Below are positions 1 through 44,716 of a DNA stretch of 44,716 bases, one piece after another. This DNA is from a virus. Location of the stretch: the IMG/VR virus record IMGVR_UViG_3300045534_000130, positions 1 through 44,716 of that record; one strand, given 5' to 3'. The translations under genes and the position numbers were made by a program. Numbering within the stretch: the stretch's first letter is position 1; every line of letters starts with the position of its first letter. The notes beneath the pieces were generated by a model. That model worked only from the letters and a program-made list of their open reading frames with translations. It was not told where the DNA came from and did no database searches.

Positions 1-127
1 CGACTGGAACTGATCCAGCAGCTCGTTGAAGCCGGCCACTCCGTCGTGGTGGGCATTAACCCGGTGTGCGTGGACTGGCTCCCCGACTACGAACCTCTCA
101 TCGACCGTGTCAAGAAACTGGGGGCCT
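1..127. repeat. Direct terminal repeat, left copy (contig circularisation overlap)
   Basis: The first 127 bases are identical to bases 44590-44716. A length of exactly 127 matches a k-mer size commonly used by short-read assemblers, so this is most simply an assembly overlap proving a circular (or circularly permuted/terminally redundant) molecule rather than a biological terminal repeat. The reading frame of the radical SAM gene is continuous across the join, which supports closure. Confidence 0.95.
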
Positions 128-789
128 TTGGGGTGTGGTTCAGTGCGCTTTATTTCGGCCGGACCTTTGGCGAGTCTCTCACTGCAGACAAGATTCAACG
201 AATCACGCCAGAGCTGATCGACCGGTCGGGATGCAACGGGAGCAAGTTGGATCATGCTCATATCATGGCGGCAATGGAATACGCGGAGAGTGCAGGATTG
301 GCGACGTATTACGCGCGGTCGGGGCTGCCGTCGGCAATGTTTGATCGCTGGGAAGAGGTCTACGGGAAAACAATGCCCATGATTCAACAACTGATCAACC
401 AGTCTCACGAGTGGCACCAAGAAGAGGGAGAAGAATATATCCCGATAATGAAAGATGAAGCCATATCTACAATGTCAGAACTTCCAGGCGGATTTAATTA
501 TGGCCCATTTTTCCATTGTGATGTAAAGGAGATGCGTAAGATGATGGGATTGCCGCAGGGGGCCAAGCTTCCCAGTATGAATGTTGATCAGTTTTGGACA
601 GCCCTATGGAATTCAGAGTATTTTTCGGCCAAGATGGGCCCCCTGAGCTGCAAGTCATTCGCCTATGCGTCCGTTAAAAAAGGCCAAGAAATTACGCCAA
701 TCATTGACAACAACGGCGACAAGGTGATGGTCTACAACCCGAAAGGCTTCCGCTATCGCTACGCGCATACGCCAGACCTGGCGGAATGA
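1..789 (+). CDS. Radical SAM protein, SPL-like (C-terminal part; gene starts at 44125)
   Basis: This is residues 156-417 of a 417-residue protein whose first 155 codons lie at 44125-44589 on the other side of the circular join; base 1 is the first base of a codon. The N-terminal part carries the CxxxCxxC cluster motif (Cys26, Cys30, Cys33). This part continues the barrel and carries a C-terminal region with further cysteines (near SGCNGS, FHCDV and LSCKS). The overall look is that of the spore-photoproduct-lyase/SplB-like branch of radical SAM enzymes, which cleave S-adenosylmethionine to start radical chemistry, often on nucleic acid. The substrate is unknown. Downstream is the packaging operon, upstream and overlapping is a ParB-domain gene. 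Confidence 0.8.
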   Translation, partial: RLELIQQLVEAGHSVVVGINPVCVDWLPDYEPLIDRVKKLGAFGVWFSALYFGRTFGESLTADKIQRITPELIDRSGCNGSKLDHAHIMAAMEYAESAGLATYYARSGLPSAMFDRWEEVYGKTMPMIQQLINQSHEWHQEEGEEYIPIMKDEAISTMSELPGGFNYGPFFHCDVKEMRKMMGLPQGAKLPSMNVDQFWTALWNSEYFSAKMGPLSCKSFAYASVKKGQEITPIIDNNGDKVMVYNPKGFRYRYAHTPDLAE

Positions 790-794
790 CTTCC

Positions 795-800
795 TATAAT
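795..800 (+). promoter_or_regulatory. Possible -10 element (TATAAT) ahead of the packaging operon
   Basis: A perfect TATAAT sits in the 37-base gap between the radical SAM stop codon (789) and the ATG at 827, the first real gap before the terminase genes. No good -35 hexamer is visible 16-18 bases upstream (the sequence there is CCAGAC-like), so it would need an activator, an alternative phage factor, or be chance. Transcription would start near 807 and give a leader of about 20 bases. Confidence 0.35.
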
Positions 801-826
801 GCCCATGCCTTAGCCATGCGTATCCC

Positions 827-994
827 ATGCCCTACTACTACGGCAACCGCAACCCGTTGGGCGGCAGTGCATTCCAGCGCGGCAAGGGTGGCAAGCTCAT
901 GCCTGCCAAGGGCAACCGCGCGGCGCAGACCGCCTACCGCAACCGGCGCTCTAGCGAGCGCTTTGAAAGGACCGTCAAGCGCCTGGGCTTCTAG
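827..994 (+). CDS. Small basic protein (55 aa) between radical SAM and terminase genes
   Basis: An ATG-initiated frame of 55 codons fills the space between the radical SAM gene and the terminase small subunit. The product begins MPYYYGNRNPLGG and is rich in Arg/Lys (about 17 of 55) and Gly, Asn and Tyr, with a C-terminal amphipathic segment (RSSERFERTVKRLGF). It has no acidic stretch and no membrane segment, so nucleic-acid binding is a reasonable guess. No clear Shine-Dalgarno is seen. The competing frame through here (786-1019) is low-complexity Ala/Thr/Ser/Arg and looks like a shadow. Because it sits beside a radical SAM enzyme, a modified-peptide substrate is a second, weaker possibility. 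Confidence 0.6.
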   Translation: MPYYYGNRNPLGGSAFQRGKGGKLMPAKGNRAAQTAYRNRRSSERFERTVKRLGF

Positions 995-1022
995 ATCCGA
1001 CCTGGCGGGAGACCCCTAGGCC

Positions 1023-1589
1023 GTGGCTCGACTCACCGCCACGGCCTACGCCAAGCACCGCAAGGAACGCGGCTTGCGTGGCACGTCCCACGTGGCTGTC
1101 CTCAAGGCCATCGACTCAGGCCGCCTGGGCTTCCCGGCAGTGGTGCGCGTAGGCCGGGGTTGGGAGATCGACCCCGACCTAGCGGATCAGCAGTGGGCGG
1201 ATGCCACACACCCTGCCGACCGTGGCACCGGCCACCACCGGCCACGCCAGCCGGACGAATCTTTGGCCGTCCCAGCCAAACCTAGGACCGCAACGCCAAA
1301 GGGTGTCCCACCACGGGCGGAGAGCGAAGCCCTGACGGCGGCGCTTAAGGCCAAAATGATAATGCTGGAACTGCAAGAAAAAGAAGGCAAGCTAGTCTAT
1401 AGGGAAGACTTTGAAGCTGCGCAAGCTGCTGTCTTCAACAATCTCACCCTAAAAGCCTCTGGACTATCAAAACGCATAAAAACAGACATTCCGCACCTAA
1501 CACATGCTGAAGTGGAAATAATTCAGGCGCGGATCGATGACGTTTTCCGTGAGATTGCCGACATGGACTTCGAGGAGCTGGATCTGTGA
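1023..1589 (+). CDS. Terminase small subunit-like protein (Nu1-type)
   Basis: 188 residues from a GTG start. The N-terminus (about 1-60) reads like a DNA-binding winged-helix of the kind annotated as Nu1 or 'elements of external origin' proteins: a helix pair, VLKAIDSGRLGFPAVVRVGRGWEIDP. A Pro/Arg-rich linker follows (70-105), then a helical, probably oligomerising C-terminus with LTLKASGLSKRIKTDIPHLT and a conserved-looking acidic end (IADMDFEELDL). It overlaps the large subunit by 4 bases (GTGA), the standard small/large terminase arrangement. It would recognise the packaging site and load the large subunit. Family assignment rests on position and N-/C-terminal pattern. Confidence 0.75.
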   Translation: MARLTATAYAKHRKERGLRGTSHVAVLKAIDSGRLGFPAVVRVGRGWEIDPDLADQQWADATHPADRGTGHHRPRQPDESLAVPAKPRTATPKGVPPRAESEALTAALKAKMIMLELQEKEGKLVYREDFEAAQAAVFNNLTLKASGLSKRIKTDIPHLTHAEVEIIQARIDDVFREIADMDFEELDL

Positions 1590-3571
1590 TCTCACGCAGC
1601 AAAACTAAAATTGCCAGAAAACTGGCAAGCCTGTTGAGACCTAAAGAAAAGATCACTTTTCTTGAGTTTGCCGAGAAGCATGGCTACATCATCGACGATG
1701 CAAATGGCAGTCAAAAGTTTCGATGCAGGCCATACCAGCGCGACTGGTTCTTGGCTCCCACAGATCCAGATATTGAGTGTGTTGTCTGCCAAAAACCTTC
1801 ACGCGTCGGCTGGTCTGAATATGTAAAGCAAGGCATTCAATTTTTTTCGTGTTGGCGGCCGTCAAAAATCATGATTGTTCAGCCGACAGACTCAGAAGTC
1901 GCGGCCTACAGCAAGGAGGATATTGATCCCCTATTTCGTGAAAACACAGGTGTTCCAGTCCTTGCCGGCTTATTAAGTAACAAAAAAGCAAAAAATCAAG
2001 CTCGAAACTCGTATAACTTTAAGCAACTGGCTAACGGGGCAATTATTCACCTCGTCAACGCGGCGACACCAAGATCAGCGCGACGCGTTGCACGAAATGT
2101 GATCTTTTTTGAGGAGCCAGCGGCCTACGACAGCCCAGAGGGTGACACCATCGCCAACCTTTTGCAACGGGCGGGAACATTCTGGGATCCATTCTTCACC
2201 ATTGGCGGGACACCGGTCTCGCCAAATGATTACATGGATCAGCAGTATAAAAAAGGTGATCAGCAGCATAGATATTATCCCTGCCCACACTGCCACCACT
2301 ATCAGCAGCTTGCCTGGGAAAGGTTCGTAAAAGAGGGCCCCGACTCTGGAAAGGTTGAATGTGAGAACTGCAAAGAGCTGATTGAATATCGCTTCCTTAT
2401 GTGGATGGACTCCCACGCCGGCTGGGCCTGTCCCCTGGGCCTGGACCGCTCGCAACAAAAACTCAGGGATGGCGTCCCGATATGGCGATCGTTCCAGGTT
2501 GGCGTCGGTGCCAGCTATCACCCGGCGGCGGCATGGCCTGAAGTTGTCGGCCGTTACCAGACCGCCTTGGAGCAGTTGCGGCGCGGGAATACGGACCCGA
2601 TGCAGACGTTCCACAACACAGATCTCGGCATCCCATGGCAAGACACCCTCTCAGCCCAGATCAGCGCTGACGGCCTATCGGCCAGGCGGCTTCAGGCGGA
2701 GCACGGCAACGGCTATGGGCCCACCGCAGATCAGCCGCTATGGCGGGTTCCGAATGGCGTGCTGCTGTTGACGGCAGGTGGTGACACCCAGGGCGGTGGG
2801 GGCTCTGCAGGACAGCGGTTGGTGGTGTCGATCTGGGGCTGGGGCCGGGGCGACGAGGGCTGGCACCTGGGGCACTTCGAGATCATGGGTGACCCGCAGG
2901 AGGCGGAGGTTCTCGCTCAGCTCGACCAGATCGCTGCCACAACCTGGACACGTGAGGACGGCGCACGCCTCGCCTTGGCCCGGGGCCTCCAGGATGAGGG
3001 CGGCATGGAGGCGTCGATGCATGCCATCCGCTCCCACCTGGCTGATGGCCCTGGGATCTGGTCCCCCTGCCGTGGCGCTCCGCAACCCGGAAAGCCCTTG
3101 CTTGGCCGGTCGTTTGCGGCCGAAATCGACAGGAAGGGCCGATCTGTTGAGCGGGGGGTTCAGGTCCACTGGGTTGGCTATCAGGAGAGCGTGAAGCACC
3201 TGCAGTCGAAGCTTCGTGTTCAATCCCCTGGCCCCGGCTACCTTCACCTGGGAAATGCCATGGTGTCTCCCGACGGCTTCCTGGCAGAGCTGTTCCCATG
3301 GCGGCGGATACCCGTGAGGCAAAACGGCCAGACGGTCTACCGATGGGGCGATCCTCCAGCGGGGCACCGCGACGAAGGAGGGGACTGCACCAGGTACGCC
3401 ATTGCGGCGCGGGAGCTGGTGGCGCGGCGCTACAACCGCGCGACGATGTGGGACCAGTTGGAGGCTGCGGCCCTGGCGACGATTGGCCCATCACCGGAAC
3501 CGGAACAGAGCAGGCGCGAGAAGGGCAAAGCCTGGCTCCCCCAGAATCGCAAAGGCTGGCTCTCGCGATAA
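1586..3571 (+). CDS. Terminase large subunit, GpA family
   Basis: 661 residues, typical for lambda gpA-type packaging motors. The ATPase has a Walker A-like loop at 68-78 (CQKPSRVGWSE, the GpA variant with SRVGWS) and a Walker B-like strand at 171-178 (NVIFFEEP). A zinc-ribbon follows with Cys233/Cys236 and Cys259/Cys262. The C-terminal nuclease begins with GGDTQ (first metal-binding Asp) and ends with a HRDEGGDCTRY segment. It starts at GTG 1586 overlapping the small subunit stop. The protein packages DNA into proheads and cuts it at genome ends; GpA relatives usually make cohesive ends, though no cos site could be recognised here. Confidence 0.95.
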   Translation: MISRSKTKIARKLASLLRPKEKITFLEFAEKHGYIIDDANGSQKFRCRPYQRDWFLAPTDPDIECVVCQKPSRVGWSEYVKQGIQFFSCWRPSKIMIVQPTDSEVAAYSKEDIDPLFRENTGVPVLAGLLSNKKAKNQARNSYNFKQLANGAIIHLVNAATPRSARRVARNVIFFEEPAAYDSPEGDTIANLLQRAGTFWDPFFTIGGTPVSPNDYMDQQYKKGDQQHRYYPCPHCHHYQQLAWERFVKEGPDSGKVECENCKELIEYRFLMWMDSHAGWACPLGLDRSQQKLRDGVPIWRSFQVGVGASYHPAAAWPEVVGRYQTALEQLRRGNTDPMQTFHNTDLGIPWQDTLSAQISADGLSARRLQAEHGNGYGPTADQPLWRVPNGVLLLTAGGDTQGGGGSAGQRLVVSIWGWGRGDEGWHLGHFEIMGDPQEAEVLAQLDQIAATTWTREDGARLALARGLQDEGGMEASMHAIRSHLADGPGIWSPCRGAPQPGKPLLGRSFAAEIDRKGRSVERGVQVHWVGYQESVKHLQSKLRVQSPGPGYLHLGNAMVSPDGFLAELFPWRRIPVRQNGQTVYRWGDPPAGHRDEGGDCTRYAIAARELVARRYNRATMWDQLEAAALATIGPSPEPEQSRREKGKAWLPQNRKGWLSR

Positions 3572-3580
3572 GATGGCCCC

Positions 3581-3784
3581 ATGGCATACACAGCACAAGA
3601 CCTTGCGAATTTGCGCCAAGCCATCGGCGAGGGCGTGCTCCGCGTCAAGTTTTCTGACGGTCGCGAAATGACCTACAGATCCCTGGATGAGTTGCGAAGA
3701 ATTGAGGCAAGGATGGCGGCAGAAGTCGAAGAAGGAGAAACTGTTACTCTCAAAAGGCATTATTTTACGCCTAAAAGGATATAA
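3581..3784 (+). CDS. gpW-like head-tail joining protein
   Basis: 67 residues, almost the length of lambda gpW (68). The pattern matches: an N-terminal helix (TAQDLANLRQAIGEG), a beta hairpin (VLRVKFSDGREMTYRS), a second helix (LDELRRIEARMAAEVE) and a basic C-terminal tail (PKRI). It lies between terminase large subunit and portal exactly as W does in lambda-type phages and shares one base with the portal start. The protein would sit below the portal and seal the packaged head before tail attachment. Confidence 0.85.
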   Translation: MAYTAQDLANLRQAIGEGVLRVKFSDGREMTYRSLDELRRIEARMAAEVEEGETVTLKRHYFTPKRI

Positions 3785-5223
3785 TGGCAAAAAACAAGAA
3801 AAAAAGCCGGCAAGTACAAAACCCTGGCATCTTGGCAACCTTTGAGGCTGCCAAGGACTCCAGGCGAACATCCGGGTGGTATGCCAGCTCTGGTGGGCCC
3901 AATGTTGACGTCCGCTCCGCCTGGTCCTGGCTGGTCAAGCGCCATCAAGATCTTGTCGATAATGATGGTTATGCCAAGAAAGCTGTCGGAGTGATCGTAA
4001 ACAACTGGATTGGTGATGGAATTATGTCCACGCCAACGAATACAGCAAAACGCTATACCAAGCTCTGGCAGTCTTGGTGTGATGAGCCTATGTCAGATTT
4101 TTACGAGAAACGTAATTGGTATGGAAACCAAGCCAGCGGTGCTCGGACCACTGCCGTTCGCGGTGCTGTTCTGATCAGGCGGAGAGTCTACCCAGAACTG
4201 TTGGAGCGTTACGGCCTTGTGCCCCTGCAAGTACAGATGCTTGAGCCGGACTGGCTCGACTTCAGCAAGGACAACGGCTATAACATCATCTTTGGACAGC
4301 AATACGATGATGCTGGAAGATTGAAAGGCTATTGGATCAGAGACAAGCATCCAGGCGAGTCTATGCTTGGGACTGGTGTTCGCATCCAGAGCACTTTTGT
4401 GCCGAAGGAAGAGATCTCTTTGCACTTTGAAGACCTGCGCACTGGGGCAAGAATGGGAATCCCATTTGGAACTGCCGCAATCCTGACACTTCGTGATATG
4501 GGAGATACAAGAGTTGCCCAGCAAATGAAAGACAAAATCGCGGCGTGTTTCTTTGGGGTGACAACCGACAGTGAAGCACAGCCAAGCTCAACCAATCAAG
4601 AGGAGATTTTTGAGGGAATTGAGCCAGGGATGAACTATCAACTTCCCCCTGGCAAGCAGTTCCAAGCCTTTTCCCCCCCTGGATCTGGCGACTTCAGGGC
4701 AACCCACAAGGTCTACGCACAGGGCGTTGCTGCCGCTTACGAGATCACCTACGAAGCTCTCACGGGAGACCTCTCGGATGTGAACTACAGCAGCATGAGG
4801 GGTGGATGGCTTGAATTTTCCCGGCGAGTTGCCCACCTTCGCGGAAATATCACCTATCCAGGGATGCTGTCTCCCGTCTGTAGGTGGCATGACGACCTCG
4901 CACGCATGGCGGGCCTTCTCAAGGGTCCCAGGGTGGAATGGACGCACACGCCACCAAGGCGGGAAATGATGGATCCGACGAAAGAAATCCCGGCGCTCAT
5001 CGATGCCGCCAAAGGCGGAATCATGAGCCTTTCCGAAATTCACAGATCCTACGGTTTTATTCCTGAGCAGGTGATACAGGAGCTTGGCCAAGACCTGGCC
5101 AGGGCGAGAGCAAACGGCTTGATTCTTTCGGTTGACCTTGCCGCCCAGAAACCTCCCGCGCCAGCCGGAGGCGCACCGCCCACGGAGCCGGCCACCGTTC
5201 CCTCTTCCGAGCCTCAACCATGA
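3784..5223 (+). CDS. Portal protein, lambda gpB family
   Basis: 479 residues, close to lambda gpB-type portals. Recognisable family features are the early SGGPNVDVRSAWSWLVKRHQDLVDND segment (arginine-rich entry followed by NDGYAKKAV), the VQMLEPDWLD strand and the MRGGWLEFSR segment near residue 340, followed by a Pro/Ala-rich tail. It would form the dodecameric ring through which DNA is packaged. It overlaps the capsid-protease gene by 4 bases (ATGA), suggesting coupled translation. Confidence 0.93.
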   Translation: MAKNKKKSRQVQNPGILATFEAAKDSRRTSGWYASSGGPNVDVRSAWSWLVKRHQDLVDNDGYAKKAVGVIVNNWIGDGIMSTPTNTAKRYTKLWQSWCDEPMSDFYEKRNWYGNQASGARTTAVRGAVLIRRRVYPELLERYGLVPLQVQMLEPDWLDFSKDNGYNIIFGQQYDDAGRLKGYWIRDKHPGESMLGTGVRIQSTFVPKEEISLHFEDLRTGARMGIPFGTAAILTLRDMGDTRVAQQMKDKIAACFFGVTTDSEAQPSSTNQEEIFEGIEPGMNYQLPPGKQFQAFSPPGSGDFRATHKVYAQGVAAAYEITYEALTGDLSDVNYSSMRGGWLEFSRRVAHLRGNITYPGMLSPVCRWHDDLARMAGLLKGPRVEWTHTPPRREMMDPTKEIPALIDAAKGGIMSLSEIHRSYGFIPEQVIQELGQDLARARANGLILSVDLAAQKPPAPAGGAPPTEPATVPSSEPQP

Positions 5224-7250
5224 CATCCATTTTTCTTTATGGCGACGTTGGCACCGACGTTTCTGTCCAGGACCTTTCGCAGGAGCTTGCCAGGGCTGGC
5301 GGCAGCGATGTGAGCCTCAATGTGTTCTCCTACGGAGGCGATGCCGGCCAGGGGCTGGCGATGTACAACCTCTTACAGCGCTACGCCGGAAAAATCACGG
5401 CTCACATCGATGGTGTTGTAGCCAGCGCTGGAACCCTGCCGGTCATGGCGGCCAATCGGGTGGTTATGCCCAGCAACGCCCTGATGATGATTCATGATCC
5501 TTGGACTGGAGCGATGGGCAACGCCTCGGGTCTACGAAAAAAGGCCGAACAGCTTGACGCCTATTCCGCCAGCTATCGAGAGGCTTATGCCAGGCGATCC
5601 GGGCGAACCGCAGACGAAGTGACCGCATGGATGGGAGCAAACGATGGCGGGGGCACGTGGTTCTCAGCCGCGCAGGCGCTTGAAGCTGGCCTGGTGGATG
5701 AGATTGGCCCTCCTGTTGAGGTTCGGGCAGAAGCGCCGTCTGTAGATCAAACCCGGTTCCAGGGCATGGCGGGCGTGCCTGATGCACTGAGCTTTTGGGT
5801 ACAGGCTAAAGTGGCGACAGTACAGCAACAGAAAATGGACCCGGAAACCCAGGCCGTGGAAGCACCGGCCACAAATCAGCCGGCGGAAGCTCCCGCGACT
5901 GTGGCCACCGGATCGGTTCAGGCTACGGCTGCAGCCGTTCAGGCCTCTGCGTCGGCTCCTGCCGCCAGCGCTGAAGCCAACGAGCTGGCCCGCCTCCGCC
6001 GCGAGAATGACATCCGCACCGCTGCGGCTCATGCTGGCCTGGCGCCAGACAAGGTGCAGGCTTTGATTGACGGCGGCCAGCCCATGGCTCAGGTTGCTAT
6101 CGAGATCATCAAGGCTCAAGCTGCCGCCTCTGACGCCCACGCCCCTGGCGCTGGACACCCGGCCAGGCTGAAGGTGGTCCGGGATTCTGGGGACACCATC
6201 CAGGCCGCCATCCAGGCGCGGATTGTGCACCGCCTCAACCCAGGTTCCGCGATGCCGGACGAAGCCCGGCAGTTCCGGGGGTGCACCATGCTGGATCTGA
6301 TCCGCGCATCCATGGAGATGCACGGCGCCAACCCAGCGGGTCGCAGCAAGACGGAACTTGCCGTCTGGGCGCTTCATTCCACCAGCGATTTTCCGCTGTT
6401 GCTGGAGAATGCGGCGAACAAGACTTTGATGCCAGCCTATGAGGAGGAGCCGCACACCTGGCGCCAGATTGCCACTCAACGGAATCTCCCGGACTTCAAG
6501 GATGCCAAGTCGTATTCCATTGCGGCGGACTTGATTCCTAAAGAGCTGAAGGAAGGAGGTGAATACGAATCTGCGACGATGACAGAAGGCCGCGGCTCCT
6601 GGCGGCTTTACACCTATGCCAGGAAACTTCTTCTTTCCAGGGAGATGCTGATCAACGATGATCTGTCGGCATTCCAGGAAGCGCTTCCATTGTTCGGGCG
6701 TGGATTCCGGCGCTTTGAGTCGAACGCGATCTACAGCTTGATCAGCAGCAACGCCAACAGCGCTGAGGATGGCGTGGCGCTGTTTCATGCTGATCACAGC
6801 AACACGGGCACCGGTGCTATCTCGATTCCTTCCATCAATGCTGGCATAAAGGCAATGTCTAAGCAGAAAGACCTGGCAGGTACGCCGATCAATCTTGAGC
6901 CCGGATTCTTGATGGGACCAACAGATCTGAGAGGTGAAATCCTTCAATTCCTGTATCCTAACGGCTATGCGCCTTCCGCCCTGACTGGGGCCAATGGCGT
7001 TAATCCTTTTGTTGGTCAAATGAGTCCAATCATCGAGTCTCGTCTCGATGGTTCCGCGACACAGTGGTATCTTGTCGCTCCACCAAGTCGAATCACGGGC
7101 ATCATGTTCGGCTACCTGGAGGACGAGCCGGGGCCCAACGTGACCAGCGAAACCACCCGCGATCCTGACGGCCTCAAGATCATGGCTCGCCTTGACTTCG
7201 GCTGCGCCATCCGCGACCACCGCGCCTTCTACCGCTCCAGCGGCACCTAA
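5220..7250 (+). CDS. ClpP-like prohead protease fused to major capsid protein
   Basis: 676 residues with two clear halves. Residues 1-165 are a ClpP/S14-type serine protease: VFSYGGDAGQGLAMYN, catalytic Ser69 in VVASAGT and His92 in MMIHDPW, ending WFSAAQALEAGLVDEIG. Residues about 175-290 are a flexible Ala/Pro/Gln-rich linker with a short helix (ELARLRREND), probably the scaffold/delta region. Residues about 300-676 are an HK97-fold major capsid protein of the Mu-gpT-like type (LMPAYEEEPHTWRQIA, LFHADHSNTG, GFLMGPTDLRGEIL). Such protease-capsid fusions are a known family. Self-cleavage in the linker would release mature capsid subunits. Only the fused frame exists; no separate internal gene is needed. 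Confidence 0.93.
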   Translation: MTSIFLYGDVGTDVSVQDLSQELARAGGSDVSLNVFSYGGDAGQGLAMYNLLQRYAGKITAHIDGVVASAGTLPVMAANRVVMPSNALMMIHDPWTGAMGNASGLRKKAEQLDAYSASYREAYARRSGRTADEVTAWMGANDGGGTWFSAAQALEAGLVDEIGPPVEVRAEAPSVDQTRFQGMAGVPDALSFWVQAKVATVQQQKMDPETQAVEAPATNQPAEAPATVATGSVQATAAAVQASASAPAASAEANELARLRRENDIRTAAAHAGLAPDKVQALIDGGQPMAQVAIEIIKAQAAASDAHAPGAGHPARLKVVRDSGDTIQAAIQARIVHRLNPGSAMPDEARQFRGCTMLDLIRASMEMHGANPAGRSKTELAVWALHSTSDFPLLLENAANKTLMPAYEEEPHTWRQIATQRNLPDFKDAKSYSIAADLIPKELKEGGEYESATMTEGRGSWRLYTYARKLLLSREMLINDDLSAFQEALPLFGRGFRRFESNAIYSLISSNANSAEDGVALFHADHSNTGTGAISIPSINAGIKAMSKQKDLAGTPINLEPGFLMGPTDLRGEILQFLYPNGYAPSALTGANGVNPFVGQMSPIIESRLDGSATQWYLVAPPSRITGIMFGYLEDEPGPNVTSETTRDPDGLKIMARLDFGCAIRDHRAFYRSSGT

Positions 7251-7285
7251 TCCACCTTCCTTAAAACATTCCGAGGCAACTTTCC

Positions 7286-7630
7286 ATGAAAAATGAAATT
7301 TATCCGGGCGATTGCTCTCTTCCCCTGCCGGCACCTTATGCAGTCTCCTCCGGTGGCGCCGCCTTGATTGGCGACATCGTGGGCCTTGCCATTGTGGACT
7401 TGGCCCCTGGTGCGATCGGAACCTTCATGCTGGACGGCACCTATCACTCGCTGCCGAAGGCCACGGGCACCGGCACTGGCGCCGCGATTGGCAAAAAAGC
7501 CTATTGGGACAACACGGCGAAGAAATTCACCGCAGTCTCCACCAGCAACACCCTTGTGGGTGTGTTTTTCGAGACGGTCGCAGACGCGGCAACGACCTGC
7601 AAGATCAGGTTCAACGGGACGACTGCCTAA
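7286..7630 (+). CDS. DUF2190-like capsid decoration (cement) protein
   Basis: 114 residues of Gly/Ala/Thr-rich beta structure. The order APYAVSSGGAALIGDIVGLAIVDLAPGAIGTFMLDGTYHSLPKATGTG, then AIGKKAYWDNTAKKFTAVS and a final LVGVFFETVADAATTCKIRFNG strand is the hallmark of the DUF2190 family, short proteins next to capsid genes that act as cement on the head surface. It follows the capsid gene after 35 bases, with GAGG ahead of the ATG. Function is by family and position. Confidence 0.85.
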   Translation: MKNEIYPGDCSLPLPAPYAVSSGGAALIGDIVGLAIVDLAPGAIGTFMLDGTYHSLPKATGTGTGAAIGKKAYWDNTAKKFTAVSTSNTLVGVFFETVADAATTCKIRFNGTTA

Positions 7631-8022
7631 TGGGCTGGGCCACCCTATCGGCAGCAGCTGACCGGATGGCCCAGCGCCACCTTGGTGGTCTTGAGTTCAC
7701 CTGCAACGGCATCACCGGCACCGGCTTCCTCCTGAAGCGCAGCCGGTTTGTGCTGGATGACGAGGTGATGACCATCCGCTGGTTTCTGACGGCTCTGACC
7801 GCCGATGCTGAAGGGTTCGCCTATGGCGACCTTCTCACCGTGGACGGGAAGACCTTCCGGGTGGAACTGCAGCCCCAGCCGTTCGAGGACGGGACATGGT
7901 GTGAGGTTCCCCTGAGCGATCCAATCACCATCACCCCCGAGCCAGTCATCGCCCTCTTCTTGACCACGACCATTGGCGTGCAGCTGACCACCACCACCGG
8001 CGTCCCCCTCGAAGCGATCTGA
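7630..8022 (+). CDS. Head-tail connector / gpFII-like joining protein (putative)
   Basis: 130 residues starting at an ATG that overlaps the previous stop (TAATG). The core alternates beta strands (LEFTCNGITGTGFLLKRSRF, EVMTIRWFLTAL, LLTVDGKTFRVELQPQPFEDG, WCEVPLSD), which fits the small beta-barrel connectors (lambda FII-like) that bridge head and tail and normally sit just after the decoration gene. The tail end (ITITPEPVIALFLTTTIGVQLTTTTG) is Thr-rich and repetitive. No invariant motif was identified, so the call is positional plus secondary-structure pattern. Confidence 0.6.
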   Translation: MGWATLSAAADRMAQRHLGGLEFTCNGITGTGFLLKRSRFVLDDEVMTIRWFLTALTADAEGFAYGDLLTVDGKTFRVELQPQPFEDGTWCEVPLSDPITITPEPVIALFLTTTIGVQLTTTTGVPLEAI

Positions 8023-8026
8023 ACCC

Positions 8027-10588
8027 ATGGCAGCCAATCCCGGATCGATCTCTGCCCATCCCGCGGCCAACGCCCTAACCGGTGGTGAGCTGCTGCCCCT
8101 TGACCAGGAGATTGGCTCCCCCGTGGCCGCCTCGGCCCTGGTGGTGAACGAGGGCTACCGGATTGTGAGCTTGGGCACCACCAACTGGCAGGCGTGCGGG
8201 GCGGGGGCCAGCGCGGCGGTCGGGACCATTTTCAAGTGCGAGGCCGTGGGCACCGGCACCGGCACCGCCCAGCGGGTGGACACCCGGCGGGTCACCGCCC
8301 AGGCCATTGCCGCCCTGGCGGGCGTTGCGGCGGCGATCACGGCGCACAAGGCGGAGGAGGACCCACACCCCGTCTACGCCACGGCGCAGGAGCTGACGAC
8401 GGCTTTACAGGCCTACCTGACATCGGCAGCGGCGGCCCTGGCCTACCAGCCCCTGGACTCCGACCTGACGGCCCTGGCAGCCGTGGCGGGCCAGACCGCC
8501 TTCGGCCGCGCCTTCCTGGCGCTGATCGATCAGGCCGGTGCCCGCGACTACATCGGGATCGGGCCTGACGACACCCTGACCCTGACGGGGCTCACCCTGA
8601 CGGGCCTGGCGACGTTGCCGCATATCCACGGCGGATTGGCGGGGGAGATCTATGCCCATGTGAAGAACACCAGCGGCGGGGCCCTGGCGATCGGAGCCCC
8701 ACTGAGGATCACCGGCACCGTGGGCGACACGACGACCCTGGAGGTGGTGCCTGCCGATGCCGCCTCCTCGGCCACCATGCCGGCGCTGTTCGTGCTCTCC
8801 CAACCACTGGCGAGCAACGCCGAGGGTCACGCCACGATGCTGGGCGAGATCACAGGGGTGAACACTTCGGGCCTTACGCCAGGAGCCCCGCTGTTCGTTG
8901 CCGTCGGTGGTGGGCTGACCGGTACGAGACCCGCCAGTAATGCCCAGCAAGTGGCCACGGTCGGCCGGGTGCACGCCACGACTGGCAGCATCCATGTTCT
9001 CCCCTGGCCCATGCTGGGGACTGCGGCGGCGGCGGCGGTTGGGGATTTTGCCACGGCGGCCCAGGGCACGCTCGCGGGGACTGCGGTGCAGCCCTCGGCG
9101 CTGGCGGAATGGTGGACCTCGATCACCTCAGGCCTGGGCCGCTCGTTGGTTGCGGCGGCTGATCCGGCTGCGGCCCGTGGCGTAATCGGCGCGGGAACCT
9201 CAAGCGTCGCGCTGTCCGACACTGCTCCGTCCGCCCTGGCGGCCACCGCGTCGGCGGGAACTGCGTCTGAGGCTTCCCGCCGGGATCATCAGCACGCACT
9301 TCCTACTGCCGCTCAGATTGGCGCCGCCAGTCCGGCAGGAACCGGCTCTGAGCTGCAGTATCGAGTTGCCGGGAGTCCCGCAACGTTAGGCGCTGTGAGC
9401 GGTAGCAGTGTTGACGGCTCTGGAAATGTAACCCTCGCGTCAAGACTTACCAGCACTGTCAACGGCGCTGCAGGTGCTCCTGCTTTTACGCTCACAGGTT
9501 CGATATTCACGGGTGGTACAGGAACCTCAACAAAACCCCTTTTCCTGATCGAGCCAACTGGCACGACATCAACATCGTTTAATACAGCGGGAACACTGTT
9601 TGGACTTAACGCGCCACCTGGATTCACTGGAGATATTTTCAACTGTTTTCTAAACGGCACATCGGTCTTTTCATATAACGCTACAAACCAACGCATCCAG
9701 CTTAATAGTGGTTTTTGTGGTGGGAACTTTACTGTTAATGGAGTATTGACAGCACAATTTGGTCTTTCCTTCAATGGCGTAACTTACATAGGCACAGATG
9801 ATAATGCCGCAAACATCCTATCGATAAAGAACCCAAACTTTGCACTTGCATCTCAGACGTTTAGGGTGAACGGAACATATTCCTTTAACACAAGCTACGA
9901 GCGATTAAAAATTGCCTGGGAGCGCTCTTCCGCTGATTGTGTTTTTATTGGCACAATCACCAGTAATATCCTCACGGTAACATCTGTTATTAGTGGTGCA
10001 TTAGCTGTTGGACAGATTATCACAGGAACCAATTTGCCAGCCGGTCAACGCATCACTGCGCCGGGCACGGGAACTGGCGGACCTGGAACTTATACACTGG
10101 CTATTAACAGTACAATCGCCACATCAACAACTTTTACATCAGGCCAAGCCGTCTGTCGTATTGGCACCGAAAAGGGCTCAAGCGGCGGCACAGCTCGCGC
10201 GGTGGATTTAGTCACGGATGACATTGCGCGCTTGCGGATTGAACCTGACGGCGTCATCCGTTACAGCCAACCTGCACCAGTTGCAGTCAACTCCACCGCC
10301 ACCCTGACAGCAGCCAACCTGAAGACCGGAATCATCACGACTACCACCGCTGCGGCGGTGGACATGACACTGCCAACAGGGACACAGGTGGATGCGGGTT
10401 TTGCGGCTAACATCGACGACCTAACTCACGAGTGGTTAGTCATAAACACTGGCGCAAATGCGGCAACAATTCTTGCCGCAACAGGACACACAATCGAAGG
10501 ATCTGCGACTGTCGCGGCCGGAACCTCTGCGCTGTTTGCAACACGCAGGACAGCGACCAACACGTACGTTACCTACAGGAAATCCTGA
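8027..10588 (+). CDS. Mosaic tail-fibre-like structural protein (853 aa)
   Basis: A large, Ala/Thr/Gly-rich protein. Residues about 1-120 are repetitive Ala-rich; 190-330 hold a beta domain (HIHGGLAGEIYAHVKNTSG, GEITGVNTSGLTPGAPLFV); around 400-430 is the fibre motif SRRDHQHALPTAAQIGAA, common in phage fibres where His residues bind metal in trimers. From about residue 480 (base about 9460) to 730 the DNA becomes clearly AT-richer and encodes fibre-type repeats plus a module (TITSNILTVTSVISGALAVG, then GTGTGGPGTYTLAINST) that is widespread in environmental phage structural proteins. The end (INTGANAATILAATGHTIEG) is again fibre-like. Its place between head-tail connector and tail terminator genes is unusual. 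Confidence 0.75.
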   Translation: MAANPGSISAHPAANALTGGELLPLDQEIGSPVAASALVVNEGYRIVSLGTTNWQACGAGASAAVGTIFKCEAVGTGTGTAQRVDTRRVTAQAIAALAGVAAAITAHKAEEDPHPVYATAQELTTALQAYLTSAAAALAYQPLDSDLTALAAVAGQTAFGRAFLALIDQAGARDYIGIGPDDTLTLTGLTLTGLATLPHIHGGLAGEIYAHVKNTSGGALAIGAPLRITGTVGDTTTLEVVPADAASSATMPALFVLSQPLASNAEGHATMLGEITGVNTSGLTPGAPLFVAVGGGLTGTRPASNAQQVATVGRVHATTGSIHVLPWPMLGTAAAAAVGDFATAAQGTLAGTAVQPSALAEWWTSITSGLGRSLVAAADPAAARGVIGAGTSSVALSDTAPSALAATASAGTASEASRRDHQHALPTAAQIGAASPAGTGSELQYRVAGSPATLGAVSGSSVDGSGNVTLASRLTSTVNGAAGAPAFTLTGSIFTGGTGTSTKPLFLIEPTGTTSTSFNTAGTLFGLNAPPGFTGDIFNCFLNGTSVFSYNATNQRIQLNSGFCGGNFTVNGVLTAQFGLSFNGVTYIGTDDNAANILSIKNPNFALASQTFRVNGTYSFNTSYERLKIAWERSSADCVFIGTITSNILTVTSVISGALAVGQIITGTNLPAGQRITAPGTGTGGPGTYTLAINSTIATSTTFTSGQAVCRIGTEKGSSGGTARAVDLVTDDIARLRIEPDGVIRYSQPAPVAVNSTATLTAANLKTGIITTTTAAAVDMTLPTGTQVDAGFAANIDDLTHEWLVINTGANAATILAATGHTIEGSATVAAGTSALFATRRTATNTYVTYRKS

Positions 10589-10983
10589 TGGACACTCTCA
10601 CAGCAACAGTCACCAGCCATAGGGCCATCGATGGGCTCATAGCTGCGGCCAACAACAACAGCGAATCATTGGAGGCATTCGTTAATGGAATCCTCACAGA
10701 CGAGGGTCTCAAGTATGCGCGATTAAACAAGATCGGTGTCATAACCTCCGCCGCATTTATTCGTCGTTTTACGGTTCACGAGTACACAGCGATTACAGCG
10801 GCAGCGCAAACTAGCCAGGAAATCGCCGGACTTGTTTCAACCCTTGAGGCTGAACCTTTCGTGGATTTTGACGACGATAGACTTCTTCCCAGCCTCCAGA
10901 TACTGGCGGGCGTCGGCCTGATCCAGTTCAGCAGAATTGCTGAGCTGATGGCCTATGACAGACCTAAGCCCGCTTCCCCCTGA
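10588..10983 (+). CDS. Unknown 131-aa protein following the fibre-like gene
   Basis: Starts at ATG 10588, sharing one base with the fibre gene stop (TGATG). It is mostly helical (SLEAFVNGILTDEGLKYARL, FTVHEYTAITAAAQTSQEIAGLVSTLE) with an acidic turn (EPFVDFDDDRLLPSLQILAGV). No family was recognised. Being coupled to a fibre-like gene, a fibre chaperone or fibre-associated role is plausible; this is inference from position only. Confidence 0.75.
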   Translation: MDTLTATVTSHRAIDGLIAAANNNSESLEAFVNGILTDEGLKYARLNKIGVITSAAFIRRFTVHEYTAITAAAQTSQEIAGLVSTLEAEPFVDFDDDRLLPSLQILAGVGLIQFSRIAELMAYDRPKPASP

Positions 10984-11344
10984 TATGGAACAGCACGACC
11001 CGGCCGAGAATCCTCATCAGCAGCACGGACCGACCGTTCTTGCTGCCAGGGATGAAAGACTGACAAATTATATAAGGTTCTTCAGCCTATGCCTGTCCGG
11101 AGTCTGCACAGTTATTCTGGTGTCATTAGTTACAAAATGGGATCAAATGGGAGACTCCCTGGAAAGGTTTGATCTTACAATCACGGCAATCGATAAAAGA
11201 GTGACAAACGTAGAAAAAACTTCGGACATGAACACGGATAACGTAAGAAAAGTGATTATTGATCAAAGAGTGCAAGAAGAATTATATAAAAATAGCATCT
11301 GGCGTCTCAATAGGATAGAGAGGAGGCTAGGGCTGTTTCCGTGA
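10955..11344 (+). CDS. Single-span membrane protein with coiled coil (possible lysis accessory)
   Basis: 129 residues (or 119 if ATG 10985 is used; both are in frame, and the first overlaps the previous gene by 29 bases). A short polar N-terminus is followed by one membrane span (FFSLCLSGVCTVILVSLVT, about residues 42-60) and a helical, coiled-coil-like C-terminus (LERFDLTITAIDKRVTNVEK to RLNRIERRLG). The DNA is AT-richer than the flanks. The layout resembles XhlA/holin-associated small proteins inverted in order; a lysis role is possible but not shown. Confidence 0.7.
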   Translation: MTDLSPLPPDMEQHDPAENPHQQHGPTVLAARDERLTNYIRFFSLCLSGVCTVILVSLVTKWDQMGDSLERFDLTITAIDKRVTNVEKTSDMNTDNVRKVIIDQRVQEELYKNSIWRLNRIERRLGLFP

Positions 11345-11553
11345 CCAACCCCCTACCCACCCTCCTCCTCCTGGCGGGCATCGCCCTGGTGATCTCCGCA
11401 GTGATCCCCTCGCTTGATTGGCTCCAGTGCTCCGCCCACGCTGGCGGACTCACGTGTGCGCGAGCGGCGTCAACTGCCCGTGAAAGCTGGCTGGGCGTTG
11501 CCTCTACCCTGCTGGGCCTAGCCTGGCAGGATCAGCGCAGGCCCCGGCAGTGA
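11341..11553 (+). CDS. Small hydrophobic protein (70 aa), holin candidate
   Basis: GTG start overlapping the previous stop by 4 bases. Two hydrophobic segments are visible: LLLLAGIALVISAVIPSLDWL near the N-terminus and a weaker one (SWLGVASTLLGLAW) before a basic tail (QDQRRPRQ). Size, two spans and charged end fit small holins; neighbour 10955-11344 is also a membrane protein, so the pair may form a lysis unit, although the recognised peptidase is 11.5 kb downstream. An alternative is a membrane-bound tail accessory protein. Confidence 0.65.
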   Translation: MTNPLPTLLLLAGIALVISAVIPSLDWLQCSAHAGGLTCARAASTARESWLGVASTLLGLAWQDQRRPRQ

Positions 11554-11993
11554 CACAGACAGTCCCCCTGCAGGTGAAGTTGGGCCTCGTAGCGCTCATG
11601 GATGCAATCCCTGGCGTCTACAAGGCTTTTCTGGATCGGGACCAGGCGGTGGGCGAGAACGAGGCAAAACGCGGGGCGGTCATTATTCTGCGCGAAGAGG
11701 GCATCAACTCCAACACCGACAACCAGGTGACCCTGGCGCTCACCTTGACGGTGCGGGTCTCGATCTACGTCAACGTCCAGGTGGAGGGGCCCACACTCGC
11801 CGAACAGGCTGATCCGATCTGGCAGGCAATCAACACCATCATGCACGGCTCCGCCAGAGCGCTCCCCGGCGTGCAGGGTGTGAAGTTCATCCTGGGGCAG
11901 CCAGAGGTTGACGGCGATGCAGGCAGGACAGATCTGATTTACAATCTGATGATCAGAGTCAATCAACTCGATCTCACGCAGCCTTCCTCATGA
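11550..11993 (+). CDS. Tail terminator / minor tail protein U-like
   Basis: 147 residues from a GTG that overlaps the previous stop. The fold pattern is that of siphophage tail terminators: an N-terminal helix (LVALMDAIPGVYKAF), a beta strand with charged edge (KRGAVIILREEG), a long strand pair (QVTLALTLTVRVSIYVNVQVEG), a helix (LAEQADPIWQAINTIMHG) and a last strand (TDLIYNLMIRVNQL). It sits two genes before the tube protein, the expected place. It would cap the growing tail tube and bind the head connector. Confidence 0.75.
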   Translation: MTQTVPLQVKLGLVALMDAIPGVYKAFLDRDQAVGENEAKRGAVIILREEGINSNTDNQVTLALTLTVRVSIYVNVQVEGPTLAEQADPIWQAINTIMHGSARALPGVQGVKFILGQPEVDGDAGRTDLIYNLMIRVNQLDLTQPSS

Positions 11994-12172
11994 CGCGCCG
12001 CCGATTGGAAGCACCCCCGGAGGGCCATCCGTTGCCCCAGGTCTACGCCCCTGGCGGGTGGATCTGGTCTGCCGAGGCGGGTGACTATGTCCGAGCCGAG
12101 GCCCCTGCACTCGCCGCCCTTCTCCCCGCCAGCACTGAACCTCAGGAGGTGATCACCGATGCCACAATTTGA
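11990..12172 (+). CDS. Unknown 60-aa protein between tail terminator and tail tube genes
   Basis: ATG overlaps the terminator stop (ATGA) and its end overlaps the tube gene by 14 bases; the tube gene's ribosome binding site (AGGAGGT, 12144-12150) lies inside it. The product is short, Pro/Ala-rich, with an aromatic core (QVYAPGGWIWSAEAGDYVRAE). No family recognised. The double overlap argues it is translated. Confidence 0.65.
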   Translation: MTRRRLEAPPEGHPLPQVYAPGGWIWSAEAGDYVRAEAPALAALLPASTEPQEVITDATI

Positions 12173-13109
12173 CTCCCTGCTGGCGCTGGTCAAGGCCGGC
12201 ACCACCTACGGCGCCCTGCCCACCTTCACGGGTGCTGATGCTCTGAGGGTGTTCGACGTCAGCATGCGCCCCCTCGAAGCCGCGCCGGTCGAAAGGGTCC
12301 AGGTGGATCCTGAAGGCTCCGGTCGGATCGTGAAACCGGCGATGACCGCCCAGTTTTCGACGCTGGAGTTCAGTTGCCAACCGCTTCCCAGCGGCACCGC
12401 CGGCACTCCGCCATTGATTGCCATTCCTATGGCCGCTTGCGGATTTAACCTGACGACCGTTACAGGAACAAGCAACACATTCAGCCTGGCCAGCCTGAAC
12501 AGCGCGGTGGGCTTTGCAGATATTCAAATCGTCCAGGGAGGCGACGCCTACACATTCCTGGGCTGTCGCGGAAATGTTGAGATCACCTATGCCTCTGGGG
12601 CTCTTCCTGTCTACAAATACTCCATGGAGGGTATCTATGTTGCTCCAACCTCTGGGGCATCATTTTCGCCGACCTATGGCACCAGTGCGTTGGATGTAGT
12701 GGTTGACGCCACCAACACGGCAACATTCAACCTGGGAACAACTGGCGCCCCGATTGCAATGGAGTTCACCACCTTCACCATCGGAACCGGCAACACCATT
12801 TCCCGCCATGACAACGGCGGCGGCACCAAGCGGGTGGAGATCTCCGGTCGCACACCCACCGCGTCGATGACGGTTCGCCATAAAGGCCTAGCGACGTTCA
12901 ATCCCTTTGCCCTGGCGGCCGGCGAGACTGAGAACGCTTGCACCCTGGCGCATGGCGCCGCTGGGTGGCGGCAAACGATTGTGTTACCCCGGTTCACCTA
13001 CGAACCGCCCACGATTGAAGAAACCAATAATGAGGTGTTCTACGGCCTCACAACCCTGCTCAGTCGGTCCGCTGGGCAGAATAATTACTTCACCATTAAA
13101 TTCGACTGA
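12159..13109 (+). CDS. Major tail tube protein
   Basis: 316 residues with a strong Shine-Dalgarno (AGGAGGT) eight bases before the ATG. The protein is beta-rich with Gly/Thr-rich strands (VEITYASGALPVYKYSMEGIY, IAMEFTTFTIGTGNT) and short helices, the pattern of siphovirus tail tube subunits. It is followed at once by the two tail assembly chaperone frames and the tape measure gene, the canonical order, which is the strongest evidence. It would polymerise into the tube of a long non-contractile tail. Confidence 0.85.
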   Translation: MPQFDSLLALVKAGTTYGALPTFTGADALRVFDVSMRPLEAAPVERVQVDPEGSGRIVKPAMTAQFSTLEFSCQPLPSGTAGTPPLIAIPMAACGFNLTTVTGTSNTFSLASLNSAVGFADIQIVQGGDAYTFLGCRGNVEITYASGALPVYKYSMEGIYVAPTSGASFSPTYGTSALDVVVDATNTATFNLGTTGAPIAMEFTTFTIGTGNTISRHDNGGGTKRVEISGRTPTASMTVRHKGLATFNPFALAAGETENACTLAHGAAGWRQTIVLPRFTYEPPTIEETNNEVFYGLTTLLSRSAGQNNYFTIKFD

Positions 13110-13600
13110 TGGGATTCAACTTAGACCGAGTCGCCAGGAAGATCCATCACGAGATCAAGCCCGGCACGCTGATTATTGATGAGCAGGACTGCCCCATCAT
13201 GGCGGTTTTTGAGGTTCCGACAGACGTTGATGTCCTTGACGCCTTTATTGTCAACCTCAGGACCCTACCAAAGAAGTTTGAGGCAAACCCCGAAGAGTTG
13301 CTCTACACCGAGATCAGGGAGTCTGCCCTGCAGGTTTTCACCGGCTGGGTCAATCCCGAGGGCCGAGAGGATCTATGGGTCCGCAACAATGGCGAACCAG
13401 TGGACCCCACACCCGAAACCGTCCACGCATTCCTTTCCTGGCCAGGCGTGGCCATGGTGATCTGCCAGGAGTTCATCGCCGCCGTGGGCCAGGGGGGCAC
13501 CGCTGCGGTGGGAAACTCCAAGCCTTCGCGCGGGAGTGGGTTCGTGGACCGCGTGAAGGATCTCGACGCCAGCAGCACGGCCCCAGCGACGACGAGATGA
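13109..13600 (+). CDS. Tail assembly chaperone, G-like (zero frame)
   Basis: 163 residues starting at an ATG that shares its first base with the tube stop. The sequence (MGFNLDRVARKIHHEIKPG, DVLDAFIVNLRTLPKKFEANPEEL, FLSWPGVAMVICQEFIAAVG) is soluble and partly helical. A slippery G GGA AAC lies in phase at 13510-13516 (codons 134-136); normal reading continues for 27 more residues to the TGA at 13598-13600, while a -1 slip joins the next frame. It would bind the tape measure protein and recruit tube subunits, as lambda G does. Confidence 0.85.
   Translation: MGFNLDRVARKIHHEIKPGTLIIDEQDCPIMAVFEVPTDVDVLDAFIVNLRTLPKKFEANPEELLYTEIRESALQVFTGWVNPEGREDLWVRNNGEPVDPTPETVHAFLSWPGVAMVICQEFIAAVGQGGTAAVGNSKPSRGSGFVDRVKDLDASSTAPATTR
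13510..13559 (+). promoter_or_regulatory. Programmed -1 ribosomal frameshift signal (G/GT type)
   Basis: The heptamer GGGAAAC (13510-13516) is read as G GGA AAC in the frame of the upstream chaperone gene, the canonical -1 slippery phase. After a 6-base spacer (517-522) an 11-bp hairpin can form between 13523-13533 and 13549-13559 with one G-U pair and a 15-base loop. The -1 frame is open and leads into the downstream chaperone-like frame without a stop. Lambda uses GGGAAAG at the same genomic place. Confidence 0.85.
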
Positions 13601-13983
13601 TCGCCCAGGCCCTGGAGCACGCGGGGCCCGAGGCGGCTGAACGCCTCCGCCAGGAGCTGGAGACTCTGCGCCGGTTGGAAGCCTCCCCCCAGCGCCGCCG
13701 TGGCGGGGGGACTGCTGCTGACCTGGATCGGGACGAGCAGGGGGATCTGCTGGTTCATCCGGTCAACTTGCCGGCGGTGCTCACCTGGCTCCATGTGCAT
13801 GACCAGTGGATCCGCGCGGGGATGGACGCTGAGCCTGTGGCGCTGGACATGCGGGCGGCGCTGGAGGTTGTGCGCGAGGTGGCCGCTGCCTCAACGGCCC
13901 GGGTGGAGGTCCTGGACACCTTGGGCCGGGTCCGCATGTTGGCGGGCGAGGTGCTCGAACTGAACCGCAGGAGGAAGCGCTAA
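13597..13983 (+). CDS. Tail assembly chaperone, T part of a GT fusion
   Basis: The frame is open from 13375 and contains an ATG at 13597 overlapping the stop of the preceding frame. By a -1 slip at 13510-13516 it would be appended to residues 1-136 of the G-like protein, giving a fusion of about 291 residues (lambda gpGT is 279). From the ATG alone it would be 128 residues. It is helical (GPEAAERLRQELETLRRLEAS, LVHPVNLPAVLTWLHVHDQW, ALEVVREVAAASTARVEVL). As in lambda, the T part would contact the tube subunits. I favour the frameshift product as the functional form, but both routes are possible. Confidence 0.8.
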   Translation: MIAQALEHAGPEAAERLRQELETLRRLEASPQRRRGGGTAADLDRDEQGDLLVHPVNLPAVLTWLHVHDQWIRAGMDAEPVALDMRAALEVVREVAAASTARVEVLDTLGRVRMLAGEVLELNRRRKR

Positions 13984-16900
13984 TGGCGATGAACCTGGAC
14001 GCCATCCTGCGCGTCGCGGCGCGCGTCACGGGCCGGGAGGACGTGCGGGGCCTTGGGCGGGATGTGCACGCGGCCGGGCGATCGGCGGCGGGCTCAGCGG
14101 CCGGGTTCAACTCCATGGCGGCATCGGTTGGGATGCTGAGCAGGGCCGCGACTGCCCTGGGGTTCGCCGGTGTGGTGGCCGGCCTTGCCGCGTTCGGTGC
14201 GAAGGCCATCCAGGCGGGCGAGGCGAGCAACCTGCTCAGGGGCCGGGTTGAGGCGATTGCCGGCCCTCTCAATGAAACCGCTGGGGTTTTTGCTGCTGCT
14301 GACCGGGCGGCAAAGACGTTTTCGATCGGCACGCTCGAAGCCCGCCAATCGATGGCCAATCTCTACGCGACCATGCGCCCCCTGGGCCTGAGCCTCGATC
14401 AAATCGAGACCACAATGATCGGGGTGACAAAGGCCGTTCGCCTGGCGGGCCTGTCTGGCCTTGACGCCAAAGAGGCCTATCGCCAGCTGGGCCAGGCGAT
14501 CGGCTCGGGAAGCCTGCAGGGTGACGAGTTCCGCTCCCTGATGGAGCGCATCCCGATGTTGGGCCAGAAGATTGTCGAGGTGTTCAACCGACTGCGCTCT
14601 GAAGGCGGCCTCACGCTGATCACAAGACAGCAGGCCAATGAGATGGTGAAGGAAATCAAGGACGGCGAGACACGCCAAACCGAGGTGATGAAAGAGGGCC
14701 TCAGGAAGCGCCGGGAAGCGCTGGAAGAGAGCACCGACCGCGAGTTGCAACGAATCGCAAGGCACTACGCGAAGATCCGAAAAATCATCGCGGACAACAA
14801 CGCAGACCAGGACACGGAAGAGGAAAGGGTGCGATCCAAGCGCGAGGATGCGCAGCGAGAAGAGATCGACGCGATCTACCGCGAAAGGAAGAAGGCTTTA
14901 GATCGTGATCTTGAAGATCAGCGGCAAAAAATAAGCGACGACGAATCGCTCTCAGAAGAGCGAAAAACGGCCCTGATGCGTGAGCTTCAGGATGCGGCGG
15001 ATGAGCGGTCCAGGGCGCTGGATGATCAGCAGGAGCAGGAGGTGGACGCCCTGCGCGAGAGCAATCAACGCCAGGCGACCATCCGCAGTCGTCAGCTCAG
15101 GGACCAGCGGGAGCAGGAGGAGGAAGCGCTGTCAGACCGCCAGCGGAGCGCCGAGAATGCGATTCGCAAGCAACAGGAGAAGGCGCAGCGCGATGAGGAG
15201 GCGGCGCTGGAAAAATCCCTAGCGGTCAACAAAGCGGCTACAGAAAAAATGATTGCCGGTGTTCTTGCCCGTGTCGAGGTAACACGGGGCGATCTTAAAA
15301 ATATGGCAAAGGAAAGTTTGATAACGCCCAGCATTGTTCAGATGGCTCTGGATGAAATGGCCAAGATGAAGGCGCCAGAGCCGACGGCCCTCATTAAGTA
15401 CAACAAAGCATTCTCAGATCTAACCGCATCTGTGGGTGAGAAACTCCTGCCTACCCTGACGCCACTGATTGAGAAGATCACCAAGCTAATCGGAGATCCA
15501 AAGTTCCAGCAGGCGCTGGGCGATTTGATCAAAAATATCAACGAAGTGGTAGTCCCATTGATCAAGCCTCTGATCGAGGTTCTCAACGGCGTCCTGGGAA
15601 CGTTTGCGGCTCTCCCGCCAGGGCTCCGGGAGGCGATCGTGAAGACCGCCGTCCTATTGGGCCTGCTCCGTGCGCTGGGAGCGGCTGGGATCCTCGGCGG
15701 GCTTAAGCGGCTGGCGGATGGGTTTCAATCAATCATCAACGGAGCAAAGGGAGCGGGCCAGGCCATCAAGACCGTCACGGTTCGGGACATCACGGCCAAA
15801 GGCCTCCCAGGTGGAGGGCCGAAGATGCTGCCCCCGGTTGGCGGAGTCCCACCGATCAAGCCGCCCCCGGCAAACATGTTCGCCGGCTTCCTGGCAGAGC
15901 TGGCCAAGGTGGGGCGGGCCCTGGGCGGCCTTCTGCGCGAGGTGGGCACGTTCGGCGCCCTATTTCTGCGGGAGATCGGTTTGGCTATCCCTGGTCTGGG
16001 ACGCCTCGGGCAAGCCTTGGCCGGCCTCCGCATCGGTGCAACGATCAGCGGTTGGCTCGGCGCCCTTGCCCCCTTCGCCGGCCGGGCGATCTTGCTGATG
16101 ACTCCGTTCTTGACCTGGTGCACAGGAACCCTGCTCCCGGCCCTGGTGGGCATCTTCTCTGGCCCCGTGGGCTGGATCGCCCTGGGCGCCATTGCGCTGG
16201 GGACGATCCTGATTGTGTGGAGAGAGCCGATCTGGGACTTCATCACATGGGCGCTCGGTGAGATAGGGAATTTTTGGCGAACTGTGGGAGAAATCTTTTA
16301 TTCCATTTACTTCGACCCATGGGTTAAGCTTTGGAATAGCGATATGCTGGCCCCGATCCGTAAGGGTCTGGAAGGATGGCTCAATGGAATCAAAAAGTTC
16401 TTCTCTGATATTATTGACTTTGGGCGAAAGAATTTTATTGATCACTGGAAAGGCCTGTGGGAACTTCTGACAAAGGATCCCGAAGCGTTTGTCATGAATA
16501 TCAAGGGCCGGTTTGATAATCTGGTGGATAGCTACGTAGGCGCATTCAAAACCGCGAGCAGTGTTGTCTATGCCATTTTTCAGAACACTAACTCAAGTAT
16601 CTCCCGCGTCTGGTCCTGGATAAAAACAGGTATCATAAACTCAATGAATACAGTGTTAGAAATGTATAACAACATTGTCAACGTTGTTAATCGAGTTCCA
16701 GGCGGGCTCGTCAGACTGCCAACCGCAAATCTGATTCCTCAATCGCCACCCATAGAAGCCTTCGCCCGTGGCGGCTACATGGCCCAGCCCACCCTCGGCT
16801 GGCTTGCTGAGGCGGGCGGCGATGAATACGCCATCCCCGGCGCCCAGATGCCTGCCGCCATGGCGGGATGGGCCAAGGGCTTAAGGGGCCAGGCGCTCAT

Positions 16901-17135
16901 TGAGCACTCCCGCTCCGCCAGCGCTTCCGCCAGCGCATCGCCGGCCGCGTCACTGCCAGGGGTTCGGATCAGCCTCACGCAGACCGGCCCCACCCTCGTC
17001 TCCCCCGACGGGCAGGAGTGGATCTCCCGCTCTGAGGCGCTGACGCTGCTCCAGCAGTCCAGTCAGGCGCAGATGGCGGCAACTGTCCGCCTCCTTCAGT
17101 CGGGATCTGGGCGCTCAGCCTGGGGACTGCGATGA
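13983..17135 (+). CDS. Tail tape measure protein
   Basis: 1050 residues. The N-terminal part (1-200) has Gly/Ala-rich hydrophobic helices and the family-typical stretch GLDAKEAYRQLGQAIGSGSLQGDEFRSLMERIP. Residues about 215-430 form a very charged coiled coil (RKRREALEESTDRELQRIAR, LMRELQDAADERSRALDDQQ). Beyond 520 there are several membrane-like helices (AIVKTAVLLGLLRALGAAGILGG, GWIALGAIALGTILIVW) and a C-terminal region ending with ARGGYMAQPTLGWLAEAGGDEYAIP, a well-known tape-measure tail motif. Its length would set tail length at roughly 150 nm by the usual 1.5 angstrom per residue rule. Confidence 0.95.
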   Translation: MAMNLDAILRVAARVTGREDVRGLGRDVHAAGRSAAGSAAGFNSMAASVGMLSRAATALGFAGVVAGLAAFGAKAIQAGEASNLLRGRVEAIAGPLNETAGVFAAADRAAKTFSIGTLEARQSMANLYATMRPLGLSLDQIETTMIGVTKAVRLAGLSGLDAKEAYRQLGQAIGSGSLQGDEFRSLMERIPMLGQKIVEVFNRLRSEGGLTLITRQQANEMVKEIKDGETRQTEVMKEGLRKRREALEESTDRELQRIARHYAKIRKIIADNNADQDTEEERVRSKREDAQREEIDAIYRERKKALDRDLEDQRQKISDDESLSEERKTALMRELQDAADERSRALDDQQEQEVDALRESNQRQATIRSRQLRDQREQEEEALSDRQRSAENAIRKQQEKAQRDEEAALEKSLAVNKAATEKMIAGVLARVEVTRGDLKNMAKESLITPSIVQMALDEMAKMKAPEPTALIKYNKAFSDLTASVGEKLLPTLTPLIEKITKLIGDPKFQQALGDLIKNINEVVVPLIKPLIEVLNGVLGTFAALPPGLREAIVKTAVLLGLLRALGAAGILGGLKRLADGFQSIINGAKGAGQAIKTVTVRDITAKGLPGGGPKMLPPVGGVPPIKPPPANMFAGFLAELAKVGRALGGLLREVGTFGALFLREIGLAIPGLGRLGQALAGLRIGATISGWLGALAPFAGRAILLMTPFLTWCTGTLLPALVGIFSGPVGWIALGAIALGTILIVWREPIWDFITWALGEIGNFWRTVGEIFYSIYFDPWVKLWNSDMLAPIRKGLEGWLNGIKKFFSDIIDFGRKNFIDHWKGLWELLTKDPEAFVMNIKGRFDNLVDSYVGAFKTASSVVYAIFQNTNSSISRVWSWIKTGIINSMNTVLEMYNNIVNVVNRVPGGLVRLPTANLIPQSPPIEAFARGGYMAQPTLGWLAEAGGDEYAIPGAQMPAAMAGWAKGLRGQALIEHSRSASASASASPAASLPGVRISLTQTGPTLVSPDGQEWISRSEALTLLQQSSQAQMAATVRLLQSGSGRSAWGLR

Positions 17136-17623
17136 CGTTCGCCCCCTATCAGTTCGTGGCGCTGGAACTCACCTCCCCTGGAGGTGTGGTGATGGCCCGC
17201 TGGCACTCCCGCCATGGGTGGGGTGATGTGAGCTGGGACTCGAAGACCTGGTCATTCAGGCCGTTTGATCATTCCGGGGTCAGCCAAGGGGCAATGGTCG
17301 ACGGAGCCACAACCTCCCTCGCGTTCCCCCGGCTGCCCACGGTGGAGGCGATCCTCCGCCAGGCGCACCGCGAGGGGTGGCAGGGTCTGCTCAGAGTGCT
17401 GCTCTGGCCCACGGCCGAGGAGACCGGCACCGCTCCCCCGGCCACCGCCGTGACGATCGCCTCCATGCGCGGGATCGTGAGCCTCTCCGCCCTCAGCCTC
17501 ACGACCGTTGAAGCCACCCTGGCCAGCTCGCTCCTGGCGGGCGCTGGGGGCGGGCAGTTCCCGCCGCGCAGGGCGACGACGATGATGATCGGCGTGCCGG
17601 TGGTGCTGGAGGGGGCGGAGTAA
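17132..17623 (+). CDS. Distal/minor tail protein
   Basis: 163 residues, ATGA overlap with the tape measure gene. Beta-rich pattern with an N-terminal strand set (YQFVALELTSPGGVVMARWHSR) and a GWGDVSWDSKTWSFRPFDHSGV segment. It lies directly between tape measure and the J-like gene, the place of the distal-tail and L/M/K proteins in lambda-like tails. A specific family was not identified; the role as part of the tail tip is from position. Confidence 0.65.
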   Translation: MTFAPYQFVALELTSPGGVVMARWHSRHGWGDVSWDSKTWSFRPFDHSGVSQGAMVDGATTSLAFPRLPTVEAILRQAHREGWQGLLRVLLWPTAEETGTAPPATAVTIASMRGIVSLSALSLTTVEATLASSLLAGAGGGQFPPRRATTMMIGVPVVLEGAE

Positions 17624-19818
17624 TGGCCGGCGGATCCTCTCCGATCATCCCCTGGCCCCAGGCCCGGCCAATGCCCAGTGTTCCTTGGCCCCAGGGGTCT
17701 CTGATCTGGGGCAACTCCCTGCGCACACCCGCCCAGCAGCAGGACTGGATCCGCCGCGAGACCGCCCGGTTCGAGGCGCAGGCACGAGCCTCCCTGGCCC
17801 AGCAGGTGACAGGCCGCACGGGGCGGGATGCCACCTCCTCGACAACCGGCAGCGTTCTGACCCAGGCCATGCGGGCTCTGGCGCTGGGCGATCCCGTGCC
17901 GGTGGTGTTCGCGCGACGGCGCGCCGGGGGCACCGGGGGCGTGATGGTTCAGCCCAGGGCGACAGAGATTCAGGTGGCCAACAGTGCCACGACCCTGACG
18001 GTCCGCTGGCACTGCGTCCTCGGCGATGGCCCCATGGCGTCGGTCCAGACCCGCGACGTCAGGAACGGCCTGGCGCGCCAGGGCACCTTCAGTCAGAACT
18101 TCGGCCAACGGGCGGGGAGCTGGGCCCCGGGCAATCGGACCCGTGCGATCCCCGGCGTGGAGCTGCCGGCCTTGCCCTCCCAGACCGGCGGGGGTGGGGA
18201 CTACCGGGGCGTCTCAACGATCGAATTTAGCAACACCTACCCGATCGGATCGCAGCGGTGGGCGCAGAGCTGGAACGTGTTCTGCCGTGGCGGTCTGATC
18301 ATCGAGCGCGGCCGCCTTGCTGACGGGGTGGTCGGGCCCAGTGACAACCTCTGCGACTTGGTCCTGTGGGCCCTGGTGAAGAGCGGCCGGGCGACAGAGG
18401 CGCAGATCGACATCCCCACGATGCAGGCCGCGGCCACGTTCTTGGAGGCGAACGGCCTGCACTGCAATGCCGAGTTTTCCGACGCGGCGAGCCTGCCCGA
18501 CTGGCTGGCGGGAATCCTGCCCGCGTTCCTGCTGCGAGAGACCACCGTGGACGGGAAATTCGCCCTCGTGCCGCTCCTGCCGACCAACCCGGACGGGACG
18601 ATCCGCGCCACAGCTCTGGAGCCAGCCCTGGTGATCACTGAGGAGTCCCTGGCCCCGGGTGCATGGTCCGAGCAGCCGGCCCCGGCAGCCGATCGGGGCC
18701 CCCTGCGGGTGATGGCGACCTACCGGCAGCAGACGAGCGACACCGAGCCACCGCTGGAGTGCACGCTGGCGGTCGGCAGCCAGACCGACTCCCTCCCATC
18801 CGAGGAGGTGCTTCCACTGGCGGGATTCTGCACCTCCCGCCTTCACGCTGCGACGGCAGCAGGATTCCGCCATGCCCTCAGGACCCTGGCGGGTGGGACC
18901 GCCTCCGCGACGTTGAGGCCCGGCACGCAATCGGGCGGCGTGCTGCCGGGGCAGGTGGTTCGCGCGTTGTTCCGGGTTCAGACGGAGCAGGAGCAAGGCT
19001 GGGTCTCGTCCTGGTGGCAAGTGGCCAGGGTCGATCTTGATGGCGACGCAAACGAGACCCTGCAGCTGACGGAACTCCCCGTGGATTCCGAGGGCCGATC
19101 CATTCTCAGCCTGCAGGTGCTGGCGGCCAGGGCCAGGGCGGGGGATCTGGTGTTTCCGTACCCGGTCATCAGCGCCGATGACGAGCCAGGCCGGGCCACA
19201 GACACGAGCGTCCCGGCGTCCTCCACGTCGGGCCGGCCATTCTCCGAGGGCGGGAGCGGCGTCTCCGGCTCCGGTGGCGGCGGAGCGGGGGGAGACATCG
19301 ACCTGCCACCACCGCCACCGCCCGAGGAGCCGCCACCGCCGGGCGATGACCCGCCAGGGGGGAGCGGCAGCTCCGTGGGGACAGGCGGTGGAAGGTCGCG
19401 GCCCCGCTCCGATCGGCGCGACCCTGGTCGTAGCAGAACCCTGGCGTGGGCCTGCCAGGATGGGGCGCAACTGCTGTACCAGACCGTAAGGGTTTTGCGG
19501 CCAGTTAATGGCGTCACTCAGGTTTACGCTACGTTCTCTCTAATTGCGGGAGACTTTGATATGGTTTTGGAACAGGAACTGCCTAATCAGAATACGATCT
19601 TTGCGCCCACTCCGATGACCCTTAAGATCTACGGGATCCATTACAGACCGATCATTCTATCTGCTGGCAACCCAGACAAGGTTGGACCTTATGGCAAGCA
19701 GGCGACCCTGCAGGTCTACATTGGCGGACCCACTTATGAGGACGAGATCTGGGGCGATCTATCAACGGATGTAACGGTGAGCTACTGCACCAAGGGCCCC
19801 CGCGCCGCTTGGGTCTAA
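17623..19818 (+). CDS. Tail tip / host-specificity protein, J-like hub
   Basis: 731 residues starting in TAATG overlap. The N-terminal half has strands and a conserved-looking ALALGDPVPVVFARRRAGG, then ISTIEFSNTYPIG-like and ALVKSGRATEAQIDIPTMQAA segments typical of J-type hub proteins (a lysozyme-like VALLYRG segment is absent). Residues about 540-610 are a disordered Gly/Pro tract with runs of Pro and Glu (PPPPPPEEPPPPGDDPPGG), followed by a C-terminal beta domain in slightly AT-richer DNA (TLAWACQDGAQLLYQTVRVL onwards). It likely forms the central tail fibre base and contacts the host receptor. Confidence 0.75.
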   Translation: MAGGSSPIIPWPQARPMPSVPWPQGSLIWGNSLRTPAQQQDWIRRETARFEAQARASLAQQVTGRTGRDATSSTTGSVLTQAMRALALGDPVPVVFARRRAGGTGGVMVQPRATEIQVANSATTLTVRWHCVLGDGPMASVQTRDVRNGLARQGTFSQNFGQRAGSWAPGNRTRAIPGVELPALPSQTGGGGDYRGVSTIEFSNTYPIGSQRWAQSWNVFCRGGLIIERGRLADGVVGPSDNLCDLVLWALVKSGRATEAQIDIPTMQAAATFLEANGLHCNAEFSDAASLPDWLAGILPAFLLRETTVDGKFALVPLLPTNPDGTIRATALEPALVITEESLAPGAWSEQPAPAADRGPLRVMATYRQQTSDTEPPLECTLAVGSQTDSLPSEEVLPLAGFCTSRLHAATAAGFRHALRTLAGGTASATLRPGTQSGGVLPGQVVRALFRVQTEQEQGWVSSWWQVARVDLDGDANETLQLTELPVDSEGRSILSLQVLAARARAGDLVFPYPVISADDEPGRATDTSVPASSTSGRPFSEGGSGVSGSGGGGAGGDIDLPPPPPPEEPPPPGDDPPGGSGSSVGTGGGRSRPRSDRRDPGRSRTLAWACQDGAQLLYQTVRVLRPVNGVTQVYATFSLIAGDFDMVLEQELPNQNTIFAPTPMTLKIYGIHYRPIILSAGNPDKVGPYGKQATLQVYIGGPTYEDEIWGDLSTDVTVSYCTKGPRAAWV

Positions 19819-19821
19819 GCC

Positions 19822-20892
19822 ATGACGAACTTCCCCGCCCTCCGACCATCTTCGCAGAATGTCACCCTGGGCACGTTTCCGGCATCAGCCAGCGAAACGC
19901 AGTCCGGGCGAACCGTCATCGTGCGCCACAGCGGCACAGAAGTCGGGATCCAGTGGTCTACGGAATTCGTAGGCCTGACCTATGCGCAATGGGAAGATCT
20001 TAAGGATCATTTCGGAATCAAGGGCACTACCGAAAGTTTCCTGTTTTCGACGACAACTCTCCCGGCTGTTCATACGCCCTCAGGGTACAGGTGGTGGTAC
20101 GTGGGAGAACCCACCGTCACGGATGTTTATACAGAATTTTTTAACATCCAGTGCGCCTTCCGGTGTGACCTGGCAGTCACCCCCCTAGTCCCCTCTGGCG
20201 GGGAGATTTACTTCCTGCGCGGGGCAACCACCGCCTATGCGCCGGCGCCGGCCTCGCCCCCGGCTGCCCCCACCTTGGCCGTGGCCGGCCTGGCGAATGG
20301 GGTGACTGTCGATGGGTTCGTTGAGGTCTCGGGGGTGGTGGCCGGCGGGAGCTGGCAATACTCGACCGATTCCGGGGGGACCTGGACAACCGGCAGTGGC
20401 GCGGGATTCCGGCTCCCGACCGGCGACGTGGCGGCCGGGCAGGTTCGCGTCCGTCAGGTGGATGCGGGCGGCACGAGCGCCAGCGCTCAGAACGCCTCGG
20501 CCTTCACCGTGGCCCCGCCAGGATCGGTGGCGATCGCGTTCTCTGCGGCGGCAGGTGCGACAACCTCCGGGACCGTCACCCTCCCCCTGGTCGGCGAGCT
20601 GATCTGGATCAGGATGCACTATGCGGGCTGGTTCACCCTCTACGCCTCGGCGGCGGCGGCGGCGGCAGACGTGGCCCGGCCCCACACCACCAAGCCAGAG
20701 GAGGGGCGGGGGATCTGCTGTGATCCTCGACTGCTGGCGGGCGATCCCCGGCTGCTGGCGGGCCTCCATCTGAACCCCTTCGAGGATTTTAAGAATGAGG
20801 AAAATCCAGCGACTACAACATATGCCTGGAAGCACCGCAACGAAGACACGGTGTCCCGCGATTATCGTATAATCCTTCAACACAGGAGTTGA
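19822..20892 (+). CDS. Tail-tip protein with DPRLLAG tandem repeat (356 aa)
   Basis: The first 130 residues (FPALRPSSQNVTLG, then GTEVGIQWSTEFVGLTYAQW and VTDVYTEFFNIQCAFRCDL) are similar in layout to the 127-residue protein at 22641-23024: both begin FPAL and have strand, aromatic loop and a final strand. The middle (160-260) is an Ig/FN3-like beta domain (GGSWQYSTDSGGTWTTGSG). The C-terminus carries a 7-residue motif DPRLLAG twice in tandem and ends in AT-richer DNA. It is probably a tail-tip structural protein; the C-terminal part resembles host-recognition domains only in general character. Confidence 0.65.
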   Translation: MTNFPALRPSSQNVTLGTFPASASETQSGRTVIVRHSGTEVGIQWSTEFVGLTYAQWEDLKDHFGIKGTTESFLFSTTTLPAVHTPSGYRWWYVGEPTVTDVYTEFFNIQCAFRCDLAVTPLVPSGGEIYFLRGATTAYAPAPASPPAAPTLAVAGLANGVTVDGFVEVSGVVAGGSWQYSTDSGGTWTTGSGAGFRLPTGDVAAGQVRVRQVDAGGTSASAQNASAFTVAPPGSVAIAFSAAAGATTSGTVTLPLVGELIWIRMHYAGWFTLYASAAAAAADVARPHTTKPEEGRGICCDPRLLAGDPRLLAGLHLNPFEDFKNEENPATTTYAWKHRNEDTVSRDYRIILQHRS

Positions 20893-20894
20893 TC

Positions 20895-21947
20895 ATGGCG
20901 GTCACAACCGAGTCTTATACAACGGCTGGCGGCAATTACACTGCCGAGAATCTTGCTACTTCCATCAGTGATGCGCTAGTAGATGCAGGCATGACTCTGC
21001 ATGATGAAGGAACGGATTTTAAGGTATTCCAGCAGATCTACGACGCCTCCAAGACCTGCGGGACGACTTACTACATATTCTTGTTCTCTGGCGCCAATAT
21101 GTTCTACACAGTCTCCAGTGGCTGGAACGGAACCTCAAACATCCCAGCGGGCGTGGGTGGCGCTGGCACGCAATACCTGGACTGGTTTCACACGGCATCG
21201 CCTCCCGTGCTCAGCACTTCCAGCGCTTGCCGCATGACAGCCAGCACGTCGGCGGGCTTCAACAATCTGCAATCCGCACCAGTGAAGAGGTTCACCAGTA
21301 ACGACCGAACCAACTTCTCTTTAATTCAGGTCACAAATGGAACAACAAACGTGCCGTTCTTCATTGAGCGGACGGCGCCAAATGCAACCATGGTCGACTT
21401 GGATAAGGTGCTCTACACCTCGATCATGTTTCCCCGCGTGGGAGTGTTTGCAACCACGGCGACCTGTGGCTTCCAAGCCTTCCCGGTTCGTCTCCGAGGC
21501 TCTCACCTGGGCGCAGGCCTGAGGGGCAGCACGCAAGCCGATCACTATGGCTTGTCGGAAACAATGCTGAGCCCATGGGAACCGTTCAGCAATGCCGCGA
21601 ATCTCTACGGGGGATTCTTCTATGGCGTACCAGGTAATGCAAACAGCGCCATCTCTAATTCTAACTTCAACCGGGCGGTACAACTCCCGCCAATCTGGTT
21701 CTCAAACACCAACACACGCTACACAGTAAATCAAGCACCTCCCTTTACGGGGATGCTATTCAACTCATTCTCAAGCGCTACCCTGCCCTCTGATTTTGCA
21801 ATGATTCCCGTGTTCACTTCCAACACTATGCAGCCAGGGGAAGAGATTGTCATCTCTGCCGGCACGGAGGTCTACACCATCATCACCGTGGCCAACGCCT
21901 CAACCCTGGGCGATCCGTCCATTGCATTCTGCGCTCGGACCGTCTGA
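20895..21947 (+). CDS. Putative receptor-binding / tail fibre protein
   Basis: 350 residues. The ATG at 20895 has AGGAG six bases upstream and is preferred over the TTG two codons earlier. The N-terminus (TESYTTAGGNYTAENLATSISDALVDAGMTLHDEG) and the following SKTCGTTYYIFLFSGANMFY resemble fibre or receptor-binding proteins of cyanobacterial and other environmental phages that wrap a beta-rich globular domain (residues 70-350, Asn/Thr/Ser/Phe rich). Four Cys residues are present. It follows the tip genes, where host-range proteins usually sit. Function is inferred. Confidence 0.6.
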   Translation: MAVTTESYTTAGGNYTAENLATSISDALVDAGMTLHDEGTDFKVFQQIYDASKTCGTTYYIFLFSGANMFYTVSSGWNGTSNIPAGVGGAGTQYLDWFHTASPPVLSTSSACRMTASTSAGFNNLQSAPVKRFTSNDRTNFSLIQVTNGTTNVPFFIERTAPNATMVDLDKVLYTSIMFPRVGVFATTATCGFQAFPVRLRGSHLGAGLRGSTQADHYGLSETMLSPWEPFSNAANLYGGFFYGVPGNANSAISNSNFNRAVQLPPIWFSNTNTRYTVNQAPPFTGMLFNSFSSATLPSDFAMIPVFTSNTMQPGEEIVISAGTEVYTIITVANASTLGDPSIAFCARTV

Positions 21948-22231
21948 TGCCTACATCCATCTCCCTGCCCGTCCTCAGCCTCGCCCAGGGCGGCGGCTCT
22001 CCCGTCGGGATCCTGCCCGGCAGCCCTGCAATCTCCTCCCTGGCGGGGGCCGTCCTTGGCCCTGCGCTCGTGCTCTCCCTGCCCGTCCTCTCCCTGGCGC
22101 AGGGCACCAACAATCCGACCCCAACGATTCGGAGCCTGTTTGAGGTGGTCATCTCCGGCGGGAACTGCCCCCCAATCCGGCGCTACCCTGCTACTGGCCA
22201 GCGCGGCTCGCGGGCCTGGACACTCTCATGA
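21947..22231 (+). CDS. Unknown 94-aa protein with duplicated hydrophobic motif
   Basis: TGATG start. The motif SLPVLSLAQG occurs twice (residues 6-15 and 44-53), separated by a hydrophobic Ala/Leu/Gly stretch (ISSLAGAVLGPALVL). A Cys-containing basic tail follows (VVISGGNCPPIRRYPATGQRG). Overlaps on both sides (1 and 4 bases) support translation. It could be a fibre-tip or collar-type repetitive protein; no family was recognised. Confidence 0.6.
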   Translation: MPTSISLPVLSLAQGGGSPVGILPGSPAISSLAGAVLGPALVLSLPVLSLAQGTNNPTPTIRSLFEVVISGGNCPPIRRYPATGQRGSRAWTLS

Positions 22232-22641
22232 CGTTCAACGTTCAGGGATCACTGTTCGGCGACCTGCTGCGGGCCAGGGTCAACATCGCCAGCGATACCT
22301 TCAGGCTGATCCTGCTGGGCAGCAGCTACACATGGGCCTGGTCCCACAACCGCCGGGACGACCTGGCAAACGAGCTCTCGGCTGGTGGGGGTTACACCAC
22401 TGGGGGCCTGGCGATCACCCTGACCGATTCCGTTGACGCGGTGAGCCAGGAGGCGATCCTCCACCTCGGATCCGTCAGCGTCTCCCCCGGGCCGATCACC
22501 GGCGCGCGCTGGGGGGCGGTGGTGAAGTGGGGCGGCGGATCTGCTGCTGATGACCCGCTCATCGGCGTCTACGACTGGGGGCAGGCCTTGGCGGCTGGCC
22601 CCCTGGTCATTCCAGCGGCGTCCATCACCCTTCGCCGCTGA
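22228..22641 (+). CDS. Minor structural protein (137 aa), probable
   Basis: ATGA overlap with the previous gene. The pattern MTFNVQGSLFGDLLRARVNIASDTFRLILLGS, then WAWSHNRRDDLANELSAGGGYTTGGLAI and VYDWGQALAAGPLVIPAASITLRR is characteristic of short phage proteins found beside fibre genes in many siphophages, of unknown exact function. It is Gly/Trp rich and beta-like. Likely part of, or an assembly factor for, the tail tip. Confidence 0.65.
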   Translation: MTFNVQGSLFGDLLRARVNIASDTFRLILLGSSYTWAWSHNRRDDLANELSAGGGYTTGGLAITLTDSVDAVSQEAILHLGSVSVSPGPITGARWGAVVKWGGGSAADDPLIGVYDWGQALAAGPLVIPAASITLRR

Positions 22642-23024
22642 TGGCCGACTTCCCCGCTCTGGAGGCCGAGGCTCGCAGCTACCCGCTGCCCAGGCGCCCC
22701 GCCAGCTCCGTGGCCCAGCGGACGGGATCCAGGGCCGATTTCAGCCATGACCCCACGGGCCTGACAACGGAGTTCGAGCTGGAGTTCCTCAATGCACGGA
22801 GCACCGATCGGGATTTAGTGATTGCCCACTACCGGGGCCAGCAGCAGAACACCCCGTTCCAGATTCCGCTCAGCCTCTGGCGGAATCATGCCGCCATCGA
22901 TGATCTGATTCCGGCGTGGGACCGGGGGAGCCCAACGTTCTACACCTACCTGGAACCGCCAACGCATGAGATGACGGCAGGTGGTCTTTACAATATCCGT
23001 GTCCGATTAAGGGTGGGATTCTAA
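22641..23024 (+). CDS. Tail-tip protein, short paralogue of the 19822 gene N-terminus
   Basis: 127 residues, start in TGATG overlap. Begins DFPALEAEARSYPLPRRPAS and ends FYTYLEPPTHEMTAGGLYNIRVRLRVGF, with TTEFELEFLNARSTDRDLVIAHYRG in the middle. The same order (FPAL start, short strand, EF-containing strand, charged helix of about 15 residues, aromatic loop, final strand) is seen in the first 130 residues at 19822-20210. Probably a small tail-tip component. Confidence 0.6.
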   Translation: MADFPALEAEARSYPLPRRPASSVAQRTGSRADFSHDPTGLTTEFELEFLNARSTDRDLVIAHYRGQQQNTPFQIPLSLWRNHAAIDDLIPAWDRGSPTFYTYLEPPTHEMTAGGLYNIRVRLRVGF

Positions 23025-23761
23025 TGAGCACGCTTGTCTCTCTGGTTGACGCGGTCGACCATGCGATTGAGAAGGGGGAGCTTACCAACCACCAACGGGC
23101 GGCCATAACCAAGCTGGACCAGGATCTCACCCTCAAGCAGCGGCAAGACCTTACTGAAGGATGGCGGGCCCAGGGCAGTCCAGCGGCGGCTCGAACCCTT
23201 CAGGTGCCGTATTACTCGCAGCGAGACAGCGCAACTGGCCAGGGGCCTCGCATGTGTTTTTCGAGCGTGTCCGCCATGGGAGCCATGTTCCTGAGGCCGG
23301 GATGCCTGGCATCGCCCAAAGCTCAGCCAGACGATGAATACCTGCGAATCGTTGAGCGGTTCGGCGACACCACCGATGCCGGCGCCCAGGTGAAGGCCTT
23401 AGGCACGCTGGGGATCCGCGCGCGGTTCCGACAGGACGGCAGCATTGAAACGATCATCCGTCAGATCGCCCAGGGCATCCCTGTGCCCGTGGGCTGGCTC
23501 CATAAGGGCCCTGTCACCCATCCCACTGGCGGGGGGCATTGGACCCTGGCGATCGGCTGGGATCCCGCCACGCGCCAGGTGATCCACCACGACCCCAACG
23601 GCGAGGCGGATCTCGTCCACGGTGGCTATGTGAGCGGGAGCGGTGGCCGGGCGATCAGGTACAGCGAGGGGAACTGGGGCCGGCGCTGGATGGCCGGCCC
23701 TGAAGGCGCCTATCGCTTCACTCCTGGGACGGGGTGGTGGTTGGATCTGGCGTTGGCCTGA
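23024..23761 (+). CDS. C39-like cysteine peptidase (likely endolysin)
   Basis: 245 residues. An N-terminal helical region (1-55) precedes a papain-like C39 domain: LQVPYYSQRD, then catalytic Cys in PRMCFSSVSAMGAMF (about residue 77), His in GGGHWTLAIGWD and Asp in the following VIHHDPNGE. C39-family domains in this position, last gene of the late operon, often act as cell-wall hydrolases in phages of Gram-negative and cyanobacterial hosts. No lysozyme, amidase or transglycosylase is seen elsewhere, so this is the best endolysin candidate. It ends inside a convergent gene on the opposite strand (44-base overlap). Confidence 0.75.
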   Translation: MSTLVSLVDAVDHAIEKGELTNHQRAAITKLDQDLTLKQRQDLTEGWRAQGSPAAARTLQVPYYSQRDSATGQGPRMCFSSVSAMGAMFLRPGCLASPKAQPDDEYLRIVERFGDTTDAGAQVKALGTLGIRARFRQDGSIETIIRQIAQGIPVPVGWLHKGPVTHPTGGGHWTLAIGWDPATRQVIHHDPNGEADLVHGGYVSGSGGRAIRYSEGNWGRRWMAGPEGAYRFTPGTGWWLDLALA

Positions 23762-24182
23762 CGCAGTCGCGGGGCCAGGGGACGCCGAGGAGGTCACGGG
23801 CTTTGATGCTCACCTCCCAGGCCTCGTCGAGGAGGTCCCGTCGGCCAGCCGTGAGCTCTGAGCTGAGGGCGTAGACATGGGAGTTGTAGACCTTATCGAA
23901 CGCATCTACCATCTCCGCGAGGAGGGCGCGGGCGGGATCGGGCTCCGCTTCGCGCCAGGTGGAGCCAGACGCTCCCTCGGTCGGCTCGATCGGCGGCAGT
24001 GGTTGACTGCCGAGGCGAAGGTACCGGTCAAGTTCTCCGACAGGAGCTTCGTCTCCCCAGACGGAAGAGCTGAGCTTGGTTGAGAGGACTTTTGTAACCT
24101 CCACTTCCCTTCCATCTTTGGTCAGGTAGATAAAAGGTCTGATTTGTCGCGCGGCGGTTGGGCTGAAGAATCCGTAAAGCAT
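23718..24182 (-). CDS. Unknown 154-aa acidic protein, last gene of the minus-strand cluster
   Basis: ATG start at 24182. Begins MLYGFFSPTAARQIRPFIYLTKDGREVEVTKVLSTKL, an anti-parallel strand pattern, then a Pro/Glu linker and a helical part (PARALLAEMVDAFDKVYNSHVYALSSELTAGRRDLLDEAWE) and a Pro/Thr tail. No family recognised. It runs 44 bases into the 3' end of the peptidase gene on the other strand, so the two operons meet head-on with no spacer terminator. Confidence 0.65.
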   Translation of the reverse strand: MLYGFFSPTAARQIRPFIYLTKDGREVEVTKVLSTKLSSSVWGDEAPVGELDRYLRLGSQPLPPIEPTEGASGSTWREAEPDPARALLAEMVDAFDKVYNSHVYALSSELTAGRRDLLDEAWEVSIKARDLLGVPWPRDCVRPTPDPTTTPSQE

Positions 24183-24188
24183 GGTGAT

Positions 24189-24425
24189 TCAGGCGATGGG
24201 AATGATGCCGGGAAAGCCCCGCGCAGCCCTGGCTCGTGCCATCCGTTGGCGGTTCCAGCGGCGGCCGGCGGGCGTTGACCGCCAACAAGTGGAGCAGAAG
24301 GGAGCGGTGCGGAGCGAGTAGACCAGGCGGCCGCACTCGCTGAGGCAGGGGTGGGCTGCGTCCAGGTCCAAGAGGCCCCGTAGGCGGGCCTGGCGACGGC
24401 GTGAGCGCTCCGTACTGCTGCTCAT
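24189..24425 (-). CDS. Small zinc-finger-like basic protein (78 aa)
   Basis: ATG at 24425 is chosen because the protein then starts MSSSTERSRRRQARLRGLLD and the upstream in-frame part is low-complexity. A four-Cys arrangement (HPCLSECGRLVYSLRTAPFCSTCW) suggests a zinc knuckle, embedded in an Arg-rich chain. This kind of protein usually binds nucleic acid or other proteins. The exact function is not known. Confidence 0.6.
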   Translation of the reverse strand: MSSSTERSRRRQARLRGLLDLDAAHPCLSECGRLVYSLRTAPFCSTCWRSTPAGRRWNRQRMARARAARGFPGIIPIA

Positions 24426-24432
24426 CGGGGGC

Positions 24433-24624
24433 TCATCCCTGTGGCGGGGTGACGGTGTAGCCGTGGGCCCGAAGAAGCCGGATGGCGTCCTCGATGCGGG
24501 TGGCATCGGGCAGTGCCCGGCGGCCGCGCGGGGTCAAATCGGCCTCCAGCTCCCGGTAGAAGCGTGCGTCGGACTGTGCGAGGTCGCGGAGACCGGCGCG
24601 GAGTGAGTTAGCAATGGCGCCCAT
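24433..24624 (-). CDS. Unknown small protein (63 aa)
   Basis: Start placed at ATG 24624 (MGAIANSLRAGLRDLAQSDARFYRELEADLTPRG); the open frame continues upstream to a TTG but that part is unlikely. Helical, charged, with a C-terminal DAIRLLRAHGYTVTPPQG that looks like a small helix-turn-strand. No family recognised; no strong Shine-Dalgarno. Confidence 0.5.
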   Translation of the reverse strand: MGAIANSLRAGLRDLAQSDARFYRELEADLTPRGRRALPDATRIEDAIRLLRAHGYTVTPPQG

Positions 24625-24674
24625 GGGTGGTGGTGCGTGTGACTCCTGAAGTGTGCACCGAACCGTTGCATCCG

Positions 24675-24977
24675 TCAAGGATCAGGGAGTAGGCGTAACG
24701 CACTCAGGGTCATGGCACTGGTGAACCCGTTCTTCGCGGGGCGGAGCATCCCAGACACCTCGACCCGCCCCCCCCCAGCGGCGATCAGGGCCCAGAACGT
24801 CTTCGCCAGTGGCAGGCCATCGCGGGATTCGATGACGACGACCCCACGGGTGAGGGGGAGGCCGTGGCCCGGGTCCAGTTGGAGGGCGGCCTCCAGCAGC
24901 GAGGGGGCTGATTCGAGTCGCCGACGGCGGCAGTTGAAGGCGGTCCCGGTGAGGGTGACGGGGCGTGGCTTGCTCAC
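24675..24977 (-). CDS. Unknown 100-aa protein, GTG start
   Basis: GTG at 24977 overlaps the stop of the upstream gene (GTGA). Begins with a beta-type N-terminus (SKPRPVTLTGTAFNC), followed by a helix (RRRRLESAPSLLEAALQL) and strands (VVVIESRDGLPLAKTF, GGRVEVSGMLRPAKNGF). The order strand-helix-strand with GRVEVSGML recalls OB-type small proteins, but this is not established. The competing frame on the same bases (24682-25059) is Pro/Arg-rich and rejected. Confidence 0.55.
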   Translation of the reverse strand: MSKPRPVTLTGTAFNCRRRRLESAPSLLEAALQLDPGHGLPLTRGVVVIESRDGLPLAKTFWALIAAGGGRVEVSGMLRPAKNGFTSAMTLSALRLLPDP

Positions 24978-25135
24978 CACTCCCCTTCCCGCACGGCGCG
25001 TACAGGGGCATCGGGCCGGCGGCACAGCTTGGCAGCGGATTCGAGGGCGTGCGCCTCACTGCGGGCCATCACCTCATGGATGAGCCCCGATCGCAGGGTG
25101 ACCCGCCAGGGGATCAGGGGCCGGGGGCGGATCAT
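24974..25135 (-). CDS. Unknown 53-aa protein
   Basis: ATG at 25135 overlaps the stop of the upstream gene (ATGA) and its own stop overlaps the downstream GTG, so it is locked into the coupled operon. Sequence: MIRPRPLIPWRVTLRSGLIH then a helix (EVMARSEAHALESAAKLC) and a basic tail. The pattern resembles short strand-helix proteins that modify regulators, but no family is recognised. Confidence 0.6.
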   Translation of the reverse strand: MIRPRPLIPWRVTLRSGLIHEVMARSEAHALESAAKLCRRPDAPVRAVREGEW

Positions 25136-25362
25136 GGCTCGACTCCTGCCGGGCGGGGCTGAGCTTCCGACCCGGCCCAGTCTTGAGCCAGGGTGAGATT
25201 CCGCTCGATCTGGGCGAGCGTGGTGCGCAGTGCCGAGGCGGCTTCCCGGTCCAGGGGGGCCAGATCCTCCCAGCAGTTGTCCACGATGGCCCCAGACTGG
25301 GCCAGGGCTTTTACGAGCAACGCGGCCAGGGCGTGAACAACGGGGGTGTTTCGTGTGCTCAT
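25132..25362 (-). CDS. Unknown helical protein (76 aa)
   Basis: ATG at 25362 is supported by ATGA overlap with a 27-codon upstream frame. Product: MSTRNTPVVHALAALLVKAL, then acidic helix (EDLAPLDREAASALRTTLAQIERNLTLAQDW) and a Pro/Ala tail. Two amphipathic helices are likely; no membrane span is certain. Function unknown. Confidence 0.6.
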   Translation of the reverse strand: MSTRNTPVVHALAALLVKALAQSGAIVDNCWEDLAPLDREAASALRTTLAQIERNLTLAQDWAGSEAQPRPAGVEP

Positions 25363-25442
25363 CGGAGGGCGAGGAGAAGGGTGATCGAACACCCCAGGGC
25401 AATCCCCAGGGTGAGGCCATCGAGCAGGGCGGCGAGGATCAC
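25359..25442 (-). CDS. 27-aa single-span membrane micro-protein
   Basis: Read from GTG 25442: 27 codons giving a product that is almost one transmembrane helix (ILAALLDGLTLGIALGCS, then ITLLLALR). Its start overlaps the stop of the upstream gene (GTGA at 25442-25439) and its stop overlaps the start of the downstream gene (ATGA at 25362-25359). Perfect tiling on both sides and the hydrophobic content are strong signs of a real gene although it is very short. Positive C-terminal Arg suggests the C-terminus faces the cytoplasm. Confidence 0.6.
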   Translation of the reverse strand: MILAALLDGLTLGIALGCSITLLLALR

Positions 25443-25909
25443 AGAAACCCCTCCGCGCGGTTGCGTTGGTGAGCGGTGGGCACTTCATCCTCGTAGCGGT
25501 TGAGGGCGGTCACCCGATCATCCAGAAGTGCCTCAATCAGCTCTTCGCGGGTGGGGATGCCGCTGACGTCTATGCCACGCAACTCGGCCATGCGGCGAAG
25601 GGTCCCGAGTGGGGTTGCCGCCAGCACCGAGCGGGAGGGGTTGCGCGGCTGAGAAACGCGAGGGGCCCATTCCTGAACGGTTCCCCGCCAGACGGGCCGG
25701 GGGAGGAGCGCCGGGGGCGTGGTTTCAGCCGGCGTGGCCTTGAGAGCCACGGGCGGCCAGCGCAAGGCCCAGCGGAGGAGGGGGAGCAAAAGCTCCCGCG
25801 CCACGGTGGCCACGGCCCAGGCTGTGAGCACGGCGGCGGAAATGAGGAGCGACTCCCAATCGATGGAGCGCTCCAGCAGCGGGGTTCGCTGCGGGGTGGG
25901 ATTGGTCAT
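25439..25909 (-). CDS. Membrane protein with SAP/Rho-N-like C-terminal motif (156 aa)
   Basis: ATG start with ATGA overlap upstream. Residues about 15-52 are hydrophobic (SLLISAAVLTAWAVATVA then LLLPLLRWALRW), giving one or two membrane spans. After a Pro-rich linker, residues 100-130 (LGTLRRMAELRGIDVSGIPT, then REELIEALLD) match the spacing of SAP or Rho-N helix-loop-helix DNA-binding motifs. A membrane protein with a DNA-binding motif could tether phage DNA to the membrane. The motif call is by eye. Confidence 0.6.
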   Translation of the reverse strand: MTNPTPQRTPLLERSIDWESLLISAAVLTAWAVATVARELLLPLLRWALRWPPVALKATPAETTPPALLPRPVWRGTVQEWAPRVSQPRNPSRSVLAATPLGTLRRMAELRGIDVSGIPTREELIEALLDDRVTALNRYEDEVPTAHQRNRAEGFL

Positions 25910-26214
25910 GGTGAAAACTGTTGGTGACCGGCGGGGCGTGCAGCCTCTCCGCCGATGCCCTGAGTATGCACGGCCGGGGCGAGAGTTGGGAACGGGTCGT
26001 CACAGGGCTTTACAACGCGTGCCTGAGATGCTGCGGCCCAGATGAGCACGGCGGCTTCGCGGTGGCCGCGGCGATGAAGCCACCGAGCCACAGCGCGGAG
26101 GAACGCCTCGACCATCACGCGATCGACAAGGGCCAGTGAGTCGAACTCCCGGCCTTCAAGGGCTTCGTCAGAGGCGGCCAGGGCCTGCCGCCAGAGGGGG
26201 AGGTGGATGCTCAT
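25906..26214 (-). CDS. Unknown 102-aa protein
   Basis: ATGA overlaps on both ends. N-terminal helices (MSIHLPLWRQALAASDEALE, LALVDRVMVEAFLRAVARWL) and a basic HRRGHREAAVLIWAAA segment that may associate with membrane or fold as a small helical bundle; Pro/Gly-rich C-terminus. No family recognised. Confidence 0.6.
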   Translation of the reverse strand: MSIHLPLWRQALAASDEALEGREFDSLALVDRVMVEAFLRAVARWLHRRGHREAAVLIWAAASQARVVKPCDDPFPTLAPAVHTQGIGGEAARPAGHQQFSP

Positions 26215-26453
26215 TGGATTCGCTGCACGTGAACAGTCAGGGCCTGGATCTGCCGGAGCATCACGACGCGCTCCAGGGCCACGTCGAGGCGGTCGGTCGT
26301 CCAGGCTTCATCCCGACCGGCGAGGCGCAGGCGTGGCAGCCAGACGGGCTGTCCGTGGAAAAGGGGAGGGTTTCGCCGTAGGCGCTGGCGGCGCCGGGGT
26401 AGGGCAATCCATTCGCGGCCATGGGCCAGTCCGTAGCGGGGTGGGGCGGTCAT
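26211..26453 (-). CDS. Unknown basic protein (80 aa)
   Basis: ATG with ATGA overlap to the 59-aa frame upstream. Arg-rich (REWIALPRRRQRLRRNPPLF), then strand-like QPVWLPRLRLAGRDEAW and a C-terminal helix (RLDVALERVVMLRQIQALTVH). Possibly nucleic-acid binding. No family recognised. Confidence 0.6.
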   Translation of the reverse strand: MTAPPRYGLAHGREWIALPRRRQRLRRNPPLFHGQPVWLPRLRLAGRDEAWTTDRLDVALERVVMLRQIQALTVHVQRIQ

Positions 26454-26629
26454 GGCTCCACCCCCCGTTCCTCGGCCTCAGGCCAGGGGTGGCCGGAGAG
26501 GCTGGCGGCGGCGGCCATCTCCCGCCAGTACCGGCGGCGGAGCACAGCGGCCCTGGCCTCCAGCACCATCGCCTCGGCGGCGGAGGCATGGCCCCGCAAC
26601 CGGGCGTTCCTGATGAGATCCAGATTCAA
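26450..26629 (-). CDS. Small helical protein (59 aa), TTG start
   Basis: Between the SSB stop and the next gene lies a 60-codon frame starting at TTG 26629 (TTGA overlap with the SSB stop) and ending in the ATGA of the next start. Product: MNLDLIRNARLRGHASAAEA then MVLEARAAVLRRRYWREMAA and an acidic end. It tiles the gap exactly; without it 170 bases would be noncoding inside a coupled operon. An internal ATG could be used instead. Confidence 0.5.
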   Translation of the reverse strand: MNLDLIRNARLRGHASAAEAMVLEARAAVLRRRYWREMAAAASLSGHPWPEAEERGVEP

Positions 26630-27351
26630 AACGCGTAACCTCCCTGGCCCTGTGGGGCGGCTGGGCGTTGGGCGGGGGCGCGCTGGGCCTGGCGGGGCTG
26701 CCCCTCCGCGTCGCTGCGGCTGCCGAGCAGCTCCAGGCGATCGACCCGGACTACGGGCTTGATGCGCTCCTCGCCGCTGGCCTTGTCTGTCCAGCGGTCG
26801 AACTTCACGGAGCCGACAATCCCCAGCAGGGAACCCCTGCGCACGTAGTCCGCTGCCACACTGGCCTGCTTGCCCCAGATGGCCAGGTTGAACCAGTCGG
26901 GCTCCTCGTCACGGCTGCGGCGGTTCACGGCCAGCGAGAGGTTGGCGACGCAGCCGCCAGACGTGAAATATTGGACATCAGGATCCCTGCCGGCTCGACC
27001 GACGAGGGTGATGATGTTCAGAGCATCGGTCACCTCGCTCGGGTCTCCGAGCGGGACCGCTGGCCAGACCTTGCCGACGGTCAGCTCTGGCGGGAGTGCT
27101 TGCTCGCCCTTGGCCGCCTTAGGGATTTTCAGGTTGCCGGAGACGATTACCCACCCACCAGGGAACGGCGGCGTCAGGAGGGCATCGGCGGTCGCGCCAT
27201 AGGCGACGCAGTGGATGAGGCCTCCATGGTCACGGTCACCGGTTGGAGGGATGGTCGCCTCGAACCGGGCGACGGTGGTCGTTGAGCCAGGTTCGCCCCG
27301 AAGCTGGCTGCTGGGGGCGCTAGCCAGGACGTGGGCCGTGAAGTTGTTCAT
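26626..27351 (-). CDS. ssb: Single-stranded DNA-binding protein with two OB folds
   Basis: 241 residues, longer than usual SSB. Residues about 110-208 form a canonical OB fold: ALNIITLVGRAGRDPDVQYF, CVANLSLAVNRRSRD, DWFNLAIWGKQASVAADYVRRGSLLGIVG, ending VRVDRLELLG. Residues about 3-98 look like a second, divergent OB fold (HVLASAPSSQLRG, ARFEATIPPTG, IHCVAYGATADAL, GGWVIVSGNLKIP). The tail is Gln/Ala/Pro-rich and ends GGYAF, not the usual acidic DDIPF tip. It binds single-stranded DNA in replication and recombination and neighbours the annealing protein gene. TAATG junction with the Gp157-like gene. Confidence 0.85.
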   Translation of the reverse strand: MNNFTAHVLASAPSSQLRGEPGSTTTVARFEATIPPTGDRDHGGLIHCVAYGATADALLTPPFPGGWVIVSGNLKIPKAAKGEQALPPELTVGKVWPAVPLGDPSEVTDALNIITLVGRAGRDPDVQYFTSGGCVANLSLAVNRRSRDEEPDWFNLAIWGKQASVAADYVRRGSLLGIVGSVKFDRWTDKASGEERIKPVVRVDRLELLGSRSDAEGQPRQAQRAPAQRPAAPQGQGGYAF

Positions 27352-27884
27352 TAGATTCTCCAGGTGGTTTTCTTTTGAAGGGAACAGCCGGGAATGTCAA
27401 TGCCGGCTTCCAAGTCAGCTTTGATTTTGTTTTTATCGGGTTCGAATTTCGCTCGCCTGTACTCTGCTGGCAATTGCTCAGCAGGTATCTCAACCTCCGT
27501 AGAGGTTGAAGGAGTTGACTTAATGATGTGCCCATTCAAAACCCACCGCCGCTGATCAGGCGCCACCTTCAGCAACTGGCGAACGAGCGTAGCCAGCAGG
27601 GTGTCGGCTCGGCGCTCGTCGGCGGCGGCCAGCTCCATCAGCCGTTTCGCGTGCTCCCGGCGGGTGGCGGCTCGGGCCAGAAGCCCATCCCTGGCCCAGC
27701 AGTAGCCGTCGGCCTTGTCGAGGATCGCCTGCAGGTTGTCACCTTCGGCGGTCAGGGCCTCCTCCAGCTCTGCGACGGTCTCTGGCTCGTTGCCGGCCTC
27801 CATGCGCTCGGCAATCGCCTCCACCTGCCGCGCGAGACGCAGGGCTTCCCCGGTCAGGGCGAAGAGGTTGGGGCTGCCGGTCAT
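27351..27884 (-). CDS. Siphovirus Gp157-like protein
   Basis: 177 residues from the ATG at 27884, which overlaps the annealing-protein stop. A long N-terminal coiled helix (NLFALTGEALRLARQVEAIAERM, ETVAELEEALTAEGDNLQAILDKADGYCW) and a second helical stretch are followed by a conserved strand region (LLKVAPDQRRWVLNGHIIKS, ending VEIPAEQLPAEYRRAKFEPDKNKIKADLEAG). The VEIPAxxLPxEyxR...PDKxxIkxxLkxG tail is the hallmark of the Gp157 family, commonly found in phage recombination operons. Exact function in the phage is unknown. Confidence 0.85.
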   Translation of the reverse strand: MTGSPNLFALTGEALRLARQVEAIAERMEAGNEPETVAELEEALTAEGDNLQAILDKADGYCWARDGLLARAATRREHAKRLMELAAADERRADTLLATLVRQLLKVAPDQRRWVLNGHIIKSTPSTSTEVEIPAEQLPAEYRRAKFEPDKNKIKADLEAGIDIPGCSLQKKTTWRI

Positions 27885-28801
27885 GACTTGTCTCCGTTGC
27901 ACTGGGCGATGGTTTCCGGCGAGATGGCGCGGTGGCCACCCTTGACAAGGCGGTGCAGCAGCTCGGCGGGAACATCGCCCAGGTTCTCGCCACAGCCCTG
28001 CGTGAGCCTGTCGGCAAAGGCAGCGATGCCTAGATCGGTGAACCCTGCTGCCCTGCACACTGCCAGGGCTTCGCTGACCAGGGAGGGCGGCTCGGTGGGC
28101 TCGGTGGGCGCCTCGGCAGTGCCGTTGCACTGGGCGACAGTCTGGGGGCTGATGCCCCGTGAGCCAGCGTCCGCCAGTTGGCGGAGGGTTTCCGTGGGGA
28201 CATCCCACAGCGAGCCGGAAGCCTTGCCTGATAAGCGAGCGGCAAAGACTTCGATTCCGCTTTTTGTGAAACCTGCCACTTGACAGATTTGCTCAACCTC
28301 TTCAATCATCGGTTGCGACGGTGGCGGGGCGGCAACATTTCGCTGTTCTTTGTCATACAAAGCCAGGCCGAATTGGTTACCAAAGGTGGAGAGCGCCCTT
28401 TTCATGGCGTCCGTTTCGGCTTCCTTTAGGGCCTTTTCGTGGGCTTTCGTGGGGTAGGTGTCAATCCCCTCGCCATGGCCGGAGCCGTCGCGGTAAACCT
28501 GTGAGCCGTCTGGGAGGTGAACATAGACTCTAACCGTGGCTCGATAGCCAACGATCCAGCCGGTTTTATCACCTGGTCGCTCACGCTCACAGGTGATACT
28601 CAGTTCCCGTAGCTCTCGGTCCCAACCATCAAACCCAAAGATCCGGTTGGCTTCGTTATTGGCGTGCCAGCCGGAAATATAGTCAAAAGCGGTTTGTCGC
28701 GGCTGTGGGCTATTGTCTCTAGTGAGAACATGAGCAGGGTCCAGCGGTTTGGCCAGCTCAGCGATTTGTTCTGGCGAAAAGCCCCGATGGGGCGTTGTCA
28801 T
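27881..28801 (-). CDS. Rad52/22-like single-strand annealing protein with duplicated C-terminal domain
   Basis: 306 residues. The N-terminal 160 residues carry the Rad52-type core: RQTAFDYISGWHANNEANRI, FGFDGWDRE, GYRATVRVYVHLPDGS, a Gly-rich RDGSGHGEG and a final helical EKALKEAETDAMKRALSTFGNQFG. The C-terminus holds two copies of a 62-residue unit: residues 166-227 and 241-303, both containing (V/C)-AGFT-GI-FA-RL...DVP-E-L--L---G-R-ISP-T-AQCNG. It would anneal complementary single strands in recombination-dependent replication. An operator-like palindrome and GGAGG lie immediately upstream (28811-28838), so this is the head of a separately controlled unit. Confidence 0.85.
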   Translation of the reverse strand: MTTPHRGFSPEQIAELAKPLDPAHVLTRDNSPQPRQTAFDYISGWHANNEANRIFGFDGWDRELRELSITCERERPGDKTGWIVGYRATVRVYVHLPDGSQVYRDGSGHGEGIDTYPTKAHEKALKEAETDAMKRALSTFGNQFGLALYDKEQRNVAAPPPSQPMIEEVEQICQVAGFTKSGIEVFAARLSGKASGSLWDVPTETLRQLADAGSRGISPQTVAQCNGTAEAPTEPTEPPSLVSEALAVCRAAGFTDLGIAAFADRLTQGCGENLGDVPAELLHRLVKGGHRAISPETIAQCNGDKS

Positions 28802-28810
28802 TCGATCCTC

Positions 28811-28838
28811 CGTGGTAACGTGTTAACAGCTTACCACG
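28811..28838. promoter_or_regulatory. Operator-like imperfect palindrome ahead of the annealing-protein gene
   Basis: A 28-base palindrome: outer arms CGTGGTAA and TTACCACG and inner core TGTTAACA separated by two mismatched bases on each side. It begins 10 bases before the ATG of the Rad52-like gene, immediately adjacent to its GGAGG, and includes the stop codon of the VRR-NUC gene. The 17-base left half (GTGGTAACRTGTTARCA) is shared with the dCTP deaminase/ribbon-helix-helix intergenic region at 34781-34797, so one regulator may bind both. Confidence 0.75.
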
Positions 28839-29262
28839 TGTCGAGGATGCCGCGAGCCTCCTCCACGGATCGAAACACTCCGGCGATGCCCCCGGCACCG
28901 GCCACCAGATCCCGCCACGTGCGCTGGGCTGTGGCGATGCGGCCGCCGTGCGAGCGCTTCCCCTCCAGGCTGACGAACCGGGCGATGGTGCTGCCCACCA
29001 GGTCTGGGGTGATCACCTGCTGCCGCCAGCCGATCAGATCACCCGATCCCACGTCCAGGCCCGCATGGAGCGGCCGGGGGGCTCTGATGATCAGATCACC
29101 CGGGCGCAGCAAGGCCCGGCACTCCGCCAGGTCGTTGGCTGAGACGCGGCGGGTCTGCCCCTGCCAGGCCATCCCCACGTTGTTACGGAAGAGCCGCACA
29201 TTCCCCCGCGAGAGTTGCTCCCGCACGTTGCGGACTACGGGCATTTCCAACTGCTGGGCCAT
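28831..29262 (-). CDS. VRR-NUC domain nuclease (Holliday-junction-resolvase-like)
   Basis: 143 residues from ATG 29262. The sequence VVRNVREQLSRGNVRLFRNNVGMAWQG, DVGSGDLIGWRQQ, FVSLEGKRSHGGRI and QRTWRDLVAGAGGIAGVFRSVE follows the order of the VRR-NUC fold: an early acidic/Arg helix, a G-D-L metal site and the E-x-K (LEGKR) catalytic pair. Phage copies usually act on branched DNA late in replication or recombination. Location beside a Rad52-like gene agrees. Confidence 0.8.
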   Translation of the reverse strand: MAQQLEMPVVRNVREQLSRGNVRLFRNNVGMAWQGQTRRVSANDLAECRALLRPGDLIIRAPRPLHAGLDVGSGDLIGWRQQVITPDLVGSTIARFVSLEGKRSHGGRIATAQRTWRDLVAGAGGIAGVFRSVEEARGILDTW

Positions 29263-29282
29263 GGCGGGGTGGGTGGGTTTGC

Positions 29283-29627
29283 TCAGTCTGGCGATTCTCG
29301 GAGCATCAGCTCCAGCCGGGCGAGGGCATTCCATGCGACGTGTGCAGCATGGGGCAGCCCGCTTTCAGGGTCTTCGGTGGCGTCAGCCTCGCTGAGCAGG
29401 TGACGCACCATGGCGTCGGTGTAGCGTTCGGCGCCGTCGGGAACCGTGCGCCAGCCGTCCGGTGTGTACTTTTTGGCTCCGTAGGTGCCGACCCTGGAGA
29501 CGGCCTGCAGGGCACGTGAGAACCCCCCAAGCACCAGGCCGGGGCGGATCTTCCCCGCGTCGAGTTTCGCGCCAGGTTCGTGGGGCTGGCGACCGGTTGG
29601 ATCGTGTTCTGCCATTGGATCAGCCAT
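29283..29627 (-). CDS. dATP/dGTP diphosphohydrolase-like protein (DUF5664 / MazG-type)
   Basis: About 114 residues. The HNH gene overlaps its 5' end by 8 bases; ATG 29627 (MADPMAEHDP) or ATG 29615 can start it. The core KLDAGKIRPGLVLGGFSRALQAVSRVGTYGAKKYTPDGW, RYTDAMVRHLLSEADAT and GLPHAAHVAWNALARLELM matches the phage dATP/dGTP diphosphohydrolase domain: a single-domain all-alpha pyrophosphatase with an EAD-type metal site. It would lower dATP/dGTP or make monophosphates for reuse. In some phages this enzyme accompanies PurZ and base substitution; no PurZ is visible here. Confidence 0.75.
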   Translation of the reverse strand: MADPMAEHDPTGRQPHEPGAKLDAGKIRPGLVLGGFSRALQAVSRVGTYGAKKYTPDGWRTVPDGAERYTDAMVRHLLSEADATEDPESGLPHAAHVAWNALARLELMLRESPD

Positions 29628-30171
29628 TAGCAAGGCGCTTCCTTGCCACGCTATTAGCTTTGTAGACATTACCCTTTTGTTCCCAGAATTTTTTCTTTAG
29701 TGCAAGATTTTTTTCCATGGCCTCTTCAAAGCCCTTAGGCGTTGGTGTGGTTATGGCTCGTTTTGCGGACCAGCCACGCCTCAGGCGATTAGATAGTAAT
29801 TGCGGATCGATGTCATACTCTCTAGCCCATGCTTTAATTGTTTTGCTTTGCCCTGCATATTTAACGTATCTGTTTCGAGACGTGTTTTCATTTTGCTGTT
29901 CTTGAGTTGCCCAGCGACAGTTTCCAGGTTCGTAATCTCCATTATTGTTAATCCTGTCAATAGAATAGCCGTCAGGAGGATGCCCCATATCTTCTAAGAA
30001 TGCTATCACACAACACCAACGGCGGCAGACTTTAATCCCTCTGCCACCATAATGCTCCCAGCCTGGACTCTTAGGATTGTAACATCTTTGGTGCATAGAT
30101 GCCCATACGGAGTAAATCCTGGTGCCTGACAATGCGTGTTCTACTTTGTTGGCCTGGGTTTGGGGTGTCAT
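29620..30171 (-). CDS. HNH-type homing endonuclease
   Basis: 183 residues from ATG 30171. N-terminal region YSVWASMHQRCYNPKSPGWEHYGGRGIKVC followed by YSIDRINNNGDYEPGNCRWA is a classic phage HNH/H-N-H homing motif (D-R-I-N-N-N-G-D-Y...N-C-R-W). The C-terminal part has a helix-turn-helix-like DNA-binding segment (IKAWAREYDIDPQLLSNRLRRGWS). The DNA is strongly AT-richer than the flanking genes, it has no good Shine-Dalgarno, and it overlaps its neighbour by 8 bases, all signs of a recent insertion. It probably spreads itself by cutting unoccupied alleles. Confidence 0.85.
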   Translation of the reverse strand: MTPQTQANKVEHALSGTRIYSVWASMHQRCYNPKSPGWEHYGGRGIKVCRRWCCVIAFLEDMGHPPDGYSIDRINNNGDYEPGNCRWATQEQQNENTSRNRYVKYAGQSKTIKAWAREYDIDPQLLSNRLRRGWSAKRAITTPTPKGFEEAMEKNLALKKKFWEQKGNVYKANSVARKRLANG

Positions 30172-30254
30172 ACGTTGGGGAGCGGGTTGTTGTGCCGTTT
30201 GGCCACCGATTAGGCATCGCAGCAGCTTGCAACTTGTAAGCGCTGCTTTCCAAT

Positions 30255-30626
30255 TCAAATCACCATTGGTGGTGGGGGTGGAGGAGGCGGAGCCTTCCGG
30301 GCGGGGGGTTGCCAGCCCCACCAGGTCAGCCACTGGCGGAGCGCTGCCCCTGAGGCGCCGTGGGCTGGGATCGGGGCCAGGAACCGCAGCACCTCGTCGC
30401 CGGTGGCCAGCATGACGGAGGTCGCAGGCTTGCCCCGCCAGCAGAGAAACCCCTGGGCCCTCCCTTGTTCCAGGGCCACGGAGACCGTGCACTCAGGCCC
30501 CCGGAACTGGTGGGGTGCACCTTCCGGCGGCACCTCCAGGCCGAGGGCTTCCAGGGCCGCGGCAAGCTCGGCGGTCCAGGTCGCGAGGCGGGCGAATTGG
30601 GACCAGTTCAGGTCGGTGTTGGTCAT
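30255..30626 (-). CDS. Unknown 123-aa protein
   Basis: Starts MTNTDLNWSQFARLATWTAELAAALEAL; later LEVPPEGAPHQFRGPECTVSVALEQGRAQGFLCW is strand-rich and the end is a Pro run. It overlaps the membrane gene upstream by 4 bases. Its junction with that gene is an 18-base sequence that recurs at the next junction (30884-30901). No family recognised. Confidence 0.6.
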   Translation of the reverse strand: MTNTDLNWSQFARLATWTAELAAALEALGLEVPPEGAPHQFRGPECTVSVALEQGRAQGFLCWRGKPATSVMLATGDEVLRFLAPIPAHGASGAALRQWLTWWGWQPPARKAPPPPPPPPMVI

Positions 30627-30632
30627 GGTTGG
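30615..30632. repeat. Duplicated gene-junction sequence, copy 1 (copy 2 at 30884-30901)
   Basis: An 18-base stretch spanning stop/start of two successive coupled genes is identical at 30615-30632 and 30884-30901. At both places the upstream product ends QP and the downstream product begins MTNT. Two other junction pairs in this cluster share the same behaviour (36303-36324 with 36500-36521, and 37044-37063 with 37238-37257). Confidence 0.85.
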
Positions 30633-30895
30633 TCGAGCATGAGTCGCCGAAGGTTTTCCCAGTACTCAGGGCAGAACTTCATCCGTTGGGCATCGCTCAT
30701 CTCTGGATAGCGGCGGCGGAGTTCCTCCATGCGCTCAGGCGGAACCAGGGCGGGGTTTTCGTACCAGGCTGGGCGTGGTTGCCGGCGGAGCGATCTTATG
30801 CGCATTTCCCAGCGATAGGTGAGCCAAATGACGAAAACAGTCGCAGGGGCCAGCCCAGTGGAGAGGCCGAAGAGGAAGGCTTGGGTGTTGGTCAT
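30623..30895 (-). CDS. Small membrane protein with PERL-YP motif (90 aa), paralogue A
   Basis: Hydrophobic N-terminus (FLFGLSTGLAPATVFVIWLTYRW, about residues 7-29) followed by a basic linker and a C-terminal motif LVPPERMEELRRRYPEMSDAQRMKFCPEYWENLRR. The same motif is present in the proteins at 35979-36311 (full) and 35794-35982 (first half only), so this is a phage-specific family with one membrane span plus a conserved cytosolic tail. Function unknown; possibly host-membrane takeover. Confidence 0.65.
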   Translation of the reverse strand: MTNTQAFLFGLSTGLAPATVFVIWLTYRWEMRIRSLRRQPRPAWYENPALVPPERMEELRRRYPEMSDAQRMKFCPEYWENLRRLMLDQP

Positions 30896-31134
30896 GGTTG
30901 GATGTTGAGTGATTTTATGTGTTTGCCAATTATTTTCATGATTCTTGTTTCGGCGCGTTTTGTCTCCGCTTCTGAAAGAATCGCATCAATAAATAGCATT
31001 CTAACAGAATCAGCGTGTTGCTGTAGCTTGCGCCTTTCTATTGGAGAGAGCGCAAGCCTTAGACCCTGGCTTTGAAGTTGTTCTTCAATAGGCGGCGAAC
31101 ATGCGCCGAAGGAGAGGCTGATTTGGTCATCCAT
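30892..31134 (-). CDS. Unknown 80-aa helical protein
   Basis: Start placed at ATG 31134 (MDDQISLSFGACSPPIEEQL). A long amphipathic helix follows (SPIERRKLQQHADSVRMLFIDAILSEAETKRAETRIMKIIGKH). AT-richer than its neighbours. No family recognised. The stop overlaps the membrane gene start (ATGA). Confidence 0.6.
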   Translation of the reverse strand: MDDQISLSFGACSPPIEEQLQSQGLRLALSPIERRKLQQHADSVRMLFIDAILSEAETKRAETRIMKIIGKHIKSLNIQP

Positions 31135-31226
31135 TGGTGGTGTTCTCCCGCTGATCACCCACCATTTCCGTGGCGCCAGGAAAATGGTCCCCAGGGCTGG
31201 CCAGGGGGAGGGGCATGGCCCAGTCG

Positions 31227-32555
31227 TCAGTCATTACAAGAATCCTCCTGAGCTGGAATTGGCATGGCCCAGTAGGGGGCCCAGTGAAGGCACAAAGTGG
31301 TATAGGTATCCCTATGTATCTGATTATATAAATCTTCTCTTTGGAAATCTATGCTAGTTTGTACCCATTCAAATATGAACCCAGTCGGAAACTTGTTTGA
31401 CCTTTGCAGCACCCAGCACCACCGATCTGTACCTAGCTGATCTTTCCACGGCGCGCAGTCATCAGGCCCCGGCAAACGCTCGGAGACCGGGATGGGCGCG
31501 ACACTGGGGCGGCCGTAGCGGAGCACGCTGGCCAGGCGGGCCCGAACCTCCCCAGGGGCCTTGCATAGAAACTCATCCGACACCTCCTCCGTGGCCAGCC
31601 CGTCGCAGGCGATGATCACCTCGCGGAGGGCGTTGCGGAGGCGCTGGATGCGTTGCTCGATCTGAAGCAGACCATCGACCATCGACTGACCTTTCGCCTC
31701 AACATCCTCCAGTCGCGCGGCCTCCAGTCGCGCGGCGGCGGCTTTGACCTCCTCCAGCGTGGGCCCAGGTCCGCAGGCGTCGTTCAGCTCGTCGCGGGTC
31801 GGGGCTGGTGGGACCGGCTGCCGCCGGGGATCGGGTGATGGGCCGGGCACCATCGCCTCGGGAAGCCCAATCCCCAGAAGCACTTCAGCCAGAGAGTCCA
31901 TTTCTTGCGCTGATGGCGTCGCGGCGGGCTGCTGCCCCCACAGCTCCAGCGCTCGCGTGATGAGCCGGGCGCCGGCACCCTCGGGCAGGACCATCCCCAA
32001 CATGTCATCGGCAAGGTCGTTCATTTCGTCCGCTGATGGCGTCGCGGGCGGCTGCCCCCAGTGCTTCAGGGCGTCAAGGACAATATCCGCAACATGTTCA
32101 ATGCAAAAAACAAATTCTCCGCAATCAAACTCGGGAGGATTGCCGCCTTCTTCGCGGTGCTTAGAGTTTTCAATCCATCTCCTTACTTCGATGGCCCTGG
32201 GCAACACGGGATCAACGGATGCCTGCTGCCCCCATCGCTTCAGGGCGGCGAGGATGATGGCCGGAACCTGCTCGGCGGGATAGGCGAGAAAATCATCTCG
32301 CGGCTTATCTGGATCGGCCAGGAAGATGGGATCATCTACAGCGGCATCCTCATCCAGCCAGACGCGGATCTGATGCTCTGTGGGCTGCTGTCCGTGGGTG
32401 GGGCAGGAGCGGAGGCGGTCGGGGGATTCCTCAGCCGGCTGCCACCTGCTGCCAGGGTGGGCGAGAATGGCTTCGGCCAGGGCATCGGCGCCCAGGTTGT
32501 GAGAACCATCCACTTCGCGGATTATTTCCGCCAACTTGAGGATGTGCTCAGCCAT
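31227..32555 (-). CDS. DUF551-domain protein with repeated WGQ modules (442 aa)
   Basis: ATG 32555 has GGGAGGT upstream. The C-terminal 80 residues (PIPVSERLPGPDDCAPWKDQ, WCWVLQRS, TLCLHWAPYWAMPIP) are the DUF551 pattern (IPVSERLP...W.P). The N-terminal half repeats a helical unit ending in W-G-Q: ILAALKRWGQQ, VLDALKHWGQPPATPSADEM, ITRALELWGQQPAATPSAQEM, each followed by DxLAxxxLGxxLPE. A coiled coil (EEVKAAAARLEAARLEDVEAKGQ, IEQRIQRLRNALREV) links both. Probably a scaffold-like protein; DUF551 proteins are often phage-encoded with unknown function. Confidence 0.75.
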   Translation of the reverse strand: MAEHILKLAEIIREVDGSHNLGADALAEAILAHPGSRWQPAEESPDRLRSCPTHGQQPTEHQIRVWLDEDAAVDDPIFLADPDKPRDDFLAYPAEQVPAIILAALKRWGQQASVDPVLPRAIEVRRWIENSKHREEGGNPPEFDCGEFVFCIEHVADIVLDALKHWGQPPATPSADEMNDLADDMLGMVLPEGAGARLITRALELWGQQPAATPSAQEMDSLAEVLLGIGLPEAMVPGPSPDPRRQPVPPAPTRDELNDACGPGPTLEEVKAAAARLEAARLEDVEAKGQSMVDGLLQIEQRIQRLRNALREVIIACDGLATEEVSDEFLCKAPGEVRARLASVLRYGRPSVAPIPVSERLPGPDDCAPWKDQLGTDRWCWVLQRSNKFPTGFIFEWVQTSIDFQREDLYNQIHRDTYTTLCLHWAPYWAMPIPAQEDSCND

Positions 32556-32654
32556 TGGACCCACCTCCCATTTCGTTAATCGTTGCCATGTGATTCTCCG
32601 TGGTGTTGGGTGGTGCCGGGAACGCCCCGGCGGCGATGGGGGGGGCAGCTCAGC

Positions 32655-34175
32655 TCATGGCGCTACCCTCCTGGCTCTGGCCCCTGATGGCCACTTCTGG
32701 CGGAAACCGATCTGGAGGTGAGCCCAACCGCGTGGGTTCCGATACTGCGCGCGCTCGCCCAGGGCGGTCAGCTCTCGGATGATCCGCTGATCGGGCCAGG
32801 CCTCTTTCTTGGCCTGACGCATAAGGGACCGCGCCTCGGACCGGACCGTCTCGGGATCCATCGCTCTGGCGGGCTTGGCGGGCTTGCTCCCCTCCAGCGC
32901 GGCGCGGGGATCGATCTCGATCAGCTCCCCCTCCACGACCCGGGGGCCATGGGGGAGGCGCACCTCCTGCTCGTGGCCGCACTCCCGGCACCGGCGGCCC
33001 ACGACATCGCAGCTTCGGCAAACCTGGCAGATCAGGACCGGGGGCAGGCGCGGGGCTCCCCCGCCGGGCGCCATTGGCGGGCCGTCAAGCCGCCAGAGGT
33101 GCATCCGCCGGGCGATGGGACTGCCCAGGCCTCGCAGGTTGGCGACCGCATCGAGGAGGTAGCAGTCCGGCCATTCCTGGGAAACCCGGAGGCCGCGGCC
33201 GGTCATTTGCAGCCAGATCCGAAGGGATTCCGTTTTTCGCACGCACAGCACGCAGGCGATGCGGGAGACATCGACGCCAGCGATCCAGAGGTCGGCGCAG
33301 GCCACCGCATCCAGGCGGCCCTCGCGGAGACCCCTCACGGCTTCCAGGCGATCGGCCTTGCTGCTGTTCCCATGCACCGCCATCGCCCGGTAGCCGGCCG
33401 CCCGCCAGTCGGCTGAATAGGACTCGGCGGAGGCCACGTCAGGACAGAAAATCGCTGTGGGGCGCACCAGCCCGCCAGGACCATCAGGAGCGCAGATCCG
33501 CCGCCAGTTGCCGAAAACGTCGGAGATCACCCAACTGGCGGACATGATCTTGCCCGATGCCACGGGATCGATCTCTCCGCCCCGGCGCGTCACCCTGTCC
33601 AGTTCCAGAGGAGGGATAAAGCTCCACATCTTCAGCGGCGACAACCTGCCGGCATCGATCAGATCGATCGTGTCTGGAGTCGTAATCAGGTGATCGAACC
33701 CAGCGGAGCGCATTAGCCGGCCATCGAGGCGGATCGGCGTCCCGGTCAGACCCAGCAGGCGGGGGCGCTCGGGCCAGTTGTCAACGATCAGTTGATAGCT
33801 GGGCGCGACGGCGAGGTCGCACTCATCGATGATGATCAGGTCGGGCCGGGGGAGGTGCGCCAGCCGGCGGACGGCGGTCTTCACGCTGACCAGTTGGCAC
33901 GGGGCCGTGAAATCGGGGCGCATGGTTGAGCGGATCCAGCCATAGGGCATCCCGCGACTCGCCAGGCGGGCGGCGGTGTCATCGAGCAGCTCTGCCAGGT
34001 GGGCGAGGAACCAGACGGTGTGGCCCCGTTGGTTCTCCCTGTGGATCACCTCCACGGCACAGTGGGTTTTCCCGAACCCAGTCGCGGCCACCAGCAGAGG
34101 CGCGCGGAAGCCATCGGCGAAGGCCTTGTCGACCTTCGCCAGGGCTTCGAGCTGATCCGGGAAAAACGTGTTCAT
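32655..34175 (-). CDS. SF2 DEAD/DEAH-type helicase
   Basis: 506 residues with helicase motifs in order: Walker A at 30-37 (AATGFGKT), motif II DECD at 117-120 in LIIIDECDL, motif III-like GLTGTPIRLDG at 142-152, and motif VI QMTGRGLR at 323-330. A four-Cys zinc ribbon follows (Cys383, Cys386, Cys396, Cys399), then a basic tail (GARARRVAP). It likely unwinds DNA or RNA-DNA hybrids at replication or recombination forks. It shares one base with the dCTP deaminase stop. Confidence 0.9.
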   Translation of the reverse strand: MNTFFPDQLEALAKVDKAFADGFRAPLLVAATGFGKTHCAVEVIHRENQRGHTVWFLAHLAELLDDTAARLASRGMPYGWIRSTMRPDFTAPCQLVSVKTAVRRLAHLPRPDLIIIDECDLAVAPSYQLIVDNWPERPRLLGLTGTPIRLDGRLMRSAGFDHLITTPDTIDLIDAGRLSPLKMWSFIPPLELDRVTRRGGEIDPVASGKIMSASWVISDVFGNWRRICAPDGPGGLVRPTAIFCPDVASAESYSADWRAAGYRAMAVHGNSSKADRLEAVRGLREGRLDAVACADLWIAGVDVSRIACVLCVRKTESLRIWLQMTGRGLRVSQEWPDCYLLDAVANLRGLGSPIARRMHLWRLDGPPMAPGGGAPRLPPVLICQVCRSCDVVGRRCRECGHEQEVRLPHGPRVVEGELIEIDPRAALEGSKPAKPARAMDPETVRSEARSLMRQAKKEAWPDQRIIRELTALGERAQYRNPRGWAHLQIGFRQKWPSGARARRVAP

Positions 34176-34762
34176 CAGACGCGGGCCGTCACCACCTCAC
34201 GCCCCTGGCCCTGATATTTCCCGCGTCGGTCCGCGTAGGTGACCATGCAGGGGGCGCCCTGATGGAACATCACCTGGGCGATGCCCTCATCCAGGTAGAC
34301 CATGAGGTCTGCTTTGCTGTTGTTGCTCAGCTCCAGCGTGAGATGGCCCTCCCACCCAGCCTCAAGGGGGGTGGTGTTGACGCTCAGGCCTACGCGTGCG
34401 TAGGTGCTCTTGCCAACGCAGATTCCTGTGACCTCACTAGGCATTACAAACCGCTGATCAGTGAATCCAAGCGCATAACTGTTATGCGGGATCACACTGT
34501 ATCTCCCGTATTCATTCTCAAAAACATCAGCATTCACGAGAAACTCTTCGTTGAATGCTTTAGGATTGACGATTGTTCCCGGCAGATGCCGAAAGATCTT
34601 CAGACCAGCGGACGACAGCGTCAGGTCGTAGCCGTATGAGCTGGGGCCGTAGCTGATGACCCCTCTCCCGTCAATTTCCCTGATCAACTCGGGCACGTAC
34701 GGCGAGATCAGCGGCGGATCCGTTTCGCACAGGTTCTTGATTTGGTAGTCAGAGAGAAGCAT
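34175..34762 (-). CDS. dcd: dCTP deaminase
   Basis: 195 residues from ATG 34762. Landmarks are LLSDYQIKNL, SYGYDLTLS, GKSTYARVGLSVNTTPLEAGWEGHLTLELSN with the catalytic glutamate (Glu144) in the LTLELSN segment, and EGIAQVMFHQG, all in the Dcd/Dut trimer fold. The enzyme converts dCTP to dUTP, feeding dTTP synthesis. It leads a minus-strand unit with the SF2 helicase, and is divergent from the small ribbon-helix-helix gene, separated by an operator-like sequence. Confidence 0.85.
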   Translation of the reverse strand: MLLSDYQIKNLCETDPPLISPYVPELIREIDGRGVISYGPSSYGYDLTLSSAGLKIFRHLPGTIVNPKAFNEEFLVNADVFENEYGRYSVIPHNSYALGFTDQRFVMPSEVTGICVGKSTYARVGLSVNTTPLEAGWEGHLTLELSNNSKADLMVYLDEGIAQVMFHQGAPCMVTYADRRGKYQGQGREVVTARV

Positions 34763-34780
34763 CGTGGCTCCTGATTGCTT

Positions 34781-34807
34781 GTGGTAACATGTTAGCACGT
34801 TAGCAGC
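34781..34807. promoter_or_regulatory. Operator-like repeat in divergent dcd / ribbon-helix-helix intergenic region
   Basis: Contains the 17-base element GTGGTAACATGTTAGCA (34781-34797), one R base different from the copy at 28812, followed by a second GTTAGCAG. The core TAACATGTTA is palindromic. It sits between the divergent starts at 34762 (dcd, minus) and 34809 (small regulator, plus), where a self-regulating repressor would bind. Confidence 0.75.
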
Positions 34808-34808
34808 T

Positions 34809-35003
34809 ATGCGCATGGTCCGGAAGAAAACCGAAACGATTCAGGTGGGGGTCAGGCTGCCAGTCAAAATCCTCCGCTGGATCGACACGCAGGGGGAGAG
34901 CCTGCTGCTGCCAGCGGAACGGGACGACATCCGACTCGGGCGTCAGGGCCTGCGCCAGGCCGTCATCCGGGAGCTGCTGGAGCGGGCGATGGCCCAGGGG
35001 TGA
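34809..35003 (+). CDS. Ribbon-helix-helix-type DNA-binding protein (64 aa)
   Basis: 64 residues from ATG 34809 (or 62 from ATG 34815). The N-terminal strand TETIQVGVRLPVKILRWIDT then helices and the final LRQAVIRELLERA are the classic Arc/CopG/MetJ-type pattern: one beta strand that inserts in the major groove, then two helices. It is the only plus-strand gene in this stretch, divergent from dcd and convergent with the ASCH gene. Likely represses itself, dcd and the Rad52 unit via the shared operator. Confidence 0.7.
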   Translation: MRMVRKKTETIQVGVRLPVKILRWIDTQGESLLLPAERDDIRLGRQGLRQAVIRELLERAMAQG

Positions 35004-35435
35004 TCAAAACCATGGCTGCCTGAGGAGCGCTTCCCGTGTTTCCGTCGGCAGCTCCTGCAAGGGCACGTCGAAAAACCCCAGCTGCCCGCGCCATGGCGTG
35101 AATGGGAGCGGCATGGGATCTCGCAGCAGAAAACCATAGCGGCCCATAAACCAGCGACTGGAGGATTGAGTGACGCAAGCGTAGACCTCAACGCTACCGA
35201 TAATTCCGCCACGTTCGATGTTTTGGCGGGTAAGGCCGGCTTCGTTGGCTTTTCGCGGTGCATCAGTGCCATAGCTGAAGTCCCAGGCGGAGTTCCAGTC
35301 AACAATGGTCACTGTCTTTGCCGCATGGATCAAAATGCGGCCACGTACCTTTGTGGGCCAGTCGCGGTTTTCGACGTCTTTGTCGGCGTGAATGATCATC
35401 CACGCCCAGGGCTGGCGGATGCTTAGGGCGAGCAT
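35004..35435 (-). CDS. ASCH-domain protein
   Basis: 143 residues from ATG 35435 with GGGAGG seven bases upstream. Typical ASCH features: LALSIRQPWAWMIIHADKDVENRDWP, VRGRILIHAAKT, an IIGSVEVYACV strand and a C-terminal GQLGFFDVPL. ASCH/PUA-like domains bind RNA or modified bases. It ends at 35004, one base from the regulator stop codon on the other strand. Confidence 0.8.
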   Translation of the reverse strand: MLALSIRQPWAWMIIHADKDVENRDWPTKVRGRILIHAAKTVTIVDWNSAWDFSYGTDAPRKANEAGLTRQNIERGGIIGSVEVYACVTQSSSRWFMGRYGFLLRDPMPLPFTPWRGQLGFFDVPLQELPTETREALLRQPWF

Positions 35436-35797
35436 TACGAATCCTCCCATGGCTGCGTGAGTCCGCTGTCATGGCGGAGAAGCTCAGTTGGTGCGGCGGC
35501 AAGCGGAATGAACCAATGGGGCAGCCAATGGCTCCAATCATTGCGCTCACTCGGACTATCAAAAATCCAGCCTTTTACGTTTACATACGTAAGCCAGCAC
35601 TTGCCGTTAAGCAAATCATCGCCTTGCGGCATTGCGTCAAAGCGGCAGATTGCTGCACCTGCCAGTTTTTTTCGCATATCTGTTATTTTTTCGGCTAAGG
35701 CATTGACACAAGTCTTTTGTTTTTCGATAACTTTATTTTGCCTCCAGATTATCCACCATGGAAAGAGAACCATGGCGATAGTTTTCAGGGTGCTCAT
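35435..35797 (-). CDS. Small membrane protein (120 aa)
   Basis: From ATG 35797 (ATGA overlap with the previous stop): MSTLKTIAMVLFPWWIIWRQNKVIEKQ gives one membrane helix and a positive flank, followed by a coiled helix (TCVNALAEKITDMRKKLAGAA) and a Trp-rich C-terminus (WSHWLPHWFIPLAAAPTELL). The earlier in-frame start at 35920 would overlap the next gene by more than 120 bases and is disfavoured. Confidence 0.6.
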   Translation of the reverse strand: MSTLKTIAMVLFPWWIIWRQNKVIEKQKTCVNALAEKITDMRKKLAGAAICRFDAMPQGDDLLNGKCWLTYVNVKGWIFDSPSERNDWSHWLPHWFIPLAAAPTELLRHDSGLTQPWEDS

Positions 35798-35982
35798 GGT
35801 TGCCCCTTGCGGCGCAAAACCTGAAGCCTTTCCGGGGTCCACATGCGTTGTTCTTGAAACGCGCGCCATTGCGCCTTTTCTTGGCGGATGCGCCAGGTCA
35901 TCCGCAGTATTCTCAACCACTTGAACAACGCTGTCGCCACCGTTCCGACGACAAGCCAGGCGATGAGGTGATTGGGGGTCAT
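35794..35982 (-). CDS. Small membrane protein (62 aa), truncated PERL family member, paralogue B
   Basis: ATG 35982 has AGGAG eight bases upstream and forms ATGA with the previous stop. One membrane span (MTPNHLIAWLVVGTVATALFK) then basic residues (WRIRQEKAQWRAFQEQ) and WTPERLQVLRRKGQP. It carries only the first half of the C-terminal motif found in paralogues A and C. The nucleotide stretch 35811-35836 differs from 36071-36096 in paralogue C at only two of 26 bases, evidence of recent duplication. Confidence 0.65.
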   Translation of the reverse strand: MTPNHLIAWLVVGTVATALFKWLRILRMTWRIRQEKAQWRAFQEQRMWTPERLQVLRRKGQP

Positions 35983-36311
35983 GGCCAACTCCTAAAGGTG
36001 CGAAACAAAGCCTCCCAGAATTCCGGCATCAGCTCTGTCAGTTGGCCGTCGGTGGCATTTGGATACTGGCGGCGCAGAGCCTGAAGCCTTTCCGGGCGCA
36101 GCCACGCAGATGGGTTCAGTGGCTCCATTCGTTCAACACGGAGCCAGGTGGGGGCAGGTGGGGGAGCTGGCGGAACCGGCTTGCCGCCAGGCGGGGGCGG
36201 GTTGCTGCCGCGTCGTCGGCAATGGCGGGATCTACTGAACCACAGGCTCCAAGCCCACTGAGCCATGAAGGCGGCGGCCACGCCAGCGGCGAAGGCGTCA
36301 GGGGTGGTCAT
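35979..36311 (-). CDS. Small membrane protein (110 aa), PERL family, paralogue C
   Basis: Starts MTTPDAFAAGVAAAFMAQWAWSLWF, a membrane span with small residues, then a Pro-rich linker, then WLRPERLQALRRQYPNATDGQLTELMPEFWEALFR. The motif RxYPxxxDxQxxxxxPExWExLxR also occurs in the protein at 30623-30895. Its start codon lies in the duplicated junction sequence 36303-36324. Confidence 0.65.
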   Translation of the reverse strand: MTTPDAFAAGVAAAFMAQWAWSLWFSRSRHCRRRGSNPPPPGGKPVPPAPPPAPTWLRVERMEPLNPSAWLRPERLQALRRQYPNATDGQLTELMPEFWEALFRTFRSWP

Positions 36312-36324
36312 GCCTCCACCTCCC
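36303..36324. repeat. Duplicated gene-junction sequence (copy 2 at 36500-36521)
   Basis: A 22-base stretch is identical at 36303-36324 and 36500-36521. Each copy contains, on the minus strand, GGGAGGTGGAGGC followed by ATGACCACC: the end of one gene (product ends EVEA), a Shine-Dalgarno, and the start of the next gene (product begins MTT). The repeat is therefore a functional stop-start junction used twice at successive gene borders. Confidence 0.9.
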
Positions 36325-36508
36325 AGGTCAACGTGGCAGAGGCCCCCAGGGCATCCGCCCAGTCGAGGGCTTGCATCGTGGCCCACCACATGGCGTCAGA
36401 TTGAGCCTCCCAACACTCCTGACACAGCACGCCAGGGCCAGGACTGCCGTCGGGCCATCGCTCGGCGGGATCTGGAATGGGACAGGAGCAGGCGGTGCAG
36501 GTGGTCAT
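36308..36508 (-). CDS. Small Cys-rich protein (66 aa), zinc-binding candidate
   Basis: MTTCTACSCPIPDPAERWPDG then GVLCQECWEAQSDAMWWATM: a C-x2-C-x-C...C-x2-C set gives a probable zinc ribbon. Its start lies in the second copy of the duplicated junction sequence (36500-36521) with a strong Shine-Dalgarno. No family recognised beyond zinc binding. Confidence 0.65.
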   Translation of the reverse strand: MTTCTACSCPIPDPAERWPDGSPGPGVLCQECWEAQSDAMWWATMQALDWADALGASATLTWEVEA

Positions 36509-37050
36509 GCCTCCACCTCCCGGTCCCGTGGATCGACCCAGGCCAGGCCGATGAGGCCGAACAGCTCGGGCTCTGAGCGCACCGGCACAACCTCGCCGAG
36601 GCTGAAGCCGCCAACAGGATGGTGTACAACACGCCTCAGCAAGCCACCCTCAGAGCGGAAGCCAGCTCTCACCCAGGCCGGGGCCAGCACCTGCCGGCAC
36701 CAGTCCGCCGAGCCAGTGCGGATCGCCCGCTGGAGGCCATAACCGTCGGGGTGGACCATGAAGAGGTCCAGGGGAATTCCCTCGGGCAGCATCCGTTGGG
36801 TGTACCTGCACGGGAGTTCCCCGCGCACCTTCGGCCACTGGCCCACCACGGTGGCGATGCCAGAGGCGAATAGCGGGGAGGCGTCATAGGGTTTGGGCAC
36901 GCAGACGATCTCCACGTCCCCGATGGTGGAGCGCATCCGGCGGATGCTGCCAGCGGTGCTGATGGCCTCGCAATGGGGCTCCAGCTGCTGGATCAGGCCC
37001 CCGGCAATATCGAGGGCTTGAGCCAGGGGGATTCGGATTCCTGCGCTCAT
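36505..37050 (-). CDS. PolX-like nucleotidyltransferase (181 aa)
   Basis: Helical N-terminus (IPLAQALDIAGGLIQQLEPHCEAIS) then the family signature AGSIRRMRSTIGDVEIVCVP (residues 33-52): G-S...R-R...G-D-x-E-I-V, two metal ligands Asp45 and Glu47, followed by a third acidic residue in PLDLFMVHPDGYG (Asp95). This is the polymerase-beta superfamily catalytic core without the lyase domain; length is far below full PolX. It could fill gaps or add nucleotides; substrate unknown. No other DNA polymerase gene is present in the window. Confidence 0.75.
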   Translation of the reverse strand: MSAGIRIPLAQALDIAGGLIQQLEPHCEAISTAGSIRRMRSTIGDVEIVCVPKPYDASPLFASGIATVVGQWPKVRGELPCRYTQRMLPEGIPLDLFMVHPDGYGLQRAIRTGSADWCRQVLAPAWVRAGFRSEGGLLRRVVHHPVGGFSLGEVVPVRSEPELFGLIGLAWVDPRDREVEA

Positions 37051-37063
37051 GACTGCGCCTCCC
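37044..37063. repeat. Duplicated gene-junction sequence (copy 2 at 37238-37257)
   Basis: Twenty bases at 37044-37063 and 37238-37257 differ at one position. On the minus strand both read GGAGGCGCAG, then Y-CATGAGCGC: a Shine-Dalgarno and stop-start overlap of consecutive genes (products end EAQS or EAQP, next products begin MSA). This is a third independent duplicated junction within 7 kb. Confidence 0.85.
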
Positions 37064-37244
37064 GCTGAAGCTGTTCCCGATAGGGGCAGCTAAGCATAAA
37101 ACCAAAGAACGAATGCTCGGTCAAATCCCAGGGCGATGAATTGCGGCAAACAATACACTCAAGCATCTCATCATTGATGCAACCTTCAACACGGCTGATT
37201 GTTGGGCCACCGTTGGCGGCACAATCACTTGGGATGGCGCTCAT
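37047..37244 (-). CDS. Small Cys/His-rich protein (65 aa)
   Basis: ATG 37244 lies in the second copy of the junction sequence. The product MSAIPSDCAANGGPTISRVEG, CINDEMLECIVCRNSSPWDLTEHSFFGFMLSCPY has Cys/His residues spaced C-x2-C ... H ... C, suggesting a zinc ribbon. No family recognised. Confidence 0.55.
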   Translation of the reverse strand: MSAIPSDCAANGGPTISRVEGCINDEMLECIVCRNSSPWDLTEHSFFGFMLSCPYREQLQREAQS

Positions 37245-37579
37245 GGCTGCGCCTCCTTGCCGCGCATCTCCTGCGCCACAGCCGCCCAAGCCTTCAGCCG
37301 GTCCGAGGCCATGGCTTGGCCAGGTTGCAGCGCTGCAAACTCCGCATCCCACGGGCGAGCGTAGGCCATGGCGCGATTCAGGTTGCCATGGCAGCGGCCG
37401 AGGGACAGCCCGGTGTTGATGTGGGTCAGGCACCAGACCCCAGGGGCTTCCTGGAAATACGGGTCACCTGTGATCTCGTCCAGGGAAAGCGGCTTGTGGA
37501 TGGCAATGCCTTTGCCAGCCCAGCGAGGGGTGATATGCACAATTTTTGATGCTAACTTGATTGGAATAGATCGGGTCAT
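37241..37579 (-). CDS. Unknown 112-aa protein
   Basis: ATG 37579; the frame also runs upstream without a good start. Begins MTRSIPIKLASKIVHITPRWAGKGIAIHKPL and continues through VWCLTHINTGLSLGRCHGN and a helical end (AMASDRLKAWAAVAQEMRGKEAQP). Its 5' 116 bases overlap the 3' part of the frame 37464-37958. No family recognised. Confidence 0.55.
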   Translation of the reverse strand: MTRSIPIKLASKIVHITPRWAGKGIAIHKPLSLDEITGDPYFQEAPGVWCLTHINTGLSLGRCHGNLNRAMAYARPWDAEFAALQPGQAMASDRLKAWAAVAQEMRGKEAQP

Positions 37580-37958
37580 GATTACAGAACCGTAAGTAGA
37601 ATGATAACGGGGACAACAATCCCCAGGAACCCCACCAGGTGTTGCCAGTGGATCCTTGGCGGGTGTGGACGCCGTCGGCGGAGGTTGCGGCGGCGCCGGG
37701 CGGAGGGGCCCAGTAGACGGCCGTACCATGGAAATAGCCATAGCCGGGCACATCGGGCGCATAGCCCATATCGAAGAGGTAAGAATCGACCCGTTGGGGC
37801 CAGTCCGGGAATTGCCCGGCACCACGGGCACGGCGGAGGATCTCGCGCAGAGGCTTGCGGGTAATGTTTATTACGCCATTCTTGGATGACCAGTGATAAG
37901 TATTATCTGTTTTGGGAGTTTGGTTGAGGACTTCTGAGATAGTGGGAACGTGTGCCAT
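37464..37958 (-). CDS. Unknown protein, up to 164 aa; 3' half uncertain
   Basis: From ATG 37958 (MAHVPTISEVLNQTPKTDNTYHWS), the product is clearly protein-like up to GYGYFHGTAVYWAPPPG. The last 40 residues overlap the next gene by 116 bases and look less natural. In another frame of the same bases an Arg-rich stretch followed by a clean hydrophobic helix (VGFLGIVVPVIILLTVL) ends in TAA two bases before the ATG at 37579. So either the gene really ends as printed, or there is a frameshift/internal start making a small membrane protein. Confidence 0.4.
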   Translation of the reverse strand: MAHVPTISEVLNQTPKTDNTYHWSSKNGVINITRKPLREILRRARGAGQFPDWPQRVDSYLFDMGYAPDVPGYGYFHGTAVYWAPPPGAAATSADGVHTRQGSTGNTWWGSWGLLSPLSFYLRFCNHDPIYSNQVSIKNCAYHPSLGWQRHCHPQAAFPGRDHR

Positions 37959-37987
37959 GGTGGCGGTGAGATGGGGTAGAGGAAAAT

Positions 37988-38260
37988 TTAATAGCACTCA
38001 AAGCCGGGACGAGGGCCCCAGGGATTATAGTAAAAGCCTCGACCGTCCCAGAGCTGAAGCTCTTGATTGATCACCCGAAAATGTCTGCCCAATCGTGGCC
38101 AAGTAAATTGAGGTGAGTTAGCCCATCCAACAGTGCCAACTTCTTTTTGTGCTAATTTTGTTAAACGCTTGACGCTAAATCCGCGAAGTTTCTGATGCCG
38201 TTTTTTTGCATAAGCTACAAAAAGCTTGATAGCTTTACTCTTGTGGCGAAGGTTTGCCAT
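37988..38260 (-). CDS. Unknown basic protein (90 aa)
   Basis: ATG 38260 (MANLRHKSKAIKLFVAYAKK). Strongly basic N-terminus, then RLTKLAQKEVGTVGWANSPQFTWPRLGRHFRV, an aromatic C-terminus (GRGFYYNPWGPRPGFECY). Nucleic-acid binding is likely from charge. No Shine-Dalgarno; the leader reads CTCACAACCCTCACC, shared in style with 37958 and 38498. AT-richer than average. Confidence 0.55.
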   Translation of the reverse strand: MANLRHKSKAIKLFVAYAKKRHQKLRGFSVKRLTKLAQKEVGTVGWANSPQFTWPRLGRHFRVINQELQLWDGRGFYYNPWGPRPGFECY

Positions 38261-38321
38261 GGTGAGGGTTGTGAGACAGGGTGGAGAAATTGCCGGGATG
38301 GGCTCCCGGCGGGCCGTGGAG

Positions 38322-38498
38322 TTAATCAACCAGGATGTAGTTATCGAGTTCTTCAGTGGGAACTACGCGCCACTTGCTGATGTTTCTGCCGATACCAGAC
38401 TTGCGCAGCCTTTGCGCTTGAGCTTCGGCGGCCTCAAGGGTGGACCACTCGCTAAAACTAAACCAGCCTGTGGGGGTGTGAAGAAGTAGGGTGTACAT
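38322..38498 (-). CDS. Unknown 58-aa protein
   Basis: Start at ATG 38498, no Shine-Dalgarno (leader ACTCACCGCG). Product MYTLLLHTPTGWFSFSEWST, LEAAEAQAQRLRKSGIGRNI, SKWRVVPTEELDNYILVD has a strand-helix-strand layout. The longer upstream frame (to 38972) is low quality and overlaps the next gene, so only the short form is supported. Confidence 0.5.
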   Translation of the reverse strand: MYTLLLHTPTGWFSFSEWSTLEAAEAQAQRLRKSGIGRNISKWRVVPTEELDNYILVD

Positions 38499-38553
38499 CG
38501 CGGTGAGTGGTGGAACGAAGGCAATACGGGAAAGGCCCCAGCGGGCCGTGGGG

Positions 38554-39021
38554 TCAATCCAGTTCGACGAAAGCCATCCAGTTGGGGTCGGTTTCGTCGT
38601 AGGCAGCCTCAAGAGCCGCTCGCAGCTTTTCGGTGGTGACTCGGACCACACCACCTTCCAGGGCCCAGTCGTGGAATCCGTTGCCGACGGCGCTATCGGC
38701 GAGAAAATACTCAACCCATTCTTCCATGGTGGGCCTAGGCTGATTCCACCATGCGTCCCGTTCGCGCCACCAGCGGCGGATATGGCGCCGGATGCGCCGA
38801 CAATTTTTTTGTCCGGGCCCAAATTCCATTGGGCAATTTTCAAAGCGTTCTGAAAATCTGTGCTTGGCCGCAAGTGGCTCAGGGTAGATAATTCGAGTGA
38901 TAGGCCAATCCCGATCAAGAAAGGCTTTTCGTTCTTCGGCTGCAAAGGCTGCAGCCGCCGATGGGCAGGCAAACAGGTACATGGCGTATTCCGTTTCTAC
39001 GACGAGTGTGGTGGCAGTCAT
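38554..39021 (-). CDS. Unknown 155-aa protein, first gene of the minus cluster
   Basis: ATG 39021. Begins MTATTLVVETEYAMYLFACP, then an amphipathic helix (SAAAAFAAEERKAFLDRDW), an Arg/Trp-rich middle (RRIRRHIRRWWRERDAWW) and an acidic end (ALEAAYDETDPNWMAFVELD). No family recognised. As the first gene before the divergent intergenic region (39022-39185) it probably leads this unit. Confidence 0.6.
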   Translation of the reverse strand: MTATTLVVETEYAMYLFACPSAAAAFAAEERKAFLDRDWPITRIIYPEPLAAKHRFSERFENCPMEFGPGQKNCRRIRRHIRRWWRERDAWWNQPRPTMEEWVEYFLADSAVGNGFHDWALEGGVVRVTTEKLRAALEAAYDETDPNWMAFVELD

Positions 39022-39185
39022 GGCGGTGGCGAGCGGGGGGGGTGGATGAGTGGGCGGCCCGGTGGCCTCCGATGGACACACCATAACATCAGAGTGCGAC
39101 GACCGTCGGCCGAGTTGACACATTCCGTAACAATTCCCGGTCGTGCCACTGTGACGGTAGTCTAGGCCGATAACGACCGCATCTC
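39022..39185. promoter_or_regulatory. Divergent intergenic region between the minus cluster and the primase operon
   Basis: 164 bases without a gene, separating the minus-strand gene starting at 39021 and the plus-strand frame at 39186. A perfect -35-like TTGACA is at 39115-39120 on the plus strand but no good -10 follows at 16-18 bases; the element could serve with a poor -10 or be chance. GACGACCGTCGGCCG-like imperfect palindromic sequence is near 39099. Early promoters for both directions are expected here but cannot be placed from sequence. Confidence 0.4.
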
Positions 39186-39356
39186 ATGCCAGCGAAACGC
39201 CCACGCCTCGACAGGCTGGTGATTCAGATCACACCCGCCCAGAGGCGATACCTGGAGGATCGGGCCGGACACACTCGCAGCCTGGCGCAGGTCGTGCGGG
39301 ACGCCATTGAGGATGCCATGGCAGCCCAAGCCGCCACCCGCCAGGCGCGGGGCTGA
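39186..39356 (+). CDS. Second ribbon-helix-helix-like small protein (56 aa)
   Basis: Reads ATG at 39186 to TGA 39354-39356. Product MPAKRPRLDRLVIQITPAQR then RYLEDRAGHTRSLAQVVRDA and IEDAMAAQAATRQARG. The pattern strand (RLVIQITP) - helix (AQRRYLEDRAG) - turn - helix (LAQVVRDAIEDAM) is that of short CopG/Arc-like DNA-binding proteins. It lies 5 bases before the primase-helicase and would be the first gene of that operon, a natural place for a copy-number or early-gene regulator. Confidence 0.65.
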   Translation: MPAKRPRLDRLVIQITPAQRRYLEDRAGHTRSLAQVVRDAIEDAMAAQAATRQARG

Positions 39357-39361
39357 GCCTC

Positions 39362-41536
39362 ATGCCACGGCGCGACACCCTGGCCGCGGCCTCAGGCCGT
39401 TGGCCGCAGATCCTGGCCGACCTTGGCGGGATCCGCCCCGAACAGCTCTGCCGCCGGGAGGGGCCCTGCCCGAACTGCGGGGGCTCGACCCGGTTCCGCT
39501 GGGATCAGGACGACGGCAACGGGGCCTGGCACTGCTCCCACTGCGGGGGGAAGGACGGCGCTGGCGGGGGAGGGACGGGAATCGATCTGCTGATGCGCGT
39601 CAGGGCGTGGACCTTCGCCGAAGCCTCTGCGCGGGTGGATCTGCACCTCTCGCGCGAGCGGCCGGCCGCAGGGCCCGCGCGGAAGCGCAGCCGGGGGGCC
39701 GCGTTCGTTCCACCTCCGAAGCGCCAGCCCCCACAAGCACCGTCCGAGCGCGTGGCGTTCCTCTGGTTGGAGGAGGCGGGCCAGGTGGCCGAGGGCGAGC
39801 ATTTCTCACCGCCCCATGCCCAGGGCCGGGCCTACACCAGCCGGTGGCTCAGGTGGTCGGGGGACAACATCGATCTCGCCGAGGCGATTGTCCTGGAGTT
39901 CGACACCACCGCCGGCCTGGATCGCCTCCCGCCAGATGAGCCGCCACCACCGGCCCCTGTCGAGCCTGTGGCCGCCATCCGGGCCTCCCTCGCTGCGGCG
40001 CTGCACCGGGGGGACACCCGAGCAGACCTGGAAGCCCTGATCGCTCGCCTCTCTGCGGAGCACGAGCAGTCAGCCGGCACCGTTCGGGCCATGCTCCGCG
40101 CGCTGGAGCAGGAGGAACGCTCTGCCCAGATGATCGCAACCGGTCGGCAGCGGCTGGAGATTGCAGCAGACCGGGCCGAGATCGGGGGGGAACTCATCAC
40201 CCTGGCGGGCCTGTTCCCCTCCTCCATTGCCGAGGCGATCCGCACTCGAATGCAGTTCCTGCCGGCGGATGACATCAGCTCAGCCCTGACGTTCCTGGCA
40301 GGCGCGGCCGGCGTCATGAAGTTGGGGTCGGAGGTCATCGCCAAGGCCAGCGCAGGCTTCAGGGTGCCACTGAATCTCTACGTGGCCCTGGTGGGCCGGT
40401 CCGGCGCGAAGAAGGGCCCCGGGACACGCCTCCTCCTCGACGAGCAGATTGATCCGATCGTGCGGGATCTCGCGCAACAGCACGCCAGGAACATGGCGTC
40501 ATGGAGGGAGGAGAACCACGGGCGCAAGGCCAGCGAGCGGTCTGAGCCTCCGCTGGAGCTCCGCATCAGGGCCTCGAAATGGACCGGCGAATCGTTGGAC
40601 GCGGCCTTGGCCAACCTGGAGACAGCCGGCCTGGGCCTGCTGATCTCTCGTGAGGAGCTGGCCGGCATGTTCGGGGGGCTCAACCAGTACCGGGGCGGCC
40701 GGGGCGATGATTCCGAGCAACTGTTGGAGGCCTACGACGGCCGGGGCGCCGTGGCCCTGAGGATCACAGCCGATGGGGGCGGGCGGTTCTACTCCCAGTG
40801 CCAGGTCACCATCTGCGGGGCCATCCAGCCGCTGGTCCTGAAACGCCTGGTGTCCGCGTCCGCCGGAGACGCCTCAGGCCTGTGGGCCCGGTTCGTGTTT
40901 GCGCCTTTGCCCGAGCGTGTGGTGGCGATCCCGCCAGAGGAGAGCCCTGAGCAGATCCAGGCGAGCGAAGCAGCGGCGGCCATGCTGGCGCACACCATCG
41001 GCCTTCTCTACCGCCTGCCCCGCCAGAGCCTGCACCTGTCCTACGAGGCTCGCAGGGACTTCCTGGCCTATGAGGCCCGGTGTCAGGGTGACGCCCTGCG
41101 CGCGGAGCTGCCCGCTCAGTCCGCCTGCTGGGGGAAGGCTGCAGGAAAGGCACTCAGGATCGCCGGCCTGCTCCACCTGCTCCACCGCGTCTGCCCCGAC
41201 GGTCGGCACTCCGAGGAAATCCAGCCCTGGGCGATTCGGGAGGCGTGCAACCTGACCGACCACCTGACGGGGTGGACCCTGGGGCTCCACGCTGCTGCCA
41301 GCGACGAGGAGGACCCGACTGAGTTGATGCGGACCCTGCACCGGGTGGCGGGGCTGGAGGGCTCCGTGGGCTGGCGGGAGCTGAGGGGCCGGCTGAGCAA
41401 GCGCCAGCGGGAAGCGATCGACAGCGGCGCAGCGCGGGCGGCGGCGGCGGCCCTGGCGGGCCTTGGCTACGGAGAGGTGCTGACAGGGGCTCGTGGGGGC
41501 TGGACCTACCGGGTGCTCAAGGACTTGCCGGGGTGA
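39362..41536 (+). CDS. Primase-helicase with DUF3987 core
   Basis: 724 residues. N-terminal zinc ribbon with Cys36/Cys39 (GPCPNCGG) and Cys58/Cys61 (WHCSHCGGKDG), like P4-type primases. A linker (100-270) follows, then the DUF3987 ATPase region: PLNLYVALVGRSGAKKGPG (P-loop-like 345-354), a LLISREELAGMFGGLNQYRG segment with the Walker-B/EE pair, and CQVTICGAIQPLVL. C-terminal helices follow (WGKAAGKALRIAGLLHLLHR). It likely primes and unwinds DNA at the repeat-rich region just downstream. It is the only recognisable replication initiator in the genome. Confidence 0.85.
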   Translation: MPRRDTLAAASGRWPQILADLGGIRPEQLCRREGPCPNCGGSTRFRWDQDDGNGAWHCSHCGGKDGAGGGGTGIDLLMRVRAWTFAEASARVDLHLSRERPAAGPARKRSRGAAFVPPPKRQPPQAPSERVAFLWLEEAGQVAEGEHFSPPHAQGRAYTSRWLRWSGDNIDLAEAIVLEFDTTAGLDRLPPDEPPPPAPVEPVAAIRASLAAALHRGDTRADLEALIARLSAEHEQSAGTVRAMLRALEQEERSAQMIATGRQRLEIAADRAEIGGELITLAGLFPSSIAEAIRTRMQFLPADDISSALTFLAGAAGVMKLGSEVIAKASAGFRVPLNLYVALVGRSGAKKGPGTRLLLDEQIDPIVRDLAQQHARNMASWREENHGRKASERSEPPLELRIRASKWTGESLDAALANLETAGLGLLISREELAGMFGGLNQYRGGRGDDSEQLLEAYDGRGAVALRITADGGGRFYSQCQVTICGAIQPLVLKRLVSASAGDASGLWARFVFAPLPERVVAIPPEESPEQIQASEAAAAMLAHTIGLLYRLPRQSLHLSYEARRDFLAYEARCQGDALRAELPAQSACWGKAAGKALRIAGLLHLLHRVCPDGRHSEEIQPWAIREACNLTDHLTGWTLGLHAAASDEEDPTELMRTLHRVAGLEGSVGWRELRGRLSKRQREAIDSGAARAAAAALAGLGYGEVLTGARGGWTYRVLKDLPG

Positions 41537-41558
41537 AGTGCCGTGGCAAAAGCTTCCA

Positions 41559-41583
41559 CCCCTGGGCAACCGGGGGCTTTTTT
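41559..41583 (+). terminator. Rho-independent terminator after primase-helicase
   Basis: Stem 41559-41565 / 41570-41576 (7 bp, one T-G wobble) with a GCAA tetraloop, followed by six T residues (41578-41583). It lies 22 bases after the stop codon of the primase-helicase gene. Confidence 0.85.
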
Positions 41584-41595
41584 GTATCCGCGTGA

Positions 41596-41893
41596 ACGTG
41601 GGTCAGTGTGGGTTGTGTGTGGGCTTTATGTGGGTTGAGTAAAATCCCTGAAAGCCCTTGGTATAACTACCTTTATGGCTATAGGGGGGTGTTATGTGGG
41701 TTATGTGGGTCGTTTTTTGACTTTCGTTTTTTCAAGGACTAAACTGTTCAGGTTGATACAGAAAAACGCATTTTTAGAGAGATAGGACCCACATAGCCCA
41801 CATAGCCCACACAAGCCGAAAACCTTTGCCACGACTGAAAATCGACGACCCACCTTCGACCCACCTTCGACCCACACAACAACCCCCCACACC
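41596..41893. repeat. Two opposed GTGGG iteron arrays around an AT-rich core (probable replication origin)
   Basis: On the plus strand GTGGG occurs six times between 41598 and 41709 (e.g. TATGTGGGTTATGTGGGTCG at 41692-41711); then an AT-rich core 41712-41785 with T and A runs; then the same word inverted as CCCAC seven times between 41788 and 41891 (GACCCACATAGCCCACATAG at 41786-41805, and an 11-base CGACCCACCTT tandem at 41847-41868). Thirteen short repeats in inverted arrays about an easily melted segment, next to the primase-helicase gene, resembles an iteron origin. There is no credible gene here. Confidence 0.7.
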
Positions 41894-42027
41894 CGTCAAG
41901 GATTCCTTGACAACTGCCCCCTGGTGGGTCGGTGCCTCCTGCAGGGATGGCGCTATGATTGGGGGGCTTTCTCCTCCGGAAGCGACTCCCAGTGAGTGTT
42001 GGACCTTGACCCGGTCTCTTTGCCCTT

Positions 42028-42156
42028 CCTCTCCTCCGGTTGGCGCCGGGGAGAGGAAAACCGAAACCCCTGGTTAACGCCGGGGGTTTCGCGTTTCAGG
42101 CAACCATCCGGAATTTCCGGACAGTTCACCTGGAGCAACCACCGAGGATTGCTCGG
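42028..42156. other. Noncoding region dense in inverted repeats (possible structured RNA)
   Basis: Hairpins in a row: 42028-42039 with 42046-42056 (about 11 bp with one bulge); 42063-42073 with 42080-42090 (11 bp, one wobble, loop TTAACG); palindrome TCCGGAATTTCCGGA at 42107-42121; CCGAG/CTCGG at 42142-42156. The rest of 41894-42197 shows a TATGAT at 41954 without a good -35 and no credible gene. Together with the terminator at 42198 the segment could be a small noncoding RNA or a packaging/origin element. Confidence 0.5.
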
Positions 42157-42197
42157 CAGTTCAGCCGCTACTATGGGGTCGGCGATCTTGAGTGGGG

Positions 42198-42227
42198 GCC
42201 GGCTTCGGGTGGGAGGCCGGCTTTTTT
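42198..42227 (+). terminator. Rho-independent terminator ahead of the Z-like gene
   Basis: Nine-base stem 42198-42206 (GCCGGCTTC) with 42213-42221 (one T-G pair), loop of six, then six T residues at 42222-42227. It is 18 bases before the ATG of the next gene, so either the unit upstream (possible noncoding RNA) ends here or it acts as an attenuator for the downstream gene. Confidence 0.85.
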
Positions 42228-42245
42228 CATGGGTAGGCTGGGGCC

Positions 42246-43121
42246 ATGGTGCGCATCCAGTACGACATCAACACCGCTGAGCTGGACGGCGCTGCCCAGG
42301 TCCTGGCGGAGCAGATGGGGAAGCTGGAGCTGCTGACCGCCATGGCGATGACCAAGGGGGTGGTGGCCAGCCGCGACGCCATTCGCCAGAGGATCTTCCC
42401 GCTCATCGAAGGAGGGCCCAGCCGCTGGACCCAGCGGGGGCTGATCTTCACCCGCGCCACACCCAACGACCTACGGGCGCAGGCGGGATTCAACTACGGA
42501 GACGGACGGTTCGAGGATGACTACCTGACCCCAAAGCGTGGGGGCGTGCCCTCTGGCCGCTACATGCGGACGAACGTCAGAGGTGGAGATCGCCCGGCAA
42601 AGTCGTCGGAGAAGCAGGCGTGGAGGTCGGGGGCATTACGGAAGAACACGGACTATCTTGTCCCCAACCGGAAGCTGCCGGAGATCAACGCACAGGGGAA
42701 TCTCCCCGGTCCCTATTGGCAGTCGGCCTTGGCGGGTGTCGGAGGGTTCCACGCGCCCGGCAGTGGGCAGAACGTCGTATCTTCAACCGGGAAGCCGAAG
42801 CGGAAGAGGAAAGGGGCCAAATATAAATACTTCATAATGTATAAGCATCATGCCGATGGAGAGGACTTTGGATATGCGTCACCCGGTAAGGGTGGTTCGC
42901 GTTACAGAGGAGATGAGCGGCCATGGGCCATTGTGAGGCGAACGGGGGAGAAGAACCGGGGATTTGTTCCTGTGCTGTTCGTGACGCAGGAGCAGAATTA
43001 TGAGCGCAGATTCCCTATTGATCAGGTGGCCTACAACACCTTTGCATTCGTCTATCCTAAGACGTTTAAGGAATTGGTTGAGGAAGCGTGGCAAAGACGC
43101 AAGGCAAAGAAATACAAATAG
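42246..43121 (+). CDS. Minor tail protein Z-like (tail completion), putative
   Basis: 291 residues. N-terminal helix pair (AELDGAAQVLAEQMGKLELLTAMAMTKGVVASRDAIRQRIF) followed by GGPSRWTQRGLIFTRATPND, LRAQAGFNYG; then a basic, Gly-rich middle (KPKRKRKGAKYKYFIMYKHH) and a C-terminal part with VAYNTFAFVYPKTFKELVEE. The pattern 'P-S-x-W-T-x-x-x-L-x-x-x-x-A-T...L-x-A-x-x-G-F' is the signature of the Z/tail-completion family. It stands away from the tail module, between the origin and parB-like gene, downstream of a terminator. The 3' end is AT-rich. Confidence 0.6.
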   Translation: MVRIQYDINTAELDGAAQVLAEQMGKLELLTAMAMTKGVVASRDAIRQRIFPLIEGGPSRWTQRGLIFTRATPNDLRAQAGFNYGDGRFEDDYLTPKRGGVPSGRYMRTNVRGGDRPAKSSEKQAWRSGALRKNTDYLVPNRKLPEINAQGNLPGPYWQSALAGVGGFHAPGSGQNVVSSTGKPKRKRKGAKYKYFIMYKHHADGEDFGYASPGKGGSRYRGDERPWAIVRRTGEKNRGFVPVLFVTQEQNYERRFPIDQVAYNTFAFVYPKTFKELVEEAWQRRKAKKYK

Positions 43122-43383
43122 CAAACAATAGGACTTGATTTGATTTACTATTTGAATGCAAATCATTTGTTATATCTTTACATATAACGGTATCGGCATA
43201 TGGGCATTGGGTCCTTCCCGGGGGGTGAGCGGCGTGGGTAATTTCGAACCCCGGCTTCACTATTGATAACGGTTCGCAATAAGGTTACGGGCAGCAGGGC
43301 CGGCGCTAACTTTCAAAACGAGCATGCGCAGATTTTGCATAAACGAAACCCCTCCCGCTTCCACGGGGCGGCGGGTCTGCCCT
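43122..43383. other. Intergenic region with AT-rich inverted repeats
   Basis: 262 bases (327 to the next start) without a credible gene. AT-rich 43122-43200 contains GTTATAT/ATATAAC arms at 43169-43188 (7 bp, loop 6) and GATTTG/CAAATC arms further upstream, likely a regulatory or weak terminator structure for the Z-like gene. The rest is GC-rich; GGTTAC half-sites occur near 43282, ahead of the palindromes at 43384-43422. I do not see a promoter with confidence. Confidence 0.45.
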
Positions 43384-43422
43384 CGTAACCCAGGTTACGC
43401 CCCGGCCTGTAACCGGGTTACA
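43384..43422. promoter_or_regulatory. Two tandem GTAACC/GGTTAC palindromes ahead of the ParB-domain gene
   Basis: CGTAACC-CA-GGTTACG at 43384-43399 and TGTAACC-G-GGTTACA at 43408-43422: two inverted repeats with identical hexamer arms, 23-24 bases centre to centre (a little over two helical turns), 27 bases before the ATG at 43449. An extra GGTTAC half-site is near 43282. They look like operator or parS-like binding sites, possibly for the ParB-domain protein itself. Confidence 0.8.
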
Positions 43423-43448
43423 ATGGCGCAACATCCTGCCGCGAGGCA

Positions 43449-44132
43449 ATGCCCCAGCCCGACACGATGCTGGCTGATCAGTACCGGTTCGTCCCCATAT
43501 CGGAGCTGCCTCCATATCCGAAAAACGCCCAGATCCACACCAGGGGAGACGTTGAGGCGCAGGCGGAGGCAATCCAGGCCTTCGGCTGGACCGTTGCGGT
43601 GGTGGCCGATGGCCAGGGCATCATCGGCGGCCACAAGCGGGTCCGAGCCGCCGAGCTGATCTATTCCCGTGGAGGGGTCATCCGGCTCGCCTCCCAGATG
43701 CCTGACGGGGATCCGATCCCGGTGGGCACCGTTCCCGTGTTGTGGGCCGACCACTGGACCCCAGCCCAGCGCCGGGCCTACATCCTGGCGGAGAATGCCC
43801 ACGCCAAGCGTGCGGAGGTCGACTCGGGTCTCGTGGCCGAGGAGCTGGCGGCCCTGCAGCTGGAGGATTGGGACCTGGGGAACCTCGGATGGACCGAAAC
43901 CGAGCTGGATGAGTTCCTGACCGTGGATGGGGTGGACAGCGGGGGCGCCGAAGAGGAGGAGTCAGGGCTAGAAGAGGAGGAGCACGAGCGCGGCCAACCA
44001 CTGGCCATCGTGCTTCAGCCGGAGGAGCTGCGACGCTGGCGGATGGTGAAGGAGCGCCTCGGCCTCACCCTGGACCGCGCCGCGCTGCTGCGGCTCATTG
44101 ACCTGCAACTTGAGGACTCCTCTGATGGCTGA
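43449..44132 (+). CDS. ParB-domain (ParB/sulfiredoxin-like) protein
   Basis: 227 residues. N-terminal ParB domain: YRFVPISELPPYPKNAQIHT, a DGQGIIGGHKRVRAAELI catalytic/CTP-site-like motif (GHKR) and YILAENAHAKRAEVDSGL; phage members of this family often have nuclease or kinase-type activities. The middle is acidic (EEEESGLEEEEHERG), and the C-terminus is a helical LQPEELRRWRMVKERLGLTLDRAALLRLIDL that could dimerise. Stop overlaps the radical SAM start (TGATGGCTGA), so both are made together. It likely targets DNA. Confidence 0.8.
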   Translation: MPQPDTMLADQYRFVPISELPPYPKNAQIHTRGDVEAQAEAIQAFGWTVAVVADGQGIIGGHKRVRAAELIYSRGGVIRLASQMPDGDPIPVGTVPVLWADHWTPAQRRAYILAENAHAKRAEVDSGLVAEELAALQLEDWDLGNLGWTETELDEFLTVDGVDSGGAEEEESGLEEEEHERGQPLAIVLQPEELRRWRMVKERLGLTLDRAALLRLIDLQLEDSSDG

Positions 44133-44716
44133 TGGCATCCGCGCACTGAAAGGCGAGCTGCTCTGGGCGCCAGAGCCGCTGGAGCTTTCGATGAACTGGT
44201 GCGGCTTCGACTGCAGCTATTGCTACGCGAACGCACGCAAGCCGAACCGCACGGTTGACCTACCCCAGATCATGGGTCTCCTCGCAAACTTTCGAAACCG
44301 AGACACTAGAGAGGCCCGGCTCATGCAACTGGGCTACCCAGTCATCGCCAGCAACCACGTCGATGTGTTCGCTGGCACAAATGCCAGGCAGTTTGAGCCG
44401 ATCTGGGAGGTGTGCGTCAACCAAGAAGTGCCGATTGTGTGGCAGACCCGTGGGGCTCACAAGCCCCAGCGCCCGATCCTGGATCGGATTGTCCGGGAGA
44501 CACCCCGCTCAATCTGGTACGTCTCCGTACCTATGTGGGATGACGAGATCAGGAAGCGGATTGAACCCAAAGCGCCGCCCATCCCCTACCGACTGGAACT
44601 GATCCAGCAGCTCGTTGAAGCCGGCCACTCCGTCGTGGTGGGCATTAACCCGGTGTGCGTGGACTGGCTCCCCGACTACGAACCTCTCATCGACCGTGTC
44701 AAGAAACTGGGGGCCT
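44125..44716 (+). CDS. Radical SAM protein, SPL-like (N-terminal part; continues at base 1)
   Basis: Starts at ATG 44125, overlapping the ParB stop by 8 bases. The product begins MADGIRALKGELLWAPEPLE, followed by LSMNWCGFDCSYCYANARKP with the CxxxCxxC cluster (Cys26, Cys30, Cys33), then RSIWYVSVPMWDDEIRKRIEPKAPP. The last 127 bases here repeat the start of the window, so codons 156 onward are the ones at bases 1-789. Full product 417 residues. It binds a 4Fe-4S cluster and S-adenosylmethionine; substrate unknown, DNA is a reasonable candidate given the ParB partner. Confidence 0.8.
   Translation, partial: MADGIRALKGELLWAPEPLELSMNWCGFDCSYCYANARKPNRTVDLPQIMGLLANFRNRDTREARLMQLGYPVIASNHVDVFAGTNARQFEPIWEVCVNQEVPIVWQTRGAHKPQRPILDRIVRETPRSIWYVSVPMWDDEIRKRIEPKAPPIPYRLELIQQLVEAGHSVVVGINPVCVDWLPDYEPLIDRVKKLGA

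Follow-up and report, generated by a model that had tools for sequence, protein, structure and literature searches.

Introduction

The alpha protein of phage P4 (ori/crr) consists of a Zn-ribbon primase fused to a helicase and an origin-binding domain. In the SaPI/PICI origins, the iterons lie directly 3´ of rep and are bound by the C-terminal domain of Rep (PMC7581432), and two iteron sets that flank an AT-rich region are always present (PMC6092414). The SaPI origin model assigns the repeats of opposite orientation to two self-loading hexamers, and a head-to-head arrangement has been proposed for both SaPI and SV40 (PMC9894130). The SCCmec Cch2 origin carries AAGTG iterons downstream of the cch2 helicase gene, which are also bound by the C-terminal domain of the helicase (PMC7581432). 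DUF3987, a domain of 'unknown function', is a predicted helicase with unproven function, and it has been predicted to replace known helicases in primase fusions that bear a winged-helix C-terminus (PMC5862659).

Here we describe a viral DUF3987 gene that is directly followed by mirrored iterons, an arrangement that most likely marks a candidate origin of the SaPI/PICI-like kind beside the gene of a self-loading helicase. Like the SaPI/PICI origins, the array lies immediately 3´ of the putative initiator gene and has two iteron sets, here of 6 + 7 words, around an AT-rich core, here of 74 bp. In contrast to the SaPI Rep type, the initiator contains DUF3987, with no DUF927 or D5 (Primase_Cterm) match by Pfam, and the element is a complete tailed phage rather than a PICI, a satellite without a full set of virion genes. 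Since the window is neither a PICI nor, by Pfam, a carrier of a SaPI Rep homologue, we file the array as one that probably works like a SaPI/PICI origin. The Cch2 origin shares the position of the iterons, but only three direct iterons have been shown to matter there and it has no mirrored 6+6 array. The window protein is 48% identical to P4 alpha over the zinc ribbon, whereas the helicase family and the iteron word differ. Origins of the lambda O or plasmid Rep type, with direct repeats on one side and a separate helicase, differ from the present array, in which the sets are mirrored and the ATPase is part of the candidate initiator.

Results

Genome setting of the array

The window (the whole 44,716-nucleotide stretch that was analysed, an IMG/VR virus record) starts and ends with a perfect 127-bp direct terminal repeat (bases 1–127 and 44590–44716). 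As its first and last 127 bases are identical, the contig closes to a 44,589-bp circle, which means that either the genome is complete or the assembly is circularly permuted. The window encodes TerS, a GpA-like TerL, portal, head (capsid) protease, tape measure and tail proteins, together with an early block that contains an SSB-family protein, a recombinase/DNA-repair-like protein, HNH and other nucleases, an SF2 helicase and a dCTP-deaminase-like protein. The array starts ~60 bp 3´ of the stop codon of the DUF3987 gene, and a terminator-like hairpin sits between the two (Table 1). Both genes that flank the array are in one direction. Beyond the array, the circle continues with a minor-tail-like gene, a ParB-like gene (43449–44129, 1.6 kb downstream) and then TerS, ~3.7 kb on. 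The gene order of the window recurs in Pseudomonas phage ZRG1, which has its own CTAACG array ahead of the minor-tail gene. The CTAACG word is common to the arrays of ZRG1 (L290 20598–20959) and S-H1 (L268 17680–17937); both have zinc-ribbon primase genes, and the distances from array to primase gene differ.

Table 1. Coordinates of the putative initiator gene, the array and its parts in the window.
Feature	Position	Strand	Details
Putative initiator	39362..41536	+	Zn_Ribbon_Prim aa 32–66; DUF3987 ATPase/helicase aa 308–635; predicted C-terminal winged helix aa ~650–724
Intrinsic-terminator-like hairpin and T run	41559..41585	+	CCCCTGGGCAACCGGGGG CTTTTTT; pattern scan, consensus match only
Left outer iterons, 4 copies	41595..41637	+	GTGGG at 41598, 41608, 41619, 41630; 10–11 bp apart
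Left inner iterons, 2 copies	41693..41713	+	TATGTGGGT; GTGGG at 41696, 41705; 9 bp apart
AT-rich core, candidate unwinding region	41714..41787		74 bp, 32% GC; T-runs after left inner pair
Right inner iterons, 3 copies	41786..41813	-	CCCAC at 41788, 41797, 41806; 9 bp apart
Right outer iterons, 3 copies	41846..41878	-	CGACCCAC; inverted GTGGG at 41849, 41860, 41871; 11 bp apart
Seventh right copy, irregular	41884..41892	-	CCCACACCC; inverted GTGGG at 41886; 15 bp further out, outside regular spacing

Organization and statistics of the array

The array contains six GTGGG words on the + strand (spacing 10, 11, 11, 66 and 9 bp) and seven inverted words (spacing 9, 9, 43, 11, 11 and 15 bp), which exactly matches the positions given by an earlier reading of the sequence alone, as does the T/A-rich core of exactly 74 bases between them. 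The plan is thus four outer and two inner copies on the left and three inner and three outer copies on the right, with one irregular outermost copy. The outer spacing corresponds to about one helical turn. The two sub-families of repeats noted in that reading, TATGTGGG and CGACCCACCTT, are both present in the array; CGACCCACCTT occurs in two exact copies 11 bp apart, followed by CGACCCACACA. An extra + strand GTGGG at 41924 is not part of the pattern. The GC content of the core compares with 62% genome-wide, and 74-base windows as AT-rich as the core make up 0.4% of the genome.

Against a chance expectation of 1.0 for GTGGG, the array has 13 such words; for TGTGGG, 10 words fall within 0.3 kb and 0.18 are expected. 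The genome-wide number of TGTGGG is unremarkable (37 vs 33 expected; 10 of the 37 fall in the array), and it is the clustering and orientation of the word, rather than its genome-wide count, that matter. The chance of a perfect orientation split (6 then 7) is 1/1716. In an unbiased scan with all hexamers, in which the word was not preselected, the region has the best convergent-array score of the genome (20); the next best site scores 9, and 300 block-Markov simulated genomes reach a maximum of 13. The array occurs once in the circle, and Rfam gives no match. The mirrored array is therefore confirmed as real and far above chance. At 1–3 kb, both flanks of the array have a positive GC skew. The skew inversion that the sequence-only reading had proposed as a check is thus absent at this site and lends the origin reading no support.

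The putative initiator

The protein encoded ahead of the array has two Pfam matches, PF08273 for the primase zinc ribbon (E 6.7e-11) and PF13148 for DUF3987 (E 7.2e-34). It had been called a primase-helicase; what it retains of such a protein is a primase zinc ribbon and a DUF3987 ATPase only. The last 85 residues are predicted to form a winged helix. Their AF2 model has a pLDDT of 82.8 and the order helix-strand-helix-helix-helix-strand-strand, and the best PDB matches in Foldseek are mostly winged-helix domains with weak E-values (0.008–0.09), which include BlaI/MecI, FurB/Zur, CopR and kleisin domains. The predicted fold agrees with the published DUF3987 prediction (PMC5862659). The full-length AF2 model, built with three sequences, has a pLDDT of 40.9, which is too poor for use. 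A PDB sequence search with DUF3987 profiles matched just the S-2L PrimPol AEP domain, by way of the N-terminus of the relative L284, and retrieved no solved structure of DUF3987 itself.

DUF3987 relatives in viruses, plasmids and bacterial genomes

A search for related loci with the window helicase as sole query found none. Two viral DUF3987 relatives have an array directly 3´ of the gene in a window-like layout: L284 (45–52% identical), with the word TGTTGG, and L045 (54% identical over the C-terminus), with TGTGGG. The window, L045 and L284 all have a T-run behind the left inner pair. Although the helicases of L284 (3835–6510) and the window are related, their primase modules differ: that of L284 is an AEP/PrimPol like that of cyanophage S-2L (PDB 6zp9, E 4e-27), and that of the window is a DnaG-type zinc ribbon. 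The primase module has thus been swapped, and the helicase, the C-terminus and the origin plan have been retained. By this sequence comparison, it is the helicase and C-terminal part, rather than the primase module, that stays with this kind of origin.

Arrays with scores of 14–27 are present in all five cyanobacterial plasmids that were taken for their DUF3987 protein (L272, L273, L274, L275 and L276; e.g. L276 4510–4836). Plasmids such as pOSC7112.05 and pCRI9333.07 resemble the window in having a DUF3987 initiator (~25% identity) and a mirrored array with an iteron spacing of 9–12 bp, and differ from it in that the primase module, where recognisable, is of the Prim-Pol/AEP type and that the array falls within the coding sequence at its 3´ end. 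In all five plasmids, the iterons encode the repetitive tail of the DUF3987 protein, so that the origin would code for part of its own putative initiator. In pOSC7112.05 (7.6 kb), DUF3987 is the only recognisable replication gene.

In a sample of cyanobacterial and pseudomonadotal genomes, a phased convergent array is found at the stop codon of 25 of the 49 bacterial DUF3987 loci (22 of 44 distinct genes), compared with one of 141 control windows, and these arrays often have a compact 3+3 form. In the pseudomonadotal loci L422–L430, chromosomal DUF3987 genes end in compact 3+3 mirrored arrays with 8–9 bp spacing across the stop codon. The scanner detects exact hexamers only; with it, no convincing array was found in about half of the bacterial DUF3987 loci or at the gene 3´ end of the DUF3987 phage AAS23, and cyanophage S-2L gave no clear array.

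Mirrored arrays sampled by word and by protein

A word search for two facing TGTGGG pairs, each with 9-bp spacing and with 75–105 bp between the pairs, retrieved 26 viral loci, whereas ~0.01 are expected for random bases by a rough estimate. Most of the 26 share the plan with outer 11/12-bp and inner 9-bp spacing around the core. The genes that adjoin them include some for AAA+/SF3-like replication proteins of several families (DUF5906, VapE-like, D5_N and DUF927); in one group, the TGTGGG/TerL group, the array adjoins the terminase gene (TerS), 2–6 kb from the helicase. Many plain matches to three TGTGGG words looked like in-frame repeats without a mirrored partner and were removed by the mirrored pattern. 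Pattern matches in genome contigs were mostly low-complexity hairpin repeats of Nostoc/Oscillatoria and REP-like repeats of Pseudomonas, and were judged unrelated. Nostocales genomes (L147–L226, mostly Nostoc) hold very many TGTGGG/CCCACA low-complexity hairpin repeats, for which no tie to a helicase was seen.

To sample by protein only, we searched with an alignment of three DUF5906 primase-helicases (from L002, phage S1 and L140). It yielded 80 loci, 78 of which had enough downstream sequence for the array scan. The best mirrored array lies at the 3´ end of the DUF5906 gene in all 78 viral loci; many of these come from near-identical phages, and they represent fewer than 78 independent lineages. 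The 3´-end arrays have a median score of 22.5, and 76 of the 78 score at least 13, whereas elsewhere in the same loci the median is 9 and the maximum 12. The finding that helicase relatives chosen by protein carry mirrored arrays at the gene 3´ end supports the earlier proposal of a candidate origin by the primase-helicase gene. The geometry is near-constant: on the left, the words start at 0, 9, 21 and 33 and then at 65 and 74 or at 74 and 83; on the right, three words 9 bp apart are followed by a gap of ~42 and three more. In contrast, the iteron word takes at least 15 different forms (GTGCGG, TGTGGG, TGCAGG, GTTGCG, TGTCGA, GGGACA, ACTACG, AACCAC, GTCAAC, CCACGG and others). Conservation in relatives, which the sequence-only reading had named as a check, thus holds for the architecture and not for the repeat word itself. 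An AT-rich core is not general in the DUF5906 family.

Stenotrophomonas phage S1 (gp1; NC_011589) illustrates the likeness. Directly after its DNA primase gene lies a mirrored 6+6 array with 9/12-bp outer and 9-bp inner spacing; it differs from the window in its DUF5906 helicase and its iteron word (GTGCGG), and the record carries no origin annotation. With the exact-hexamer scanner, no convincing array was found at the gene 3´ end in MZH0603, 1.185.O, phiM5 and ep3, which have DUF5906/PrimPol-type genes. Thiohalocapsa phage MD04 (L287) has a GGTTGT mirrored array (6+4, score 18) at 4–236, at the genome start and far from the primase gene. Two TGTGGGAAG mirrored arrays are present in one 57.6-kb phage contig (L125 206–335 and L146 1671–1805); their inner flanks form a long inverted repeat, and they are possibly two origins or another element.

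In the DUF5906 family, the iteron word changes with the helicase C-terminus

In the DUF5906 family, the pairwise distance between iterons was compared with the distances between parts of the helicase. The correlation is strongest for the C-terminal 12% (rho 0.80), and it is weaker for the N-terminus (0.67) and the helicase domain (0.58). The partial correlation for the C-terminus given the helicase domain is 0.68, whereas that for the helicase domain given the C-terminus is 0.03; these figures are a contrast without a p-value, since the DUF5906 pairs are not independent. The comparison indicates that in this family the iteron word co-diverges with the C-terminus of the helicase and not with the ATPase domain. 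The co-divergence and the winged-helix model agree with the binding of SaPI Rep and Cch2 to their own iterons through the C-terminal domain (PMC7581432).

Discussion

We consider it highly probable (roughly nine chances in ten) that DNA replication of this phage starts at 41595–41892 and that the upstream protein is the initiator, which would seat two facing hexamers on the iterons. The 4+2 | 3+3(+1) plan of the array suggests two such hexamers. Every helicase subunit would bind a single iteron through its C-terminal winged helix. The left set, with 4 outer and 2 inner copies, would then hold one hexamer, and the mirrored right set, with 3 inner and 3 outer copies, the other. The two hexamers would face each other across the AT-rich core and melt it, and would then move apart as two fork helicases while the primase module does the priming. 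The analysis itself establishes the array and its departure from chance, its conserved position and geometry beside this type of helicase, the co-divergence in the DUF5906 family and the predicted fold of the C-terminus; that DUF3987 binds DNA, that hexamers occupy the iterons, that the core is unwound and that the site acts as an origin are inferences. That a loader or helicase would be aimed at the core from both sides, as the initial reading proposed, matches the published model of the SaPI origin (PMC9894130).

The repeats might instead be bound by the terminase small subunit as a packaging initiation site (pac/cos). A terminase match lies in the flank of 70 of the 80 DUF5906 loci, the arrays of one TGTGGG group stand beside TerS, and TerS also follows the window array on the closed circle. 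Such a site would be tied to a terminase and confined to packaged genomes, which is not what the arrays show: they also occur in plasmids with a DUF3987 gene, whose stretches that were read carry no annotated terminase, and at DUF3987 genes of bacterial genomes. In loci of the L294/L298/S-H1/Mcat1/Turba type, the terminase is 1.3–2.5 kb off and the stop codon of the helicase gene is within 300 bp, and the iteron words track the helicase C-terminus. We therefore regard a packaging site as highly improbable.

Short repeats at 9–11 bp spacing can also be operators, and a promoter-like match lies within the core (41717–41745), so the array could be read as the operator of a transcriptional regulator for the flanking genes. 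However, both of these genes point the same way, the terminator-like hairpin precedes the array, a mirrored 6+6 geometry persists, with varying words, beside one gene type across phages and plasmids, and the array lies inside coding sequence in the cyanobacterial plasmids. An operator as the primary function seems slightly less probable still than a packaging site, and the array may have a second role of this type in autoregulation. A centromere-like parS site for the nearby ParB-like protein is the least probable reading, since array-bearing relatives such as phage S1 have no annotated ParB there, the arrays are associated with the helicase gene, and, judging by database matches, ParB-like proteins from phages are in many cases nucleases or methyltransferase fusions.

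Returning to the origin reading, its extension beyond this phage is evenly balanced in our judgement. Mirrored-iteron origins of tailed phages, cyanobacterial plasmids and integrated elements could form one general class, used by self-loading helicase initiators of several ATPase families (DUF3987, DUF5906/D5, VapE and DUF927). In this class, a near-fixed 4+2 | 3+3 geometry would place one iteron per subunit of two facing hexamers, and the iteron word would drift with the C-terminal winged helix. In the openly searchable literature, we found no account of this plan for tailed phages or for DUF3987; an earlier description, for example of individual phage origins, is possible.

The SaPI/PICI origin plan, which was called exclusive to those satellites in 2018, would also be present in ordinary phages and plasmids, and DUF3987 gains a concrete candidate role as an origin-binding initiator. 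As the iteron word and the C-terminal domain appear to co-diverge, the natural variants would offer a ready-made set for learning how the helicase recognises its origin, and a simple scan may locate the origins of unannotated phages. If the general class is true, it would be the bacterial counterpart of the SV40-type double-hexamer origin, and phage origins would become predictable from sequence.
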